Origin: Candidatus Neomarinimicrobiota bacterium
Lineage (GTDB): Bacteria; Fidelibacterota; Marinisomatia; Marinisomatales; S15-B10
Length of the DNA: 64,000 nt
NCBI GenBank assembly: GCA_012964825.1
Contig: DTTI01000028.1
Coordinates: forward strand, 1 to 64,000
Direction: 5' to 3'
In this document: in pieces, positions 1 through 64,000 of the stretch
Numbering within the stretch: the first letter of the stretch is position 1
How the letters are laid out: every line of letters begins with the position of its first letter
Notes under the pieces: model-generated
Seen by the model: the letters and a program-made list of their open reading frames with translations, nothing else
The model's database searches: none
Told to the model about the DNA's origin: nothing
Made by a program: the position numbers and the translations under genes

Positions 1-99
1 GAAGCCATGAGAGAAGCGATTTCAGCAGGGGCGAGAATTGTCGGTTCCTGTTGCGGCTCAGGTCCGGAACACACAAGGGCACTCAGAACCCTTTTGTGA
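1..99 (+). CDS. Homocysteine S-methyltransferase family protein, C-terminal end only
   Basis: The window opens inside this gene; 32 codons and a TGA stop are visible. The peptide carries GSCCGSGPEHTRALR, matching the C-terminal zinc-site motif (G-G-C-C-G-x-x-P-x-H-I) of homocysteine S-methyltransferases, where the paired cysteines bind the zinc that activates homocysteine thiolate. The same motif appears in full-length MetH in this window (Cys302-Cys303), which supports the call. Whether the whole gene is a single-domain methyltransferase or part of a larger protein cannot be seen. The next gene (MarR family) follows after 49 bp on the same strand. Confidence 0.72.
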   Translation, partial: EAMREAISAGARIVGSCCGSGPEHTRALRTLL

Positions 100-133
100 G
101 TTTGTGATGATTGTTTCGCTAACAGAGAGTTAA

Positions 134-146
134 TTGTAACTTACAA
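134..146. promoter_or_regulatory. 13-bp palindrome just before the MarR gene, candidate operator
   Basis: TTGTAACTTACAA is a perfect inverted repeat around a central C and ends 2 bp before the ATG of the MarR-type regulator. MarR proteins usually bind short palindromes and repress their own genes, so autoregulation is a reasonable inference. The shared core TGTAACTT also occurs twice in the divergent promoter region at 19978-20023. Binding is not shown by sequence alone. Confidence 0.4.
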
Positions 147-148
147 CC

Positions 149-574
149 ATGGATTTCGGTGAACTGCTGAATGAACTTGCCCTCTCTCTGAATGCTCTTC
201 ACCGCCGCAATGTTTGCGGACAGGGGGAAACTTTGGCACAATGTTTCATTCTTTCATCCGTTCCTGATGATGGTATACATATGAGTAGCCTCGCCAGGAA
301 ACTAGGCATAGACAACAGCACCTTGACACGACTGATGGAAAATCTAGAAAAACACAATTTGGCATTTCGGAAAAGAGGTGAGAATGACAGGCGGCTTGTT
401 AATGTCTTCCTGTCGGAACAAGGCCAGGCTGTCATGTCCCGGTTTGAGGAGCGTATTGAAGATCTTGGCAGTCGAATCCTTGAGGACCTGCCACCTGAGA
501 AGCGGGAACCGGTGAAGGAATCTCTGGAATTGCTATTGTGGAGTCTTTCAAAAGAACTTTTACGAACGAGCTGA
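149..574 (+). CDS. MarR-family transcriptional regulator
   Basis: A 141-residue protein of typical MarR length. The winged helix-turn-helix lies at about residues 40-95: MSSLARKLGIDNSTLTRLMENLEKHNLAFRKR is the recognition region, followed by the wing with the conserved DRR (NDRRLVNVFLSEQG). Flanking helices would form the dimer interface. MarR proteins usually repress neighbouring genes and release DNA on binding a small ligand; the ligand cannot be read from the sequence. Its stop lies 23 bp before the chosen mutY start, so the two are probably cotranscribed. The palindrome at 134-146 may be its own operator. Confidence 0.85.
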   Translation: MDFGELLNELALSLNALHRRNVCGQGETLAQCFILSSVPDDGIHMSSLARKLGIDNSTLTRLMENLEKHNLAFRKRGENDRRLVNVFLSEQGQAVMSRFEERIEDLGSRILEDLPPEKREPVKESLELLLWSLSKELLRTS

Positions 575-597
575 TCTATAATTTGCAGAATACAAGG

Positions 598-1671
598 ATG
601 CACAGTCGTTTTTCATCGCTCCTTCTACAGTGGTATGACAAGGCCCAGAGGGATTTGCCGTGGCGGGGAGAGGAGGACCCTTACAAAATCTGGCTCTCAG
701 AAGTGATGTTGCAGCAGACACAGGTTGATACAGTGATACCTTATTACAGAAAGTGGGTGGAACGTTTCCCTTCCGTCGAGTCTGTGGCATTGGCCACTCA
801 GGATGAACTCCTCAAGTTCTGGGAAGGTCTCGGTTACTATTCACGTTGCCGAAATTTCCACAAGGCATGTAAGATTGTTACTGCCGGGCACGGTGGAAAA
901 GTACCAGGTGAATGGGAGACATTTCTCAGCCTCCCTGGGGTGGGGGGTTACACTGCTGCCGCTGTGTTATCTATCGCATTTAATCAACCTTACTTTGTCA
1001 TTGACGGAAATGTGAAGCGCGTCATGGCTCGTCTACTCGCATTTAGTGATATAGTCGAAAAAGGGACAGCTCTCTTTGAAGGAAAACTGGATAAATGGCT
1101 TAATCAGGACCGCCCCGGTGATTTTAATGAAGCCATGATGGAATTGGGAAGTCAGATTTGCCGACGGAATGAGCCCCACTGCTTTGAATGTCCTGTAGAA
1201 TATTTCTGTAAGGCAAAAGCAGAAGGGAATCCTGTTGTGTATCCCAATATTCCTAAAAAGAAAGAACGGCCACACAAAACAATCGTGGCCGGAATCATCT
1301 GGAATGATGGCAAGTTTCTCATTCAAAAGAGACCAGATGCAGGACTTTTGGGTGGTCTGTGGGAGTTTCCCGGAGGTAAAGTAGAAAACGGTGAGGCGTT
1401 GGACAATACCCTCGTCCGGGAGATACGAGAGGAAACAGGATTAAGCGTTGAGCCAGGCAAAAAAGTAGGTGCTGTTGATCACGCATACACGCACTTCTCT
1501 ATCACGTTGCACCTTTATCACTGTAAACTATCCAGGTCTCTGAAAGCCAACGATGCCCTCGATACTCATCGTTGGATCCAGCCAGAGGAGCGGTCTCAAT
1601 TTGCTTTTCCTGGTGCAAATCACAAATTGTTCCATATACTTGAATCTCAATCATGGACAAATCATGAGTGA
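598..1671 (+). CDS. mutY: A/G-specific adenine glycosylase MutY with intact C-terminal Nudix box
   Basis: MutY removes adenine mispaired with 8-oxoguanine. The 357-residue product has catalytic Glu35 (WLSEVMLQQTQ), the helix-hairpin-helix LPGVGGYTAAAVLS followed by the conserved Asp (VIDGNVKRV), and a 4Fe-4S loop with cysteines spaced C-x6-C-x2-C-x5-C. The C-terminal domain reads 8-oxoG and is Nudix-like; in most MutY proteins the Nudix box is degenerate, but here all residues of G-x5-E-x7-RE-U-x-EE-x-G-U are present. I chose ATG 598 because MutY proteins begin close to the LLxWYDxxxRDLPWR stretch; an upstream GTG at 538 would overlap the MarR gene by 37 bp and add 20 unmatched residues. Confidence 0.93.
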   Translation: MHSRFSSLLLQWYDKAQRDLPWRGEEDPYKIWLSEVMLQQTQVDTVIPYYRKWVERFPSVESVALATQDELLKFWEGLGYYSRCRNFHKACKIVTAGHGGKVPGEWETFLSLPGVGGYTAAAVLSIAFNQPYFVIDGNVKRVMARLLAFSDIVEKGTALFEGKLDKWLNQDRPGDFNEAMMELGSQICRRNEPHCFECPVEYFCKAKAEGNPVVYPNIPKKKERPHKTIVAGIIWNDGKFLIQKRPDAGLLGGLWEFPGGKVENGEALDNTLVREIREETGLSVEPGKKVGAVDHAYTHFSITLHLYHCKLSRSLKANDALDTHRWIQPEERSQFAFPGANHKLFHILESQSWTNHE

Positions 1672-1735
1672 TCTGCAATATCATCTGATCCGACTTGCAA
1701 GAAAATTAGATAAATTTGCAGGGTCATCACTATGA
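1664..1735 (+). CDS. Possible 23-residue small protein between mutY and plsC
   Basis: An ATG inside the last codons of mutY opens a 23-codon frame that ends with TGA overlapping the plsC ATG (ATGA). The peptide MSDLQYHLIRLARKLDKFAG could form a basic amphipathic helix. Tight coupling at both ends fits either a real small protein or a translational-coupling frame that carries ribosomes across the 60-bp gap. No family is recognised, and such a short frame can arise by chance. Confidence 0.25.
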   Translation: MSDLQYHLIRLARKLDKFAGSSL

Positions 1736-2595
1736 GTTGGTGGATTTGGCTTGTTGCTGCTGTTTTGGTCTTTTTTGCCATTACCGCCGGTAAGATACTC
1801 AGGACGACTGAGGTTCATGGTCAAGAGACATCTGGGGAAACCACTTCACCCTTCGATTTCCGCCACTCAATTTTTTCTTTCATTTTTTATCCCATAGGTT
1901 TTTTCACATTTGTTTTTACTGTTCTTACGCTGACACCACTGATCTTTGTTTTTCATCCTAAACGTGTACATTGGGCTATCCGTTTTTACGGGAGATTGAT
2001 GCTCTTGAGTTTTGGCGTCATTGTTCGGCTGGAGGGGAAGGAAAAACTCAAACGGGAAAAGGCATATCTTCTTCTCATCAATCATGAGTCGCTATTTGAT
2101 GTGTTTCTCATGGCGTGTCTCACATTTCGTCAGGTAACAGCCTTGGGTGCTGCTTATCAGTTCAAATTGCCACTTTGGGGACTTATGCTGAAACGTTACG
2201 GCATCATCCCTTTAATGAGAAGGAACATCAGTGAAGCGATGGAAGCTGTAGAAATGGCACGGGAGAAGCTTGAATCAGGCATTTGCGTTTTCATAGCACC
2301 GGAAGGAACGCGTACTGAAACAGGAGAGTTGAAACCTTTTAAAAAAGGGCCGTTTCACCTGGCATTTGGTGCAAGGGCCGATATTTTGTTCGCCGTTTTT
2401 AAAGGGGCGTTCGAGATCAAACGAAAAACTGACTGGCGCATCCGACCGGGAATTATAACTATTGATGTTGGTGATTTTATCTTATACGAAGATTATAAGG
2501 ATGACACCATTGAAGAACTTCAGTCCTTGGCTCGCAGTGAAATGCTAAGATTGTTGGGTAAAGAAAATAGGTCAGAAGAAGGGGCACCCACATGA
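1732..2595 (+). CDS. plsC: 1-acyl-sn-glycerol-3-phosphate acyltransferase (PlsC family)
   Basis: The enzyme transfers an acyl chain to lysophosphatidic acid, making phosphatidic acid at the inner membrane. It is 287 residues long. The N-terminus has hydrophobic segments at about residues 3-20 and 45-80, followed by the acyltransferase block I NHESLFD (residues 117-123, the HX4D catalytic motif) and block III PEGTRTETGELKPFKKG with the phosphate-binding EGTR. The start follows a GTCATCACT context and overlaps the stop of a 23-codon frame. The longer N-terminal membrane region than in the shortest PlsC proteins is common in FCB bacteria. Confidence 0.88.
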   Translation: MSWWIWLVAAVLVFFAITAGKILRTTEVHGQETSGETTSPFDFRHSIFSFIFYPIGFFTFVFTVLTLTPLIFVFHPKRVHWAIRFYGRLMLLSFGVIVRLEGKEKLKREKAYLLLINHESLFDVFLMACLTFRQVTALGAAYQFKLPLWGLMLKRYGIIPLMRRNISEAMEAVEMAREKLESGICVFIAPEGTRTETGELKPFKKGPFHLAFGARADILFAVFKGAFEIKRKTDWRIRPGIITIDVGDFILYEDYKDDTIEELQSLARSEMLRLLGKENRSEEGAPT

Positions 2596-2705
2596 TCGAC
2601 TTCTTTGGGCTTTCCATCTCTCAGTGAAGTGGGCAGGGCAACTTTTTGTGACAGTCTTTCTCGCTGCACTCTTTTTTAAATTCGGAATGTATTATTGATC
2701 TAATT

Positions 2706-3407
2706 GTGCAAAACAGAACCAAACAGCTTATTCTTTTCGACATCGATGGTACCCTCATCCATCCCGGAACAGTGGCGCGAAAACTTTTGGACAACATGGT
2801 GGAGGAGGTGGCGAATTCATCCCCGAAGCTCAAGGTGGAAGATGTTGCCGGTTATACTGACCCCATTATCTTGGAAACAGCTCTGAAACAGCTCGACTAT
2901 ACAGATGGTTCCTTATCAGACATAATAGAGACAATACTCTCCAATTACCCCGCTCGTTTGAAGGAAGTTTTTGACGATCATGAAGATGCTTATGTGTATG
3001 ACGATGCTGTGAAACTCTCTAAGGCGTGTAAAGATGAAGGGTGGCAAGTGGGACTTCTTACCGGCAATGTCCGTAAAGCGGCGGAGATCAAGTTGAAACG
3101 CTTCAAACTTTGGGACATTTTCGAGTTTGGGCTGTTCGGCAGCGATGCACGAGGCAGGGAAGATTTGGTCTGGATGGCCGAAGAGGCGGCGTGGGAGGCA
3201 CTGGGAGAATCTTATACTCATGACAGAATGGTTCTTGTTGGAGATACAGCCCAGGATGCAACGGCGGCGCGGGCCAATGGTGTCCGTTCTCTCATTGTCT
3301 GCAGGCGGTTGGAGAGTCGGACCGCCATCGAGGCAGCGAATCCCACCTGGTTGGTTGATTCACTGGAAGAAACAGAAAGGATAATATCATGGCTGAAGGC
3401 GGAATAG
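2706..3407 (+). CDS. HAD-superfamily hydrolase, phosphoglycolate-phosphatase-like
   Basis: A 233-residue phosphatase with all HAD motifs: motif I FDIDGTL (nucleophile Asp12, acid/base Asp14), motif II LLTGNV, a motif III lysine region, and motif IV LVGDTAQDATAARANG. The helical cap between motifs I and II (C1 type) resembles phosphoglycolate phosphatase Gph, but the substrate cannot be assigned with certainty. The start is GTG; no in-frame ATG lies close enough to preserve motif I. Its 3' end overlaps the next gene by 19 bp, suggesting cotranscription. Confidence 0.82.
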   Translation: MQNRTKQLILFDIDGTLIHPGTVARKLLDNMVEEVANSSPKLKVEDVAGYTDPIILETALKQLDYTDGSLSDIIETILSNYPARLKEVFDDHEDAYVYDDAVKLSKACKDEGWQVGLLTGNVRKAAEIKLKRFKLWDIFEFGLFGSDARGREDLVWMAEEAAWEALGESYTHDRMVLVGDTAQDATAARANGVRSLIVCRRLESRTAIEAANPTWLVDSLEETERIISWLKAE

Positions 3408-3883
3408 TCTACAATCTCTATCTCATTACACACTTTGTTTTGGCATCGGTTTGGCTCGGTGTGGCATTTTATCTAGATTTCATATTTCTAAGCGGCTTCC
3501 ATAAAGCGACAGTTGAAGGAAAGAAAACAATGATTATACAAATGCGTACTTTGTCCGATAAAACTGAGATGGTGGCTTCATTCTTTTTGCCGCTTGTAGG
3601 CGTACTCATGCTTATCGATCGGACGTTTTGGCTGAAGGTGGGCGTTATGCATGGGAAAATAACTATCGCTCTTATCGCCATAGGCCTCTATCATGCCTCC
3701 CGAGGTGTACTGAGAAAATTGGAAACAGCTCTAAATGATGGAAGCCCAACGGAAAGATTGCAGAAACGTTATGTCCTGTTTAGGATGATTGTTCTTGTTT
3801 TCCTTGTTTCCATCGTAGCCATGATGATTTCCTACAAAGGAGTCGTATCGACTTTCTTCCTTATCAGTTCCTGGCTCGGTTGA
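3389..3883 (+). CDS. Small integral membrane protein with four predicted helices
   Basis: A 164-residue hydrophobic protein. Four transmembrane stretches are visible at about residues 8-33, 57-75, 85-105 and 128-155, with a conserved-looking His in helix 1 (LITHFVLASVWLGVAFYLDF) and His in helices 2-3. The pattern of His plus WxG in the first helix resembles small haem-associated membrane families (HemJ, CopD, DUF2269-like), but I cannot place it confidently. It starts inside the 3' end of the HAD gene and precedes a thioredoxin-like gene by 20 bp. Membrane location is secure; function is unknown. Confidence 0.6.
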   Translation: MAEGGIVYNLYLITHFVLASVWLGVAFYLDFIFLSGFHKATVEGKKTMIIQMRTLSDKTEMVASFFLPLVGVLMLIDRTFWLKVGVMHGKITIALIAIGLYHASRGVLRKLETALNDGSPTERLQKRYVLFRMIVLVFLVSIVAMMISYKGVVSTFFLISSWLG

Positions 3884-3903
3884 ACCAGTAATCATAAGTC
3901 ACG

Positions 3904-4440
3904 TTGAAGGAACACCATCCCCACGAATACTCCGAAATTGAGTCCTTCTCAGATGTCCCACTGGCCCAAGAACTGAACTTTTCCGTTCTAACCCATTCGG
4001 GTGGCCAGAAATTGCTTTTGGGGAAATATGAAACAGAAGGTTTCCCCAAGGTGTTACTTATTTCATTCATGGCTGAATGGTGCCCCAATTGCCATTATGA
4101 AACACCGGTGCTGAACAGCATTTACAATGCATGGCACAGCAGCGGTTTTGATATGATCATTGTGGCGGAATATTCAGATCCGGATGTGTGGGAGCATAGG
4201 TTCATGCAGAAACATGGTATTCACATACCCTATGTTCTTGGCGAGTTAAATGAGAAAAATGAATCCCTGAGAGACAACATTGCACACACCCGTATCCGAA
4301 AATTAATGAATGATCGGCGAGTGTGGGGCGTACCGCTTCATATTTTGATAGTTGCTGGAAGTCTGAAAGAGGCCTGTTTTGTTACTGGCGAGTTTAAACC
4401 CGGCGCACTGGAACAGTTTTTGAAAGATCACGTTAGCTAA
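3904..4440 (+). CDS. Thioredoxin-like (TlpA/redoxin-type) protein
   Basis: A 178-residue protein with a thioredoxin fold. The active site is WCPNC (Trp59, Cys60, Cys63) after a beta strand VLLISFMAEW, and a candidate cis-proline loop is VWGVPLH. No clear signal peptide is visible, so it may be cytoplasmic, or the start may be wrong: the only start keeping the frame is TTG at 3904, as the next ATG falls inside the fold. It probably acts as a disulfide reductase or thiol-based transfer protein. The gene ends 53 bp before a convergent gene. Confidence 0.72.
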   Translation: MKEHHPHEYSEIESFSDVPLAQELNFSVLTHSGGQKLLLGKYETEGFPKVLLISFMAEWCPNCHYETPVLNSIYNAWHSSGFDMIIVAEYSDPDVWEHRFMQKHGIHIPYVLGELNEKNESLRDNIAHTRIRKLMNDRRVWGVPLHILIVAGSLKEACFVTGEFKPGALEQFLKDHVS

Positions 4441-4492
4441 AAGTTACATCATAAACGAATCAACCTTTGAGAGAGGCATTCCCCTTATCATT

Positions 4493-6007
4493 CTAGAAAT
4501 TTAGATTGAAGCGGAAAGTGGTTTCCCAGGTATTCCTGCCACCGAGAGCCCATGCAATATTTATACGCCAGTCCAGGTCCTCATTGCCAATCCCAATGCC
4601 CACAGCTGAAATTGCACTGTCCGTGATCGAGCTGAAATCTGAAAATGAGTAATCGCTCTTGTCCCATGCATGACCGGCATCGAAAAAGAGAGAAAAGTAG
4701 TGATCACCGCTCATAAAATCAGGGAGGAGTATCAGTTCGGTATTCATTTGCATCATTCTGTTCCCGGTCTGCACTTTGTATGGGTGGGCGCTGACCGAGC
4801 CCAGTCCTCCCACACCAAAAGCCCTAAATTGTGGCAGTTCACCCTTGGAATTCCCCACCATGGTCCGGCTGTGGAAAACAATATTAGGGGACAGCTCCCA
4901 GTTGAAAGAAGCTGTGGCTGAAAGTCTGTCGAATTTCTCCAAGCTGTCCGCAGCCAGAGTTGTCTCACCCTCTAAAATGATGCTCAAGCCCGTGGCGAGA
5001 AAACTTTTGTGAACAGCACCCAGGCTTACTGTGCCTGCTACGGAGGAAACGTTTCCTCCCAGAAGTTGAAGGGGCGACCGGAACTCTCTTTCTCCATGGA
5101 ACCATTGGGCAAGGCGATTAGTAGGTTTAAAAGAAGAGGTATATACTGATCGATAGGCGACTTTACTCTCAAGGTTGTCAACGTGGAAAGCAGCGCCTGC
5201 TTCATACCCTTTTTCATTCCACCTGTCGTAAAAATCCTGTCTCGCAAACAAAACGGCAAGGGAGTTTTCTGATACTGGTAATCTGAAGGCGTCATCGGTG
5301 CGGCTCTCACGAAAAGCTGAAAAGAACAGGGAGGGACCATTGTTGATACCGAATGATTTTTCTATGGTTGTTCGTCCTGCCCACTGTTTTTGTCCAAACC
5401 GGTAACCAAGACTGAAATATATTTTGAATGAGGATGTTCCATCTCGGTCAAATCGCCAGTCAAAAGGGGTCCAGACGAACCCTTCATCTTTATTATAGAT
5501 AAATCCACTGACATCCGGATGGATGGAAAGCAATTTATGTTTTTCTTCATAGTCGGGGGAATCATCATCAAATTCAAAGGTATCCGATCTCTTCTTAGAT
5601 TGGGGCCCCTCATTACGGGAAAGATTAATTCCTTCTCGGATATTGGCTTGGACAATCTCACCGTTTATGATGGAACCTTCTTTCCTAAAAATTGACCCCC
5701 CAATGGCCACCACCCGGCCATTGACGACGGCGGTGGATTCAAGGCAGGCGTCCCCACCCACCACAATAATCTGTCCGTCCACGGTTCCAGCCACGAAGAG
5801 ATCACCGCCTAAAACACGAACATTTTCTTTCGATATCTGGCCTGCTCTTACATAATAGTCGCCGAAAAACTTGATCTCGATCCCTGTCTCCTCGAACTCT
5901 TGAAGTGGGTCAAGGGATTCCATGGCCACTGTGGTATCTACTTCCTGAGCGGTCGACAATTGGAACATTGCCACTATAGAGAAAACCGTTGTTAATGTGT
6001 TCCTCAT
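4493..6007 (-). CDS. Outer-membrane beta-barrel protein with bactofilin-like N-terminal repeats
   Basis: A 504-residue secreted protein. A signal peptide ends near AQ (residues 1-20). Residues about 45-125 hold short beta repeats with GG-D-x-x-V-x-G-x-hydrophobic spacing (VLGGDLFVAGTVDG, VVGGDACLES, AIGGSI), like the strand ladders of bactofilins. The rest is alternating beta-strand sequence with a GGLGSV...GNRM segment resembling the conserved lid/strand region of Omp85-type barrels, and it ends in Phe, as many outer-membrane barrels do. It begins directly after the stop of the DUF4097 gene, so the two are cotranscribed and probably act together at the cell surface. Exact function is unknown. 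Confidence 0.6.
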   Translation of the reverse strand: MRNTLTTVFSIVAMFQLSTAQEVDTTVAMESLDPLQEFEETGIEIKFFGDYYVRAGQISKENVRVLGGDLFVAGTVDGQIIVVGGDACLESTAVVNGRVVAIGGSIFRKEGSIINGEIVQANIREGINLSRNEGPQSKKRSDTFEFDDDSPDYEEKHKLLSIHPDVSGFIYNKDEGFVWTPFDWRFDRDGTSSFKIYFSLGYRFGQKQWAGRTTIEKSFGINNGPSLFFSAFRESRTDDAFRLPVSENSLAVLFARQDFYDRWNEKGYEAGAAFHVDNLESKVAYRSVYTSSFKPTNRLAQWFHGEREFRSPLQLLGGNVSSVAGTVSLGAVHKSFLATGLSIILEGETTLAADSLEKFDRLSATASFNWELSPNIVFHSRTMVGNSKGELPQFRAFGVGGLGSVSAHPYKVQTGNRMMQMNTELILLPDFMSGDHYFSLFFDAGHAWDKSDYSFSDFSSITDSAISAVGIGIGNEDLDWRINIAWALGGRNTWETTFRFNLNF

Positions 6008-7258
6008 CTAATCTTCCCGCCTGATTCTGATTGTTCCCATGGACGTCTCAACATGGACGTTGAACTTTCCGCCGTTGATGCTCTCTTCACCCTGGGTGAC
6101 AGCGTGAGAAGCTGAAATTTCCATGGGAAAGTCTGAAAGAATCACTTCTCCAGGTTTTCTACCTGGGTAAAGAATCCGAAGTCGGAAGCTGGCAGGAAAA
6201 TCTTCCGGCAAGGTCACTTCAATATCCCCACCTGATGTTTTCACATCAATCTCGTGGTCTTCATACTGCCTGTCCCAGATTTTTGACAGTGAAATGTCAC
6301 CGCCGGATGTTCTCCCGTGAAAGGCGCCGTGTACCACCTCAGCGTTTATCTCACCGCCCGATGTCCAAACCTTTGTTTCTCCTCTCACGTCCACAATCTT
6401 AATATTCCCGCCGGAGATGGAAGCTTCAAGATCACCGGTAATATCCTTAAGATCAAGGTCACCACCGCTGGTATGCAGGTCAATGGTTGTTTCAGCGATG
6501 AGCTCACGAGCTGTAATCTTACCTGCGCTGGTTCGGGCGTAGATATCCCTGCCTACCAGATTATAAAGGTCGATATCTCCGCCTGAAGTCTCCAGTGAGA
6601 TACTACCCTGAATATTTTTCGTCTCTATGTCGCCCCCGGATGTTGTTGCACTTAATTCACCTTTCAAATCACTGAATTGGAGGCTCCCACCAGAAGTCCT
6701 TGCGGAGATTCCCCCACTGAGGTTATGGCCTTCAATATCTCCACCCAAAGTATTTACCGACATTTTTCCCGTTAGATCTCTTAGGTTAATATCCCCGCCG
6801 GAAGTTGAGATATCCATTTCGCCCTGGAGTGAGGCAAGTTCAATATTTCCGCCGCGGCAGTCCAGAGCTACGGAAAAAATCTGTGGGACAGTAATGACCA
6901 AGTTGTCATTAATCCGGCGCCGCCACTCTGTTTTCCCTTCTACAATTATGACTGTTTTCCCTGTTTCATCTTCTGTCTGATTTACAGTTACCTTGGCCTC
7001 CTGGTACAAGTTTCGGGCGCGCTTTTCAGAATTCGCTTTAATGTTTGTTTCATTCACGATTGTCACCGCATTGTCGGATTTGCCTGTGACTGTGATATCT
7101 CCGCGGAAATTCTTTACAATCAACTCACCTCCTGAGGAAACCTTAAATGTGTAACTAGATTTTGCCTCATACCTGTTATAAGACAGCTGTTGGAGATCCT
7201 GTGCGATTAACAGCGAAGGAATCATTAATACAAAAATATATCTATGTAATGAGACCAT
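6008..7258 (-). CDS. DUF4097-family beta-helix (putative adhesin) secreted protein
   Basis: A 416-residue protein with a signal peptide (about residues 1-19, ending LLIAQ). From about residue 140 to 350 it is a ladder of roughly 20-residue repeats containing T-S-G-G-D-I, such as ISTSGGDINLRDLTG and ATTSGGDIETKNIQG, which is the signature of the DUF4097 family, predicted to form a right-handed beta solenoid. The C-terminus returns to a globular beta segment. Such proteins are often annotated as adhesins without experimental proof. It is followed without gap by the beta-barrel gene, suggesting a paired surface function. Confidence 0.75.
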   Translation of the reverse strand: MVSLHRYIFVLMIPSLLIAQDLQQLSYNRYEAKSSYTFKVSSGGELIVKNFRGDITVTGKSDNAVTIVNETNIKANSEKRARNLYQEAKVTVNQTEDETGKTVIIVEGKTEWRRRINDNLVITVPQIFSVALDCRGGNIELASLQGEMDISTSGGDINLRDLTGKMSVNTLGGDIEGHNLSGGISARTSGGSLQFSDLKGELSATTSGGDIETKNIQGSISLETSGGDIDLYNLVGRDIYARTSAGKITARELIAETTIDLHTSGGDLDLKDITGDLEASISGGNIKIVDVRGETKVWTSGGEINAEVVHGAFHGRTSGGDISLSKIWDRQYEDHEIDVKTSGGDIEVTLPEDFPASFRLRILYPGRKPGEVILSDFPMEISASHAVTQGEESINGGKFNVHVETSMGTIRIRRED

Positions 7259-7337
7259 TTTATTATTACATGATCTTATTCCCAGAGGGTCTGTAAAAGT
7301 TAGGCTGAGGAGAGAAAAGTGGAAAGAGGAGAGGTGA

Positions 7338-8273
7338 TTAAAGTCCAGTCTCGGAAACGGTGACTTTTATCTTCTCAAGCGTGCTTTGAAGCAACTCTTT
7401 TTCTTGGTCAGTAAGATCCACTTCCAGAATTTTTTCAACACCACCAGCACCTATAACCGCCGGTACACCGATAAAATAGCCGTCGATCCCATATTCACCT
7501 TCACAGTAAGCGGTGGAAGGGATGACCCGTTTCTTATCTCTGAGGCACGCTTCAATCATTTCTGTGATGGCAGCAGCAGGGCTGAAGAAAGCACTCCCTT
7601 TTCCGTAGAGTTTCACCAGTTCTGTTCCTGCTTCCTGGACCCGCTTTACGATGGCATCGATCTCCTTTTGAGCAAGGACGTCGGTCAGGGGTACGCCCCC
7701 CACAGTTGCAGTCCTTGTTATGGGAACCATGGTGGGTCCGTGACCGCCCATAACAATACATGAAACATCCTGAACCGAAAGACCCGTCTCCATGGCGATA
7801 AAGGTCCGGAAACGGGCATTGTCCAGAGCGCCAGCCATGCCTACTACGCGATTTTTTGGGAGACCGCTCACCTTGTAAAAGGCGTAAACTATGGCGTCCA
7901 GCGGGTTGGAAACAACAATGACAAAAGCGTCAGAAGCATATTTCTTAACATTTTCCGCTACGTTGGAAATAATATTGAGGTTGGTCTCCAAAAGATCTTC
8001 CCGGGTCATGCCCGGTTTCCGGGGCACTCCGGCGGTAATGGCAACCACATCAGCTCCTTCAATTCCGCTGAAATCACTAGTCCCGAACAGATCGGAATCG
8101 TAACCGTCATGGGGGCGTGCTTCCATGATGTCCAGTGCCTTACCTTTTACCATTCCTTCAACTTCAGGTATGTCTACGATTACAACATCGCCAAGCTCTT
8201 TCTGGGCGCAGGCCAAGGCTAGGACGCCGCCAATCTGACCACCACCTATGAGGGCAATCTTTTTTCTGGACAT
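7338..8273 (-). CDS. mdh: Malate dehydrogenase (LDH-like type)
   Basis: Interconverts malate and oxaloacetate with NAD in the TCA cycle. The 311-residue protein has the Rossmann motif GGGQIGG near the N-terminus, acidic VDIPE at the end of strand 2 (NAD preference), the substrate loop AGVPRKPGMTRED with arginines that select a dicarboxylate, VVSNPLDA, and the catalytic His in VMGGHGPTMVP. The arginine in the mobile loop distinguishes malate from lactate dehydrogenase. It lies 20 bp downstream of rpmA. Fumarase and 2-oxoglutarate:ferredoxin oxidoreductase genes are also in this window. Confidence 0.95.
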   Translation of the reverse strand: MSRKKIALIGGGQIGGVLALACAQKELGDVVIVDIPEVEGMVKGKALDIMEARPHDGYDSDLFGTSDFSGIEGADVVAITAGVPRKPGMTREDLLETNLNIISNVAENVKKYASDAFVIVVSNPLDAIVYAFYKVSGLPKNRVVGMAGALDNARFRTFIAMETGLSVQDVSCIVMGGHGPTMVPITRTATVGGVPLTDVLAQKEIDAIVKRVQEAGTELVKLYGKGSAFFSPAAAITEMIEACLRDKKRVIPSTAYCEGEYGIDGYFIGVPAVIGAGGVEKILEVDLTDQEKELLQSTLEKIKVTVSETGL

Positions 8274-8293
8274 TGGTTCTGTCGGTAAGAGTT

Positions 8294-8545
8294 TTAGTTC
8301 AGGACACTTACAACCTTGCGGTTGTGTCGTTTTCGGTCAAATTTGACAGTGCCATTAGCTTTTGCGAACAGGCTGTCATCGCCGCCGATACCGACATTGA
8401 CACCAGGGTGAATTTTGGTGCCTCGTTGTCGGACAATGATTGAACCGGCTGTCACAAACTGTCCATCAGAAGCCTTTACACCAAGCCTTTTGGATGCACT
8501 ATCACGGCCATTCTTGGTACTTCCCATCCCTTTCTTGTGGGCCAT
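8294..8545 (-). CDS. rpmA: Large-subunit ribosomal protein L27
   Basis: An 83-residue basic protein with the standard L27 sequence: [24 protein letters not shown], then [20 protein letters not shown] and the C-terminal [14 protein letters not shown]27 reaches the peptidyl-transferase centre of the 50S subunit. There is no Firmicutes-type cleavable N-terminal extension. A strong ribosome-binding site, AAAGGAGA, lies at the usual distance before ATG, showing that this organism does use Shine-Dalgarno starts for at least some genes. It follows rplU by 2 bp in the usual L21-L27 order. Confidence 0.97.
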
Positions 8546-8547
8546 AA

Positions 8548-8916
8548 CTAATCTCCTTTTGCCTCGTTTTTGGCTTTCTTTTTAGTTGTTTTTTTCTTGG
8601 AAGAGTTTGTTTTGATATTATCTACCCGTATGAGTGTGAATTCCTGCCGGTGCGTATTCTTGACTTTGTATCCCTTCCGGCGTTTTTTCTTGAATACAGG
8701 TACCTTTTTACCCCGACCGTGCTCCAGAATAGTCGCTTCTACCTTGGAGCCGGTAACGATGGGTTGTCCCACCGCTACGCCCTTGCCATTATCAACCAGT
8801 AATACACGTTCAAAAAAGACTTTTTTACCGGGCTTTTCTTTCTGATGCGGCACCTTTAATTCCTGGCCTTCTTCAGCCCGGAACTGTTTACCTGATATAT
8901 CTACGATCACATACAT
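8548..8916 (-). CDS. rplU: Large-subunit ribosomal protein L21
   Basis: A 122-residue protein; the core (about residues 1-103) matches L21, with [18 protein letters not shown] at the N-terminus and the [20 protein letters not shown] block near the end. A lysine-rich tail of about 18 residues ([18 protein letters not shown]) extends beyond the usual bacterial length. L21 binds 23S rRNA in the 50S subunit. It is upstream of rpmA and 59 bp downstream of RNase G, forming an RNase G-L21-L27 cluster like that seen in other bacteria. Confidence 0.96.
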
Positions 8917-8975
8917 TGCTTCCAGTCAAATTTCCTAGCTAAGAAAGTTATCTCCCTCTTTCCAGATGTGTCAAG

Positions 8976-10508
8976 CTATTCTTCCAGTTTCAACTCTGCC
9001 CCATTTTTTCTTGAGAAGAAGCGGAATTCACTGGGGCCTAGTGTCTCATCTGTATCCACATTGATATAAACAAAATTCTTCCACATGAATTTGCGCATGA
9101 CATTTTTTTTCGACTCTTCTAGATACTCCGCCATAGCGGGATGAAGTTTGAGCGTAAGGCGGAGGTCTTTTCTCTTCTGTTTGAAATTTCTAATCCAGCT
9201 GTCAATCTCACTGATGACTGCATCCTTGGATAAAACCCGACCGCTTCCGTTACAGGTGGGGCAGTTTTCACTGAGTGAATCTCTTAGAGATAGGCGTATG
9301 CGTTGTCTTGTCATCTCAAGCAGGCCAAACTCGGTTATGGGGGAAACCGCCATCTTTGCCCGATCTTTTCTCAATTCTCGCCTCAACTCATTGTAGACCT
9401 TCTTCTTGTTGGCTAATTCCTGCATATCAATGAAATCGATAACGATGAGCCCACCGATATCCCGGAGTCTCAGCTGCTGGGCCACTGCCTTGGCTGCCTC
9501 AAGATTGATCTTGAGAGAATTTACCTCGTGGTTGCTTTTACCGACAAACCGCCCACTGTTAACATCGATGACCACCATTGCTTCGGTGTGTTCGATAATG
9601 ATGTAGGCACCACTTTTCAGCCAAACATGACTTCTGATGGACTTTGCCGCCTGATCATCAATCTTAAAATGCGTGAACATGGGTGTCTTGCCGCGGTACA
9701 ATTCCAGCCGTGTGGTCATATCTGGTGCCACGTTCTGCAAATAATTGTGTGTTTGACGATGAAGTTTTCTGGAGTCTAGTGTGAACTTGCTTACATCCTC
9801 GCCAAGTATGTCCCGAATAACTGTTGAAACTGTTTCAATATCTTCATAAATATTGGCCGGAGCTTCCGAGCTGTCAGCCTTCTTGGCCAAAGATCGCCAT
9901 TGCTTGAGAAGGATGTTAAAATCTTTCCTGACAACCGTATCACTCTTTCCTTCAGCTTCTGTCCGCACGATTATACCGACATCATCGGGCAAGAATTCAC
10001 CAATAAATTTTCTCAGCCGCCTTTTCTCGTATTTATCCCATATCTTTTTCGAGATGCCGATGAAACTGGCATTGGGAACGAGGACAACAAGATGTCCCGG
10101 GATAGCAAGATTTGTGGTGACACGAGGTCCCTTGCCAGAAAAAGGTTCCTTGATGACTTGAACAAGAATCACTTGGTCCTTCTGGAGCTCAACTGCGATG
10201 TCTTTTTGAGGTGATTGTTTGCCATTCCTATTACTGTTGTCGTCCTCTTCTTCAGATGTGGAAGCCTCTTTGAGGTATTCGGGGTTTTTAATCTCTGAGA
10301 AGGGCAGAAATGCATTAATGTCATATCCGATATCAACAAAAGCAGCCTGCATTCCCGGAAGAACATTTTCAACCTTCCCTTTGTAAATATTACCGACCAT
10401 CCCCATTTCATCTGGCTTTTCAATGTAGAATTCAACCAAGTTTCCGTCCTCTTGGACGGCAATACGCCTTTCACTTGCCGTTTCACTGACAAATATTTCT
10501 TTTCGCAT
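8976..10508 (-). CDS. rng: Ribonuclease G/E family endoribonuclease
   Basis: Cleaves single-stranded AU-rich RNA in mRNA decay and rRNA maturation. The 510-residue protein has an N-terminal S1-type RNA-binding region (MVGNIYKGKVENVLPGMQAAFVDIG), the DNase I-like catalytic aspartates in VVIDVNSGRFVGK and LIVIDFIDM, and the zinc-link CPTCNGSGRV near residue 415. A hydrophilic insertion (about residues 78-105, rich in Glu, Asp, Asn) interrupts the S1 region, as in many non-proteobacterial RNase G proteins. There is no long C-terminal scaffold, so it is RNase G-like rather than full-length RNase E. A hairpin precedes the start (10533-10573). Confidence 0.93.
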   Translation of the reverse strand: MRKEIFVSETASERRIAVQEDGNLVEFYIEKPDEMGMVGNIYKGKVENVLPGMQAAFVDIGYDINAFLPFSEIKNPEYLKEASTSEEEDDNSNRNGKQSPQKDIAVELQKDQVILVQVIKEPFSGKGPRVTTNLAIPGHLVVLVPNASFIGISKKIWDKYEKRRLRKFIGEFLPDDVGIIVRTEAEGKSDTVVRKDFNILLKQWRSLAKKADSSEAPANIYEDIETVSTVIRDILGEDVSKFTLDSRKLHRQTHNYLQNVAPDMTTRLELYRGKTPMFTHFKIDDQAAKSIRSHVWLKSGAYIIIEHTEAMVVIDVNSGRFVGKSNHEVNSLKINLEAAKAVAQQLRLRDIGGLIVIDFIDMQELANKKKVYNELRRELRKDRAKMAVSPITEFGLLEMTRQRIRLSLRDSLSENCPTCNGSGRVLSKDAVISEIDSWIRNFKQKRKDLRLTLKLHPAMAEYLEESKKNVMRKFMWKNFVYINVDTDETLGPSEFRFFSRKNGAELKLEE

Positions 10509-10532
10509 CAGGTACTCACTTTATGCTTATAT

Positions 10533-10573
10533 GCCGACTGGACCCGGGTATGCCCCGGCCTGTACCAATCAGC
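10533..10573 (-). promoter_or_regulatory. Stem-loop in the 5' leader of rng
   Basis: Read on the minus strand, 10573-10565 pairs with 10541-10533 in a nine-pair stem in which two pairs are G-U, and an inner five-pair GC stem (10558-10554 with 10548-10544) closes a 5-nt loop. On the plus strand the two wobble positions would be C-A mismatches, so the structure fits an RNA made from the minus strand, i.e. the rng leader, ending 24 nt before its ATG. E. coli rne is autoregulated through a 5' leader hairpin; a similar role here is inference. Confidence 0.5.
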
Positions 10574-10669
10574 CGTTTACTGAATACGTACTGAGAATGC
10601 ATGTGCCGAATCCGCAAGCGGCTGTCTCATTGTACGTCACCTTTTCTTTGTTGTCCGCACCGACGAACC

Positions 10670-10790
10670 TTGAGGGAGGGGTTAAGGGAAGGAAAAAAAG
10701 AACTCTTTTTTCAGGAAATCGACGCCTTATGGCAATATCGAAAACACTTATGTCAAAAAATCGCCGGGGACCTTCCTAAGTCTCCCTCAG
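10670..10790 (+). promoter_or_regulatory. Nested long-range pairing in the metH leader, candidate structured RNA
   Basis: TGAGGGAG at 10671-10678 is exactly complementary to CTCCCTCA at 10782-10789, extended by a G-U pair at 10670/10790. Inside it, GGAAGG at 10687-10692 pairs with CCTTCC at 10771-10776. The enclosed loop has a further A/T hairpin near 10693-10711. Two nested complementary pairs in a leader ahead of a terminator hairpin resemble the layout of a riboswitch or attenuator, but no known class was recognised. Confidence 0.35.
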
Positions 10791-10941
10791 ATTGCGAAAA
10801 TAAGCCTAAAATGAGCCTATCCAAAGTATTTTATGAACTTTTTATAGTTGTTTCGTTCGATTGTGAAGAGGCGTAAACTTCCACAGTCGTGATTTGCGTC
10901 CTATTGCCGCGACATTAAAGAATGGTGCTAAAAAGGCCGAG

Positions 10942-10968
10942 AGCCCCTAAAAGTACTGGGGCTTTTTT
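10942..10968 (+). terminator. Intrinsic terminator-like hairpin ending 3 bp before the metH start
   Basis: AGCCCC at 10942-10947 pairs with GGGGCT at 10958-10963 around a 10-nt loop and is followed by six T residues. The metH ATG is at 10972, so no promoter fits between hairpin and start codon. Either metH mRNA reads through this hairpin (attenuation), or metH is translated from a near-leaderless transcript, or an upstream small RNA ends here. The GGGG that could act as a weak ribosome-binding site lies in the 3' arm. Confidence 0.6.
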
Positions 10969-10971
10969 GTT

Positions 10972-13900
10972 ATGAAGATGCTACAGGAAATAACGAAAGA
11001 ACGGATACTTCTCATCGATGGAGCTATGGGGACCATGCTCCAGGCCTATAAGCTGGAGGAGGCCGATTTCCGTGGTGACCGATTCAAAGATCATCCCTCT
11101 GACCTGAAGGGGAATAACGACCTGTTGAGTCTGACGCGCCCTGATGTAGTGGAAGCTATACACACCGCCTACCTAGAGGTCGGGGCCGACCTTATTGAGA
11201 CCAACACCTTCAACGCCAATGCTATCAGTCAGTCCGATTACGCAACCGAGGATCTGGTTTATGAAATAAACCTGGAATCAGCAAAGATTGCCCGAAAAGC
11301 GGCGGACAGTTTTACCGAGAGCCCTAGGTTTGTCTGCGGAGCTCTGGGTCCCACGAACAGAACTGCATCCCTTTCTCCCGATGTGAATGATCCGGGCTTC
11401 AGGAATGTTTCATTTGATGAATTGGTGGTTGCCTACAGCGAGCAGGCGAGAGGACTGCTGGACGGTGGTGCGGACATTCTGCTTGTGGAGACTGTCTTCG
11501 ATACACTTAACTGTAAAGCAGCTCTGTTTGCCGTTCAAAGTTTGCTTGAAGAGAGGGGAGAAGAAGTCCCAATCATAGTCTCTGGCACCATCACCGATGC
11601 CAGCGGCCGGACGCTGTCTGGACAGACAGTGGAGGCGTTTTGGCACTCCATACGTCATGTTGATCTATTTTGTGTAGGGCTCAACTGCGCATTGGGCGCC
11701 GAACAGATCCGGCCCTTCCTCGATGCTCTCTCCATGGTAGCTAACACCTTGGTCTCTGTCTATCCCAACGCCGGCCTGCCCAACGAGTTCGGGGAGTATG
11801 ACGAAACACCGGAATCCATGTCGGCAGTCATCGGTGAGTTTGCCCAAAGCGGCCTGGTGAACATTATAGGCGGCTGCTGCGGCACCACGCCTGAACATAT
11901 TTCGGCTCTGGCTGAAGCTGTGAAGGGTATACCCCCAAGACAAATTCCGGAAGTTGAAACAGTAACCCGCCTTAGCGGCCTGGAGCCGGTGTCCCTTCGT
12001 TCGGATGCCAATTTTGTCAACGTGGGCGAGCGTACGAACGTGACAGGTTCTGCCCGGTTCAAGCACCTCATCTTGGAAGATAATTATGAAGAGGCACTCT
12101 CAGTGGCCCGGCACCAGATAGAGGGGGGAGCCCAACTCATTGATGTGAATATGGACGAAGGGCTTCTGGACTCTGAAGCGGCCATGGAAAAATTCCTCCG
12201 CCTCATTGCCTCGGAGCCGGATATTTCGAAGGTTCCTATCATGGTGGATTCCTCAAAATGGACTGTTATCGAGACGGGATTAAAAAATATGCAGGGAAAG
12301 GGTGTTGTCAATTCCATATCTTTGAAAGAGGGAGAAGGACCGTTCTTGGAACAGGCCCGCCTCATTCGGAAATACGGTGCCGCAGTTGTTGTCATGGCTT
12401 TTGACGAAGAGGGTCAGGCTGACAACACTGAGCGAAAGGTAAAAATTTGTACCCGGGCCTACCACATTCTGACGGAACAAGTAGGCTTCCCGCCGGAAGA
12501 CATCATCTTTGATCCCAATGTTTTCGCTGTAGCAACAGGCATTCGGGAACACAACGAATATGCCGTTGCCTACATTGAGGCCGCCCGGAACCTAAAAGAA
12601 AAATTGCCGAGCATCCATATCAGTGGCGGCGTGAGTAATCTTTCTTTCTCATTTCGTGGTAACAATGCTGTTAGGGAAGCCATGCATTCGGTTTTTCTTT
12701 ATCACGCCATCCAGGCAGGAATGGATATGGGTATTGTTAACGCCGGCCAGCTGGCTGTCTACGATGATATCGATAAAACAATTAAGGACGCCATTGAGGA
12801 TGTTCTCTTCAACCGCCGGGAAGACGCCACAGATCGCCTTGTAGAACTGGCAGAATCTTTCAAGGGTGAGGGAAAGAAGAGGGAAGTGGATCTGTCGTGG
12901 CGGGAAGGTGATGTGGAAAAACGGTTGAGGCACGCCCTTGTAGAGGGGATCATGGATTATGTGGTAGACGATACGGAAGAAGCACGGCAGAAGTTTGACC
13001 GCGCCATCGAAGTGATCGAAATCCCTCTCATGGACGGGATGAATGTGGTAGGTGATCTTTTCGGTTCAGGGAAGATGTTTCTCCCGCAGGTGGTGAAGTC
13101 GGCACGGGTAATGAAAAAGGCGGTGGCCTATCTTATCCCTTTTATAGAAAAGGAAAAGGATGAACTGGGACTAACGGACAGATTCAACGGTAAGATCGTG
13201 ATGGCCACTGTGAAGGGGGATGTGCATGACATTGGGAAAAATATTGTGGGCGTAGTTCTTGGCTGTAACGGCTATGATGTCCTTGATCTGGGTGTTATGG
13301 TCTCTTCTGATAAGATACTGAGTACAGCTAGGGATGAAGGTGCCCATATTATCGGTCTTTCCGGGCTCATCACCCCAAGCCTGGATGAGATGGTCCATGT
13401 GGCAAAAGAGATGGAACGGCTGGAGTTTGATGTACCGCTTCTCATCGGCGGTGCTACCACTTCTAAGACACATACGGCGGTGAAGATTGAGGAGAACTAT
13501 TCCGGCCCCACCGTTCATGTGATAGATGCCTCCCGGGCTGTGGGGGTGGTGAGCAAGCTCATGAACGACAGCGAGCGGGATGCCTTTGTTGCTGAGCGAC
13601 GTCAGGAATACGAAGGTATAAGGGTTCAGCGAGGTGATGGTAAAAAAGTGAAGCAGCTGTCACTACAGGACGCTAGGAAGCGGAAGTTTGCCGCCAACTG
13701 GAAAAGTTATCAAGTCCCAAGTCCCAAGCTCAAAGGGATCAAAGTATTTGAGAACTATCCACTGGATGAACTGGCGGATTATATTGACTGGTCCCCGTTC
13801 TTCCACGCTTGGGAGCTGAAAGGGAAGTACCCGGCTATTCTGGAGAGTCCCAAATATGGTGAAGAAGCGAAAAAGCTGTTTGAGGATGGTCAAGGCATCC

Positions 13901-14511
13901 TTAACAGAATTTTAACGGAAAAACTCATTAGTGCTAAGGCTGTCATAGGGCTTTTCCCGGCTAGAGCAGAAAACGAGACCGTTACCCTTGATGGCACCGA
14001 GTTCCACTTCCCGCGTCAGCTTGTGGATAAGGGAGCGAATGAAATGAACTACAGCCTGGCAGACTTTATTTGCTCTAATGGTGACTGGCTGGGTCTTTTT
14101 GCCGTAACGGCCGGTCACGGAGTGGAGGAATCGGCTAAGAAGTTTGAGTTAGAAAATGATGACTATAACGCCATCATGGTGAAGGTTCTTGCTGATCGGT
14201 TGGCGGAAGCACTTGCTGAACGGATGCACGAGAGAGTGCGAAAAGAGTTCTGGGGGTACACAAAGGATGAAGAACTGGATAACGAGGAATTGATGAATGA
14301 GAAATACCGGGGGATTCGCCCGGCGCCTGGGTATTCTGCCTGTCCTGCTCACGATGAGAAGGATAAGATATGGGAATTGCTTGATGCGGAAAAGAATGCG
14401 GGGATAAGACTGACAGAGACTCGCGCCATGTATCCTGCCGCCTCCGTGTGCGGATGGTATTTTTCCCATCCCGAGTCAAGGTATTTTTCCGTAATCTTAA
14501 CTGAGCGCTAA
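10972..14511 (+). CDS. metH: Cobalamin-dependent methionine synthase
   Basis: Transfers methyl from methyltetrahydrofolate to homocysteine through cobalamin. The 1179 residues contain all four modules. The homocysteine domain (about 1-325) has zinc ligands Cys239 ([10 protein letters not shown]) and Cys302-Cys303 ([10 protein letters not shown]). The pterin domain (about 345-600) contains [11 protein letters not shown] and [11 protein letters not shown]. The cobalamin region (about 640-880) has D750-x-H752-x-x-G, His752 being the lower axial ligand. The reactivation domain (about 900-1179) contains [15 protein letters not shown], the SAM-binding segment. Length is close to E. coli MetH (1227). 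No ribosome-binding site is seen; ATG 10972 or 10978 may be used, just after a terminator-like hairpin. Confidence 0.96.
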
Positions 14512-14528
14512 TTCGAAAGGAAGTACCG

Positions 14529-14935
14529 ATGAACTACTGGCTGCTGAAATGCGAACCTGATCACGACTACAGCTATCAGGAGCTGGAAAAAGATGGAAAA
14601 ACCTACTGGGATGGTGTTACCAATAACTGGGCTCTGAAGTTCATTCGGGAGGTGAGTAAAGGGGACAAGGCATTTATCTACCACACAGGGAACCAACGGT
14701 GTGTTGCCGGTGTGGCAAATGTGATCTCTGACCTTATCCCGATCCTGAAGCGGGGGATGAAAAACTGGTGGTCTTTGATATAACGCCTGGCAACGCGCTC
14801 GAGAATCCCGTAACACTAGCTCAGGTAAAACAGGGCGGTCGCTTTGATGAATTCCACCTGGTAAAGTTCAGCCGTCTTTCTGTCATGCCCGTTTCTGAAG
14901 AGTATTGGAACATGATCTTGGAGATGTCCCGTTGA
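14529..14935 (+). pseudogene. EVE-domain protein gene with a single-base frameshift
   Basis: The first frame (14529-14734) encodes MNYWLLKCEPDHDYSYQELEKDGKTYWDGV and continues to a TG-rich strand VAGVANVISD, the N-terminal part of the EVE fold. The family sequence then continues in the +1 frame as YPDPEAGDEKLVVFDITPGN through FSRLSVMPVSEEYW to TGA at 14933. Adding one base in the CC at about 14732-14733 (GACCTTATC) would restore a 135-residue protein of normal EVE length. EVE domains read modified bases and are related to YTH and PUA folds. The cause may be a true mutation or a homopolymer sequencing error. It starts 17 bp after metH. Confidence 0.75.
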
Positions 14936-15037
14936 GATGAGTTCCGCAGAGGGCCTGTCGAAAAGAATATAGTTACAATACCTTTTTGGCCTCAGAATTG
15001 ACTCACCTTTGATAGACCTGTTTTCTAAGTTTGGGTG

Positions 15038-15856
15038 ATGAAACATGAACTTGAAGTTGCCCGAAGCGCGGCACTGGAATCGGGAAAAATACTTCTCGAT
15101 TATTACGATAACGATTATAAAATAGACGACAAGGGGGCATCCCTGATGTATTCCGGGTTGAACCCTGTCACCGATGCGGATCGAGCGTCAGATGAATATC
15201 TTAAATCAACACTGACGTCTGAGTTTCCTCACTACGGATGGCTCTCGGAGGAGACAAAAGATTCACCTGATCGGCTTTCCAAAGAGCGGGTCTGGATCGT
15301 CGATCCACTTGACGGGACCAAAGAGTATATTGAAAAAGTGCCCATGTGGGTCGTCAGTATAGCGCTGGTAGAGAACAAGGAGCCAGTCTTGGGGATCCTC
15401 TATAATCCTGTGAAAGAAGAACTGTTCAGTGCGGTAAAAGGTGAAGGGGCAAAGCTGAACGGTGAAAGAGTCTCCTGCTCTACTGAAACCGATCCTTCTC
15501 AAATGGTGATCCTCAACAGCAGGACGGAGACTCGGGACGGCCTTTGGCTCCCCTACAAAGATGAATTCAAAGAGTTGAAAGGTATCGGGAGTGTTGCTTA
15601 TAAACTCGGGCTAACGGGCGCGGCAAAGGCTGATATTTTCGCGACCCTTCGGCCCAAGAATGAATGGGATATTTGCGCCGGCCACTGTATCGTTAATGAG
15701 GCGGGTGGTAAAATGATCGATCTCAATGGTGCGGAGGTGACTTATAATAATAAGAATACGCTTATTGCATCAGGAATGGTAGCCGGTTACCCCAAGGCCG
15801 TAGATAATACCTTCGCCCTGTTAACCGCTGGGGACTCGGAGAGAGCCTATGGTTGA
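15038..15856 (+). CDS. Inositol monophosphatase-family phosphatase (CysQ/IMPase-like)
   Basis: A 272-residue magnesium-dependent, lithium-sensitive-type phosphatase. Metal site residues are visible: SEET near residue 73, VDPLDGTKEYIEKVP near residue 90 (the D-P-x-D-G-T signature) and the C-terminal WDICAGHCIVNEAGG (W-D-x-x-A-G). The longer motif with K-E-Y/F after DGT resembles 3'(2'),5'-bisphosphate nucleotidase CysQ, which clears PAP from sulfate assimilation, more than inositol phosphatases, but specificity is not certain. ATG 15038 is preferred to the GTG one codon upstream. It overlaps thyX by 8 bp. Confidence 0.83.
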   Translation: MKHELEVARSAALESGKILLDYYDNDYKIDDKGASLMYSGLNPVTDADRASDEYLKSTLTSEFPHYGWLSEETKDSPDRLSKERVWIVDPLDGTKEYIEKVPMWVVSIALVENKEPVLGILYNPVKEELFSAVKGEGAKLNGERVSCSTETDPSQMVILNSRTETRDGLWLPYKDEFKELKGIGSVAYKLGLTGAAKADIFATLRPKNEWDICAGHCIVNEAGGKMIDLNGAEVTYNNKNTLIASGMVAGYPKAVDNTFALLTAGDSERAYG

Positions 15857-16820
15857 AAAACCGAATCTTCCTAAAGGGACGATCCTCTGTCTTGACAAAG
15901 GCTTTGTCCGCCTGGTGGATTCCATGGGCGGGGATGATGCCATTGTACAGGCGGCTCGGGTGAGTTACGGAAAAGGAACCAGCAAAGTCAGTCAGGACCG
16001 GGGGCTCATCCGCTATCTTATGCGCCACCGCCACACCACACCCTTCGAAATGGTAGAGTTCAAGTTTCATGCCAAGATGCCCATCTTCGTGGCGCGGCAG
16101 TGGGTACGTCACCGGACAGCCAACATCAATGAATATTCCCTTCGCTACTCTGAAGCCCGAGATGAGTTCTATACTCCCGATCCGGAGCATATCCAGTTCC
16201 AAAGCGCCCTTAACAAACAGGGGAGGGCAGGGAAAGTACCCAAAAAACTGACTGATAAGGTCATAAAGTATTTTATGGAGATCTCCGAGCGCAGTTTTGA
16301 AATGTACCAGGAGCTGAACGAGGCGGGCCTAGCCAGGGAACTGATCCGAGCCATCCTGCCGGTGAACCTCTACACAGAATGGTACTGGAAGAATGACCTT
16401 CACAATCTGCTCCATTTCATCGGTCTCCGCTCTGACCCCCACGCACAGTATGAGATCCGGGTTTACTCAGATGCCATGGCGACCTTTGTAAAGCAGGTAG
16501 CACCCTTCGCCTGGGAGGCCTACCAAGATTACGTTGTGGATGGCATGCGTTTTTCACGGATAGAACAGGGCCTTCTTGAGAGCCGTCTGCCTGATCGCGT
16601 TATTGATGATGTGTTAGAAGATCTTGCTTACCAGATCACGTCAACGCTTCATAAAAACAAGCCGAGAAAAGACGGTGAACTTTATTCCCTTTATAAAAAA
16701 CAGGATGGTTCTGATACCGAGTTCGATTTTCAACTGAAGTGGGATTCCGGTGAGATTGAGACCGGAAATGTCAGAGAAATGCGGGAATTCAAGCAAAAGT
16801 TAAAGCACCTTAAGAAATAA
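15849..16820 (+). CDS. thyX: Flavin-dependent thymidylate synthase ThyX
   Basis: Makes dTMP from dUMP using FAD, NADPH and methylenetetrahydrofolate. The ThyX motif appears as RHRTANINEYSLRYSEARDEFY, preceded by MRHRHTTPFEMVEFKFHAKMPIFVARQW. Conserved C-terminal substrate residues (ELIRAILPVNLYTEWYWKNDLHNLLHFIGLR, with NxxxHFxxLR) are also present. At 323 residues it is longer than typical 220-260 residue ThyX because of a hydrophilic tail of about 70 residues after the catalytic core. No thyA is visible in this window. It shares 8 bp with the phosphatase upstream. Confidence 0.95.
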   Translation: MVEKPNLPKGTILCLDKGFVRLVDSMGGDDAIVQAARVSYGKGTSKVSQDRGLIRYLMRHRHTTPFEMVEFKFHAKMPIFVARQWVRHRTANINEYSLRYSEARDEFYTPDPEHIQFQSALNKQGRAGKVPKKLTDKVIKYFMEISERSFEMYQELNEAGLARELIRAILPVNLYTEWYWKNDLHNLLHFIGLRSDPHAQYEIRVYSDAMATFVKQVAPFAWEAYQDYVVDGMRFSRIEQGLLESRLPDRVIDDVLEDLAYQITSTLHKNKPRKDGELYSLYKKQDGSDTEFDFQLKWDSGEIETGNVREMREFKQKLKHLKK

Positions 16821-16904
16821 CCACAGAGTTCACAGAGAATGGAATTTATTCCTTTGCCGACCACGGCCTTTTATAAAAAGCAACAAAAAAAGAATGATTA
16901 AATC

Positions 16905-17504
16905 ATGAAAAAAGAAAAACTGAACAAATACGATCCATCCATAGCATCCATTAACAAACAGCGCCGGCCAAAGAATGTCATGGACGACAACTGGATTATC
17001 CAATTTCTTAATGAGGTTCAGATCGGTCATATTGCAACCCGGTGGGACACTCAACCTTTCATAAACCCGTCGACATTCTGGTACAATCGTGACAAGAATG
17101 AGATATACTTTCATTCCAATGCAGTGGGCCGGGTTAGGACAAACAGTGAAATGCATCCCGAAGCCTGTTTCGAAGCGTTTCGGTCCGGCAGACTACTTCC
17201 TTCCAACATACCTCTGGAGAAAAGTATGCAGTACGAGAGCGTGGTCACTTTTGGAAAGATTCGCGTGGTTGAAGATTTTGGTGAAAAACGGGAATATCTT
17301 CAGGGACTTTTGGACAAGTATTTTGGAGAAATGGAGTCAGGTAAAGATTACAGGCCCATCACTGATGATGAGCTGAAGCAGACTTCGGTCTACGTTATCG
17401 GTATTGACAGCTGGAGCGGAAAGCGAAACTGGAAAGACCGGGCCGATCAGGGTGAAAATGATGAATGGCCTCCCCTGGATGAAAAGTGGTTCGACCATTA
17501 CTGA
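16905..17504 (+). CDS. Pyridoxamine 5'-phosphate oxidase-family flavoprotein
   Basis: A 199-residue protein with the split-barrel FMN-binding fold: an N-terminal helix (DDNWIIQFLNEVQIGHIATRW) leads into strands QPFINPSTFWYNRDKNEIYFHSNAVGRVRTNS, the usual FMN-phosphate region, and VVTFGKIRVVED. The sequence is of the NimA/PNPOx-like group rather than PdxH, since the PdxH C-terminal PLP motif is absent. It may be an FMN-dependent reductase or an F420/haem-related homologue; the substrate is unknown. It is separated from thyX by 84 bp and converges on the oxidoreductase operon. Confidence 0.72.
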   Translation: MKKEKLNKYDPSIASINKQRRPKNVMDDNWIIQFLNEVQIGHIATRWDTQPFINPSTFWYNRDKNEIYFHSNAVGRVRTNSEMHPEACFEAFRSGRLLPSNIPLEKSMQYESVVTFGKIRVVEDFGEKREYLQGLLDKYFGEMESGKDYRPITDDELKQTSVYVIGIDSWSGKRNWKDRADQGENDEWPPLDEKWFDHY

Positions 17505-17539
17505 TATTATTAAATGGTCATTTTTCGCCGTCTTGATAA

Positions 17540-18862
17540 TTAAGATTCAAAATGTGCGAACACGCCCAAGTTGATTTTGGCGATCTTTGGTTTCTGGATT
17601 TGCTGGGTCGCCTCTTGCAGGGCTTCGAAGGGAAATAAGCCCAATTGTTGGGTAAGGTAACCTGCCGTGAGGGCAGAAATATTTTTGCGAACTTCTTTTT
17701 GAGCACTTTCCGGAAATGCCAGGGGTAATAGTTTGGCTTTTGAATTAACATTGCCGAGTCCTTCCGCAAAATAAATAGTATCAGTTTTATCCATAGCCTG
17801 GGTGAGGCGCGCAATCTTATCCCTGCCTTCCGGTGCAATAAGGGCTGCCACGTCAGGTTTGATGACACCTGAATAAAGCACCGGTTCGGGACTGATGATG
17901 ATTTCCGCTACGGAGAACCCGGTCTGGATGGTGATGGGGAAATCGGCCCGGCGGCTTGTCCACAGTCCCGACAGTGTTGCCGCTGAAGCCAGTAGGTTAC
18001 CAGCGGAAACGACCTTCTGTCCTGCGGCACCGGCCAATACAATACGCACCGGTTTATCAAGGTCGGATGTAAACTTGGTTTCCAATATCAACCCGCTCAT
18101 GGGCTTCTGTTGTCCGGCCTGTTCCTGAATGCCCTTATAGCTGGTCTGGAAACTAGGCCGGTTTGTTTCCTGTAAAATGCCCGATTCCATATTCATGCTG
18201 TCCATGTAACTCATCATTTCCTTGCGGCCAAAATCATTTCGCACCACGTAATAGGCGGTGCAAAGTTCCCAGATATCAATGAGTGAAAATCCGTCGTGAT
18301 CCATGGCCTTGGCGATCATTTCAGGCAGATCTTTGTCGAAGGCAGTGGCGCGGGCAATAAAACCTCCACCGTTGACTTTGGCCGTTCCAGCGATGTCCAT
18401 GGGGGCTTCGGTGCTGCCCAAAGAGGTGGTGGGAGTGATGCTGTCCAGAGGCGTTGTGACAGAATGCTGACCACCGGTCATGCCGAAATTGAAATTATTG
18501 AATACTAGGACAGCTATATCCGTATTTGAACGGGCTGCATTGAGCAGATGGTGTCCGCCGATGCCACAGCCACCATCTCCGATAAGCACCACCACTTTCA
18601 AGTCCGGATTCTGCATCTTGATCCCGGAGGCATAGGTAATGGCCCGGCCGTGGAGTCCGTGGAAAGCGTGAGTCACAAAATATTTATCCGAAAGTCCCAC
18701 ACATCCAATATCGGTCACAATCACTACTTCCGTGGGATCCAGTTCCTGCTGTTTCAGGCTGTCGCTTACGGCGCCCAACACTTTTCCGTGGCTGCACCCA
18801 GGACAGAATTCGTAGGGTAAATTTTCTTCGGCGATGTAGGTATCAAGGCCCATTTCAGCCAT
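17540..18862 (-). CDS. 2-oxoacid:ferredoxin oxidoreductase, beta-gamma fusion subunit
   Basis: Residues about 1-240 form the thiamine-diphosphate beta subunit: FCPGCSHGK and DIGCVGLSD supply cluster cysteines, and GDGGCGIGGHHLLNAARSN...FNNFNFGMTGGQ is the ThDP/Mg site (GDG...N). Residues about 258-440 form a gamma domain: IVLAGAAGQKVVSAGNLLASAA resembles the GxGGQGxxxAGxxLA start of gamma subunits. It overlaps the alpha gene by 8 bp. The enzyme converts a 2-oxoacid plus CoA to acyl-CoA, CO2 and reduced ferredoxin; which 2-oxoacid is not readable. No ferredoxin-like delta subunit is nearby. The fusion is reciprocal to that of KorA at 58245. Confidence 0.85.
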   Translation of the reverse strand: MAEMGLDTYIAEENLPYEFCPGCSHGKVLGAVSDSLKQQELDPTEVVIVTDIGCVGLSDKYFVTHAFHGLHGRAITYASGIKMQNPDLKVVVLIGDGGCGIGGHHLLNAARSNTDIAVLVFNNFNFGMTGGQHSVTTPLDSITPTTSLGSTEAPMDIAGTAKVNGGGFIARATAFDKDLPEMIAKAMDHDGFSLIDIWELCTAYYVVRNDFGRKEMMSYMDSMNMESGILQETNRPSFQTSYKGIQEQAGQQKPMSGLILETKFTSDLDKPVRIVLAGAAGQKVVSAGNLLASAATLSGLWTSRRADFPITIQTGFSVAEIIISPEPVLYSGVIKPDVAALIAPEGRDKIARLTQAMDKTDTIYFAEGLGNVNSKAKLLPLAFPESAQKEVRKNISALTAGYLTQQLGLFPFEALQEATQQIQKPKIAKINLGVFAHFES

Positions 18863-19949
18863 GATAAGCCTCCACGATTTCTTCCGGTGTAATGAGGAAG
18901 GTATCCACCCGGTTCACACCCACCAATTCAATGGTGCTATTGGTCAGTCGTTCTATTTCGTGCCGGTACTGGCCGTGGTTCATCTCAGGGATAATGATCC
19001 GCTTTATATCTTTCAGGTATTCCAAAATTTTCTTTTCCGGAATGGGCCAGAGGGAATAAACTGTTAAAGCAGAAACCTTTTCACCTTTGGCACGTAGCTG
19101 ATTCACGGCTGCTTCCATAGACCGGGCCGAAATGCCATAACTCAAGATCAGCGTATCTGCACCATCATCTAAATCAGATTTCACTAGAGAGAGCTCATCC
19201 ACTCGGCTTTCAATTTTTTCTCTTAGTCTTTCATTCAGATCAGCGATAATACTTGGATCTTTTGTAATGTGTCCTTCTTCCGTATGGCTGGAACCGGTAT
19301 AATGATGGATCTTGCCGTTCACTTGATAAGGGTCCAACAATTCGCCCACTGGTTCATCGGGGACTTCAGGCCAGTCCGGTGTTTCGGTCATTTCACTGAC
19401 AGCCACCGATTCAGTGGTCATAACCGTTTCCTTGTCAGTAGCGATAAAAACGGGATTTCGAAAGCGCTTGGCAAGCTTGAACGCTCTTTTGGTTAAATGA
19501 TACGATTCGGGGATATTTGTTGGCGAAAGGACAATAACCGGATAACCTCCGGAATTGCACCAGCGCATGAACTGGATATCGCCCTGGGCCGCGGCTGTGG
19601 CTGCGCCGGTTGAAGGACCCAGTCTTTGGGAAATGGTGATAACTAGAGGCACTTCCATCATGATGGCCAGTCCAATATTTTCAGAATAGAGGGAGAGACC
19701 CGGGCCGCTGGAAGCAGTGAAAGCTGTAGCTCCAGCGGTGGCTGCACCAATGCAATGTCCAATGGAGGAAATTTCATCTTCCCCTTGGATGCCTGTACCG
19801 CCGATCTTGGGGAGTTCCCGTAGCATATGGGTTAAAATTCCTGATGCGGGAGTGATGGGGTATCCAGCAAAAAAGTTGCAACCCACATCTAGGGCTCCCC
19901 GGGCGATGGCCGCCGCACCATCCACCATTTCTCTCCGCTCACTATTCAA
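18855..19949 (-). CDS. 2-oxoacid:ferredoxin oxidoreductase, alpha subunit
   Basis: A 364-residue alpha (pyrimidine-binding) subunit without a gamma domain. It has FFAGYPITPASGILTHMLRELPKIGG, the acidic GEDEISSIGHCIGAATAGATAFTASSGPGLSLYSE block and LVITISQRLGPSTGAATAAAQGD, all typical of KorA/VorB-type alpha subunits. It would join the beta-gamma protein encoded immediately downstream (8-bp overlap) to make a complete enzyme. The gene starts in a divergent promoter region shared with an acyl-CoA dehydrogenase. Confidence 0.88.
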   Translation of the reverse strand: MNSERREMVDGAAAIARGALDVGCNFFAGYPITPASGILTHMLRELPKIGGTGIQGEDEISSIGHCIGAATAGATAFTASSGPGLSLYSENIGLAIMMEVPLVITISQRLGPSTGAATAAAQGDIQFMRWCNSGGYPVIVLSPTNIPESYHLTKRAFKLAKRFRNPVFIATDKETVMTTESVAVSEMTETPDWPEVPDEPVGELLDPYQVNGKIHHYTGSSHTEEGHITKDPSIIADLNERLREKIESRVDELSLVKSDLDDGADTLILSYGISARSMEAAVNQLRAKGEKVSALTVYSLWPIPEKKILEYLKDIKRIIIPEMNHGQYRHEIERLTNSTIELVGVNRVDTFLITPEEIVEAYHG

Positions 19950-19977
19950 GTCATTACTCCTTTAGATCTATTAAAAA

Positions 19978-20023
19978 AAGTTACACCAGTATATACAAGC
20001 AATTCATATTAAAATTGTAACTT
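19978..20023. promoter_or_regulatory. Divergent promoter region with an 8-bp inverted repeat
   Basis: AAGTTACA (19978-19985) and TGTAACTT (20016-20023) are exact inverted copies 30 bp apart, in the 99-bp gap between the 2-oxoacid oxidoreductase operon and the acyl-CoA dehydrogenase. The right half, TTGTAACTT, equals nine bases of the palindrome before the MarR gene at 134-146. A shared regulator is possible but unproven. Confidence 0.35.
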
Positions 20024-20048
20024 GTACTCTTGTTCTAAGGTATCATCC

Positions 20049-21218
20049 ATGAAGTATATCGGTCCTGACTTTTTCGACATTTCCAGTCAACTCAGCGAAG
20101 AAGAGCTCCTCGTTCAGAAGACGGCTAACGACTTTGTGAAAAATGAGTTCTTGCCCGTAGTAAATGAACACTACCATGCTGGAACATTCCCTGTGGAACT
20201 GATTCCCAAACTGGGGAAACTCGGTTTTCTCGGGTCAAGTCTGCCTGAAGAATCGGGAGGAGCCGCTGTGAGCAGTGTCGCTTATGGTCTTATTATGCAC
20301 GAGCTGGAGCGCGGTGACTCAGGCCTACGTTCTTTCGCCTCTGTCCAGGGAGCCCTGGTCATGTATCCCATCCATGCCTATGGTTCTGATGAACAAAAAT
20401 CCAACTGGCTTCCAAAACTGGGCAGCGGTGATACCATCGGCTGTTTCGGCCTCACGGAGTCCAACTTCGGTTCCAATCCAGGCGGCATGATGACCCGTGC
20501 TTCCAGGGACGGTGATGAATGGGTTATCAACGGTTCCAAAATGTGGATTACCAACGGTACCATTGCCGATGTGGCCTTGGTTTGGGCAAAGGATGATGAT
20601 GGCGTTGTTCGCGGCTTTCTTATAGAAAAGGGGATGGAAGGTTTCTCAGCCCCGGAGCAGCACGGTAAGCTGAGCCTCAGGGCTTCCATTACCTCGGAAC
20701 TTGTCTTGGAGAATGTTCGTGTTCCCGATTCAGCACGCCTGCCGAATGTAGAAGGGTTGAAGGGACCATTGTCATGTCTGACACAGGCCCGCTACGGAAT
20801 CACCTGGGGTGTTATTGGTGCAGCGGTGGACTGTTATGAAACAGCCCTTGATTACAGCCTGCAACGCAAACAGTTTTCTAAGCCTATTGCGGGCTACCAG
20901 ATGACTCAGGCTAAACTAGTGGAGATGCTCACCCACATTACAGAAGCGCAACTGCTGGTCCTCCGCCTCGGCCGCATGAAGGATGAGGGCACTATGGATT
21001 TCAGTCAGGTTTCAATGGCGAAGCGGGCCAATGTGGCCATGGCGAGAGATATTGCCCGGACTTCCCGGGAGATTCTAGGCGCCAACGGAATCATCGATGA
21101 TTACTCTCCCATCCGCCACATGGCCAACATGGAGACCGTCTATACATATGAGGGGACCCACGAGATGCACACTCTCATCTTGGGTGAGAAGATTACCGGT
21201 CATTCGGCCTTCGATTAA
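20049..21218 (+). CDS. Acyl-CoA dehydrogenase, glutaryl-CoA-dehydrogenase-like
   Basis: A 389-residue FAD enzyme that oxidises an acyl-CoA and passes electrons to ETF. It has GCFGLTESNFGSNPGGMMTRA (FAD-binding signature region), KMWITNGTIADVALVWAK, and the C-terminal catalytic base Glu368 in YTYEGTHEMHTLILG, the position and context seen in glutaryl-CoA dehydrogenase. Substrate assignment beyond the family is moderate. ATG 20049 follows AAGG at good spacing; an upstream TTG at 20022 is unlikely. ETF and ETF-quinone oxidoreductase genes for the next electron step are in this window at 36488-40020. Confidence 0.88.
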   Translation: MKYIGPDFFDISSQLSEEELLVQKTANDFVKNEFLPVVNEHYHAGTFPVELIPKLGKLGFLGSSLPEESGGAAVSSVAYGLIMHELERGDSGLRSFASVQGALVMYPIHAYGSDEQKSNWLPKLGSGDTIGCFGLTESNFGSNPGGMMTRASRDGDEWVINGSKMWITNGTIADVALVWAKDDDGVVRGFLIEKGMEGFSAPEQHGKLSLRASITSELVLENVRVPDSARLPNVEGLKGPLSCLTQARYGITWGVIGAAVDCYETALDYSLQRKQFSKPIAGYQMTQAKLVEMLTHITEAQLLVLRLGRMKDEGTMDFSQVSMAKRANVAMARDIARTSREILGANGIIDDYSPIRHMANMETVYTYEGTHEMHTLILGEKITGHSAFD

Positions 21219-21220
21219 GA

Positions 21221-22003
21221 TCAGATTTCGAGAGAAATTTCTTCGCCTGTAAGTGAGATTTTGCCATCAGAGGTCTTGATCAAGGCGGCGCCGTTGTCGT
21301 CAATTCCTGAAAAGGTACCCCTCTTTTTTACACCATTTTTGGTGAATACGACGGTCTTGTTGATATGGTCACACTTTTCCAGCCAAGCTGATCTGAGCGA
21401 ATCGCTCTCTCCACTTTTCACCGCATCAATCCACTTCTCAAGAGCGTTCAGGATCCACGCCACTACCAGTTCCCGCTGAAGGGGTGACCCTTTTTCGGCG
21501 GAGAGGGTTGTGGCGGTTTGGCGAAGTTCTTCAGGAAGTTCAATAAAACTTTCATTGACGTTCAGTCCCATGCCAACTACAGCATATTCTATGGAATCTT
21601 TTTGCACTTTCGTTTCCACTAGAATACCGCCGCACTTTTTTCCCGAGATGAGAATATCGTTGGGCCATTTCAGGGCAGGCGTCAGCCCAAATTTTTCCAC
21701 CGCTTCTGCCGCAGCCACGACAGCAGCGAGGGAAAGAAATCCATTCTGTTGTACTGAGATTTCCGACCGGAGAATAACAGAAAATGTGACCGCTTTTCCC
21801 GGTGAAGCAAACCACGACCGCCCCTGTCTTCCTTTTCCCTTATACTGATGATCTGTGATAACCATTGTCCCATCCGTTATCCCACCCTCATCGATGAGTT
21901 CAAACGCTTCAACATTGGTTGATTCCAGCCGCTGGTAGTATTCAATCTCACGGCCGAGAGATTTTGTCTGGAGGTTTGCTTTTATGAGTTGTGGAAACAG
22001 CAT
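21221..22003 (-). CDS. birA: Biotin--[acetyl-CoA-carboxylase] ligase
   Basis: Attaches biotin to carboxylase carrier proteins via biotinyl-AMP. The 260-residue protein has YYQRLESTNVEAFEL, the adenylate loop GKGRQGRSWFASPGKAVTFSVILR, LKWPNDILISGKKCGGILVE (catalytic-site lysine region) and VVGMGLNVN. It lacks an N-terminal helix-turn-helix, so it is a monofunctional ligase and not a BirA-type repressor. A small C-terminal SH3-like domain follows. Its stop is 3 bp from the convergent dehydrogenase stop. Confidence 0.94.
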   Translation of the reverse strand: MLFPQLIKANLQTKSLGREIEYYQRLESTNVEAFELIDEGGITDGTMVITDHQYKGKGRQGRSWFASPGKAVTFSVILRSEISVQQNGFLSLAAVVAAAEAVEKFGLTPALKWPNDILISGKKCGGILVETKVQKDSIEYAVVGMGLNVNESFIELPEELRQTATTLSAEKGSPLQRELVVAWILNALEKWIDAVKSGESDSLRSAWLEKCDHINKTVVFTKNGVKKRGTFSGIDDNGAALIKTSDGKISLTGEEISLEI

Positions 22004-22024
22004 TGCTTGAATATGGACTTAAAC

Positions 22025-22053
22025 AAAAAAGCCACTGACGAACCAGCGGCTTT
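22025..22053 (-). terminator. Intrinsic terminator after the LysM lipoprotein gene
   Basis: On the minus strand AAAGCCGCTG (22053-22044) pairs with CAGTGGCTTT (22037-22028), with G-U allowed, around a 6-nt loop, and is followed by a run of T (22030-22025). It lies 27 bp after the stop of the LysM gene and before birA, so birA probably has its own promoter. Confidence 0.75.
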
Positions 22054-22079
22054 CTAACAATTAAATCGTCTGCTTCTGT

Positions 22080-22733
22080 TCAGGCCTTAGGATCGATTTT
22101 GTCTCTGATTTGTAGCTTCATTCCGGGGTCGAGGAAATTGCTGTTTCCGTTCAGCCGGTCGGTATTGTCCAGATAGAGGATAATCCAAGCCACATGATCG
22201 CCGTATAGTTTACCGGCAATGCCCCACAGTGTTTCACCTGAACTCACTTCGTATTCGGAAAAACCGGGTTTGAACTCTTCAACTTTATTTTCCCGCTTCA
22301 AAGTTAAATAGTGAAAGGGGTAGATAAGATTCGGGTTGTTACCGATATCTTCTCTATTCCAGTTGTAAATCTCACGCCATCTGCGAAAGTTTCCGTATTG
22401 TTGGCTAGCAATCTTGATAAGAAAATCACCTGGAACGATCAAATATGTATCCCAATCAGTGAGGGCAATGTCACTGCTCATTACGGGCGCTTCCATAACA
22501 ACTTCTGGTTCAGGTATTGTGAGATCCACGGACGGGCCGCTTTCTGTTTCAGCTTCGTCAGGGATGTTGACCTCAACATCATTCTGCTCCAAACCCATGC
22601 GGTCTACTGACTCGTCAGCTGAGGCGAGCCTCTTGGTGTCTTCCGGAGAAACCGGAGGTGCGGACTGTTTTCCGCAAGAGACCACGAGCGTCGCAATTGC
22701 AATAGTACTGATAACAAATTTAGTATATTTCAT
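22080..22733 (-). CDS. LysM-domain lipoprotein
   Basis: A 217-residue secreted lipoprotein. The signal peptide MKYTKFVISTIAIATLVVSC ends in a lipobox cysteine. A low-complexity acidic linker (about residues 25-90) precedes two LysM modules: YLIVPGDFLIKIASQQYGNFRRW...IYNWN and YEVSSGETLWGIAGKLYGDHVAW. LysM binds peptidoglycan, so the protein probably anchors or organises the envelope. ATG 22733 is chosen because GGAG sits upstream and the signal peptide starts there; a TTG five codons earlier is less likely. Confidence 0.83.
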   Translation of the reverse strand: MKYTKFVISTIAIATLVVSCGKQSAPPVSPEDTKRLASADESVDRMGLEQNDVEVNIPDEAETESGPSVDLTIPEPEVVMEAPVMSSDIALTDWDTYLIVPGDFLIKIASQQYGNFRRWREIYNWNREDIGNNPNLIYPFHYLTLKRENKVEEFKPGFSEYEVSSGETLWGIAGKLYGDHVAWIILYLDNTDRLNGNSNFLDPGMKLQIRDKIDPKA

Positions 22734-22883
22734 TTCTTTATTCTCCAATTTGGAAACCGTTTAACCATTTCTACGATTACCACCACTGTCAGTTCCCACG
22801 AAAAGTTTTTGACCAACAACTAATACGCGAGCGTGAACCCCGAAGGTATTAAACTAGTTGAATATAAGGCAACCAATTGTTGA

Positions 22884-24377
22884 TTAAGCAGGTGTGTAGT
22901 CACCAAATACGTTTCTGAGTGTGTAGGAAATTTCACCCAGGGAACATTTGTTTTTCACGCAATGAATGATTAATGGCATAAGATTAGCATCTCCTTCAGC
23001 GGCACTCCTAAGTTGTGATAAGGCCTGATCCACATCGCCTTTTTCTCTGTTATCTTTATATCGGTTCAGTCTTTCCAACTGCCTGTGAACAGCAGCCTGG
23101 TTGATAGCATGCAAATCAATTTGTTCAGGCTCGCTGTGTTCAAATTTATTTACACCCACTACAATCTGTTCTCCGGAGTCTACTTTCTTTTGATAATTAT
23201 ATGAGCTACGGGCGATCTCTTCCTGTATATAGCTTGTCTCAATGGCTGATATGGCGCCTCCGAGATCATCAACCTTTTTGATCAACTCGAAAGCTTCCTC
23301 TTCAAGACGGTCTGTTGTTTTTTCTACATACCATGATCCCGCCAACGGATCCACTGCGTTTGTGACACCTGCTTCATGAGCGATAACCTGCTGTGTCCGC
23401 AATGCCAGCTGTGTGGATGCTTCCGTAGGGAGCGCCAGCGCTTCATCCCGGGCGTTGGTATGAAGTGATTGGGTGCCACCAAGTACCGCTGATAGGGCTT
23501 CAAATGCTGTCCGTACTACGTTGTTATCAATCTGTTGTGCAGCCAGTGAAGATCCGGCTGTCTGAACGTGAAACCGGCACATCATGGACTTCTCGTTATT
23601 TGCATTGAATCTCTCTTTTATGATTCTTGCCCAGATACGTCGTGCGGCCCTGAACTTTGCGATTTCTTCAAAAAAGTCCATCTGTGCGTTAAAGAAAAAT
23701 GAGATACGGGGAGCAAAGTCGTCTAGATCCAGGCCTCGGTCTAGGGCGGCCTGAACATAGGCGATGCCGTTGGAGAAAGTGAAAGCAAGTTCTTGCGCGG
23801 CTGTGGCCCCCGCTTCACGGATGTGGTAGCCTGATATGGAAATTGTGTTCCATTGTGGCATTTGGCGGTTACAATATTCGAAAATATCAGTGACGATTCT
23901 TAGACTCTGCTTTGGGGGATAAATGTGCGTTCCCCGGGAGATATACTCCTTTAGGATGTCGTTCTGCACTGTCCCCCGTAAACTTTTGGTGTTCACGCCA
24001 TTTTTCTGAGCTATCATCACATAGAACGCCAACAAAATGGCCGCAGTGGCGTTGATGGTCATGGATGTGGAGACTTCGCCAAGGGGGATGTCTTTCAGAA
24101 GTATCTCCATATCTTCCAACGTGGCGATGGGAACCCCAACACGACCTATCTCTCCATCGGCCATTGCGTGGTCAGAATCGTACCCCATCTGGGTCGGGAG
24201 ATCGAAGGCCACCGATAGACCAGTGACGCCTTGATCCAGGAGATTGCGGTAACGTTTGTTGGATTTTTCGGCAGAGGTGAAGCCGGCATACTGGCGCATG
24301 GTCCAGAGCCGGTCTCTGTACATGTTGGGATAGATTCCGCGGGTAAAGGGGTACTGTCCAGCTTTTTCAGTGGACAC
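22884..24377 (-). CDS. Methylmalonyl-CoA mutase large (substrate-binding) subunit, no B12 domain
   Basis: Isomerises methylmalonyl-CoA and succinyl-CoA through adenosylcobalamin. The 497-residue TIM-barrel chain begins [24 protein letters not shown] (substrate tunnel and active Tyr region) and contains [18 protein letters not shown], the long [12 protein letters not shown]...[11 protein letters not shown] block and [42 protein letters not shown]. It ends before the C-terminal cobalamin-binding domain, so a separate B12-binding subunit must exist outside this window. Related isobutyryl- and ethylmalonyl-CoA mutases share this layout. It begins 2 bp after the TerB/DnaJ gene. Confidence 0.9.
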
Positions 24378-24379
24378 GG

Positions 24380-25132
24380 CTAATTCAGATTTCTCTCACT
24401 CTTGATTTTTTCATAGGCGTTGTTCACAGCCTTGAACTTATTCTCCGCCAACTGCCCGAACTCTTCTCCCAGGTGTGCTACCTTGTCGGGGTGATACTTG
24501 GCGGCCATTTTTCTGTAAGCCCGCTTTACTTCGGTATCGGTAGCGGAGGGATCCACTTCAAGTATGATATAAGTGCCTGTGGTCTGGCTCACAAACATGG
24601 CTTTCATGGATTCGAAATCGGAAGGAGAGACACCAATATAATTGCAGATCTTCCTGATCATATCATCTTCCAACTGATGGAGCTCGCCATCAGCATGAGC
24701 GAGCCCAAATAGTCCGTGGACCAGTTCCAGCCGGGCCGCATGGTCCATCTCCTTCTTGATCTGACGGCAGATGGATGGGAGGGCGTAGTCCTGCTTTAAA
24801 ATGTCTTTGAAGAGTATCATGAGATCTTTCGCATTTTCCTGTCCAAAATGTTTTGTAAGGAACTGTTTAACAAATGCCAGTTCCGATTTCAAAAGTTTAT
24901 TGTCTGCCTTCATGACTTGGCCCAGAAGAACCAGCAAGGAGACAGCAAAGTCGCCGGGACGGGTGCGGGGATAATCTTTGGGACTTTTCCTTGGGCCATA
25001 GTGCATTCTGTAGGGTGAGCCTTCCGGCGGCTGTTCAGAAAAGGCCGCCAACGAAAATCCCACCAGCGCGCCGATAGGACCGGCCAGTACCCAGCCGAGT
25101 CCGCTCCAGAGTATTTTCTTTCCTACAGGCAT
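24380..25132 (-). CDS. DjlA-like protein: TerB-type domain plus C-terminal DnaJ domain
   Basis: A 250-residue protein. A hydrophobic glycine-rich N-terminal segment ([20 protein letters not shown]) may insert in the membrane. Residues about 60-175 form an all-helical TerB-like domain ([28 protein letters not shown], then [22 protein letters not shown]). The C-terminus is a J domain (about residues 185-250) with the HPD motif in [12 protein letters not shown], so it can recruit DnaK. This architecture is that of DjlA. The link to the downstream mutase gene may be only positional. Confidence 0.82.
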
Positions 25133-25244
25133 CTTATGTTTGTAAAACTGTGCATTTCAGATCTGCAAAGATACAGAGTTCTGCTGGAAAATCGTCAGTA
25201 ACTAAAAAGTTTCTTTTTTCAGCAAAAGTCCTATATTGCACAGT

Positions 25245-25790
25245 ATGCGCCGCCAACTGGAACAATGGAAAACATGCGGGACCATCACCTGGTTTCGGTT
25301 GACACGAAAATTGAAGAAGCCAGATTTCACTGGTGCTATCCGAAAGGGAGGCTCAGGGATTCGCTCTGCACTCATTATCCTGCCGGAAGGTCGTGAGAAC
25401 TCCAGAATTGCCCGTTATTTCCTGAAATCCATCTACCAAAACGAGCATGCTAAAATCGATTTTCTGATGGATAAGAGGCTTTATCACACATTTCAGGACT
25501 CACTTCCGGAGAAGGTGAAGGTGTATGAGGATGAAGATTTGAACTGGCTCAGGTTGCCGCGACAAACCATGGTGGACCGAATATTTGACAGGCAGTACGA
25601 GGCGGTTGTAGATATGCATCCCGGCTTTAATCTACCGTCAGCCTACCTGACGCACATTTCAGGGGCACCGTTGCGAATTGGATTTGCCAGTAAATATTCG
25701 GAACATTTTTTCAATGTGGAGATTGACAGTTCGAAAAGTGAATTTCTTGAAAGGAGTTATCTGGCAGTACAAAAGTTGCTGAACTTATGA
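25245..25790 (+). CDS. GT9 (heptosyltransferase)-like N-terminal-domain protein
   Basis: A 181-residue protein resembling only the N-terminal Rossmann half of family 9 glycosyltransferases: SALIILPEGRENSRIARYFLKSIYQ...IDFLMDKRLYHTF, then FDRQYEAVVDMHPGFNLPSAYLTHISGAPLRIGFASKYSEHFFN, which mirrors the D-x-H/Q...A-G-A-x-x-R-I-G-F segment of that family. The nucleotide-sugar-binding C-terminal half is absent. Its stop overlaps the next start (ATGA), arguing against a random truncation. A catalytic role is therefore uncertain. ATG 25245 is chosen over a TTG three codons upstream. Confidence 0.5.
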   Translation: MRRQLEQWKTCGTITWFRLTRKLKKPDFTGAIRKGGSGIRSALIILPEGRENSRIARYFLKSIYQNEHAKIDFLMDKRLYHTFQDSLPEKVKVYEDEDLNWLRLPRQTMVDRIFDRQYEAVVDMHPGFNLPSAYLTHISGAPLRIGFASKYSEHFFNVEIDSSKSEFLERSYLAVQKLLNL

Positions 25791-27001
25791 ATATCTACCT
25801 TTATGAAACCCGGGCTTCGGCCTTGAAGCTGGAGCCCATTACTCTGACACGCACCGTGTTTGAACTGAGGTGCGGCGCCTTCACATTCTTGGAACGTCTG
25901 CGTCTGTTGCGTTCTGACGGTTCCGTTTCGCTGTTCGTTCGGGAAGAACTTGTGGGCATCACTGAGGCACGTTTTGACGAGTTGGCGGTGAATCCACAAT
26001 CTGTTTCTGAAGGTCTTTGGCTCAATAGTGCGGTCCTCTGGAGCGAAGCGTTGCTAAAGCTTTTGGAATCGAAGGAGGGGGTCCTCACATCAGACGGCTG
26101 TGTGGTGGGAGCACATCTGTCATCAGATGCGGGTCAAAAGTGGCTTGAGGCCGGGGGTCCTGTGGAAACACCATGTCCCGAAATCTTAGGGAAGGAGGCC
26201 GATGATCTGAAAATAATTACTTACCTATGGGATTGCATCAATGAGAACGGTCATGCTATCGAGGAGGACGCTACCCACTTCCCGCTGGGAGAAGTGAAAG
26301 GCGATATTGATGATGGTGTCCATATCTTAAATCGAGATAACATCTATGTGCCTGAGGGCACTAAAGTTAAGGCAGGGGCCATTCTGGATGGTGAATCGGG
26401 CCCGGTCATCATTGGCGAAAATGTGACCGTTCAGTCCGGTGCTTATCTTGAGGGTCCCCTTTATGTTGGTGATTGTACCCTTATTAAAGCCGGTGCAAAG
26501 ATCTTCGGAGAGACCTCTCTCGGTCACGGATGTAAGATTGGCGGGGAGGTGGCTGAGTCCATTTTCCAGAGTTGGAGCAACAAACAGCATGACGGGTTTA
26601 TCGGTCACGCCTACATCGGGGAATGGGTCAACCTCGGTGCAGGAACCAATAACAGCGATCTGAAAAACAATTATACTTCCGTGGAAGTGACTGTACACGG
26701 CGAGCTGATTGACACAGGAAGTCTTTTTGTGGGGTTGTTCATGGGTGATCATTCAAAGTCGGCCATCGGTACCCCTTTCAACACTGGAACCATCGTAGGC
26801 CCGGCCTGCAATGTGGTGGCTGCCGGTTTTCCGCCGAAGGTGATACCGCCTTTCTCATGGGTCATGAACAGGGAATTTCAGAAATACAATTTCCAGAAGT
26901 TTGTTGAGACAGCGAAGGCGGTAAAGGAGAGGCGGGGACAGTTATTCTCAGAGGTTGAGGAAAGTTTCTTCCGCCGAATAGCTGAAAATAATAATAAATG
27001 A
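25787..27001 (+). CDS. Alternative GlmU-like sugar nucleotidyltransferase with left-handed beta helix
   Basis: A 404-residue protein with an N-terminal nucleotidyltransferase-like part (about 1-190: IYLYETRASALKLEPITLTRTVFELRCGAFTFLERLRLL) and a C-terminal hexapeptide beta helix (about 195-370: VIIGENVTVQSGAYLEGPLYVGDCTLIKAGAKIFGETSLG). The layout matches the Bacteroidetes-type alternative bacterial GlmU group, thought to make UDP-GlcNAc from GlcN-1-P by uridylation and acetylation. The Leu-x-Pro-x-T-x-x-R-x-x-x-E-L-R start and the SEV-like C-terminal helix support this. It is coupled to the upstream GT9-like gene. Which of the two reactions it performs is not proved by the sequence. Confidence 0.75.
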   Translation: MNIYLYETRASALKLEPITLTRTVFELRCGAFTFLERLRLLRSDGSVSLFVREELVGITEARFDELAVNPQSVSEGLWLNSAVLWSEALLKLLESKEGVLTSDGCVVGAHLSSDAGQKWLEAGGPVETPCPEILGKEADDLKIITYLWDCINENGHAIEEDATHFPLGEVKGDIDDGVHILNRDNIYVPEGTKVKAGAILDGESGPVIIGENVTVQSGAYLEGPLYVGDCTLIKAGAKIFGETSLGHGCKIGGEVAESIFQSWSNKQHDGFIGHAYIGEWVNLGAGTNNSDLKNNYTSVEVTVHGELIDTGSLFVGLFMGDHSKSAIGTPFNTGTIVGPACNVVAAGFPPKVIPPFSWVMNREFQKYNFQKFVETAKAVKERRGQLFSEVEESFFRRIAENNNK

Positions 27002-27083
27002 AAATTTTGAAATTACTGTTGACGAGGGGCAGGTCGCCGATTATATTAACGCCTTCAAATCGAGGATAATACGAGGAACTGTC

Positions 27084-27527
27084 ATGTTATCAGAAGGTTT
27101 AATCTGCCCAGAATGCAAAACTCCCCTTGGAGAAGAGGGTCTCAGAGAGTCGTTGGTTTGTGCTGATTGCAAGACCGATCTACAGAATGCGAAATACCTG
27201 GATTTCATAGAATACCTTGTGGCCAACGGTATTGTAAAGGATATAGACTTTTTCGATATGAAAGTCTACAAGGATGAGATTGAACGTCTCGACCCCACCG
27301 ATCAGGAGGAGGTGGACCCGCAGACTTTTGAAAAGAAAAAAGACACCTTTTCTCTTTTTGAAGAAGAGGTACAAACCGTAGAAAAAGATACTACAGAAGA
27401 GATAGACGTTTGGGAAGGACTGGAAGAAGATTGGGAAGAATTCAATCTCCGTAATAAGAGTGACGATGAAAACCCGCTTTTAAAGAAGAAGAAAAAGTCG
27501 CGAAGAGGGAGAAAGAAAAAAACGTGA
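27084..27527 (+). CDS. Zinc-ribbon protein with charged C-terminus
   Basis: A 147-residue cytoplasmic protein. Two CxxC knuckles (LICPECKTPLGEEGLRESLVCADCKTD) form a zinc ribbon in the first 40 residues, followed by a Glu/Asp-rich segment and a strongly basic tail (KKKKKSRRGRKKK). I do not recognise a family. It overlaps the DUF3467 gene by 4 bp (GTGA), so the two are translationally coupled and probably act together. A nucleic-acid or ribosome-associated role would fit, but that is only inference. Confidence 0.55.
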   Translation: MLSEGLICPECKTPLGEEGLRESLVCADCKTDLQNAKYLDFIEYLVANGIVKDIDFFDMKVYKDEIERLDPTDQEEVDPQTFEKKKDTFSLFEEEVQTVEKDTTEEIDVWEGLEEDWEEFNLRNKSDDENPLLKKKKKSRRGRKKKT

Positions 27528-27841
27528 GTAAAAATAAAGAACAGCATATCAACATTGAGCTTGATGAGAAAGTTGGGAGTGGCGATTATGCCAATTTTGT
27601 GGTCATTACTCACTCTCCGGCTGAGTTTGTCATGGATTTCACCCGCCTCCTCCCGGGTATGCCAAAGGCGAAAGTGAATTCAAGAATCATCATGACCCCA
27701 TCTCATGCCAAGAGTTTTCAAAGGGCTCTGTCAGATAACATCGGAAAGTATGAAAAGCAATACGGCGAAATTGCTGTGCCGAAGAATGAATCTTTTGATC
27801 AATTCGGGGTCAAACCACCTGAAGGATCATTGCCGAATTAA
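27524..27841 (+). CDS. DUF3467-family protein
   Basis: A 105-residue protein matching DUF3467: INIELDEKVGSGDYANFVVITHSPAEFVMDFTRLLPGMPKAKVNSRIIMTPSHAKSF, with the conserved HSPxEFxxDFxRxLPG and the alanine/lysine region typical of the family. The function of DUF3467 is unknown; it is widespread in bacteria as a small cytosolic protein. The start is GTG, overlapping the stop of the zinc-ribbon gene. Confidence 0.8.
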   Translation: MSKNKEQHINIELDEKVGSGDYANFVVITHSPAEFVMDFTRLLPGMPKAKVNSRIIMTPSHAKSFQRALSDNIGKYEKQYGEIAVPKNESFDQFGVKPPEGSLPN

Positions 27842-27922
27842 CCATTTAATGAGTCTGCTAACAGGAAAAGACCCTGAAAGAACTTTTGGTTTTATGCTGG
27901 TGTTAGCTTGGCTATTTAGGCC

Positions 27923-27947
27923 AAAAGGCACCGGCTAATGCTGGTGC
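27923..27947 (-). terminator. Intrinsic terminator overlapping the end of the cation efflux gene
   Basis: On the minus strand GCACCAGC pairs with GCCGGTGC (one G-U) around the loop ATTA and is followed by CTTTT. The stop codon of the efflux gene sits inside the hairpin. The DUF3467 gene on the other strand ends about 80 bp away. Confidence 0.55.
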
Positions 27948-28831
27948 TCAAAGCGGTGTGAGTGCTCTTCAGCCCCTTTTTCCGTCTCACACTCCAGTGT
28001 AATATCTCTCACATCGAACTCTTCCTGAATGATGGATCGGATGTTCTGTTTGATGGGCTCCGCGGCTTCCAGAGAATCCACGGAGACGACGACGTGAGCC
28101 GTCCCGACTGTCAGATGTGAACAGACCTGCCAAAGCCTCACATCGAGAAAATCTTTAACGCCGTCAATTTCCAGCACGCGCTGCCGGACATGGTCAATAT
28201 CCTGGGGTGATTTCTGTAAAAGAATTTCCGCGCTGGAATAGAGAACCCTACCAGCACCTATGAGCAAAAGCAACGCCACAAAGGCGGCCACAACGGGGTC
28301 GATGACGGGCATATCAAAAAGCTTGATTGCGATGATGCCAACCACCACGGAAACTGAGGCGAGGATATCCCCCATGATGTGCAGGTAGGCACTCCTGATA
28401 TTCACATCCTTGTCTTTGTCCGGTGTGTGATGAAAGAAGCGGATGACGATAAGGTTTACCACAAGTCCAATGACAGCAATCACCAGGGCGCCGCTGGTTT
28501 CGATTTTGCCTGGATTCCGGAACCGCTCCCACGCCTCCAGGAAAATAACAGCCGAAATGATGCTGAGAACAATGCCGTTAAAAAGGGCACTCATCACCTC
28601 CAGACGATGGTAGCCGAAAGCCATTCTCTGGGTGGGGTGCCGCCTTTGAGCCACAGAAAGGGCAAAAGAAGCGATAAGAATAGAACCGAGATCGGAAATA
28701 ACGTGAAATGAATCTGAAATGAGGCTCAAGCTGCCGAAAACAATACCACCCAGCAGCTCAGCAAGGAATGTGATACTCAGGAGCAGGGCTGCTGTCTTGA
28801 GAACTTTTTGAGAAGTGAAATGACCGCTCAT
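27935..28831 (-). CDS. Cation diffusion facilitator (zinc/divalent metal exporter)
   Basis: A 298-residue inner-membrane proton/metal antiporter of the CDF family. Six helices span about residues 10-205. The transport site residues are His43/Asp47 (SDSFHVISD) in helix 2 and HIMGD in helix 5, the H-x3-D pattern of Zn-type CDF proteins. A cytoplasmic C-terminal domain (about 210-290) has the typical VRQRVLEIDGVKDFLDVRLWQ fold start, and the last residues are histidine-rich (HSHRFEHQH), likely metal-binding. It starts 58 bp after the TonB receptor gene on the same strand. Confidence 0.93.
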   Translation of the reverse strand: MSGHFTSQKVLKTAALLLSITFLAELLGGIVFGSLSLISDSFHVISDLGSILIASFALSVAQRRHPTQRMAFGYHRLEVMSALFNGIVLSIISAVIFLEAWERFRNPGKIETSGALVIAVIGLVVNLIVIRFFHHTPDKDKDVNIRSAYLHIMGDILASVSVVVGIIAIKLFDMPVIDPVVAAFVALLLLIGAGRVLYSSAEILLQKSPQDIDHVRQRVLEIDGVKDFLDVRLWQVCSHLTVGTAHVVVSVDSLEAAEPIKQNIRSIIQEEFDVRDITLECETEKGAEEHSHRFEHQH

Positions 28832-28889
28832 GGGAAAAAGAAATTTACTTCAGACAGGGGAGAGTTGTGAGGATTGGTAAGGCGGTGGA

Positions 28890-31800
28890 TTAAAGCTCAG
28901 CCTGGAGGCGGAGCATAACCAGGCGGCCGATGGCCGGGCCACCCTGAATCTCAATATGACGATCGTTGAAAAGGTTGCTGACACTCATCAGTACAGCCAC
29001 CTTGTCTATAAGTTGATATCGCGCGTGGAAATCAAATATATGGTAAGGGCCTATGGTGCCGAAATAGACGCCTGATTGCCAAGGGAAGGCGTCCACATAA
29101 CGATAATTGAATGTGCCACCAAGCTTCGATTCCGGAGGAGAGTACCGCAGCTTTATACCTCCTTTATGCTTGGGAGCGTTAATGGGATCCTTTGCATTGG
29201 TGATTGGGTTGATGAAGTCACTCATGCTGAGATAAGAGTATGTAATGTCCGCACTCCATGTTCGGTTCAGTAAGAATGAGAGGCTCATATCCATACCGCC
29301 CATGTTCACATTCCCGTAATTGAGGTAACCCACAACAACAGGAGGGTTAAAGCCTGCTGTTGTATCCATGGAAGCAATGCCTTCAAGATGTGTGAGCCAG
29401 ACGTCAAATGATTCATCCAGATCATCTTCATCCAGAATGTTATCCGGGTCTTCATTAATGACCCCGTTCCCATTATAGTCTGTGGTCAACACTTCTTTGT
29501 CAAGCACAATAGGTGTTATAAAAGTAATGGCACTGACGAATGAACTGTAGTTGCTCCTGAAGATATCCATTGTCCCATAAATGGTGGGGGCAATGCGGCC
29601 TTTGTAACCGAACTCCAGTGTGTGGACTGTTTCGGGATAAATGCCGCCCTGATCTGGAATATCGTCCTTAAAGAATCCCCTGTTTCTAGGGTCTGTAGAA
29701 GGGTAGAAGAAAACGTGTGTAGTTGAATCAAACTCATTTACCTCAAAAGCATTGTAAGGGCTTTTCCAGAAGATATCCCCATCTTCACTCCTGGGATACA
29801 CATACCCTTCATGAGCACCACGGGCATATACCTTGTAAGTGGCCACCCTGGTCACAAAAATATCCAGAAACAGCGCCTGGTTGGATGGTGTGTTAAACGC
29901 TTTGGCCCATGTGAGTCTGAAGTTCTGGTTTTCCCGGGGACGGTACACCAGGCCGATCTTTGGGGAGATTTGCATCCCTTCAGTTTTGCCGAAATTGAAC
30001 TTCCAGTTAGTAGGGCTGTAATTATAGTCGTAGTTGTTGAATTCAATGAAGTCAGTCAGGCGGTCGTGAGCGTCAAAACGAGTGGCATGGATCAGCTCAT
30101 ATTTTGGATTGAGCTTCCAATTGATCTGATAATAGGCACCGAACTCATTAACAACATAGCGGTTGTCCTCAGCCGGCTCATCAATGCCCTCATCGATGAG
30201 GCCGTCACCGTCATTGTCAATGCCGTCCGCAACCGCATGCAGGACATTATCTGTAGTTCCCACCAGGCCATCCTGCTTACCGTTATCAGTACCCCACCTT
30301 GTATACATCTCACCTCGATCGTGTCTAAGATTGTCATTATAGTCGGCCCAGGTAATAGGCGAGCCGGCCTCACCGTTTCCGTTATCGTCCCTGCCGTTAA
30401 CCCCCTGGTCATCTGAAAGTATTGAGCCTCTTGTGTCCGGCATGGTCAGAAAGTAATCGGCGCCCCATACAAACCTAAGATCACTATTCATGAATTCCAT
30501 TGCATGCTGAAACTGGGTACTGAACTTTTTGGACCGGTCGTAGATGGTTCCGCCGGTGGCCATATTTCGGGTAGGAGAGTGAGCCAATGGGTATTTAGGG
30601 TTGTACTTTCCGGACATACTGGTATTCAGATAAGTTTGCCAAAAAAAGTTCTTGTACCTCAGCCGACTCTGGTAGTATTGATAGACCCAACCATCGGCCA
30701 GGTAGCGGGCGATACCGGTGATGTTGATGTTTTTTGCTTTTGCCAATCCGTGGGAAAGGCTGAGGTTGAAATCGCTGTTTGGGTCATAATCAAAACGAAG
30801 ATCGTAGCGGTAGTTTTCCACATTAAAATCAGGAAAGTCATCCAAGCCGTCTCCGTTTGCATCCTTTATCCAACGACTCAATTCCCCTCTTGTCAGCTTG
30901 AAATCCTCCGGGTCTCCAAATACACCGTTGCGATTTGTATCGAACAGAAGATTACCTTCATCATCATATTCATAGTCGCCAAAACCGAAACCATATCTGT
31001 CCAATTTTGTTGTATCACCTGAAGCATAGCTTCCGAAGCGGTTGAGCCAATAGTTTGCAACGGTTTCATCATCCTCATCTATCAGTCCATCTCCATCATT
31101 GTCTATACCATCAAAGAATAATTCATCACTTCCATCAATACCGGTATCAATCCCCTCATCGATCGCTCCATTACCGTTGTTATCAAGGCCATCTTTGAAC
31201 TGTTTGCCGATCCTGTCTGAAGTGACACCCCAGAGAACTATCCCCTGGCAGTTACCACTGAATGAATTGATAACACCATTAATCACGCACAGCCGGTTAA
31301 ACGGGTCACTTGCGGCCTGGGTGACCATCACCTGTGTAATCTTAGGCGAATTCTGTTCGGTGCCGAAAGGGAACCAGTTAATCATACCATCGGCATAGGC
31401 GTAGCCAACCATATCCATTGTTTCATCAATAAAGCCGTTGCCGTTATCATCAATACCGTTGTTAGGCACTTCACCAACGGTCAGCTCCCTGAGCATGTCT
31501 TCCGTAAATGTGGGGCTAAAAAGTTCAGGACTGGATCCGCCGTTATCTATACCATCGCGGGAGAGGTGGGGTCTGCCGAGAAAAGCAGGGTCGTGCCCTT
31601 GAAATTCATCATCATTGTAATGCTCCCAGTCGTAGGCGTTCAGTGCCACACTGGACACTTTGAACCCAAAATCTTTCCAGGCTGAAGCATGACGAAACGA
31701 TATTTTCTTCAACGGTTTTCCACCCGGCTGGGCGAGGAAGCCTGTTTGAACATTGAAAGTGGTCCCTTTTGAGTCTCTGGGCGCGCGCGTGATAATATTA

Positions 31801-32507
31801 AGAACGCCACTGTGAGCGTTAGGTCCATAGAGGGCAGAAGAAGGGCCCAGCACTACCTCGATTTGCTGCACATCTTCGAAAGAGACGGGGATAACATTGT
31901 ATGCAACAAGTCGGAGGGACGGTACATTGGCCATTCTTCCATCGGTCAGAGTCAAAAGCCGTGAACTAAAGGAGCTGTTGAAACCCCTGGCACTCAGGTT
32001 GTAACTGTCGATACCAGACTGAGTGAAATCGACCCCTTTCACCGATTTCAGATAATCACCAAGGTTTGTGTTACTCTCTCTTCGAATGGACTTTGCCGTG
32101 ATCACGCTGATGGCGGCCGGTGCATCCTCAATCCGCTCCCGGCGGCGGGAAGCGGTGACCACATATGTATCGTACTCAATGGCTGAAAGAGCCAACTTAA
32201 AATCAAGATATAGGGATTGTCCAGAGTTTAAGGTAATTGTCTCTTCTTTTGTCTCATAACCGATGTAGTTCACTTTAACGACATACTCACCAGGCGGCAG
32301 ATTGGTGATGGTATATTGACCATTCGCATCAGTTGCACTGCCTGTGGTTTCGGTAAGTGCTTCGCCCGCAACTGTTACGTTGGCGGCAATAAGGGGATCG
32401 TTAGATGAAGCGTCGAGTACAGTCCCGGATATTGATCCGCTCTGGGCCGACAGGGTTGTGAAAATCGCGGTAAAAACGACAGAGATTCTAGTTGCGTTTA
32501 TCTTCAT
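28890..32507 (-). CDS. TonB-dependent receptor with Asp/Asn/Gly metal-binding-like repeats in loops
   Basis: A 1205-residue outer-membrane receptor. After the signal peptide (about 1-21) comes a carboxypeptidase-regulatory-like domain (SISGTVLDASSNDPLIAANV to YETKEETI), a TonB-box-like VTASRRRERIEDAPAAISVI, a plug (about 125-235, GVLNIITRAPRD), then a 22-strand-type barrel ending FNDRHIEIQGGP...LQAEL. Several extracellular-loop inserts repeat N/D-G-I-D-N/D-x-G-D/N-G-x-I-D-E (encoded near 31430, 31175, 31090, 30200, 30375 and 29460), like MopE metal motifs without cysteine. It would import a large or metal-bound ligand; the substrate is unknown. A hairpin abuts the ATG. Confidence 0.9.
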   Translation of the reverse strand: MKINATRISVVFTAIFTTLSAQSGSISGTVLDASSNDPLIAANVTVAGEALTETTGSATDANGQYTITNLPPGEYVVKVNYIGYETKEETITLNSGQSLYLDFKLALSAIEYDTYVVTASRRRERIEDAPAAISVITAKSIRRESNTNLGDYLKSVKGVDFTQSGIDSYNLSARGFNSSFSSRLLTLTDGRMANVPSLRLVAYNVIPVSFEDVQQIEVVLGPSSALYGPNAHSGVLNIITRAPRDSKGTTFNVQTGFLAQPGGKPLKKISFRHASAWKDFGFKVSSVALNAYDWEHYNDDEFQGHDPAFLGRPHLSRDGIDNGGSSPELFSPTFTEDMLRELTVGEVPNNGIDDNGNGFIDETMDMVGYAYADGMINWFPFGTEQNSPKITQVMVTQAASDPFNRLCVINGVINSFSGNCQGIVLWGVTSDRIGKQFKDGLDNNGNGAIDEGIDTGIDGSDELFFDGIDNDGDGLIDEDDETVANYWLNRFGSYASGDTTKLDRYGFGFGDYEYDDEGNLLFDTNRNGVFGDPEDFKLTRGELSRWIKDANGDGLDDFPDFNVENYRYDLRFDYDPNSDFNLSLSHGLAKAKNINITGIARYLADGWVYQYYQSRLRYKNFFWQTYLNTSMSGKYNPKYPLAHSPTRNMATGGTIYDRSKKFSTQFQHAMEFMNSDLRFVWGADYFLTMPDTRGSILSDDQGVNGRDDNGNGEAGSPITWADYNDNLRHDRGEMYTRWGTDNGKQDGLVGTTDNVLHAVADGIDNDGDGLIDEGIDEPAEDNRYVVNEFGAYYQINWKLNPKYELIHATRFDAHDRLTDFIEFNNYDYNYSPTNWKFNFGKTEGMQISPKIGLVYRPRENQNFRLTWAKAFNTPSNQALFLDIFVTRVATYKVYARGAHEGYVYPRSEDGDIFWKSPYNAFEVNEFDSTTHVFFYPSTDPRNRGFFKDDIPDQGGIYPETVHTLEFGYKGRIAPTIYGTMDIFRSNYSSFVSAITFITPIVLDKEVLTTDYNGNGVINEDPDNILDEDDLDESFDVWLTHLEGIASMDTTAGFNPPVVVGYLNYGNVNMGGMDMSLSFLLNRTWSADITYSYLSMSDFINPITNAKDPINAPKHKGGIKLRYSPPESKLGGTFNYRYVDAFPWQSGVYFGTIGPYHIFDFHARYQLIDKVAVLMSVSNLFNDRHIEIQGGPAIGRLVMLRLQAEL

Positions 32508-32544
32508 AAAAAAGTTCAGCCCCGTACAAAACGGGGCTGAACTT
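32508..32544 (-). terminator. Perfect 14-bp hairpin with T run directly before the TonB receptor start
   Basis: AAGTTCAGCCCCGT (32512-32525) and ACGGGGCTGAACTT (32531-32544) are exact inverted copies around ACAAA. On the minus strand the hairpin ends in six T residues and the receptor ATG follows at once (32507). It terminates the upstream type IX-secreted protein gene and also lies in, or replaces, the receptor's leader. No ribosome-binding site fits outside the hairpin. Confidence 0.8.
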
Positions 32545-32581
32545 ATGAAAATCGCTTAAATGAACCTAAGAGCCGGTTCTT

Positions 32582-34444
32582 TTATTTGACAAGCATCATT
32601 TTCTTTGTGGCCTGGAATTCGCCAGCAACCACACGGTAGAAATAGACACCACTACCAAGCTGCTGATTCTGATCGTTAACACCATCGAATAAAATGTGAT
32701 GGCGCCCAGCGTTCATATTGCCCGTATGGAGTGTCCGTATTTTCTGCCCCATCATATTGTAAATAGCCACTTCAGTATAGTTCTCCTCAGGGAGGTCAAA
32801 ACTGATAGTGGTAACGGGGTTGAAAGGATTCGGGTAGTTGTTATGCAGGGTAAACTGCATAGGGATATTACTCTCATCCGATATGGTTAGAGGTTTAATA
32901 GGCGACGTAGGAGCAACCCAGTCCACTGTATTTGTGAAGTGAGCAAATACATCCACGACCTGACGAACAGGTACACATATGCCACCAACTGTATTGGCAT
33001 CAACCTGGAACAGTAAACGGCCACCTGCTGTGGGTGCGGTGGCTGAAAAGTCATGACCACCATCGTTTACAGTAATCCCGGCGGCAGTCATGGCACCCAG
33101 AAGAACTGTAGGCCCAGTGGGAGCAATTTGACCAAAGGCAGTCGCAGCGGCAGTTGCTGCATCCATACCACCAGTCATGAGTGCAGTAACAGCAGCAGTA
33201 AAACTAGCCCCAAGGGCTGTCGCAGCGCCCGTTACAACAGCAGCTGCAGTCGCTGCATCCAGGCTAAAGGCTGTAGCAACAGCTGTGGCAGCAGCCGTTA
33301 TTGCTGCTGTAGGATCTGAAAGATCAGCAACCGCTAAAGCTGCTTGCCAGGCACCGGCAGCGGCAGCAAAGTTTGCAGTAAAGTAGTAACCTGTGAACGC
33401 TAATGGCTCATCACCAGAGAAGGGTTTTCCATCGCCACCCCGGACATCGAATGCATATCCAACACCATCCCAGGTACCTCCAACAGAGGTGTGGGTCAAG
33501 AGTTGCTCACCTGGAGTGAAAGACAATTTGTCACCATCAAATCCTCGTCCGTTAATCATTGGGTAGTCACCTGCAACGATGGTTGCGCCTTTTGTAGCGC
33601 CCCATGCAACCATGCCTGGAATAGTAACTTTGTCAGCGGTAATGGTCACACCGAGCTGTCTGTTAAGTGCCCCATCATCATCAATACCAGCCTCAGCACC
33701 ACCTGTAGCATAAGGTCCATCCAAAGCGTGCCATCTAATTGTGGCATGCTTAAACCGCATGGTGCCGTCAGAGTTTTCAGTAGCGTCTTTGCCAACAATC
33801 ATTCCCCATGAAGAATCAATACCGGCGACCTTTGGCGAATGGTTACGATTCGGGTAATGTGTAGCCGGATCAATGGGTTTGAACCAGCTAAAGACAGTCG
33901 ATTGCTGTATACCAAAACCCCAGACAACATTCCCATTTGGATTAACTATGGGTCCCTTGTAGACGTTCGCCTGATTATCCGTAACGGCTGCTACAGTAAG
34001 CTGTGTAACACAATTTTCTGTTAAAGTGGTTGGATATGTACTTGGTCTCGTGGGGTCACCTGGAATGATGGCCGTCCCGTTTTCATGATCCAGCGCCACT
34101 GTTAAATCCACTCCAATATAATTAGTTAAATAGAAAGGATCTCTGGCTTCCGGATAAGATTCCACTCGGATATTAGCGCCTAGACCTCCAGTTAAAACTC
34201 GTTTGAGGTCGGCCACCCCATCTGCGTTTGCATCCATTGCCACGTATGAGTCACCATAAGGTATGACCCATGTGCCGTAGACGCCGTCAACGTCCGCATC
34301 ATCGGCATGGGTAGCCGGGCGAACAATGTTATTATAAATAACTCTCACAGAGTGCAACTGGTAGGTCCCCGTAATAGACTGGGCCTCCCCAATGACCATC
34401 AGTGCAAGTATAAAAGTTGCAATCGATATCATTCTGGATTTCAT
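32582..34444 (-). CDS. Secreted protein with type IX secretion sorting domain and Ala-rich segment
   Basis: A 620-residue protein. A signal peptide (about 1-22, ending GEAQS) precedes beta-rich sequence with short Asp-rich stretches (DANADGVADL, AGIDDDGALN). A low-complexity Ala/Thr/Val segment spans about residues 355-445. The last 95 residues are a type IX sorting domain: NYPNPFNPVTTISFDLPEENYTEVAIYNMMGQKIRTL...GSGVYFYRVVAG, ending KKMMLVK. The protein should be exported across the outer membrane and attached to the surface or released. Its function is not recognised. It lies between the lipoprotein and the TonB receptor on the same strand. Confidence 0.83.
   Translation of the reverse strand: MKSRMISIATFILALMVIGEAQSITGTYQLHSVRVIYNNIVRPATHADDADVDGVYGTWVIPYGDSYVAMDANADGVADLKRVLTGGLGANIRVESYPEARDPFYLTNYIGVDLTVALDHENGTAIIPGDPTRPSTYPTTLTENCVTQLTVAAVTDNQANVYKGPIVNPNGNVVWGFGIQQSTVFSWFKPIDPATHYPNRNHSPKVAGIDSSWGMIVGKDATENSDGTMRFKHATIRWHALDGPYATGGAEAGIDDDGALNRQLGVTITADKVTIPGMVAWGATKGATIVAGDYPMINGRGFDGDKLSFTPGEQLLTHTSVGGTWDGVGYAFDVRGGDGKPFSGDEPLAFTGYYFTANFAAAAGAWQAALAVADLSDPTAAITAAATAVATAFSLDAATAAAVVTGAATALGASFTAAVTALMTGGMDAATAAATAFGQIAPTGPTVLLGAMTAAGITVNDGGHDFSATAPTAGGRLLFQVDANTVGGICVPVRQVVDVFAHFTNTVDWVAPTSPIKPLTISDESNIPMQFTLHNNYPNPFNPVTTISFDLPEENYTEVAIYNMMGQKIRTLHTGNMNAGRHHILFDGVNDQNQQLGSGVYFYRVVAGEFQATKKMMLVK
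33115..33375 (-). repeat. Ala-rich imperfect repeat within the type IX-secreted protein
   Basis: About 85 codons encode runs such as DPTAAITAAATAVATA, DAATAAAVVTGAATAL and DAATAAATAFGQ. The motif DAATAAA occurs twice, and at DNA level the GTTGCTGCATCCA/GTCGCTGCATCCA block is repeated. The order suggests internal duplication of a short helical unit. Confidence 0.6.
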
Positions 34445-34631
34445 GATCTGTTCCTCATCTTAGTTGAAATTATTACCTCAGGGACAGCGATTCCTCGCCC
34501 CACAGGTGTGAAAATAGACATTTAATCTGTCTGGGGGCAACAATTTTTTACAATTTAATTTATTGTGTGTTTTAGCTCACACTCCTTGCTGTAGCCAACT
34601 AAGGGGAGATAGCTTTAAAGTCAATCAGGAA

Positions 34632-34682
34632 GTATAGAAACAAAAAAGCCCGCTACTTGGTGGGGGTTTTTTGTTTCTATAC
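34632..34682 (-). terminator. Long AT-rich inverted repeat, bidirectional-type terminator
   Basis: GTATAGAAACAAAAAA (34632-34647) is exactly inverted at 34667-34682. A GC core (CCC with GGG) follows, so either strand ends in six T residues. It lies after the stop of the AT-rich lipoprotein gene and before the type IX-secreted gene. A 16-bp perfect outer stem is longer than a usual terminator needs. Confidence 0.7.
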
Positions 34683-34718
34683 AATATATTTATTAATCAG
34701 TCTGGTAGCCCCTCTAAC

Positions 34719-36158
34719 TCAGTTAAGACATGGAAAGATAATTTCAAATGCTCCTGTTGTAGTGTAGAAAGAAACCGGTAAATAAGGCCCCATTATCTGC
34801 TTTTCTTTACCTATCTCATTTACATTTTGGATTGCATGTTTAAAATCGGGTGAGGCTAACATGTTCCTAATTTGAATAACTGTGACATCTTCATCAATTG
34901 CGCCGTCACCATCATCAGCCATCGGTAACCAGCCAACTCCACATTCGGGATGAGCATTCCGAGGACGGTCCTCTTCTCTACTAACCACAATAATATATTC
35001 ATTATTATTATTCACAGGAACCTGTTCATCAAAAAGGCAATCATTCACCCGGGTATTTGCAAAACCTTGATTAGAACAAATAGACCAGTATACCAGCTCT
35101 CCTTTGGACATGAATTCATCGCCATGATAGGTTTTTGGAGTTTTGGGCAACTTCCCTTTCATAACAAATACTTTGCCATTTTTACGATTAATAATAGTCC
35201 GTACATAATTATTATCAAGATTTGGATAGAAGCCACCTGTGCTTTTTCTAAAGGATTTTGGCAGCTGTCCGTTATAAATACCTAAAAGAAAATCTCTGTC
35301 ATATTGAAGATACCAAGTTGTTGGTACCGTCGCTGGCCATGTATCTGGTTTCCCAGCTTGGTTTATAAGTTCCGAGTATACGGTCATAGGTAACCCTATA
35401 GCGTCGATGGTGATTTGTGCTGGTTGGTTAGTATGTAATGCTTCGCAAGCTTTTTCTCCTCTTAATTCATCTCCATTATTCAAAATTAAAACAAACTCAG
35501 GTAAAGGTACCCCTCCTGATTCATCTTTACCTTTATCAGGGACATAAATTCGATAGATAATTGACTGCTGCCCTTGTCCGTATTGTACCGCATTTAACGA
35601 ATTTCTGAGACCGGTTTCATTTTGCAAACCAGAACCTTTAATGTCATTTTGAAACTCAAGCTTGGTTCCTTCTTTTCTTCTTATTTCTGGAGGAAGATTT
35701 ACAATTTCAACAGTATAAGATCTATTCTCATTTGTTCTATTCGCTCCTTCTATAAATGGATTTATTGAATGTTCATCAGGTACAATAAGATAATCAGCCA
35801 AAGATTCTATTGGTGCACCCCGGCCGTCATAACTAATTAGTGACATATATCTCGAGTGAGGAAATTTGCCTTCAAGATACAATCGGGCACCTTCTGGTAC
35901 AGTAAAGGTTGCATTCCAATAAAAAGCACCAGCATCAGGATAGGCAATATTTATGTACGGATCTTTGCTCACTGGACCACGGGTCCAAAAACAAGTCCGC
36001 GGCCCAGGGATTATATTATGTTTTTCTTCATGAAAGGACTTTCTATTTCCTAATTCCATTTTGAAAGATACTTCCTTGCTACATGATGTGATGAGACAAG
36101 CAAGTGAAAGCGCAATCAATGAAATGAAACTGTATTTATTTAGGGTTCGATTCACCAT
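34719..36158 (-). CDS. Unknown secreted lipoprotein, AT-rich gene
   Basis: A 479-residue protein with signal peptide MVNRTLNKYSFISLIALSLACLITSC ending in a lipobox. I do not recognise the family. Visible are a beta-rich start (TFTVPEGARLYLEGKFPHSRYMSLISYDGRGAPIESLADYLIVPD, weakly like DUF1214/1254 C-terminal folds), eight or more cysteines in the mature part, and an acidic MADDGDGAIDEDV motif like the repeats in the TonB receptor. ATG 36158 is preferred to 36236 because it gives the signal peptide and has AAGG at 6-nt spacing. Base composition is much lower in GC than its neighbours, which suggests transfer. Confidence 0.65.
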   Translation of the reverse strand: MVNRTLNKYSFISLIALSLACLITSCSKEVSFKMELGNRKSFHEEKHNIIPGPRTCFWTRGPVSKDPYINIAYPDAGAFYWNATFTVPEGARLYLEGKFPHSRYMSLISYDGRGAPIESLADYLIVPDEHSINPFIEGANRTNENRSYTVEIVNLPPEIRRKEGTKLEFQNDIKGSGLQNETGLRNSLNAVQYGQGQQSIIYRIYVPDKGKDESGGVPLPEFVLILNNGDELRGEKACEALHTNQPAQITIDAIGLPMTVYSELINQAGKPDTWPATVPTTWYLQYDRDFLLGIYNGQLPKSFRKSTGGFYPNLDNNYVRTIINRKNGKVFVMKGKLPKTPKTYHGDEFMSKGELVYWSICSNQGFANTRVNDCLFDEQVPVNNNNEYIIVVSREEDRPRNAHPECGVGWLPMADDGDGAIDEDVTVIQIRNMLASPDFKHAIQNVNEIGKEKQIMGPYLPVSFYTTTGAFEIIFPCLN

Positions 36159-36487
36159 TTTATGCCTTAGGTGAAATAGCATGATATTCTTAATACTATG
36201 CCTTCGAAATATACTGTTAAGGTGAGAATTTATCATTTTGTTGCTGTACCTACCCCCGTAACTTCCCAGGTTGAGACTAGGAAAGTGGTTCCCGAACTCT
36301 CATCAACATATTATAACTCTGTTGTATTGGAATCATTTGTAAATGATGTTTGAGAGGTAAAATCTGTAGTATATCTCACATTATTTAAAATCCGTGCAGG
36401 ACCAATACTCCCTGCCAGACAATGGGTAATAGCGATAAGTGGTATACTACCGCCGATGCGAATTATATTAGAATTTCTAGGATCAGC
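36159..36487. other. 329-bp AT-rich stretch without a gene
   Basis: No convincing reading frame. It contains a short inverted repeat GCAGG (36397-36401)/CCTGC (36412-36416) that might weakly terminate the ETF-quinone oxidoreductase transcript on the minus strand, and it must hold the promoter of the AT-rich lipoprotein. Composition continues that of the lipoprotein gene rather than that of the ETF genes. Confidence 0.5.
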
Positions 36488-38146
36488 CTAAAGGTTAATC
36501 CAGACTGGACCACCGCCGCCTTCGGGCGGAACCCAGTTTATAATCTGATAGGGATCCATAATATCACACGTTTTGCAATGGACACAGTTTGAGAAGTTGA
36601 TCTGTAACCGACGATTATTCTCTTCTGTTACGATCTCATAGACGTCGGCGGGACAGAACTTTTCACATGGATTCCCAAATTCCTCAACACATTTAGTGAT
36701 GCAAATATCCGTATCGTGGACATGTAAATGGGGGATTTGATCTTCATCGTGCGAGGTGGCGGAGTGATAGACATCTGTAACCTTATCGAACAAGTATTTT
36801 CCATCGAACTTCAGGTTGTTATAACGGTCATGATATTCCCCCTCAGCGGTTTTATTAAGATTTGTTAGATGAAGGTAATCTTCTTTGGATTGAAGGCGAT
36901 TGAAGAGCCCCCACGCTCGACCACCAGTGACCAGTCCAAACCCGGCGTTAAAAAGGCCCGCCAGAAGTCCTCTGTCAAAACCCTGGTGGAAGTTCCTTAC
37001 CTTCCAAAGCTCATCATGAATCCAGCTTTCCTGTACTTTCGTCTCAAAAGAGCTGAGCATTTCATCATCAAATCGGTTATTGTCTAAGGCGTCCCTAATT
37101 ACATCCGCCGCCAGCATACCAGATTTCATAGCGAGATGGATTCCTTTCAATCGCTGTCCGTTCAAAAAACCGGCGGAGTCACCAATAAGCATGGCACCAC
37201 CTACAGTAAGCTTTGGGATAGAGAAGTAGCCTCCCTCAGGCAGTGTCTTGGCTCCATAGGCAATCATTTCTCCTCCGTCTAGGAGTGACCTGACCCATGG
37301 GTGAGTCTTCAGAGATTGAAGCTCGTGGTGGGGGTCAACGTTGGAATCGCTGTAGTCGAGCCCTACAACGATTCCCACATTCCAAATATCATTTTTCATG
37401 CCATAGATGAAACCGCCACCAAAAATGTCGTGTCCCAAGGGGAATCCCATGGTATGAGCTACATAACCTGCCGGGACGGTATCCGGGGGCATTTGCCACA
37501 ACTCTTTTACTCCCAACGCCCAGACCTGGGGATTCTTACCCGATCTTAGGTGGCATTTGGTTATGAGTTCCTTCGTGAGATTCCCGTGTGTCCCTTCCCC
37601 TAGAACAGTGACTTTTGCGCGGATATCTCCGCCCGCCTCGTAATTCGGTTTTGGTTGACCATTCTTGTCTATCCCGCGATCTCCCAATCGGACCCCTACG
37701 ACTCTATCATCCTCATATAAGAGCTCGGATCCCGAAAAACCACAGAATATATCTATGCCTTGCTCCTCGCAGATATTACCCAGCCAGCGTGTGAGTTTGC
37801 CCAGGGAGGCGACATAACATCCATGGTGGGACATTGACTTTGGAATGAAAGGGAAAGGGAATTTTCTGGATAAGCTCAGGTAATACATGTGTTCTTCTTT
37901 AACCTCAGATTCAAACGGTACACCCTTATCCATATAATCAGGAATCAGTTCTTGAAGAGCTCTCGGATCTACAATGGCACCGGATAGAGAATGAGCACCG
38001 ACTTCTGCTCCCTTTTCAATAATGGCTATTGAAGGTTCCTCCCCATTTTCTTTTAGGAGGCGATTAAGATGGATGGCCCCGCTGAGGCTGGCTGGCCCGG
38101 CCCCGACGAATAGTACATCAATTTCCAGAATCTCTCGCTCAGGCAT
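36488..38146 (-). CDS. Electron-transfer flavoprotein:ubiquinone oxidoreductase
   Basis: Moves electrons from reduced ETF to quinone at the inner membrane. The 552-residue protein has an N-terminal FAD site (IDVLFVGAGPASLSGAIHL), the family block GAEVGAHSLSGAIVDPRAL, LIGDSAGFLNGQRLKGIHLAMKSG, and a C-terminal 4Fe-4S cluster with cysteines in CITKCVEEFGNPCEKFCPADVYE and FSNCVHCKTCDI. Length is that of the complete enzyme. ATG 38146 is preferred to a TTG two codons earlier. It is 125 bp downstream of etfA in the same direction; together with etfAB it completes the route from acyl-CoA dehydrogenases to the respiratory chain. Confidence 0.95.
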   Translation of the reverse strand: MPEREILEIDVLFVGAGPASLSGAIHLNRLLKENGEEPSIAIIEKGAEVGAHSLSGAIVDPRALQELIPDYMDKGVPFESEVKEEHMYYLSLSRKFPFPFIPKSMSHHGCYVASLGKLTRWLGNICEEQGIDIFCGFSGSELLYEDDRVVGVRLGDRGIDKNGQPKPNYEAGGDIRAKVTVLGEGTHGNLTKELITKCHLRSGKNPQVWALGVKELWQMPPDTVPAGYVAHTMGFPLGHDIFGGGFIYGMKNDIWNVGIVVGLDYSDSNVDPHHELQSLKTHPWVRSLLDGGEMIAYGAKTLPEGGYFSIPKLTVGGAMLIGDSAGFLNGQRLKGIHLAMKSGMLAADVIRDALDNNRFDDEMLSSFETKVQESWIHDELWKVRNFHQGFDRGLLAGLFNAGFGLVTGGRAWGLFNRLQSKEDYLHLTNLNKTAEGEYHDRYNNLKFDGKYLFDKVTDVYHSATSHDEDQIPHLHVHDTDICITKCVEEFGNPCEKFCPADVYEIVTEENNRRLQINFSNCVHCKTCDIMDPYQIINWVPPEGGGGPVWINL

Positions 38147-38271
38147 TTTCAATCTCTTACATCAGACGCTTGGTACTAGTCCAAACTCTTTCCATTCCTT
38201 TCTCTTTGGCTGGGAGTGGCCAAACGCCTGACCGTATGACACTGAGTCACTCACTGTTTTTGAGAAATAGT

Positions 38272-39252
38272 TCATGTCTTGACTCCTAAAAGTGCTTCCG
38301 TCAGTTTTGGAACAATCTCAAGGATATCTCCGATGATGCCGTAGTCGGCCAGTTCAAAAAGGGGTGCTTCCGGGTCCTTGTTGATGAGTATAATATTTTT
38401 GGATCCTTTCATGCCTACCACATGCTGAATGGCTCCAGAAATGCCAAGAGCAAGATAAAGCTTCGGCGCCACGGTCTGTCCTGAGCTGCCGATCTGGTGG
38501 TACGGTTCAAGCCATCCTGCATCCACAACTGGGCGAGACGAAGCTACTTCGGCTCCCATGGCCTGAGCCAGATCCTTCACCATTGGTAGATTTTCTTCTT
38601 TGCCAATACCCCGACCTACAGATACGATCACTTCAGCACTGGAGAGATCCACAGCCCCGGCCGCCTCCTGGAAGGGGTCTCCCGATGTGCTGTGTATGGC
38701 ACTTTCCTCCAGAGAGACGGACACCGCCCTTGCGGCAGCGCCGGATCCTTCTGTCACATCTTCTTCCTGAAAAGAGGCAGATTGAAAGGAGATGATACAC
38801 GGCCCATCACTGTTGAGCATGGTATCCGCCACAAGTTTTCCGGCAAAAACCTGTTTTGACAGTACCAAAGATCCTTCATTTACACTATAGTCAATGTTAT
38901 CGGCAAGAAAGGGGATCCTCAGCTTTGCGCTAACACGAGGGAGAAAATCTCGCACCATGTAGGTGTGCCCCATGAGCACGTACTTAGGAGATTCTGCTTC
39001 AATGACTTGGGACAATGCGGAAGAAAATCCGTCAGCACTGTAGCCACCGAGCAGGGTATTTTCAACTGTCAGAATTTCTTGAACATCTTTTGATTGAAAA
39101 GAATTGGCTAAGCCGGAAACATCCTCACCCATAAGTACCACGGACACAGGAAGGCCTAAATCGCGTCCCACCGCCTGAGCTCCGGCCAGAGCCTCCCAGC
39201 TCATACGGTGAACAGTACCGTTATTCTCTTCAACACCAACAAGTATGCTCAT
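38272..39252 (-). CDS. etfA: Electron transfer flavoprotein alpha subunit
   Basis: The FAD-binding alpha subunit, 326 residues. The C-terminal FAD domain shows VIVSVGRGIGKEENLPMVKDLAQAMGAEVASSRPVVDAGWL, then IGSSGQTVAPKLYLALGISGAIQH and NKDPEAPLFELADYGIIGD, all hallmark segments. It forms a heterodimer with EtfB, encoded 3 bp upstream, and accepts electrons from acyl-CoA dehydrogenases such as the one at 20049. The sequence ends close to the usual length. Confidence 0.96.
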   Translation of the reverse strand: MSILVGVEENNGTVHRMSWEALAGAQAVGRDLGLPVSVVLMGEDVSGLANSFQSKDVQEILTVENTLLGGYSADGFSSALSQVIEAESPKYVLMGHTYMVRDFLPRVSAKLRIPFLADNIDYSVNEGSLVLSKQVFAGKLVADTMLNSDGPCIISFQSASFQEEDVTEGSGAAARAVSVSLEESAIHSTSGDPFQEAAGAVDLSSAEVIVSVGRGIGKEENLPMVKDLAQAMGAEVASSRPVVDAGWLEPYHQIGSSGQTVAPKLYLALGISGAIQHVVGMKGSKNIILINKDPEAPLFELADYGIIGDILEIVPKLTEALLGVKT

Positions 39253-39255
39253 AAC

Positions 39256-40020
39256 CTAAATTATTCTTAAATCTTTCTTGAGTACATCCACAAGACGCTC
39301 TACCTGTTGATCAACTGTTCCTTCAATTATTTCCGTTCGCTTTACTTTTTGAGGGATATATACCTTTGAGATAGACTGTTTTGCTTCATCACTGGAATCA
39401 GCTGTCACCTGTTTAAGTTCTTTTTTCTTAGCGCCCATGATCCCCTTTAGAGATGGATAACGCGGCGTATTGATGCCTGACTGAATACTGATGGATGCAG
39501 GAAGATCAAGGTTCACCCACTGGAACCAGCCAGACTCCAGCTCCCGCTTGACTTTGATTTTACCATCGGCAAGTTCAGTTGCGATAACCAGAGTAGCTGT
39601 GCTCATCCCCAACATCTCTCCCAGAAGAACACCCACCTGGCCGAAACCGAAGTCATCGGACTGCAATCCGGTCAGAATCAAATCAAACTTTTCTCCTTCC
39701 AGAGCACTGGCAAAAGTCCTGGCAATTTGCAAAGGATCGGATGCATAAGGGTAAGACTCTTCAATGTGTATTCCTCTGTCTGCCCCTTTTGATAATGCCT
39801 CCCTTATGGTTCTTTGGGTGCGATCCGGGCCCAGGCTTACCGCTACCACTTCACCTTCGCCCAGGTTTTCTTTGAGTTGAAGCGCTTCCTCAACGGCGTA
39901 GCTATCGCTCTCGTTGGTGATGAAATTGATATGCTCTTCCTTTACCCAAAGCTGGTCATCGCTGATTCTAAGGGGGGAATCGCCACCGGGGACTTGTTTA
40001 ACGAGGACGGCAATTTTCAT
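39256..40020 (-). CDS. etfB: Electron transfer flavoprotein beta subunit
   Basis: The AMP-binding beta subunit, 254 residues. It starts MKIAVLVKQVPGG, contains ESDSYAVEEALQLKE and the DLILTGLQSDDFGFGQVGVLLGEMLGM block, and the anchor segment LPASISIQSGINTPRYPSLKGIMGAKKKELK. This last segment is the beta-subunit signature. It is the first gene of the ETF operon; a divergent promoter region of 153 bp separates it from the CBM9/DUF5916 gene. Confidence 0.96.
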   Translation of the reverse strand: MKIAVLVKQVPGGDSPLRISDDQLWVKEEHINFITNESDSYAVEEALQLKENLGEGEVVAVSLGPDRTQRTIREALSKGADRGIHIEESYPYASDPLQIARTFASALEGEKFDLILTGLQSDDFGFGQVGVLLGEMLGMSTATLVIATELADGKIKVKRELESGWFQWVNLDLPASISIQSGINTPRYPSLKGIMGAKKKELKQVTADSSDEAKQSISKVYIPQKVKRTEIIEGTVDQQVERLVDVLKKDLRII

Positions 40021-40173
40021 GTCTGATTAGTTTCCGTTTCGAGTTGGTAACGGACGATTACTCCAATTTACAAAATTTCAGGGCTGTCACGACGATAAGA
40101 ATCGCTTTTCATCACAGTTTTCACACTCCGGTGTATAGCGGTAAGTTTGTAGCCTTTTGAAAGCGTGTTTATA

Positions 40174-42627
40174 ATGAATAATCGAATTCCATTTGCGGCA
40201 GTCACAACTGCTTGTATAGCCTTCATCTCAATTGTCTCAGCTCAGGGACAAGTGGATCCGGAAAGCTTACTCTCCAAAACGACCCGAGCTATTCGAGTCG
40301 ATTCACCTCCCACAATTGATGGCTGGCTTGATGATTCTGTATGGGAGAAAGCTATTCCCGTGACCGACCTCATCCAGACTGAGCCAGACAATCTGGCAAA
40401 GCCTACAGAATTCACGGAAGTGCGCATCGTCTACGATGACGATGCACTCTATTTTGCTTTTCGGTGTCACGATTCAGAACCGGACAGAATCATGAGGCGT
40501 CTGGCCCGCCGTGATGAATGGCTGGAAGCAGGGAATGACAATTCAGATTGGATAAACATTGCCCTGGATCCTCAGAATGATAACAGGACCGGTTACGTTT
40601 TTATTGTGAATGCCGCAGGGGTGAAGATGGATCTCTTCATTCCTGATGATGAGAATTATGACTCCTCTTGGAATGCGGTTTGGGATGCTAAAGTGTCAGT
40701 TGATGATGGAGGCTGGTCAGCCGAAGTTGCTCTACCGTTCTCTGTTTTCCAGTTCAACTCCCAAGGAGAGCAGATATGGGGATTGGAGCTGAACCGTACC
40801 ATTTATCGCAAACAGGAGTGGCATGAGTGGCCGGGAAAACCGCGTGGTGTCAAGGGGCTTGTTTCACGGTACGGTACTCTGACCGGTCTGGAAAACATTC
40901 CTCCCCCGAGACAGCTAGAAATTCTTCCCTACGTTTTGGGTGGTAAGCAGTTAGGAAGTGTCACTGACAACACAGGCAGTCTGGGTGTAGATATGGAATA
41001 CGGCCTCGCCACAAACAGTGCCGTATCCATCGCCATAAACCCTGATTTCGGTCAGGTTGAGGCAGATCCTTCAATTCTGAACCTGACGGCCTTCGAAACA
41101 TTCTATCCCGAAAAGCGACCTTTTTTTGTTGAAGGGGGTTCTTTCTTCACACCGCAGTTTGGAGAGGAAATTGAATCTTGGCTGGAAGGTTCTTTCACGC
41201 TGGCACCCATCAGACTTTTCCATTCTCGCAGGATTGGCAAGGCGCCGTCCTATCTCAGTCCGTCCAATGGTTTGATTGTGAGTCAACCCGATGCTACCAC
41301 CATCTTAGGTGCGGTAAAAGTCTTGGGGAAGACGCCATCGGGTATTTCCTATGGTTTTATTGAAAGTTTGACCGATGAGGAAAACGGTACTTTAGAAATA
41401 GATAACGGAGGAAATGTATCCCGGGAGAATTTTCTTATTGAGCCGCGAACCAACTATTTCATCGGTCGCGTTGAAGCACCTGTAATCAACAGTTCATCCA
41501 TTATCGGTGCAACAATGACGGATGTCCGACGTGCATCAGCCAGAGGGATTTCTGTGGCTTCATTCGACTGGCGCCTCAGGTTCGGAAACAACCGGTTCGA
41601 TTTCAGCGGCCAGGCGGCAATGTCTCAATCTGAAGACAAAAGAGATTTTGCCTCCCGTCTTTACCTGGCTTATGACAACTTTAAGTGGTGGAGTGCCGAT
41701 CTCATTACAACCTACTACGGTGATTCATTTATGAACAACGACCTCGGTTTTCTTGAGCGAAATGGGGTATGGGCAGTAAGAGCGGGTGGTGGAGTCCGTA
41801 AACAGGATCCCTGGGGACCTTTCCGAAGTAACAATTTTTCAATGAGATTTTTTCAATACGCCAGGACGGACGGTATAGTTTTGTCTCGTCGAATAGAGTG
41901 GAATCTTATGAATATGTTCAAGAGTTTCTGGATGTTTGGCATGGGCGGTATGTTTCTTTTCCCAGCCACTGATGATGGTGACCTGTTTAAGGATCCCAAT
42001 GCGTGGTTGGTGGGCATTTCCCCGCGCACAAGGCTATTTGTTTTCATGAGCAGCGATCCGAGGAATCGTATTGTTTTGAACCCTTCAGTAGGAGTCGGCA
42101 AAGCCGAAAACGGAAGTTTTGGTATTGTCCCTACACTCAATGTGACCCTGAACCCAACCAACTTCCTGAGAATCTCCCTTGAGACACGGTACTGGAAAGA
42201 GATCAGCTATGAACAATACGTCACCGTTCTGGAAGATGATAACGGATACCACAGGATATACAGTCCTTTTGATCAAGAGATGGTTGATACAAAAGTGAGA
42301 ATAAACTGGACATTTTCTCCCGATCTTTCCTTCCAAGTGTTTGTTCAGCCTTTTGTGGTATCAGGAGACTATTACGGTTTCAAGGAATTAACGGAAGAAT
42401 CAACACTGAACTTTTCCCCCTATCCACAATATACTTTTAATCCTGATTTCCAACTGCGTAATACGGTGGGAACCTTTGTCATACGATGGGAGTATTCCCT
42501 GGGAAGTACCCTCTACCTGGTATACAACTTGAATGATTCAAATGCCTACTCAGGGGAAGCGGATGCATGGTTCTCAAGCGGGTCAAACTCCCTGTTCCTA
42601 AAGCTGAATTACTGGTTTCAGCCTTAG
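40174..42627 (+). CDS. CBM9-like plus DUF5916 outer-membrane protein, copy 1
   Basis: An 817-residue secreted protein. The signal peptide MNNRIPFAAVTTACIAFISIVSAQ is followed by a family 9 carbohydrate-binding-like domain (about 45-235: PPTIDGWLDDSVWEKAIPVTDLIQTEPDN, VRIVYDDDALYFAFRCHD, WSAEVALPFSVFQF). The rest is the DUF5916 domain with FYPEKRPFFVEGGSFF...LFHSRRIG and many alternating beta strands, probably a barrel, ending in an aromatic-rich strand KLNYWFQP. ATG 40174 is preferred to a GTG at 40165. Families of this type are outer-membrane proteins of unknown substrate. Confidence 0.8.
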   Translation: MNNRIPFAAVTTACIAFISIVSAQGQVDPESLLSKTTRAIRVDSPPTIDGWLDDSVWEKAIPVTDLIQTEPDNLAKPTEFTEVRIVYDDDALYFAFRCHDSEPDRIMRRLARRDEWLEAGNDNSDWINIALDPQNDNRTGYVFIVNAAGVKMDLFIPDDENYDSSWNAVWDAKVSVDDGGWSAEVALPFSVFQFNSQGEQIWGLELNRTIYRKQEWHEWPGKPRGVKGLVSRYGTLTGLENIPPPRQLEILPYVLGGKQLGSVTDNTGSLGVDMEYGLATNSAVSIAINPDFGQVEADPSILNLTAFETFYPEKRPFFVEGGSFFTPQFGEEIESWLEGSFTLAPIRLFHSRRIGKAPSYLSPSNGLIVSQPDATTILGAVKVLGKTPSGISYGFIESLTDEENGTLEIDNGGNVSRENFLIEPRTNYFIGRVEAPVINSSSIIGATMTDVRRASARGISVASFDWRLRFGNNRFDFSGQAAMSQSEDKRDFASRLYLAYDNFKWWSADLITTYYGDSFMNNDLGFLERNGVWAVRAGGGVRKQDPWGPFRSNNFSMRFFQYARTDGIVLSRRIEWNLMNMFKSFWMFGMGGMFLFPATDDGDLFKDPNAWLVGISPRTRLFVFMSSDPRNRIVLNPSVGVGKAENGSFGIVPTLNVTLNPTNFLRISLETRYWKEISYEQYVTVLEDDNGYHRIYSPFDQEMVDTKVRINWTFSPDLSFQVFVQPFVVSGDYYGFKELTEESTLNFSPYPQYTFNPDFQLRNTVGTFVIRWEYSLGSTLYLVYNLNDSNAYSGEADAWFSSGSNSLFLKLNYWFQP

Positions 42628-42674
42628 GGGTATCTATAAAACAACTGGTTACACTTAATACTAAATTCAATGCT

Positions 42675-45107
42675 ATGGTGAGACGGGTTTTCTGTATATC
42701 CATAACCTTATTTTCTGTTCTGTCGGCGATAAGGAGTAACTCGGACACCGATTTTGATCCCGGAACTCTTGTTCTTAAGGAGGTTTTTGCAAGAAGAACA
42801 GATACTCCTCCCAAAATCGATGGAGACCTCAGTGATTCTGTTTGGGATAAAGCGCCTGTCATTTTGGATTTTTTTCAGACAGAGCCTGAAGATCTGGCTC
42901 AACCTACAGAAAAAACTGAAGTAAAACTGCTTTATGATAATGACAATATTTATGTTGCTTTTATGAACTACGACTCTGATCCCAAAGCCATCGTATCGAG
43001 ATTCTCCAGGCGTGACAGCTGGGCCCATAGCGAAGGTATGCGGGGTGGGTCGGCATCAGGGATTAACAATTCCGACTGGATCGGTGTTGCTGTCGATTCT
43101 AGGAATGACAATCTTACAGGATACAGTTTTATTGTCAACGCCGCAGGATCAAAGCTAGATACCTATGTTTATGATGACAGCCGCTATGACATGTCTTGGG
43201 ACGGAGTCTGGGATGCCAAAGTCAATAGAAACGAGCAAGGGTGGAGTGTAGAATTTCGCCTTCCATTCTCACTATTTAATTTCCCCAACAGTAAGGAACA
43301 GACTTGGGGATTTATGATGAGGCGCTTCATTTTTAGAAAGCAAGAACGGATGGAATGGCCCGGTAAAAAGCGGGGGATGAAAGGGAATGTTTCCCGTTTC
43401 GGGGTGTTGAAGGGACTCAGTGAAATACCGCCACCTAAACAGATAGAACTGACTCCTTACACTTTGGGAGGTTACCACGCCAACGGCGGCGACCAATTTA
43501 CAGGCGGAGCCGGTATAGATATGGAGTACGGTGTTGGGTCAAATACCACAGCATTTATGACCATTAATCCTGATTTTGGACAGGTGGAGGCAGATCCGTC
43601 AGTGCTTAATCTGTCAGCTTTTGAAACATTTTATGATGAAAAACGTCCCTTTTTCGTTGAAGGAATGTCCATTTTTCAAAATCCCCATCAGGGTTTTGAA
43701 GGGGATCTTTTCCATACTCGTCGTATAGGGGCGAGGCCCAGCTACTTTTCACCTGAATCAGGTGCCATTGTAGACCGTCCTGATGCCACCAATATTGTCA
43801 GCGCAGCCAAGATGCTGGGTAGAAGCAGTTCTGGGTTGGAATTTGCTGTGGTCAATGCCATGACGAACCATGAATATGCTACTGTAGAATCTGATTCGGG
43901 TGGCTTGAGTGAGTTTCTTATTGAACCTTATACAAATCACTTTGCTGGAAGAATAAAAAAGAGTGTTATTAACGATCTTTCCACTATAGGTGTGATGGTG
44001 ACTGATCAGCGAAGGCAATTGGGGCATTCAGCCACAGTCGGCAGTGCAGACTGGCGGATGAAATTCGCCGACAACAGGCTCACTTTTTCCGGTCAGCTTG
44101 TTTCTTCATCTACAAAGGATAAAAGTGGTAATGCGGGGAGGGTACACTTTGCTTATGATGATCCTGTGTGGTGGAATGCAAGTGCCACTTTCCAGGCCTA
44201 CGATGATGATTTTGATATTAATGATATGGGATATCTGAAGCGTGCGGGGATTCAAACCTGGGATATGAATTTCAGGATCCGCCAACAGGATCCCTGGGGT
44301 CCAATTTTAAAAAGTAACCTCGGCGTTAGTTATGATCTCAATCATCGGAATGACGGTGTAATGATCAAGCAACAAATGAACTTTAGTGGATCGGTTACCA
44401 CCACCAACTACTGGAGTTTCGGCATTCATCACGGACAGATTCTACCCTCTTATTCCGATGATGATCTGTTCCGTGATTCTAGAGCTTGGATCAAAGAAAA
44501 TCCTATCGGATACCGGGGAGGAGCCTGGCTTTCCACAGACGCAAGGAAATGGATTTCATTCAGACCGGGATTGGGTTACGGTTGGAAAGATAACGGTTAT
44601 GGTGGTTACCGTGTCAACCTTTCAACCACAATAAGAGCTTCTCAGCGTTTGAGTACAAGCATCAATATTGCTCAGCACCTTCGACTCACCCCTCAGCAAT
44701 GGGTCGGCATAGTATCTGATGAACTGGGAGATCACCGGGTCTATGGGCAGGCCAGACAGATAACGGATGAAATTACAGTTCGCCTGAGTTATGCATTTTC
44801 ACCGGATCTCTCTTTTCAAACATACCTGCAGCCATTCAGGGCAAAAGTTGATTATTCCGATTTTGTTGAACTTGCCGCCCCCATGACCCGCCATTACGTA
44901 CCCTTCAATTATACTGACAACAATAACATTATCATGGATAACACCATTGGTACTTTTGTCATGAGGTGGGAATATCTGCCTGGCAGTATTCTTTATGTGG
45001 TTTATAATCTCAACGACCGGAATTACTTTTCTGCCAGCTCGGACAGCTGGTCACCTTCCAAGTCCAATACACTCTTTATTAAGTTAAACTACTGGTTCCA
45101 GGCATAG
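42675..45107 (+). CDS. CBM9-like plus DUF5916 outer-membrane protein, copy 2
   Basis: An 810-residue paralogue of the preceding gene, in the same direction after 47 bp. It shares PPKIDGDLSDSVWDKAPVILDFFQTEPEDLAQPTE, VKLLYDNDNIYVAFMNYDSDPKAI, FYDEKRPFFVEGMSIF...LFHTRRIGARPSYFSP and the C-terminal strand TLFIKLNYWFQA. The signal peptide is MVRRVFCISITLFSVLSAIRS; an upstream start at 42567 inside copy 1 is rejected because it would destroy the signal peptide. Tandem duplication is evident from aligned motifs along the whole length. Confidence 0.8.
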   Translation: MVRRVFCISITLFSVLSAIRSNSDTDFDPGTLVLKEVFARRTDTPPKIDGDLSDSVWDKAPVILDFFQTEPEDLAQPTEKTEVKLLYDNDNIYVAFMNYDSDPKAIVSRFSRRDSWAHSEGMRGGSASGINNSDWIGVAVDSRNDNLTGYSFIVNAAGSKLDTYVYDDSRYDMSWDGVWDAKVNRNEQGWSVEFRLPFSLFNFPNSKEQTWGFMMRRFIFRKQERMEWPGKKRGMKGNVSRFGVLKGLSEIPPPKQIELTPYTLGGYHANGGDQFTGGAGIDMEYGVGSNTTAFMTINPDFGQVEADPSVLNLSAFETFYDEKRPFFVEGMSIFQNPHQGFEGDLFHTRRIGARPSYFSPESGAIVDRPDATNIVSAAKMLGRSSSGLEFAVVNAMTNHEYATVESDSGGLSEFLIEPYTNHFAGRIKKSVINDLSTIGVMVTDQRRQLGHSATVGSADWRMKFADNRLTFSGQLVSSSTKDKSGNAGRVHFAYDDPVWWNASATFQAYDDDFDINDMGYLKRAGIQTWDMNFRIRQQDPWGPILKSNLGVSYDLNHRNDGVMIKQQMNFSGSVTTTNYWSFGIHHGQILPSYSDDDLFRDSRAWIKENPIGYRGGAWLSTDARKWISFRPGLGYGWKDNGYGGYRVNLSTTIRASQRLSTSINIAQHLRLTPQQWVGIVSDELGDHRVYGQARQITDEITVRLSYAFSPDLSFQTYLQPFRAKVDYSDFVELAAPMTRHYVPFNYTDNNNIIMDNTIGTFVMRWEYLPGSILYVVYNLNDRNYFSASSDSWSPSKSNTLFIKLNYWFQA

Positions 45108-45132
45108 AGCCGGCAGTTCGCCTTTCTTTTTT

Positions 45133-45558
45133 CTATTTCAGGTGGATTAGATCGATGCCCAGTTCGGCAGCGTGCGCTTTAATTCTATCGTCCCGATAGA
45201 ATTCCGCATAATAGATAGCTGTAATGCCGGCATTGGCGATCATCTTGAAGCAGTCGTAACAGGGTGATGCAGTAACATAGATCTCACCATTTTCAATCCG
45301 GACGCCGTTCCGGGCTGACTGAACAATAGCGTTGGCTTCAGCGTGAATCGTTCGGACACAGTGGTCATTCTCCATCTCATGGTCAGCATCATCGCAGTGG
45401 GCTAACCCCCGGATGCTGCCGTTGTATCCGGTTGCAAGGATTGCTTTGTCCCGTACGATAACAGCACCAATATGTTTGCGGTTACAAGTAGAACGCGTTG
45501 CCACCTCCCTGGCAATGTTCATGAAGTACTGTTCCCAGCTGACACGTTCGTTGCTCAT
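45133..45558 (-). CDS. dCMP deaminase-family protein
   Basis: A 141-residue zinc deaminase of the ComEB/dCMP deaminase type. The active site is HAE (His72, Glu74) with PCYDC (Cys100, Cys103), and there is the extra zinc-region pattern H/C-x-D (LAHCDDADHEMENDHC) typical of dCMP deaminases. It would convert dCMP to dUMP, the substrate of ThyX, whose gene is also in this window. It overlaps the DUF2480 gene by 4 bp and is the last gene of the SUF-region cluster. A competence-related annotation (ComEB) is possible but not needed. Confidence 0.9.
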   Translation of the reverse strand: MSNERVSWEQYFMNIAREVATRSTCNRKHIGAVIVRDKAILATGYNGSIRGLAHCDDADHEMENDHCVRTIHAEANAIVQSARNGVRIENGEIYVTASPCYDCFKMIANAGITAIYYAEFYRDDRIKAHAAELGIDLIHLK

Positions 45559-45812
45559 AAAGGGGTAGAGCCCTTTACAAAAATTTTTACAGCAGAGCGC
45601 AACTCCCCAAAATAGATTCGATCCACATATTCAGCTAGATGTGCGGTGATGATCAGGAAAGCCCAAGTTGGGACAGGGACATTGGCACAACCCCGGAGGA
45701 GTACCCGTTTACCTTGATATTGAGTCCAGTCGATTTGGGCAATCTTCTCCCTGAAAACTTTCTCCTTGATGACTCCTTCATGTAGGAAATCATCCAGGTG
45801 AATTGTTTCCAC
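45555..45812 (-). CDS. Short DUF2480-family protein
   Basis: An 85-residue protein resembling DUF2480: FREKIAQIDWTQYQGKRVLLRGCANVPVPTWAFLIITAHLAEYVDRIYFGE, with the F-R-E-x-x-x-x-D-W-x-x-Y-x-G-K and V-P-T-W-A blocks of that family. Usual DUF2480 proteins are about twice as long and contain two such halves; here only one is present. The start is GTG overlapping the sufA stop (TAGTG). The family has unknown function and often sits near Fe-S assembly genes in FCB bacteria, as here. Confidence 0.65.
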   Translation of the reverse strand: METIHLDDFLHEGVIKEKVFREKIAQIDWTQYQGKRVLLRGCANVPVPTWAFLIITAHLAEYVDRIYFGELRSAVKIFVKGSTPL

Positions 45813-46159
45813 TACACAGAGAAGGAGGTCCCGCAGCCGCAGGTTCGGGAGGCGTTGGGATTGACAAACTGAAAACCGCCGGAGAGAAGATCGGAGGAGA
45901 AGTCGATTGTCATGCCCTTGAGATAAAGCAAGGACTTCAAATCAACAGCAACCTTAATGCCGTGATTTTCATAAATCTTATCAAATTCTCCCAACTCCTT
46001 GTCCCAAGCGAGATCATAATTCATACCAGAGCAGCCGCCGCCGGAGACGGAGGCACGAAGATAATCACCGTCTTCATCAGTACGGACTTGAAGGAGACGC
46101 TCCGCAGCATTTTCCGTGATGGTTATCCCTTCCAGAATCTCTTCCTGAATTTCACTCAT
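45812..46159 (-). CDS. sufA: Fe-S cluster assembly A-type carrier SufA/ErpA-like
   Basis: A 115-residue A-type carrier that passes Fe-S clusters to target proteins. The three ligand cysteines are Cys43 (GGGCSGMNY), Cys107 and Cys109 (TCGCGTSF), in the standard C-x63-C-x-C arrangement. ATG 46159 is chosen: it gives the normal length and follows the MIP18 stop by 1 bp, whereas the ORF extension upstream would run through that gene and is not homologous. Confidence 0.9.
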   Translation of the reverse strand: MSEIQEEILEGITITENAAERLLQVRTDEDGDYLRASVSGGGCSGMNYDLAWDKELGEFDKIYENHGIKVAVDLKSLLYLKGMTIDFSSDLLSGGFQFVNPNASRTCGCGTSFSV

Positions 46160-46160
46160 A

Positions 46161-46517
46161 TTATTCCCAATCTTTTTGTTTTTCTTCTTCTCGCGGTTTT
46201 GGATCAAAGCCGAGTTTTGATTTACCTTCATCCGTCATTTTCTCAGGCGACCAGGGCGGATCAAAAGTGATTTCAACAAACGCTTGATTTACTTCATCAA
46301 GGTTTTCAAGTTTTTGTCGAATATCATCCGCCATGGATTGCCCCATTCCACAGCCCGGTGTGGTGAGAGACATGGTGATATTTATGTCTGACTTATCTTT
46401 TTCAAAAGCTTCCTGAATATTGATATTGTAGATGAGGCCGAGATTCCAGAGATCAATAGGAATCTCCGGATCATAGCACTGCTTTAAAATATCGATGACT
46501 TTGTCTTCAGCAACCAT
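46161..46517 (-). CDS. MIP18/DUF59-family Fe-S assembly protein (short SufT paralogue)
   Basis: A 118-residue protein with DUF59: ILKQCYDPEIPIDLWNLGLIYNINIQ, then MSLTTPGCGMGQSMADDIRQKL with the conserved reactive cysteine in T-P-G-C-G, and FDPPWSPEKM. DUF59 proteins help Fe-S cluster delivery. The cluster also encodes a longer SufT-like protein with the same domain at 48236, so this locus carries two paralogues. It lies between the Rrf2 regulator and sufA. Confidence 0.88.
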   Translation of the reverse strand: MVAEDKVIDILKQCYDPEIPIDLWNLGLIYNINIQEAFEKDKSDINITMSLTTPGCGMGQSMADDIRQKLENLDEVNQAFVEITFDPPWSPEKMTDEGKSKLGFDPKPREEEKQKDWE

Positions 46518-46518
46518 T

Positions 46519-46917
46519 TCAGCAAGTTACATCATTTAGGGTCATCTCATCAAACATGTTTCTCATATTTTCATTGAGCCGCTGTATGGGTGAACGGATG
46601 TTACAATTATCGAGCAACTCACAGTTTGAATCAAAATAGCAGTCCATAATACCTAGCGGACCTTCCATCAGCTCAAAAAATTGTGTCATCGTAATGTTGT
46701 CTCTCTTGGTCTTCAGACTGTAACCGCCTTTAGGGCCCTGAACCGGTTTCACGAAATCGTGCCGGGACAATTCCTGGAGCACTTTTGCAAGCAACGGTTG
46801 AGGAATATGATACTGCGCAGCAATATCCTTAGCGCTGACAACTTCGTTTTCATCCACCAAATGAAGATGTCGCAAAGCGATGAGGGCGTACTCGGTTTTT
46901 CTTGTCAGTTTCAGCAT
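46519..46917 (-). CDS. Rrf2-family Fe-S-sensing regulator (IscR-like)
   Basis: A 132-residue winged-helix regulator. The N-terminal HTH (MLKLTRKTEYALIALRHL, then VSAKDIAAQYHIPQPLLAKVLQEL) matches IscR. Cys93, Cys99 and Cys105 have the C-x5-C-x5-C spacing of the IscR [2Fe-2S] ligands (92, 98, 104 in E. coli), so a cluster-sensing role is likely. It sits inside the SUF gene cluster, 57 bp after sufS, with its own candidate promoter at 46941-46967. An IscR-type palindrome before sufB (52857-52869) may be its target. Confidence 0.9.
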   Translation of the reverse strand: MLKLTRKTEYALIALRHLHLVDENEVVSAKDIAAQYHIPQPLLAKVLQELSRHDFVKPVQGPKGGYSLKTKRDNITMTQFFELMEGPLGIMDCYFDSNCELLDNCNIRSPIQRLNENMRNMFDEMTLNDVTC

Positions 46918-46940
46918 GAATGATGAAAAAGGTACTTCAA

Positions 46941-46967
46941 ATTACATTGTTGATATATACCAGTCAA
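46941..46967 (-). promoter_or_regulatory. Candidate promoter of the rrf2-sufA gene group
   Basis: On the minus strand CTTGACTGG contains a -35-like TTGACT (46967-46962). A -10-like TGTAAT lies 15 bp further (46946-46941), with TAATTT at 17-bp spacing as an alternative. The 10-mer TCTTGACTGG is repeated before sufB. It fits in the 57-bp gap between sufS and the regulator gene. Confidence 0.4.
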
Positions 46968-46974
46968 GATGCTC

Positions 46975-48234
46975 TTACCTCAAAAAGTCTATGGCTTTTT
47001 CTAATGATGCTAACAGACGATCCACATCTTCAAAATCATTATAGAGGTAAAAACTGGCTCTTGCAGTTGCCGCTATGCCCAATTTTTCCATAACGGGCTG
47101 GGCACAGTGATGGCCCGCCCGGATGGCTACACCATCCCTGTCGAGTATTTGAGCAAGGTCGTGAGGGTGAACGCCTTCTAAGTTGAAAGTAATAACCCCG
47201 CCCCGTTCAGGAGGGGAGCCGTAGATGGTTACTTCCTCAATCTCGTTAAGTTTCTTCAGTGCATAATCTGTAATAATCTTTTCATGCTCATGAATTGTAT
47301 CCATGCCGATTTCAGAAAGAACATCCACCGCAGCACCTAGTCCAATAGCTTGGGCGATGTTGGGTGTCCCTGCCTCGAATTTCCATGGCACATCGTTCCA
47401 TGTAGATTCTTCCAGAGTTACTGTCTGAATCATTTCACCTCCGCTAAGAAACGGCTCCATCTGTTCAAGCACATCTGATTTTCCATAAAGAACACCCACA
47501 CCGGTAGGCCCCAGCATTTTATGACCTGAGAATGCGAGAAAATCACAGTCGAGTGAAGATACGTCCACAGAGAAGTGGGGCACACTCTGTGCCGCGTCGA
47601 TAAGTATTAAAGCGCCTACACTTTTTGCCAGCGAGATTATCCTTTCCACAGGGTTTACGGTGCCAAAGACGTTGGACTGATGGATGACCGATACAATTTT
47701 GGTTCTTTCAGTGAAATAAGATTCAATATTCTCCAGTGTTCCATCCGATCCAAAAGGGATATATTTCAAGGTAGCGCCAGTTTCACGGGCAGCCAGTTGC
47801 CACGGCACGAGGTTGCTGTGGTGTTCCATCTCCGTTATTAGAATTTCGTCACCTTCCCCAAGATTGTGTCTTGCCCAAGCATAGGCTACTAGGTTGATAG
47901 CTTCCGTGGTACCCCGTGTGAAGACTACCGACCGGGACTCTTCAGCCCCTATAAAGCGAGACACTCGTTCTCTTGCCGATTCGTACGCTTCCGTGGCCTT
48001 TTCACCAATAGCATAAATGGCTCTGTGAACGTTGGCGTTGTAATCTGAGTAGTACTCTGCTACTGCCTCTACAACTTGTCTCGGTGTCTGGGAAGTGGCA
48101 GCACTGTCGAGATAGTAGAAAGGTTCATAGGCCAACCTGTTATGAAAAATAGGAAAGTCACTCCTGATCTTGGCTACATCCAGCGGCAGGGATCGTACTG
48201 CTGACGGTTCTACTGTAGCACTCTCAGCTATCAT
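46975..48234 (-). CDS. sufS: Cysteine desulfurase SufS
   Basis: Releases sulfur from cysteine for Fe-S assembly. The 419-residue PLP enzyme has the PLP lysine in FSGHKMLGPTGVGVLYG, phosphate-binding FTRGTTEAINLVAYAW, EMEHHSNLVPWQLAA, and the mobile catalytic cysteine in RAGHHCAQPVM, the short-loop arrangement of the SufS class. It starts 1 bp after the SufT-like gene stop, in the order sufBCDUTS. SufU, encoded nearby, is the expected sulfur acceptor since no sufE is seen. Confidence 0.96.
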   Translation of the reverse strand: MIAESATVEPSAVRSLPLDVAKIRSDFPIFHNRLAYEPFYYLDSAATSQTPRQVVEAVAEYYSDYNANVHRAIYAIGEKATEAYESARERVSRFIGAEESRSVVFTRGTTEAINLVAYAWARHNLGEGDEILITEMEHHSNLVPWQLAARETGATLKYIPFGSDGTLENIESYFTERTKIVSVIHQSNVFGTVNPVERIISLAKSVGALILIDAAQSVPHFSVDVSSLDCDFLAFSGHKMLGPTGVGVLYGKSDVLEQMEPFLSGGEMIQTVTLEESTWNDVPWKFEAGTPNIAQAIGLGAAVDVLSEIGMDTIHEHEKIITDYALKKLNEIEEVTIYGSPPERGGVITFNLEGVHPHDLAQILDRDGVAIRAGHHCAQPVMEKLGIAATARASFYLYNDFEDVDRLLASLEKAIDFLR

Positions 48235-48235
48235 A

Positions 48236-48787
48236 TTAGTACATTCCCAGTTCCAGCCGGGCAGCTTCTGAGATCATATCCTTCGTCCAGGGTGGCTCCC
48301 AGACAAGTTCTATATTCACATCTCTTACGCCAGTGACACCAAGGACTTTTGCTTTCATCTCATCCACCATCATGGGTCCCATACCGCAGCCCGGTGCCGT
48401 CAGGGTCATTTTAATCTCCACATTGGTGCCGCCTTCTACAGCATCTGTGAGTTTACAGGAGTAGATGAGACCCAGGTCTACCATATTTATGGGAATTTCC
48501 GGGTCGTAACAGGTTTTGAGTACTTCCCAGATTGCTCCTTCGCTGGCGGTTCCTGTTATTTTTTTCTCTTCCGAAGCATCTTCTGTCACCTTTTTGCCTA
48601 TGGTGTCGGCATCTTTTCCCTCAATCCTGAAAAGGGAGCCTCGGGCCGTTACCGTATAACTACCGCCCAGGGCCTGGGTGATACGGACCTTATCCCCTTT
48701 TTTCAGGGTAAAAGCATCACCAAAAGGAATAAGGGTGGCATCACAGTCCCGGGTGAGGGTAATGAGTTCATCACTGAATGTGTTCAT
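48236..48787 (-). CDS. sufT: SufT-type Fe-S assembly protein with N-terminal extension
   Basis: A 183-residue protein. Residues about 1-75 form the beta-rich extension typical of long SufT proteins (ATLIPFGDAFTLKKGDKVRITQALGGSYTVTARGSLFRIEG). The DUF59 domain follows (VLKTCYDPEIPINMVDLGLIYSCKL, then TAPGCGMGPMMVDEMKAKV with the conserved cysteine, then VWEPPWTKDM). It aids Fe-S maturation. It overlaps sufU by 4 bp and precedes sufS by 1 bp. The shorter MIP18 paralogue is at 46161. Confidence 0.9.
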   Translation of the reverse strand: MNTFSDELITLTRDCDATLIPFGDAFTLKKGDKVRITQALGGSYTVTARGSLFRIEGKDADTIGKKVTEDASEEKKITGTASEGAIWEVLKTCYDPEIPINMVDLGLIYSCKLTDAVEGGTNVEIKMTLTAPGCGMGPMMVDEMKAKVLGVTGVRDVNIELVWEPPWTKDMISEAARLELGMY

Positions 48788-49239
48788 TCTGTTTTCGCGA
48801 CCTTATCTGCCCCGGTAAGACAGTTGTTTAAAGTGTGCCAAGCCAGTGTTGCGCATTTTACTCGGGCAGGATATTTATGAACACCAGCCATGACGGTTAG
48901 CTTTCCCAAGTCTTCTGAGCCCGTTTCCCCGGTGGTGACTAGCTGGTGGAAAGAGTCAAACAGAGATTCAATTTCAGTGGTTGATTTGCCTTTAACTACA
49001 GTGGTCATAATTGAGGAGGAGGCTTTTGATATGGCGCACCCTGAACCGTCAAAGCGGATATCTTTCACTCTGTCTCCTTCCACTTCCAGGTGCAACTTAA
49101 GTTTATCCCCGCAAAGGGGGTTGTAACCGTCACCGGAGTGTGTGGGAGACTCCAACTGGCCAAAGTTCTGGGGGTTCTGGTTGTGATCAAGGATCACTTC
49201 CTGGTAAAGTTCACGTAGGTCATCCACCGGTAACTCCAT
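48784..49239 (-). CDS. sufU: Fe-S scaffold/sulfur-transfer protein SufU
   Basis: A 151-residue zinc-dependent sulfurtransferase of the SufU type. Zinc/sulfur ligands are Cys43-x-Asp45 (PLCGD), Cys68 (SGCAISKASSS) and Cys129 (ARVKCATLAWHTL). The insertion before the last cysteine (GKLTVMAGVHKYPARVKC) distinguishes SufU from IscU. ATG 49239 gives the usual N-terminus (MELPVDDLRELYQEVILDHNQNPQN); it overlaps sufD by 20 bp. A start at 49287 is possible but would overlap by 68 bp. It accepts sulfur from SufS. Confidence 0.9.
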   Translation of the reverse strand: MELPVDDLRELYQEVILDHNQNPQNFGQLESPTHSGDGYNPLCGDKLKLHLEVEGDRVKDIRFDGSGCAISKASSSIMTTVVKGKSTTEIESLFDSFHQLVTTGETGSEDLGKLTVMAGVHKYPARVKCATLAWHTLNNCLTGADKVAKTE

Positions 49240-50491
49240 TGAGCCATGATTCAAGGAGACCCCGGGCGTACTCTTGAGCTTCTTCATTATTTATATCATC
49301 TACCACTTCATTGGCAAAGCCGTTAATGAGCAGTGCCTTGGCGGAAAGAACGTCAAGCCCGCGGGACCTGAGATAAAAGAGGGCGTCTTCGCTGATCTGG
49401 CCCGTGGTAGAACCATGGGTACACCTCACATCATCGGCATAAATTTCCAGCTGAGGGTTGGAATTCATGAGAGCATTGTCGCTCAACAGCAAATTGTTAT
49501 TGGTCTGGTTAGCGTCAATCTTCTGAGCATCTTGGCGAACTACGGCGCGGCCGTTAAAAACACCCGTAGATTTGTCGGCAAGAATGTATTTAAAGAGCAT
49601 GCGGCTGGTGACATGTTCTGAGGTATGATCCATAATAATGTTGTGATCCACATGCTGGGACTCTTTGGAAAGGCAAAGACCATTGAGGGTAACATCGGCC
49701 CCTTTCCCGGAAAGAACAACGTTTACATCATGCCTGTGGAGGGAGGAGCCCAAGGATATATAAGAGCCGTGAATATTACTGTCCGCCGGCACCTGATAGA
49801 AGGTAGCGGAAAGGTGGGAGGCTGAAGGGGCTTCGTTTTGGATGCGAAGATGATGCAGATGACTGTTGTTACCGGTCCTCATAATGGTTAGGGCGTTGTT
49901 CCAATATGAGACGGTACCATTCCCGCGGTATTCTTCAATGAAGGTGGCCTGAGTGTTTTCCGCCACATCCACTACGAGTCTTGGGTGATTCATAATGGGC
50001 TCTGAAAGTTTTGTGGTGATATAGAGCAATCTCACGGCGGAGGAACTGTCAAATTCTTCAGAAAAGTGAATATGAAGACCACTGTTCATCATGGCAGTAT
50101 TCAGTATAGCAAAGGGGTTCGCGCCTGCATCGTAGCCGTTGGTCACAAGTTTGGCATCCTTATTGTAACTGTCCAGTAGTGTATTGAGGGTGAGGCCCGG
50201 CGGGATGGTTGAGAGGTCAGGCTGGTAGTGGCCATTCACAAATAGAAGTGTAGGGAGAGAAAGACTGTCTTTCCCCTCATCACCGCGTTCAGGTAAGTCA
50301 GCCTCTGTGGAGAGGCGAAAAGCGTTTTTCTCCACCATCGTAGTATTGGTGAAGCGATAAACTTCCCAGCTCTGCCTCGGAAAACCGATTTCTTTAAAAT
50401 GGTTAAATGCTCCTTTTCTCAGTTCCTGAAGAGAGTGAGGTTCATGATCAGCGGGGGAAAGGGTTGAAAACTGTTTTTCCAGGTGTTTCAT
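49220..50491 (-). CDS. sufD: Fe-S cluster assembly protein SufD
   Basis: A 423-residue component of the SufBCD scaffold. After a variable N-terminal half it shows the SufBD beta-helix core: VVLSGKGADVTLNGLCLSKESQHVDHNIIMDHTSEHVTSRMLFKYILADKSTGVFNGRAVVRQDAQKIDANQTNNNLLLS and LEIYADDVRCTHGSTTGQISEDALFYLRSRG, the latter with the conserved V-x-C/K-x-x-H segment. SufD pairs with SufB and SufC. It starts 3 bp after the sufC stop. Confidence 0.95.
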   Translation of the reverse strand: MKHLEKQFSTLSPADHEPHSLQELRKGAFNHFKEIGFPRQSWEVYRFTNTTMVEKNAFRLSTEADLPERGDEGKDSLSLPTLLFVNGHYQPDLSTIPPGLTLNTLLDSYNKDAKLVTNGYDAGANPFAILNTAMMNSGLHIHFSEEFDSSSAVRLLYITTKLSEPIMNHPRLVVDVAENTQATFIEEYRGNGTVSYWNNALTIMRTGNNSHLHHLRIQNEAPSASHLSATFYQVPADSNIHGSYISLGSSLHRHDVNVVLSGKGADVTLNGLCLSKESQHVDHNIIMDHTSEHVTSRMLFKYILADKSTGVFNGRAVVRQDAQKIDANQTNNNLLLSDNALMNSNPQLEIYADDVRCTHGSTTGQISEDALFYLRSRGLDVLSAKALLINGFANEVVDDINNEEAQEYARGLLESWLNGVTGG

Positions 50492-50494
50492 GTT

Positions 50495-51247
50495 TTAGGC
50501 GACCACGGTTTCTTCCAGCCAGCCGTAACCTTTTTCTTCCAGTTCGTGAGCCAGGTTCTTACCACCGGAGCGGATAATACGGCCGTCCATGAGAACGTGA
50601 ATCTTGTCCGGATCCATGTATTGCAAAATTCTTTGGTAGTGAGTGATAACAACTACAGCCCGGTCCTCGCGCCGGAACTTGTTTACGCCGTCAGCCACTA
50701 TCCTTATAGCATCAATGTCCAGTCCCGAATCGGTCTCGTCTAGAACAGCTAGGGTGGGGTCCAGGACGAGCATCTGAAGGATTTCGTTCCGCTTTTTTTC
50801 ACCGCCGGAAAAACCGTCATTCACAGCACGCTTCAGATAGCTTTCATCCATCTTCACCTGTGCCAGTTTCTCCTTAATAAAGCTCAGGAAATCGACAGCA
50901 TCCATCTCAGGTTCACCCCGGTGCTTCCGGATAGCATTTACCGCCGCCTTCATGAAATAAGCGAGATTGACGCCAGGGATCACTGCGGGATACTGGTATG
51001 ACATGAAAACACCTTCCAGGGCCCTTTCTTCAACATCCATCTCTAGCAGATTATTTCCGTTGTAGAGAATTTCACCATCTAAAACTTCATAGATTTTTTG
51101 ACCGGCGATAACGTGGGCCAGCGTGCTCTTTCCGGAGCCGTTAGGTCCCATGATGGCGTGGAGTTCGCCGGTGTTTACTACCAGGTCGATACCTTTCAAG
51201 ATAGGTTTATCCTCTACAGCGACGTGGAGGTTCTTTATCTCGAGCAT
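50495..51247 (-). CDS. sufC: Fe-S cluster assembly ATPase SufC
   Basis: A 250-residue ABC-type ATPase that drives conformational change in the SufBCD scaffold. Walker A is GPNGSGKST, the signature is FSGGEKKRNEIL (SufC-type), Walker B with its glutamate is LAVLDETDSGLD, and the H-loop is VVVITHYQRIL. The sequence FMSYQYPAVIPGV is the SufC Q-loop region. It lies 65 bp after sufB and is cotranscribed with sufD. Confidence 0.97.
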   Translation of the reverse strand: MLEIKNLHVAVEDKPILKGIDLVVNTGELHAIMGPNGSGKSTLAHVIAGQKIYEVLDGEILYNGNNLLEMDVEERALEGVFMSYQYPAVIPGVNLAYFMKAAVNAIRKHRGEPEMDAVDFLSFIKEKLAQVKMDESYLKRAVNDGFSGGEKKRNEILQMLVLDPTLAVLDETDSGLDIDAIRIVADGVNKFRREDRAVVVITHYQRILQYMDPDKIHVLMDGRIIRSGGKNLAHELEEKGYGWLEETVVA

Positions 51248-51312
51248 AAAATATTTTCCAAAATTTTCTTTCAGTTAAATCATTTTCATCAGGGGAACGG
51301 GATGATCGATGG

Positions 51313-52797
51313 TTAGCCGACGCTGCCCTCCAAACTCACTTCCAACAGCTTCTGTGCTTCCACCGCAAACTCCATGGGGAGCTCTCTGAACACTTCCTTG
51401 CAAAAACCATTTACGATCATAGAGACAGCATTTTCTGTGGAGATGCCACGCTGGTTGCAGTAGTAGATCTGATCTTCTCCGATAGCGGAAGTGGATGCTT
51501 CGTGCTCCATCTGTGCTGAAGGATTCCGTACATCAATATAAGGAAATGTGTGGGCACCGCACTTGTCGCCGATAAGAAGTGAGTCACACTGGGAGTAGTT
51601 CCGGGCGTTATCGGCACCCTTCATGATCTTCACGGCGCCGCGGTAGGTATTCTGCCCCTTCCCGGCGGAGATACCTTTGGTGATAATTGTACTCTTAGTA
51701 TTCTTCCCAATGTGGGTCATCTTTGTTCCGGTGTCGGCCTGCTGAAAGTTGTTGGTGAGGGCCACCGAGTAGAATTCGCCGACCGTTTTATCCCCTTTGA
51801 GAATCACGCTGGGATATTTCCAGGTGATGGCCGAACCAGTCTCCACCTGCGTCCAAGAGATCTTGGAGTTGTCCTCACGGCAGATGCCCCGTTTGGTGAC
51901 GAAGTTGTAGATGCCGCCTTTGCCCGTTTTTGGATCACCGGGATACCAGTTCTGAACGGTGGCGTATTTAATTGTAGCATCCTTGTGGGCGATCAGTTCC
52001 ACCACGGCTGCGTGAAGCTGGTTCTCATCGCGCATGGGTGCGGTGCACCCCTCAAGGTAACTCACATAGCTGCCCTCATCGGCGATGATAAGGGTCCGTT
52101 CGAACTGGCCTGTGTTGGCTGCGTTGATACGGAAGTAAGTGGATAGCTCCATGGGACACCTAACGCCCTTAGGGACGTAGACAAAACTGCCGTCGCTGAA
52201 AACAGCTGAGTTGAGTGTGGCGAAGAAATTATCGGTATAGGGCACCACCGAGCCGAGATACTTTTTGACCAAGTTAGGATGTTCATGGACCGCTTCGGAG
52301 AATGGGCAGAAAATCACCCCCGCTTTTTCCAGTTCCTTCTTGAAAGTGGTTGCTACGGAGACCGAATCAAAGACCGCATCTACAGCTACACCGGTAAGCA
52401 TCTTCTGTTCTTCAAGAGGAATGCCCAACTTTTTGTAGGTTTCCAGCAGCTCCGGGTCCACCTCGTCCAGGCTTTTCGGGCCGTCTTCTTGTGATTTTGG
52501 CGCCGCGTAGTAGCTGATGGCCTGGTAATCAATTTCATTATACTTAACCATGGACCAGTCCGGCTCTTCCATCTTGAGCCACTGCCTATACGCTTTCAGC
52601 CGCCACTTAAGCAGCCAGTCCGGTTCATTTTTCTTCAGTGAGATTGTTTTAACTGTCTCTTCATCGAGACCGGGGGGAATAGTTTCCTGATCGATATCAG
52701 TGACGAAGCCGTACTCATACTCTTGCGAGAGCCGGCTCTCGATAGTCTGCATCTCTTCGCTCAATACTTTCTCAACTGATCCGTTTTTTGTCATCAC
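51313..52797 (-). CDS. sufB: Fe-S cluster assembly scaffold SufB
   Basis: The 494-residue cluster-building subunit. It contains EYGFVTDID near the N-terminus, [91 protein letters not shown] (with a conserved cysteine), and the C-terminal core [22 protein letters not shown]...[20 protein letters not shown]. It is the first gene of the SUF operon; an IscR-like palindrome and a promoter precede it. Confidence 0.97.
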
Positions 52798-52817
52798 TTT
52801 ACCTTTTTGCTGGAGTG

Positions 52818-52869
52818 AAATTACTGGCTATTCCTCTCTCCAGTCAAGAAAAATCCGACTAAAATAGTC
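52818..52869 (-). promoter_or_regulatory. sufB promoter with IscR type-1-like palindrome
   Basis: On the minus strand TTGACT (52847-52842) and TAATTT (52823-52818) are spaced 18 bp apart, ending about 20 bp before the sufB ATG. TCTTGACTGG, which spans this -35, is repeated before rrf2. Ten bp upstream lies GACTATTTTAGTC (52857-52869), a perfect inverted repeat whose form GACT-R-WWW-Y-AGTC equals the core of the IscR type-1 motif. Regulation by the Rrf2 protein encoded at 46519 is inference. Confidence 0.5.
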
Positions 52870-52925
52870 TTATTTATTCCGGTATTCAAGTAGTAAAGGT
52901 CTTTTTTAAGGGAGAATCGATCCTT

Positions 52926-53966
52926 TTATAGGAGAGAGATACGTTTTTCCCCGCCGGAGGGACAGAAGATGCCGATCTTGCAGGCGGCGTAGGGTGATTT
53001 GGAATTGAATTCTGAGATGAAAGATGAGGCGTTCTCTTCAGGCATGGCAATAAGCAGTCCGCCAGACGTTTGTGCGTCGGCGGCCATGAGTTGCTCATGT
53101 TCCTGCAAACTTTCTCTAAACTCAATTTGTTGAGACGCATGGTCGAGGTTTCTCTCCGTCCCCTTGGGGACCACACCTTTTTCGGCAAGAGCCGCCGTGC
53201 CGTCTATGAACGGAAGCTGGTCAAATTTGACTTTAGCCGACACATCACTGACTTCACAGATCTCCAGAAGGTGACCGAGGAGACCAAATCCTGTCACATC
53301 GGTGGCGGCAGAGGCCCCGTATTTGAGCATCAGTTCAGCAGCCAAGGAGTTGAGAGTGGTCATGAGAGCTGTGGCTTCCTGTATCAAACTCTCCGCAGCT
53401 TCACCGTGTTTGATAGCTGTAGTGATAATGCCCGTCCCTAACGGTTTCGTCAGGACAATTGCATCACCGGGCTTGGCGCTGTTGTTCCTGACAATTTTGT
53501 TAGCAGAAGCTTCTCCTGTCACCACAAGCCCGTACTTCGGTTCTTTGTCATCAATGCTGTGGCCTCCGAGAATGGAGATGCCCGCCTCTTTTGCTTTGGA
53601 TGCGCCCCCTTTAAGAATTTCCCCCAACACTTCCATGGGAAGGTCATCTATTGGAAAAGCGACAATGTTCAGAGCAAAAAGCGGTGTGGCGCCCATGGCG
53701 TAGATATCGGAGAGGGAATTGGCGGCGGCAATCTGACCAAAAGAAAAGGGGTCATCGACGATGGGGGTGAAGAAATCCAGGGTTTGGACTAGGGCTCTAT
53801 CTCCATCAATGCGCACCACTGCCGCGTCGTCAGACCCGGAAAAGTCGACCACGACATTTTTGTCTTCAACAGGAGGCAGCTGGCTCAGAACCTGAGCCAG
53901 GTCTTTTGGACTGAGCTTACAGGCTCAGCCTGCGCCGTGTGAAAACTGGGTAAGTCGTTTGGTCAT
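52926..53966 (-). CDS. selD: Selenide, water dikinase SelD, selenocysteine-containing
   Basis: Makes selenophosphate from selenide and ATP. Simple ORF calling gives only 308 residues starting after the active site. Reading through the in-frame TGA at 53927-53925 restores the normal N-terminus: MTKRLTQFSHGAG, then UGA, then ACKLSPKDLAQVLSQLP. SelD proteins have Cys or Sec exactly there (G-A-G-C/U-x-C-K). The full protein has 346 residues with Sec at position 14, followed by FSGSDDAAVVRIDGD, LSDIYAMGATPLFALN and AATDVTGFGLLGHL. ATG 53966 or 53978 may start it. A SECIS-like hairpin follows the UGA (53880-53900). The sel machinery must exist elsewhere. Confidence 0.93.
53880..53927 (-). promoter_or_regulatory. 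UGA selenocysteine codon and bacterial SECIS-like hairpin in selD
   Basis: The UGA is at 53927-53925 (minus strand). Twenty-four bases after it, CTGGCTCAG pairs with CTGAGCCAG in a perfect 9-bp stem with loop GTT (53900-53880). The loop begins with G followed by T, as bacterial SECIS loops usually do, and lies in the distance range known for them. A second small hairpin, TGAGC/GCTCA, covers the UGA itself. Confidence 0.8.
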
Positions 53967-54080
53967 TGTCTCTGCCATAGGTGAGGAATTTAGCCGGGTG
54001 ATGGCAGAGAGAGGAGAGGAAAATGTTATTGGCTAGCAACAAAACTCAACAGCATTTTGGATAATTACACGTATAGTAGC

Positions 54081-54815
54081 TTAGCTGTTTTTTCCTGACT
54101 CAAGGAGGCTTTGTTTTGTTCGTTCAAATTTTTGGTGTTGGAAATCAAGGATATTAAATCGGGTTTTTTCGAATAGGTCAAAAAAGAATGCTCTTTCATA
54201 GCGAACCCTGTGCAGCGGACCAACTGAATGTCTGTCAAGGTATCCCTCAGGATTCTCTTCAATCTGAGGAACATCCTCTTCAATGAACGCTGTAACGTAC
54301 ATAACCCCTTTTTTACCAAGTGCTTTATGCAATTGCTCAAGATAGAACTCAACGTCATCAGATAGCATGTGTGAGAATACTGAGTTGAGGAATGCAACAT
54401 CAAAACTGTCAGCTTTTAAGGATAAAGCTTGTCGGGACTTTGATGACGGATTATAACGTGCATTGTGAGCAGCAACATGAAGAAAAGTAAAGTTTGGATG
54501 AAACCGGTTTATTCAGCGGTTGCACCATTTGATAGCTTTAACATTTGTATCAATGCCACAATAATTTCCGAAATCAGGAAATTTCAGGATAAGCCCATTA
54601 GCAAAACGTCCCTGGCCGCACCCAAAGTCCAGGATGCGCGTATCTTTATTTAAAGTACAATAATTGCGAAGGGAGTCAACTTGTTTAACAGCTGAGTTGA
54701 CATATGCTTGGTCATCAGAAAGTTTCTCATTAAAACGCTTTGAAGGGAGGTAGATGTTTTCGAATCAGCGGGCCTGCCCGAGTCGTACTTGTTTAAACAC
54801 TTTATATAAACTCAT
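54081..54815 (-). pseudogene. Class I SAM-dependent methyltransferase with two in-frame UGA codons
   Basis: Read through two TGA codons the frame gives a 244-residue protein: motif I ILDFGCGQGRFANG, CGIDTNVKAIKWCNR, then DSFDVAFLNSVFSHMLSDDVEFYLEQLHKALGKKGVMYVTAF, a typical class I methyltransferase. TGA codons fall at codon 17 (54767-54765) and codon 101 (54515-54513), both in the context CCGCTGA. Nothing else breaks the frame. The gene is AT-rich. TGA is an ordinary stop elsewhere in the window, so it is most likely an inactivated transferred gene; recoding is an alternative. It is 114 bp upstream of selD. Confidence 0.7.
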
Positions 54816-54900
54816 TTTCTGTCAATCAACTACTTACTTTAATGCACTTAATTCTTTAAAGTGCACAAAACAAGTGGGTTATACGTTGTCTTATCGGAAA

Positions 54901-55539
54901 TCATAACTGAACAAGCCGGTCACAAATCTGTGATGCCCTTTTACGGATAGCATCAAAATTCCGATCCTGCATCAGTTGTGGGTCAAAGAGGGGTCTCACA
55001 AAACCGGCACCGGCGGCGCCTGCCTCCAGCACTTCTAGCATATTGTCAAGGTTTACACCAGAGGTAGGGAAAATTTTCAGGTGGGGCTGGGGCCCAAGAA
55101 TATATCTTATATATTCCGCCACATTTGTGGGTGCGGGGAAAAGTTTCACAAAGTCAGCGCCAGCTTCATGGGCATTTTGCATTTCGGTAGGTGTCCGTGT
55201 ACCGGGGATGGAGACCACATCCAGTTCCTCGGCTTTGTTGATTACCTCCGTGTCAAAGATGGGAGAGACCACAAACTGGGCCCCGGCGTCCACTGCTTCC
55301 TTGGCCATTTGGGGTGTCATGACCGTTCCGGCGCCTACCAGCAGGGTGTTATCTACGGCCCGGAATTGAGTGATGAGTTCCAAGGCCCCCGGTGTGTTGA
55401 GGGTGAACTCAATGACCCTGAAGCCCCCTTCCACTGCAGCCGCCATGGCCCGCTCAGCCACGGACTGATCATCGGTCCTCACAATGGCGCTGATCTTTCT
55501 TGCCAGCAAGCCGTCCCGTATTTCTTTTCGGCTACTCAT
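54901..55539 (-). CDS. eda: KDPG/KHG aldolase
   Basis: Cleaves 2-keto-3-deoxy-6-phosphogluconate (Entner-Doudoroff) or a related keto acid. The 212-residue class I aldolase has conserved Glu44 (VIEFTLNTPGA), the phosphate-binding GAGTVMTP, the Schiff-base lysine Lys132 in DFVKLFPAP, and FPTSGVNLDNMLEVLEAGAAGAGFV. The residue positions match E. coli Eda closely. It overlaps the lipoprotein gene by 4 bp. No Entner-Doudoroff dehydratase is seen in the window, so the exact pathway is open. Confidence 0.93.
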   Translation of the reverse strand: MSSRKEIRDGLLARKISAIVRTDDQSVAERAMAAAVEGGFRVIEFTLNTPGALELITQFRAVDNTLLVGAGTVMTPQMAKEAVDAGAQFVVSPIFDTEVINKAEELDVVSIPGTRTPTEMQNAHEAGADFVKLFPAPTNVAEYIRYILGPQPHLKIFPTSGVNLDNMLEVLEAGAAGAGFVRPLFDPQLMQDRNFDAIRKRASQICDRLVQL

Positions 55540-56021
55540 CTTGAAAGGGTAAATGAATCGAGAATATTCTGCTGCAGGGAGTCAACTTTCTCATTCTGTG
55601 TTCTGAATTCCAGTGCCAGAAAATTGCTGTCAAGTTCAATAACGTAGGAGACTGTCCGCATATAAAAAGGACCATCGTAATGGTTGTAGATATATTGCTT
55701 CCCGGTTTGGCCTGCCAATTTGATTTTTCCAGCAGCTTCATGGTCCGCCCAGAGGCCCCGTTCGTCGGCCTCTCCCTTTGTGGTGTAGTTTATGGCCATG
55801 GCAGGGAAGCCGTTGTGTCTAAAAAGAATATCTCTGCTTGTCTCGCTGTTCTCTAAGGTGTATGCAACGGGGTATTGAAGTGTATACCCCACACGTTCAT
55901 TCTTATAGGTGACCCATCGGACACTGGCCATGGAGAGCGACGGAGGGGGTTTGTTCTCACAACCGGAAGTCAGGATGAAAAGAGGCAGAACAAAAAAAAG
56001 ATGTTTTGGAAGACGCTTCAT
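55536..56021 (-). CDS. Small lipoprotein of unknown function
   Basis: A 161-residue protein with signal peptide MKRLPKHLFFVLPLFILTSGC and lipobox cysteine at 21. The mature part is beta-rich (VGYTLQYPVAYTLEN, RDILFRHNGFPAMAINYTTKGE, YVIELDSNFLALEFRTQNE) and resembles PsbP-like or DUF1795-type domains that begin G-Y-x-x-x-Y-P, but the match is weak. It is coupled to the aldolase (4-bp overlap) and lies 47 bp downstream of the P1 peptidase gene. Confidence 0.6.
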   Translation of the reverse strand: MKRLPKHLFFVLPLFILTSGCENKPPPSLSMASVRWVTYKNERVGYTLQYPVAYTLENSETSRDILFRHNGFPAMAINYTTKGEADERGLWADHEAAGKIKLAGQTGKQYIYNHYDGPFYMRTVSYVIELDSNFLALEFRTQNEKVDSLQQNILDSFTLSR

Positions 56022-56068
56022 GTTCTTAAGAACCTGTGAGGAATTTTCAGGTTCCTGAACTTTCTCAT

Positions 56069-57241
56069 CTATTCCGAAAGCCTGTTGTACTTTTTCAGGA
56101 TGGTTCGTAGGCGGTCGTGAGGCAGTGCATAAACCGTGTTGCCGTTTACGCCTACCATATCCTCAGCAGCCACCAAAGCATTGATAATAGCTTCTTCCGT
56201 GGCCTGGACGGTGGCCTTAAAAAGAGGATTCATTTTCCCATTCGGCACCATGTTAACCGACACAGTGCCTTCGGCATAGGCCGCTCCGGGATTAGCTGTA
56301 GAGAAAGTAATGAAAATATCGCCGGAGCCGTTGTGTGCCACGGTCCCGACCCGGGCGATGCCGAGGGGAATACGGCGAGCCAACCGCTTGCACTGATGGG
56401 CAACAAGGGGCGCATCCGTTGCAACAATAACAATGATGGATCCATCGCCGTCCTGCGAGTCCCGGTTTCTCACCCGCTGAAGGTCTGTGATCTCTTTTCC
56501 CACAGGTACGCCCGATACCATCAGGTCTTCACGGGCGCCGTAATTTGCCTGAACAAGTGCGCCAAGGGTATAGGTTTCTCCAGCTACCTCAATGATGCGT
56601 GATGAGGTGCCGATTCCTCCTTTGAAAGAGTGACAGATCATGCCGGTACCGCCGCCCACACCCCCTTCTTCCACCGATCCGGTGGAAGCCCGGCTGAGGG
56701 CCTGGTGCGCGTGTTCTTCCTTTACATGAAAACCGTTGATATCATTCAGGAAACCGTCATATGTCTCTGCCACAACAGGGAGGGACCACCAGTAGCCGCT
56801 GGCATCTGCACCGCCCTTATTGACTCGCCATGAAATAACAGCATCTCTTACAATACCTACACTGTGTGTGTTTGTGATCATGACTGGGCCTTCCAAAAAA
56901 CCCGACTCTTCAACCCAGGTTGTCCCTGTCATTTCGCCATTACCGTTCAGGGAATACCATCCGGCAAAAACAGGGTCTGAATAACTTTTATCACCCCTTG
57001 GCAAAACAGCTGTAACACCAGTCCGGACAGGACCTTTCCCTACTTTCAGCTTGCCGTTGCCTTTGATGATTGTTGAATGACCTACCTTTACGCCCTCTAC
57101 ATCTGTAATGGCGTTCATCTTTCCCGGTTTGCCATCAAAAGGGACGCCGAGATCTCTGGCACGGGGTTTATCATTCGCGGATAATACTTGCAAAATAATA
57201 GATAGTACAATGGCCATTGTACCCAGTTTCAGATACTTCAT
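56069..57241 (-). CDS. P1-family (DmpA-type) peptidase, secreted
   Basis: A 390-residue N-terminal-nucleophile hydrolase like L-aminopeptidase D-esterase DmpA. The signal peptide is MKYLKLGTMAIVLSIILQVLSA. The family start RARDLGVPFDGKPGKMNAITDVEGVKVGHST, MITNTHSVGIVRDA, and the autoprocessing region GGTGMICHSFKGGIGTSSRII (Gly-Ser type cleavage; nucleophile serine in GTSS) are clear, as is GDIFITFSTAN. It cleaves N-terminal residues from peptides or D-amino-acid esters, outside the cytoplasm. ATG 57241 is chosen to give the signal peptide, 1 bp after the upstream stop. Confidence 0.88.
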   Translation of the reverse strand: MKYLKLGTMAIVLSIILQVLSANDKPRARDLGVPFDGKPGKMNAITDVEGVKVGHSTIIKGNGKLKVGKGPVRTGVTAVLPRGDKSYSDPVFAGWYSLNGNGEMTGTTWVEESGFLEGPVMITNTHSVGIVRDAVISWRVNKGGADASGYWWSLPVVAETYDGFLNDINGFHVKEEHAHQALSRASTGSVEEGGVGGGTGMICHSFKGGIGTSSRIIEVAGETYTLGALVQANYGAREDLMVSGVPVGKEITDLQRVRNRDSQDGDGSIIVIVATDAPLVAHQCKRLARRIPLGIARVGTVAHNGSGDIFITFSTANPGAAYAEGTVSVNMVPNGKMNPLFKATVQATEEAIINALVAAEDMVGVNGNTVYALPHDRLRTILKKYNRLSE

Positions 57242-57242
57242 T

Positions 57243-58061
57243 CTAAGTTTCACTCCAAATGGATTTGCTCAAGTTTATTACATCATTAACGGTGAAAATC
57301 TCAACATCTCTCAGATAATCGAGATGGATCGATTTGAAATCGAATTGAATATTTACCTGTTTCAAAAATGACGCAAGGTCAGGGGGGATGTGGGCTGTTT
57401 TAAGTGCGATTGCCAGTGTGGGAAAATCAGCGGTGGTCTTGTTTAGGGAATGCAAAGTCAAGTTTTCTGACTCAATCTTTTTCCGAAATTCTTGAAGGTC
57501 AGCCAGCAACAGTTTGTCCGAAAATTCCCAGGGAGCTGTATCGTCTTTGATCGATTCCAGGAATCGGTAACCTATCTCAAACGCTTTCAGGAAGTGTTGG
57601 CCATAGGTCCTTCCGGACAGAGCGTCTGTAAGAAAGCCGGCCAATCGCTGTTCCTGTTCCCTGACAAACTTTGACCAGATCCTGAAATAGGGCCGGAACA
57701 GGAAATAACCGAAAGGTGTTCGGAAAGAGTTTTCTTTATTAAAGAATCCTTTCACATCATAGGAAAGCCGCCTCACCTGGTGGCGGATAGGCTCCGGGAA
57801 AAGATGGATCTGCTGCGATGCCGCATCACCGCGCTCATCCTTAAGAAAATCTTCAGGTATTTCCAGCTCCCGGGCATGGACGGAAAAAGATTTATCCAGC
57901 CCGTGAACTGTTACTGAAATGAAGGCACCTAGGTCGCTCATCTTGATCAGATTGTGGAGCGCTTGGTCGAACTCCGGAAGTGTACTGATTGAGGGGAGTT
58001 CGGGGCTGTCGATCAATTCCGGGAAGAGTGTGAGCTGGCCGGTGGTGTCAAAGTGGGACAT
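57243..58061 (-). CDS. Hypothetical protein, unknown family
   Basis: A 272-residue soluble protein. I do not recognise it. The N-terminal third has ALHNLIKMSDLGAFISVTVHGLDKSFSVHARELEIPEDFL. The rest is mostly helical and rich in aromatic and charged residues (GYFLFRPYFRIWSKFVREQEQRLAGFLTDAL...AFEIGYRFLESIKDD). No signal peptide or membrane segment is visible. ATG 58061 is preferred to GTG 58067. It lies directly upstream of the secreted P1 peptidase and is divergent from korA across a 183-bp promoter region. Confidence 0.6.
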   Translation of the reverse strand: MSHFDTTGQLTLFPELIDSPELPSISTLPEFDQALHNLIKMSDLGAFISVTVHGLDKSFSVHARELEIPEDFLKDERGDAASQQIHLFPEPIRHQVRRLSYDVKGFFNKENSFRTPFGYFLFRPYFRIWSKFVREQEQRLAGFLTDALSGRTYGQHFLKAFEIGYRFLESIKDDTAPWEFSDKLLLADLQEFRKKIESENLTLHSLNKTTADFPTLAIALKTAHIPPDLASFLKQVNIQFDFKSIHLDYLRDVEIFTVNDVINLSKSIWSET

Positions 58062-58244
58062 AATCACTCGAGTTTAAGATTCACTGTTGCAAGATGCAAG
58101 ATGACCTCATTAACTGAATAATAACCCCTTTGCCATTGTGATACCATTTCTGACATGCTAAATTTTGATGAATAATGAGCTAAGTAACAGTTCTGATTAA
58201 GGACACCCCAAAATAGATACGCCGATTAAAAGTACCGGCTCAAC

Positions 58245-60077
58245 ATGGCAAAAAAAAATGTAGAAAAAATTGAAAGTGTTGTCATTCGTTTCGCCGGTGA
58301 TTCCGGAGACGGGATGCAGCTCATGGGTGACCGTTTTACTAATACAGCTGCTCTTGCGGGGAATGATCTGGGAACCTTTCCTGATTTCCCAGCCGAGATT
58401 CGAGCTCCCGCGGGGTCTTTGGCCGGAATAAGTGCCTTTCAGCTCCAATTCAGTAGTAAAGATATTTTTACTCCCGGAGATCACCTTGATGTGCTGGTGG
58501 CCATGAATCCTGCTGCCCTGAAAATGCACATCAAGGATTTGAAAACGGGCGGCATTCTCATTGCCAACAAATCCAAATTCACAGCCAAGAATCTCAAGAT
58601 GGCAGGCTGGGAATCTAACCCGTTGGAAGATGATTCACTGATGGATTACATGCTATACGATATCGAGATCAGCCGTCTTTTGGCAAACGCCACAGAAGAT
58701 ATGGATATAACCAGCAAGACTATTGAGCGGGCCAAAAACTTTTTCGGACTGGGGCTCCTTTACTGGATGTACGGTCGTCCCATAGAACCGACTATGGAGT
58801 GGCTGAAGAAGAAATTCAAGAAACGCCCGGAATTGATTGAAGTGAACACAAGAGCACTGAAAACTGGTTACAATTTCGGCGACATTACTGAGTCTTTTGC
58901 CACCCAATATGAGGTTGGCCCGGCGCCGTTTGAATCCGGCACTTATCGAAACATTGTAGGTAACTACGCCACCGGGTTGGGACTTCTGGCGGCGGCTCAG
59001 TCATCTGATCTTCCGCTCTTTTTCGGTGGTTATCCCATCACGCCTGCCAGTGACATTTTGCACCAGCTATCCCATTACAGAAATTATGGCGTAAAGACAT
59101 TCCAAGCAGAGGATGAAATTGCAGGCGTCGGTGCAGCAATTGGGGCTTCGTTTACTGGGAATCTTTCTGTAACCGCATCCTCCGGACCCGGGATATGCTT
59201 GAAGGGAGAAGCCATCGGACTGGCTGTCATATCTGAGTTGCCATTGGTAATCCTGAACATTCAGAGAGCCGGACCCAGTACCGGGATGCCTACAAAAACT
59301 GAACAGGCTGACTTTTTCCTTTCTATGTATGGGAGGAACGGCGAATCCCCAGTCCCCATATTGACTCCTGCCACCCCTGGTGACTGTTTCTTTATAGCTT
59401 ACGAAGCATGCCGTATTGCACTTAAGTATATGACACCTGTTTTCGTGTTATCCGATGCATTTCTTGCTAACGGATCAGAGCCGTGGATAATCCCACAGCT
59501 CTCTGCTCTACCAAAGATTGAAGTCAGTTTTGCAGAAGCGGGGATCGGCCAGTACCAGCCGTATGAACGAGATGAAAAGTCTCTGGCTCGTCAGTGGGCC
59601 GTACCGGGCACAGTGGGCCTCGAACACCGCATAGGCGGTCTGGAGAGAGAGCACATAACCGGTAATGTGAGTTATGATCCGGACAACCACGACCTCATGG
59701 TGAAACTCCGGGCCCAGAAAGTTGCCGGCATAACCCGGGAGATTCCCCCTACGGAAATCTACGGCGATTCCACTGGGAATCTCTTAGTCCTGGGATGGGG
59801 TAGCACTTTCGGCGCCATCCGTACAGCTGTTATGTCGCTTAGGGATGATGGTAAGTCCGTCTCTCAGGCTCACCTGAAATGGCTGAACCCTTTGCCCGCC
59901 GACCTGGGTGAAATCCTGTTGAAATTCCAGAAAGTATTGATCCCTGAAGTGAACTCGGGTCAGCTTATTAAACTGATCCGGTCGGAATTTCTTATTGATG
60001 CCGAAGGGCTCAATATTGTTAGCGGCGAGCCGTACCGCAAATCTCAGATCATCGAAAAAGTGGAAGAAATCTTGTAA
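58245..60077 (+). CDS. korA: 2-oxoglutarate:ferredoxin oxidoreductase, gamma-alpha fusion (KorA)
   Basis: A 610-residue subunit. The gamma domain (about 1-190: VVIRFAGDSGDGMQLMGDRFTNTAALAGNDLGTFPDFPAEIRAPAG) precedes the alpha domain (about 220-610: GGYPITPASDILHQLSHYRNYGVKTFQAEDEIAGVGAAIGASFTGNLSVTASSGPGICLKGEAIGL and RAGPSTGMPTKTEQADFF). This gamma-alpha form is typical of bacterial KorA. With KorB, encoded 9 bp downstream, it converts 2-oxoglutarate and CoA to succinyl-CoA and reduced ferredoxin in the TCA cycle. Specificity for 2-oxoglutarate is by family resemblance and the neighbouring fumarase. Confidence 0.92.
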   Translation: MAKKNVEKIESVVIRFAGDSGDGMQLMGDRFTNTAALAGNDLGTFPDFPAEIRAPAGSLAGISAFQLQFSSKDIFTPGDHLDVLVAMNPAALKMHIKDLKTGGILIANKSKFTAKNLKMAGWESNPLEDDSLMDYMLYDIEISRLLANATEDMDITSKTIERAKNFFGLGLLYWMYGRPIEPTMEWLKKKFKKRPELIEVNTRALKTGYNFGDITESFATQYEVGPAPFESGTYRNIVGNYATGLGLLAAAQSSDLPLFFGGYPITPASDILHQLSHYRNYGVKTFQAEDEIAGVGAAIGASFTGNLSVTASSGPGICLKGEAIGLAVISELPLVILNIQRAGPSTGMPTKTEQADFFLSMYGRNGESPVPILTPATPGDCFFIAYEACRIALKYMTPVFVLSDAFLANGSEPWIIPQLSALPKIEVSFAEAGIGQYQPYERDEKSLARQWAVPGTVGLEHRIGGLEREHITGNVSYDPDNHDLMVKLRAQKVAGITREIPPTEIYGDSTGNLLVLGWGSTFGAIRTAVMSLRDDGKSVSQAHLKWLNPLPADLGEILLKFQKVLIPEVNSGQLIKLIRSEFLIDAEGLNIVSGEPYRKSQIIEKVEEIL

Positions 60078-60086
60078 GGATGAAAA

Positions 60087-61106
60087 ATGACTGATACATC
60101 TGCAGCGACCCCTCTTACCAAAAAAGATTTTGTTTCAGACCAGGATGTTAGGTGGTGCCCCGGTTGCGGTGACTATTCCATCCTGGCCCAAACCCAGAAG
60201 ACCATGCCTGACCTGGGTGTGCCAAAGGAAAAGTTCGTGTTCGTGGCCGGCATCGGCTGTTCAAGCCGCTTCCCTTATTATATGAATGCGTTCGGTTTTC
60301 ACACCATCCATGGCAGAGCGCCGGCTATCGCCACCGGTATTAAAATTGCCAATCCGGATCTCTCAGTCTGGGTCATTACAGGAGACGGCGATGCACTCTC
60401 TATTGGTGGGAATCATCTGATCCATGTTTTGAGAAGGAATGTTGACATAAATATTGTCATGTTTAACAATCAAATCTATGGTCTCACAAAAGGACAGTAT
60501 TCACCCACGTCAGAGATTGGCAAAAAAACAAAATCATCTCCCTTCGGTTCTCTTGACCGGCCTTTTAATCCGCCGTCGGTTGCTCTCGGTGCTCAATCAA
60601 CATTTGTAGCACGGACTATAGATTCACATACGCAACATCTTCAAGAAATGTTGAAAAGAGTTCACGAGCACAAGGGGACATCATTTCTTGAAGTGTACCA
60701 GAATTGCCACATTTTCAATGATGGTGCCTTCGCGCATGTCACGGATAGAGAGGTTAAGGATGACAATGTTCTCGAACTGAAGCACGGAGAGCCCATGATA
60801 TTTGGCAAAGAAAAAGACAAAGGAATACGGCTCAACGATTTTAATCCTGAAATGGTGAAAATCGGGACCGGTATTTCTGCTGACGATCTTCTGGTTCATG
60901 ATGAGAATAGCAGAAACCTGGCTGGGCTATTGGCCAACTTTACTGAAGATGACAGTCTGCCGACGCCACTGGGTGTCATCTATTCTGAAGATCAGCCTAG
61001 ATATGAAGAACTGATGATTGAGCAGATTGAAGAGGCTAAGAAAAAACTTGGCGAAGGTGATCTTCAGAAACTTTTAGCAGGGACGGACACATGGGAGGTC
61101 GCGTAG
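60087..61106 (+). CDS. korB: 2-oxoglutarate:ferredoxin oxidoreductase beta subunit (KorB)
   Basis: A 339-residue ThDP-binding beta subunit. Cluster cysteines are in VRWCPGCGDYSIL and AGIGCSSRFPYYM, and a conserved later cysteine in LEVYQNCHIFN. The ThDP/Mg motif is GDGDALSIGGNHLIHVLRRN...NNQIYGLTKGQ, and the KorB-type SPFGSLDRPFNPPSVALG follows. It pairs with the gamma-alpha KorA upstream. A 74-bp gap with a Shine-Dalgarno-like AAAGGA separates it from fumarase. Confidence 0.94.
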   Translation: MTDTSAATPLTKKDFVSDQDVRWCPGCGDYSILAQTQKTMPDLGVPKEKFVFVAGIGCSSRFPYYMNAFGFHTIHGRAPAIATGIKIANPDLSVWVITGDGDALSIGGNHLIHVLRRNVDINIVMFNNQIYGLTKGQYSPTSEIGKKTKSSPFGSLDRPFNPPSVALGAQSTFVARTIDSHTQHLQEMLKRVHEHKGTSFLEVYQNCHIFNDGAFAHVTDREVKDDNVLELKHGEPMIFGKEKDKGIRLNDFNPEMVKIGTGISADDLLVHDENSRNLAGLLANFTEDDSLPTPLGVIYSEDQPRYEELMIEQIEEAKKKLGEGDLQKLLAGTDTWEVA

Positions 61107-61180
61107 ACCACCTGAACGAGAGCTCGTCACTTTTCCATCTTTACATTCTCTTAACACCCAACCAAAGAAAGGATTAGATC

Positions 61181-62578
61181 ATGTCTTTTCGAACTGAGAA
61201 GGATACTATGGGTGAGATTGAAGTCCCCTCCGATCGGTACTGGGGCGCACAGACCCAGCGGTCACTTCAAAACTTTAAGATCGGCGGCGAGAAGTTCCCC
61301 AGAGAGTTTATCAGGGCGTACGGCCTGGTAAAGCAGGTTGCTGCCGAAGTGAATGTTGAAATCGGTGTGTTGGATAAAGATCTGGCAAAAACCATCGGTG
61401 AGGCTGCTCAGGAAGTGATTGACGGTAAACTGGACGATCATTTTCCGCTGGTTGTCTGGCAGACGGGAAGCGGCACGCAGACGAACATGAACTTCAACGA
61501 GGTCATTTCCAACCGCGCCATTGAATTGTCCGGTGGCGAGATGGGTTCCAAGACGCCTATTCATCCCAATGATCATGTCAACAAATCACAGTCAACAAAT
61601 GACACATTCCCGTCAGCAATCAATATAGCCACTGCCGTGCAGATCAATGAACATCTTTTGCCCAGAGTGAAAGGGCTCAGGGACGCTCTGGCGGCAAAGG
61701 CGGACGAATTCTCGAAAATTGTTAAGCTGGGACGGACCCACCTTCAGGACGCCACGCCCTTGACACTGGGGCAGGAGTTTTCCGGCTACGCATCCCAGCT
61801 GGACCATGCCATGGTTGCTGTGATGAACGGCCTGCCGCATCTTTACGAGCTGGCGTGGGGTGGCACGGCTGTGGGGACGGGTCTGAATGCCCCTGAGGGG
61901 TATGCCGAACAAGTGGCGGAGAGGATTGCCGAAAAGACTGGTCTTCCATTCAGGACAGCGCCAAACAAGTTCGAAGCCATGGGGGCCCACGATGCGGCCG
62001 TAGAGATGTCCGGCGCTCTGAAAACAATGGCTGCCTCTCTGAACAAGATCGCCAACGATCTTAGGTGGCTTGCCAGCGGTCCTCGCTCTGGTATTGGTGA
62101 AATCTCTCTTCCTTCCAATGAACCCGGTTCATCCATCATGCCCGGAAAGGTGAATCCCACTCAGGCAGAAGCACTCACCATGGTGGCTGCCCAGGTAATG
62201 GGGAATGATACTACACTTACTGTGGCCGGTGCATCGGGGAACTTTGAGCTCAATGTCTTCCGGCCTGTCATCGCGTTCAACCTTCTCCAGTCCGTAAAAC
62301 TCTTGGGAGATGCGGCTGACTCCTTCAATGTGAACTGCGTAGCCGGGATTGAGCCGAACCTAGAGAAAATCGATGGCAACCTCCGAAACTCACTGATGCT
62401 GGTGACAGCCTTGGCGCCGCATATCGGTTATGACAAGGCCGCTGAAGTAGCGAAAAAGGCACATGCTGACAATTCAACATTGCGGGAGACCATCGAGAAG
62501 CTGGGGTACATGTCAGGCCAGGAGTTTGACGAAAAGGTGAAACCGGAGGAGATGGTTTCGCCCACCAAACACAGCTGA
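61181..62578 (+). CDS. fumC: Class II fumarate hydratase
   Basis: Hydrates fumarate to malate in the TCA cycle. The 465-residue protein has the superfamily motif [15 protein letters not shown] (catalytic Ser318, same number as in E. coli FumC), [40 protein letters not shown] and [22 protein letters not shown]. There is no iron-sulfur cluster. AAAGGATT precedes the ATG at normal distance. It follows KorAB in the same direction, a TCA-cycle grouping. Confidence 0.96.
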
Positions 62579-62657
62579 GAACTTTTCCCCCTCTTTTTCG
62601 TTATTTTCCTGACGGAAGCCTGTTTAACGGTTTCCGAATTCTTTAATTTCCGGACCT

Positions 62658-64000
62658 GTGGTTGCGAAAAAGAAAAAGACCATTCCAATCTGGAGGCTCA
62701 TCCTCCGTGTACTGATCTCATTTTTTGGGTTCACTTTGCTGAGCGTCGGTTATATCTGGTTTCTTTCCCGCGATCTCCCTTCTCTGGAACAGTTGGAAAA
62801 CTATGATCCCGATCTTGTGACACGCATCTTTTCCGCTGACGGTGTACTCCTGAAGGAACTTTACACCCAAAGACGCGTCTTTGTGGATCTGGAGGAGATT
62901 CCTGAGGATCTGGTGAATGCGGCAGTAGCGTCAGAGGATCGGCGGTTCTATTCCCACTGGGGGATATCGCTTCGTGATGTTATCCGGGCAGTGGTCATCA
63001 ACGCCATTCCACCCCCCCGTTTCAGGCAAGGGTTCAGTTCAATCACCCAGCAGCTGGCTCGAAATCTCTACGATACCATCGGCTTCAAAAAGACCATCAC
63101 CCGGAAGCTTAAGGAGATGATTACCGCCATTCAGATTGAGCGGACATACACCAAGGAAGAGATTCTTGAGATGTATATCAACGCTATTCACTTTGGCCAT
63201 GGTACTTTCGGTGCTCAGGCGGCGGCGAAAAGGTATTTCAAGAAGGATGCTTCGGACCTGACTCTGGATGAATGCGCCATGTTGGTGGGCATTTTGCCCA
63301 GACCGGCCACCTACAGTCCAATCAATCATCCGGAGGGGGCAATGCGTAGGCGGAATGTTGTGCTTCGTCTCATGCGCGAACAAAATTTGATCACACAGTC
63401 CAGGTATACCGAAGCACGGGCCCTTGAACTGAGAGTTACCCCCAGAAGAGACGAACTCGGTAAAGCGCCCTACTTCACGGAACACGTTCGCAGGATTCTT
63501 GAGCAGGAGGATGAAGTTCTGGACCTGGACATTTACAGGGATGGTCTTATCATTTATACAACGCTGGACAGCCGGCTTCAGACAGTGGCCGAGGATGTCG
63601 TTATGCAAACAGTGGAAGCGAACCAAAAGAAACTCAACAGTCGCCTTTTTAGCAACAGGGATGAGTTCGAAGAATTGGCCTATCTTGGCATCTATCCTGA
63701 AGATTCAGTGAAAGTGATGATGGAAGGGAAGGCGCCTCTTTTCGAAGAGTTGCGTGACAAACTTCTTGTACAAACTGCTTTCGTTGCCGTGGAACCAAAG
63801 ACAGGACACATCAAAGCTATGATTGGGGGGCGTCCTGATTATTACGATCAGTTCAATAGAGCGACGCAAGCGCAACGTCAGCCGGGATCTATTTTTAAGC
63901 CAATTATCTATGCCACCGCCATTGACAACGGCTACGCCGTAACGCACCAGCTGCTGAACCAGCCTGTGGTGCTGAACATACAGAGCGCTTCCGGGGAGTG
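62658..64000 (+). CDS. Class A penicillin-binding protein (PBP1A-like), N-terminal part
   Basis: The gene runs off the window; 447 codons are visible. After a basic start, a membrane anchor (about residues 12-37, RVLISFFGFTLLSVGYIWFL) precedes a GT51 glycosyltransferase: catalytic Glu93 in SEDRRFYSHWG, then GFSSITQQLARNLY, IQIERTYTKEEILEMYINAIHFGHGTFG and ARALGIL-like MLVGILPRPATYSP. The transpeptidase starts near residue 250, and its SxxK is Ser411-Lys414 (QPGSIFKP). It polymerises and cross-links peptidoglycan at the inner membrane. GTG 62658 is the only start that keeps the membrane anchor; the ribosome-binding site is poor. Confidence 0.92.
   Translation, partial: MVAKKKKTIPIWRLILRVLISFFGFTLLSVGYIWFLSRDLPSLEQLENYDPDLVTRIFSADGVLLKELYTQRRVFVDLEEIPEDLVNAAVASEDRRFYSHWGISLRDVIRAVVINAIPPPRFRQGFSSITQQLARNLYDTIGFKKTITRKLKEMITAIQIERTYTKEEILEMYINAIHFGHGTFGAQAAAKRYFKKDASDLTLDECAMLVGILPRPATYSPINHPEGAMRRRNVVLRLMREQNLITQSRYTEARALELRVTPRRDELGKAPYFTEHVRRILEQEDEVLDLDIYRDGLIIYTTLDSRLQTVAEDVVMQTVEANQKKLNSRLFSNRDEFEELAYLGIYPEDSVKVMMEGKAPLFEELRDKLLVQTAFVAVEPKTGHIKAMIGGRPDYYDQFNRATQAQRQPGSIFKPIIYATAIDNGYAVTHQLLNQPVVLNIQSASGE

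Follow-up and report, generated by a model that had tools for sequence, protein, structure and literature searches.

A minus-strand gene of a Neomarinimicrobiota (SAR406) genome almost certainly encodes selenide, water dikinase (SelD) as a selenoprotein, with selenocysteine (Sec) inserted at an in-frame UGA by way of a SECIS hairpin, a reading drawn from sequence comparison. The UGA, the hairpin after it, the conservation of both and the genes of the Sec machinery are all present. The source genome spans 2.21 Mb in 84 contigs and is 97.6% complete; the window referred to below is the whole 64,000-nucleotide stretch that was analysed, and its relevant features are collected in Table 1. SelD is well known as a selenoprotein (PMC1794560; PMC1242214) and constitutes the second largest prokaryotic selenoprotein family (PMC13188914), so the Neomarinimicrobiota protein belongs to a known family and is a type of thing already described. 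The analysis corrects the annotation of this enzyme, which standard gene calling would cut short at the cost of its catalytic residue, and it documents a complete Sec-decoding system in a Neomarinimicrobiota genome where at least seven genes contain an in-frame UGA.

Table 1. Features of the selD region, in coordinates of the window
Feature	Position	Strand	Remark
selD, selenide, water dikinase	52926..53978	(-)	one UGA, predicted to be read through as Sec
In-frame UGA, predicted to be read as selenocysteine	53925..53927	(-)	aligned with E. coli SelD Cys17
GUC/GAC element between UGA and main hairpin	53901..53911	(-)	GGUC...GACC in most relatives
bSECIS upper hairpin, 9-bp stem, GUU loop	53880..53900	(-)	33 nt from UGA to loop
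SAM-dependent methyltransferase frame, 244 codons	54081-54815	(-)	between selD and KDPG aldolase

The in-frame UGA of selD

Read on the minus strand, the beginning of the gene runs ...ATG GCA GAG ACA ATG ACC AAA CGA CTT ACC CAG TTT TCA CAC GGC GCA GGC TGA GCC TGT AAG CTC AGT CCA..., and read-through of the UGA joins MTKRLTQFSHGAG-U-ACKLSPKDLAQVL... in a frame with no further stop before the TAA at 52926. If the UGA is taken as a stop, the longest ordinary frame begins at GTG 53852 and encodes 308 aa. A sequence-only reading of this DNA had proposed that a start ahead of the TGA restores an N-terminal active site, GAG-U-ACK, which a standard caller would truncate away, and both points hold: the UGA aligns on a catalytic Cys of E. 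coli SelD, and the ordinary frame lacks the catalytic residue. The same reading had placed the start at the ATG at 53966-53964, which is indeed in frame and 39 nt ahead of the TGA (53927-53925), but a second in-frame ATG lies four codons upstream at 53978. The upstream ATG is probably the true start, because most of the close relatives shown begin at the matching codon, about 17 residues ahead of Sec (for example MASEEAKRL..., MSEKQKKRL... and MARTMTKRL...). Sec would then probably be residue 18 of a 350-aa protein, or residue 14 if translation starts at ATG 53966.

The assignment to SelD is supported by a score of 410.5 bits against NCBIfam TIGR00476 (selD), for which the curated equivalog cut-off is 125 bits, over profile positions 1-310 of 311. 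The best match among solved structures is E. coli SelD (PDB 3u0o, E = 3.2e-75), which belongs to the same family over its full length and has Cys17 where Sec is predicted here. In the alignment with SelD proteins that the earlier reading had suggested, GAG-U-ACK lies on GAG-C17-GCK20, with the UGA on Cys17 and the Lys on Lys20, and the Aquifex SelD structure likewise has Cys at this position. The protein therefore shows both marks of the family, a full-length profile match and an N-terminal Cys/Sec followed by the conserved Lys. Three other SelD sequences (L101, L105, L118) keep the UGA yet have Gly or Ser in place of the second Cys in the U-A-C motif; this Cys is therefore probably dispensable.

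Peptide patterns placed wholly outside the UGA site were run against 84,980 genomes and retrieved 80 SelD loci, from Neomarinimicrobiota, Nitrospinota, Nitrospirae, Actinobacteria, Chloroflexi, Gemmatimonadota and Firmicutes, among others. The TGA is found in all 79 fetched homologs that cover the site (the 80th locus begins after it), and homology extends across the UGA in each of them; the genuine downstream start in relatives against which the sequence-only reading had set its proposal did not turn up among them.

The hairpin after the UGA

Exactly 24 nt after the UGA begins a perfect 9-bp stem, CUGGCUCAG/CUGAGCCAG (53900-53892 / 53888-53880), closed by the loop GUU at 53891-53889, just as had been described from the letters of the sequence. 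Folded from the UGA, the RNA reaches -21.3 kcal/mol, versus -11.3 +/- 2.7 kcal/mol in dinucleotide shuffles (z = -3.8, 0/200 as good). The published bSECIS model (PMC13188914) specifies a stem of 4-16 bp, a loop of 3-9 nt with G in the first two loop positions, a distance of 16-37 nt from UGA to loop and an energy of -7.5 kcal/mol or lower. A SECIS check around the UGA, as had been suggested, finds that the selD hairpin fits every one of these constraints (9 bp, GUU, 33 nt, -14.2 kcal/mol). Counting both strands, 7 of the window's 2837 UGA triplets, the selD one among them, are followed by an equally stable, model-compliant hairpin, and none of 200 synonymous recodings of the window's own gene yielded a hairpin as good. 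A hairpin of bSECIS geometry occurs in all 74 SelD sequences tested; it is better than 95% of synonymous recodings in 53 of them and fails to beat synonymous shuffles at 5% in the other 21. In some relatives, another hairpin is the best of those that comply with the model.

The apical region is similar to that of the E. coli fdhF SECIS (GCAGGUCUGC in fdhF, CUCAGGUUCUGAG in this selD); more narrowly, the apical CAGGUUCUG of selD resembles CAGGUCUG of fdhF, whose sequence was confirmed in fdhF records. The fdhF SECIS has a bulged U. Compared with it, the selD stem is longer and unbroken, and a conserved GGUC/GACC element precedes the stem in most relatives.

Constraint on the RNA was measured as codon sharing wherever the amino acid is shared, across 75 distinct sequences, with the expectation taken from each gene's codon usage. 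Synonymous codon identity is near expectation at codons +1 to +4 and +16 to +21, and excess constraint appears only over the hairpin and the GGUC/GACC element just ahead of it. The observed versus expected identities are 0.74 vs 0.26 at +5 (GGT), 0.90 vs 0.58 at +8 (GAC), 0.33 vs 0.17 at +9 (Leu), 0.77 vs 0.50 at +11 (CAG), 0.46 vs 0.25 at +12 (Val), 0.65 vs 0.17 at +13 (Leu, CTG) and 0.56 vs 0.24 at +14. The main stem also displays compensatory changes, with 42 cells altered on both sides against 14 in shuffles; stem column pair 33-43, for example, occurs as CG in 20 cases, UA in 14 and GC in 11. Sliding the structure along the alignment abolishes the pairing. RNAalifold returned no consensus structure for 50 aligned sequences, probably because the outer base pairs and a few entire hairpins differ between sequences, and the structure was tested instead by pair counts, synonymous codon statistics and recodings.

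The GUC/GAC element is paired in 88% of cells with hardly any compensatory change, and its synonymous constraint falls at codons +5 and +8. It could possibly be a small helper hairpin or the lower part of the SECIS.

Selenocysteine decoding in the genome and its relatives

The sequence-only reading had expected selA, selB and a tRNA-Sec elsewhere in this genome, and had regarded a lack of selB or selC as evidence against itself. All three genes were found: selA (C58:35378-36724, 536.7 bits, cut-off 267.9) adjoins selB (C58:36748-38604, 353.3 bits, cut-off 242), and a tRNA-Sec lies on another contig (C18:45354-45445, 63.9 bits, gathering score 47), which ARAGORN also calls as tRNA-SeC with anticodon tca. 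The selenouridine synthase SelU, a possible second user of selenophosphate, had no match in the genome. Selenoprotein SelD of other bacteria likewise has Sec in the N-terminal selenium-binding loop, a UGA followed by a bSECIS, and a genome that also holds selA, selB and tRNA-Sec, and no functional difference from these proteins was seen.

Each of six additional loci (L137, L139, L145, L146, L147, L157) contains a single in-frame UGA, which falls at a redox motif. They comprise two BCP-type peroxiredoxins (TPGUT, on C69 and C84), two CMD/AhpD-like proteins (CHYU on C57 and CFYU on C69), a TlpA/redoxin-like protein (UTSC, C22) and a SelW-like protein (CSVU, C77). Together with selD this gives at least seven UGA genes, the six further ones being candidate selenoproteins from families all already known to include selenoproteins (PMC13188914 table; PMC1794560). 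None of the four PF00384 matches in the genome (formate dehydrogenase/molybdopterin proteins) has an in-frame UGA, nor does any member of its thioredoxin family.

In 46 of 61 related genomes a SelD with the TGA in this position is present, in a few cases as a fragment. Sec-SelD and SelB occur together in 41 genomes and are both missing from nine, while SelD stands alone in five and SelB in six (Fisher P = 3e-4, with relatedness not corrected). The genomes with one of the two presumably reflect gaps in incomplete assemblies. The nine genomes with neither gene (G023, G033, G039, G044, G047, G050, G053, G056, G059) are small, at 0.8-1.0 Mb, and belong to one genus. Three of the 61 also or only carry a longer SelD-like fusion without the UGA, in which the SelD-like domain sits in a frame of about 740 aa (G037:C252:5475-6497, G031:C50:17724-18713, G038:C193:2621-3631); in G031 and G037 it accompanies a separate Sec-SelD.

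A literature search by title and abstract found no paper treating Marinimicrobia/SAR406 SelD as a selenoprotein. A 2016 survey places three SAR406 single-cell genomes among 'orphan SelD' organisms and reads such cases as hinting at a new selenium trait (PMC5029168). Since Sec-SelD and SelB occur together across the lineage, these three cases may be incomplete genomes of Sec-decoders, and SAR406 genomes once classed as 'orphan SelD' merit re-examination. A wider proposal, which we advance tentatively and regard as doubtful in its entirety, is that selD has a two-part SECIS with a GGUC...GACC hairpin or signal under selection in this clade and some other phyla, and that the SAR406 'orphan SelD' organisms are Sec-decoders. 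If the two-part SECIS is real, the pre-hairpin GGUC...GACC would be a feature absent from the published bSECIS model, and the conserved codons between UGA and hairpin could refine SECIS models.

Alternative readings, decoding route and gene neighbourhood

The methyltransferase frame upstream of selD is intact save for two in-frame TGAs, at codons 17 and 101, each within the hexamer CGCTGA. In its closest relative (L125), which is 59% identical and free of stops, the two sites hold Gln and Trp, and the bSECIS-model test found no SECIS-like hairpin after either TGA. The frame was considered as a second selenoprotein and rejected because its UGAs align with Gln/Trp and lack a bSECIS-like hairpin; it is likely a recent pseudogene or a product of consensus errors. 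A search of viral contigs gave no match for the methyltransferase, and its plasmid relatives are distant.

These two unexplained UGAs are what lends some plausibility to a nonsense mutation or assembly error in a Cys gene as the source of the selD UGA. That reading is refuted by conservation, as the same UGA stands in 79 homologs and all close relatives, and a bSECIS-like hairpin follows the selD UGA but neither of the methyltransferase UGAs; we consider its probability negligible. Nor do we give any real weight to UGA being a general sense codon in this genome (e.g. Trp, code 4). One methyltransferase UGA does align with a Trp of a relative, yet many intact genes in the window end in TGA, the selD UGA occupies a Cys/Sec site, and the UGAs of the Prx, CMD, TlpA-like and SelW-like genes all fall at redox Cys/Sec positions, with paralogs that lack the UGA. 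It is also very improbable that SelD begins at GTG 53852, downstream of the UGA, with the upstream frame a chance occurrence or decayed remnant. Although a standard ORF caller yields exactly that frame, its product would be missing both the catalytic residue and the conserved Lys that follows, every relative, and E. coli SelD too, is homologous on both sides of the UGA, and the RNA-level constraint sits just past the UGA.

With selD read as a Sec-containing selenoprotein, a ribosome would initiate at ATG 53978 (or 53966) and arrive at the UGA at 53927. We infer from gene content and homology that SelB, with GTP and Sec-tRNA-Sec, would bind the downstream bSECIS hairpin with its GUU loop and deliver selenocysteine at the UGA in place of release-factor action. 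Sec would thereby be placed in the N-terminal selenium-binding loop, at the site of the catalytic Cys in other SelD proteins, and the enzyme would be expected to make selenophosphate, the selenium donor for SelA in making Sec-tRNA-Sec. Because SelA would draw on this selenophosphate, SelD would be needed for its own synthesis.

A point of difference from Sec-containing SelD of other bacteria is that selD here adjoins a SUF iron-sulfur cluster operon comprising sufB, sufC, sufD, sufU, sufT and sufS (window 46975-53978 with selD). This adjacency hints at the cysteine desulfurase SufS as a possible supplier of selenium. The proximity of selD and sufB is common to many Neomarinimicrobiota, with sufB downstream of selD (L014-L048).
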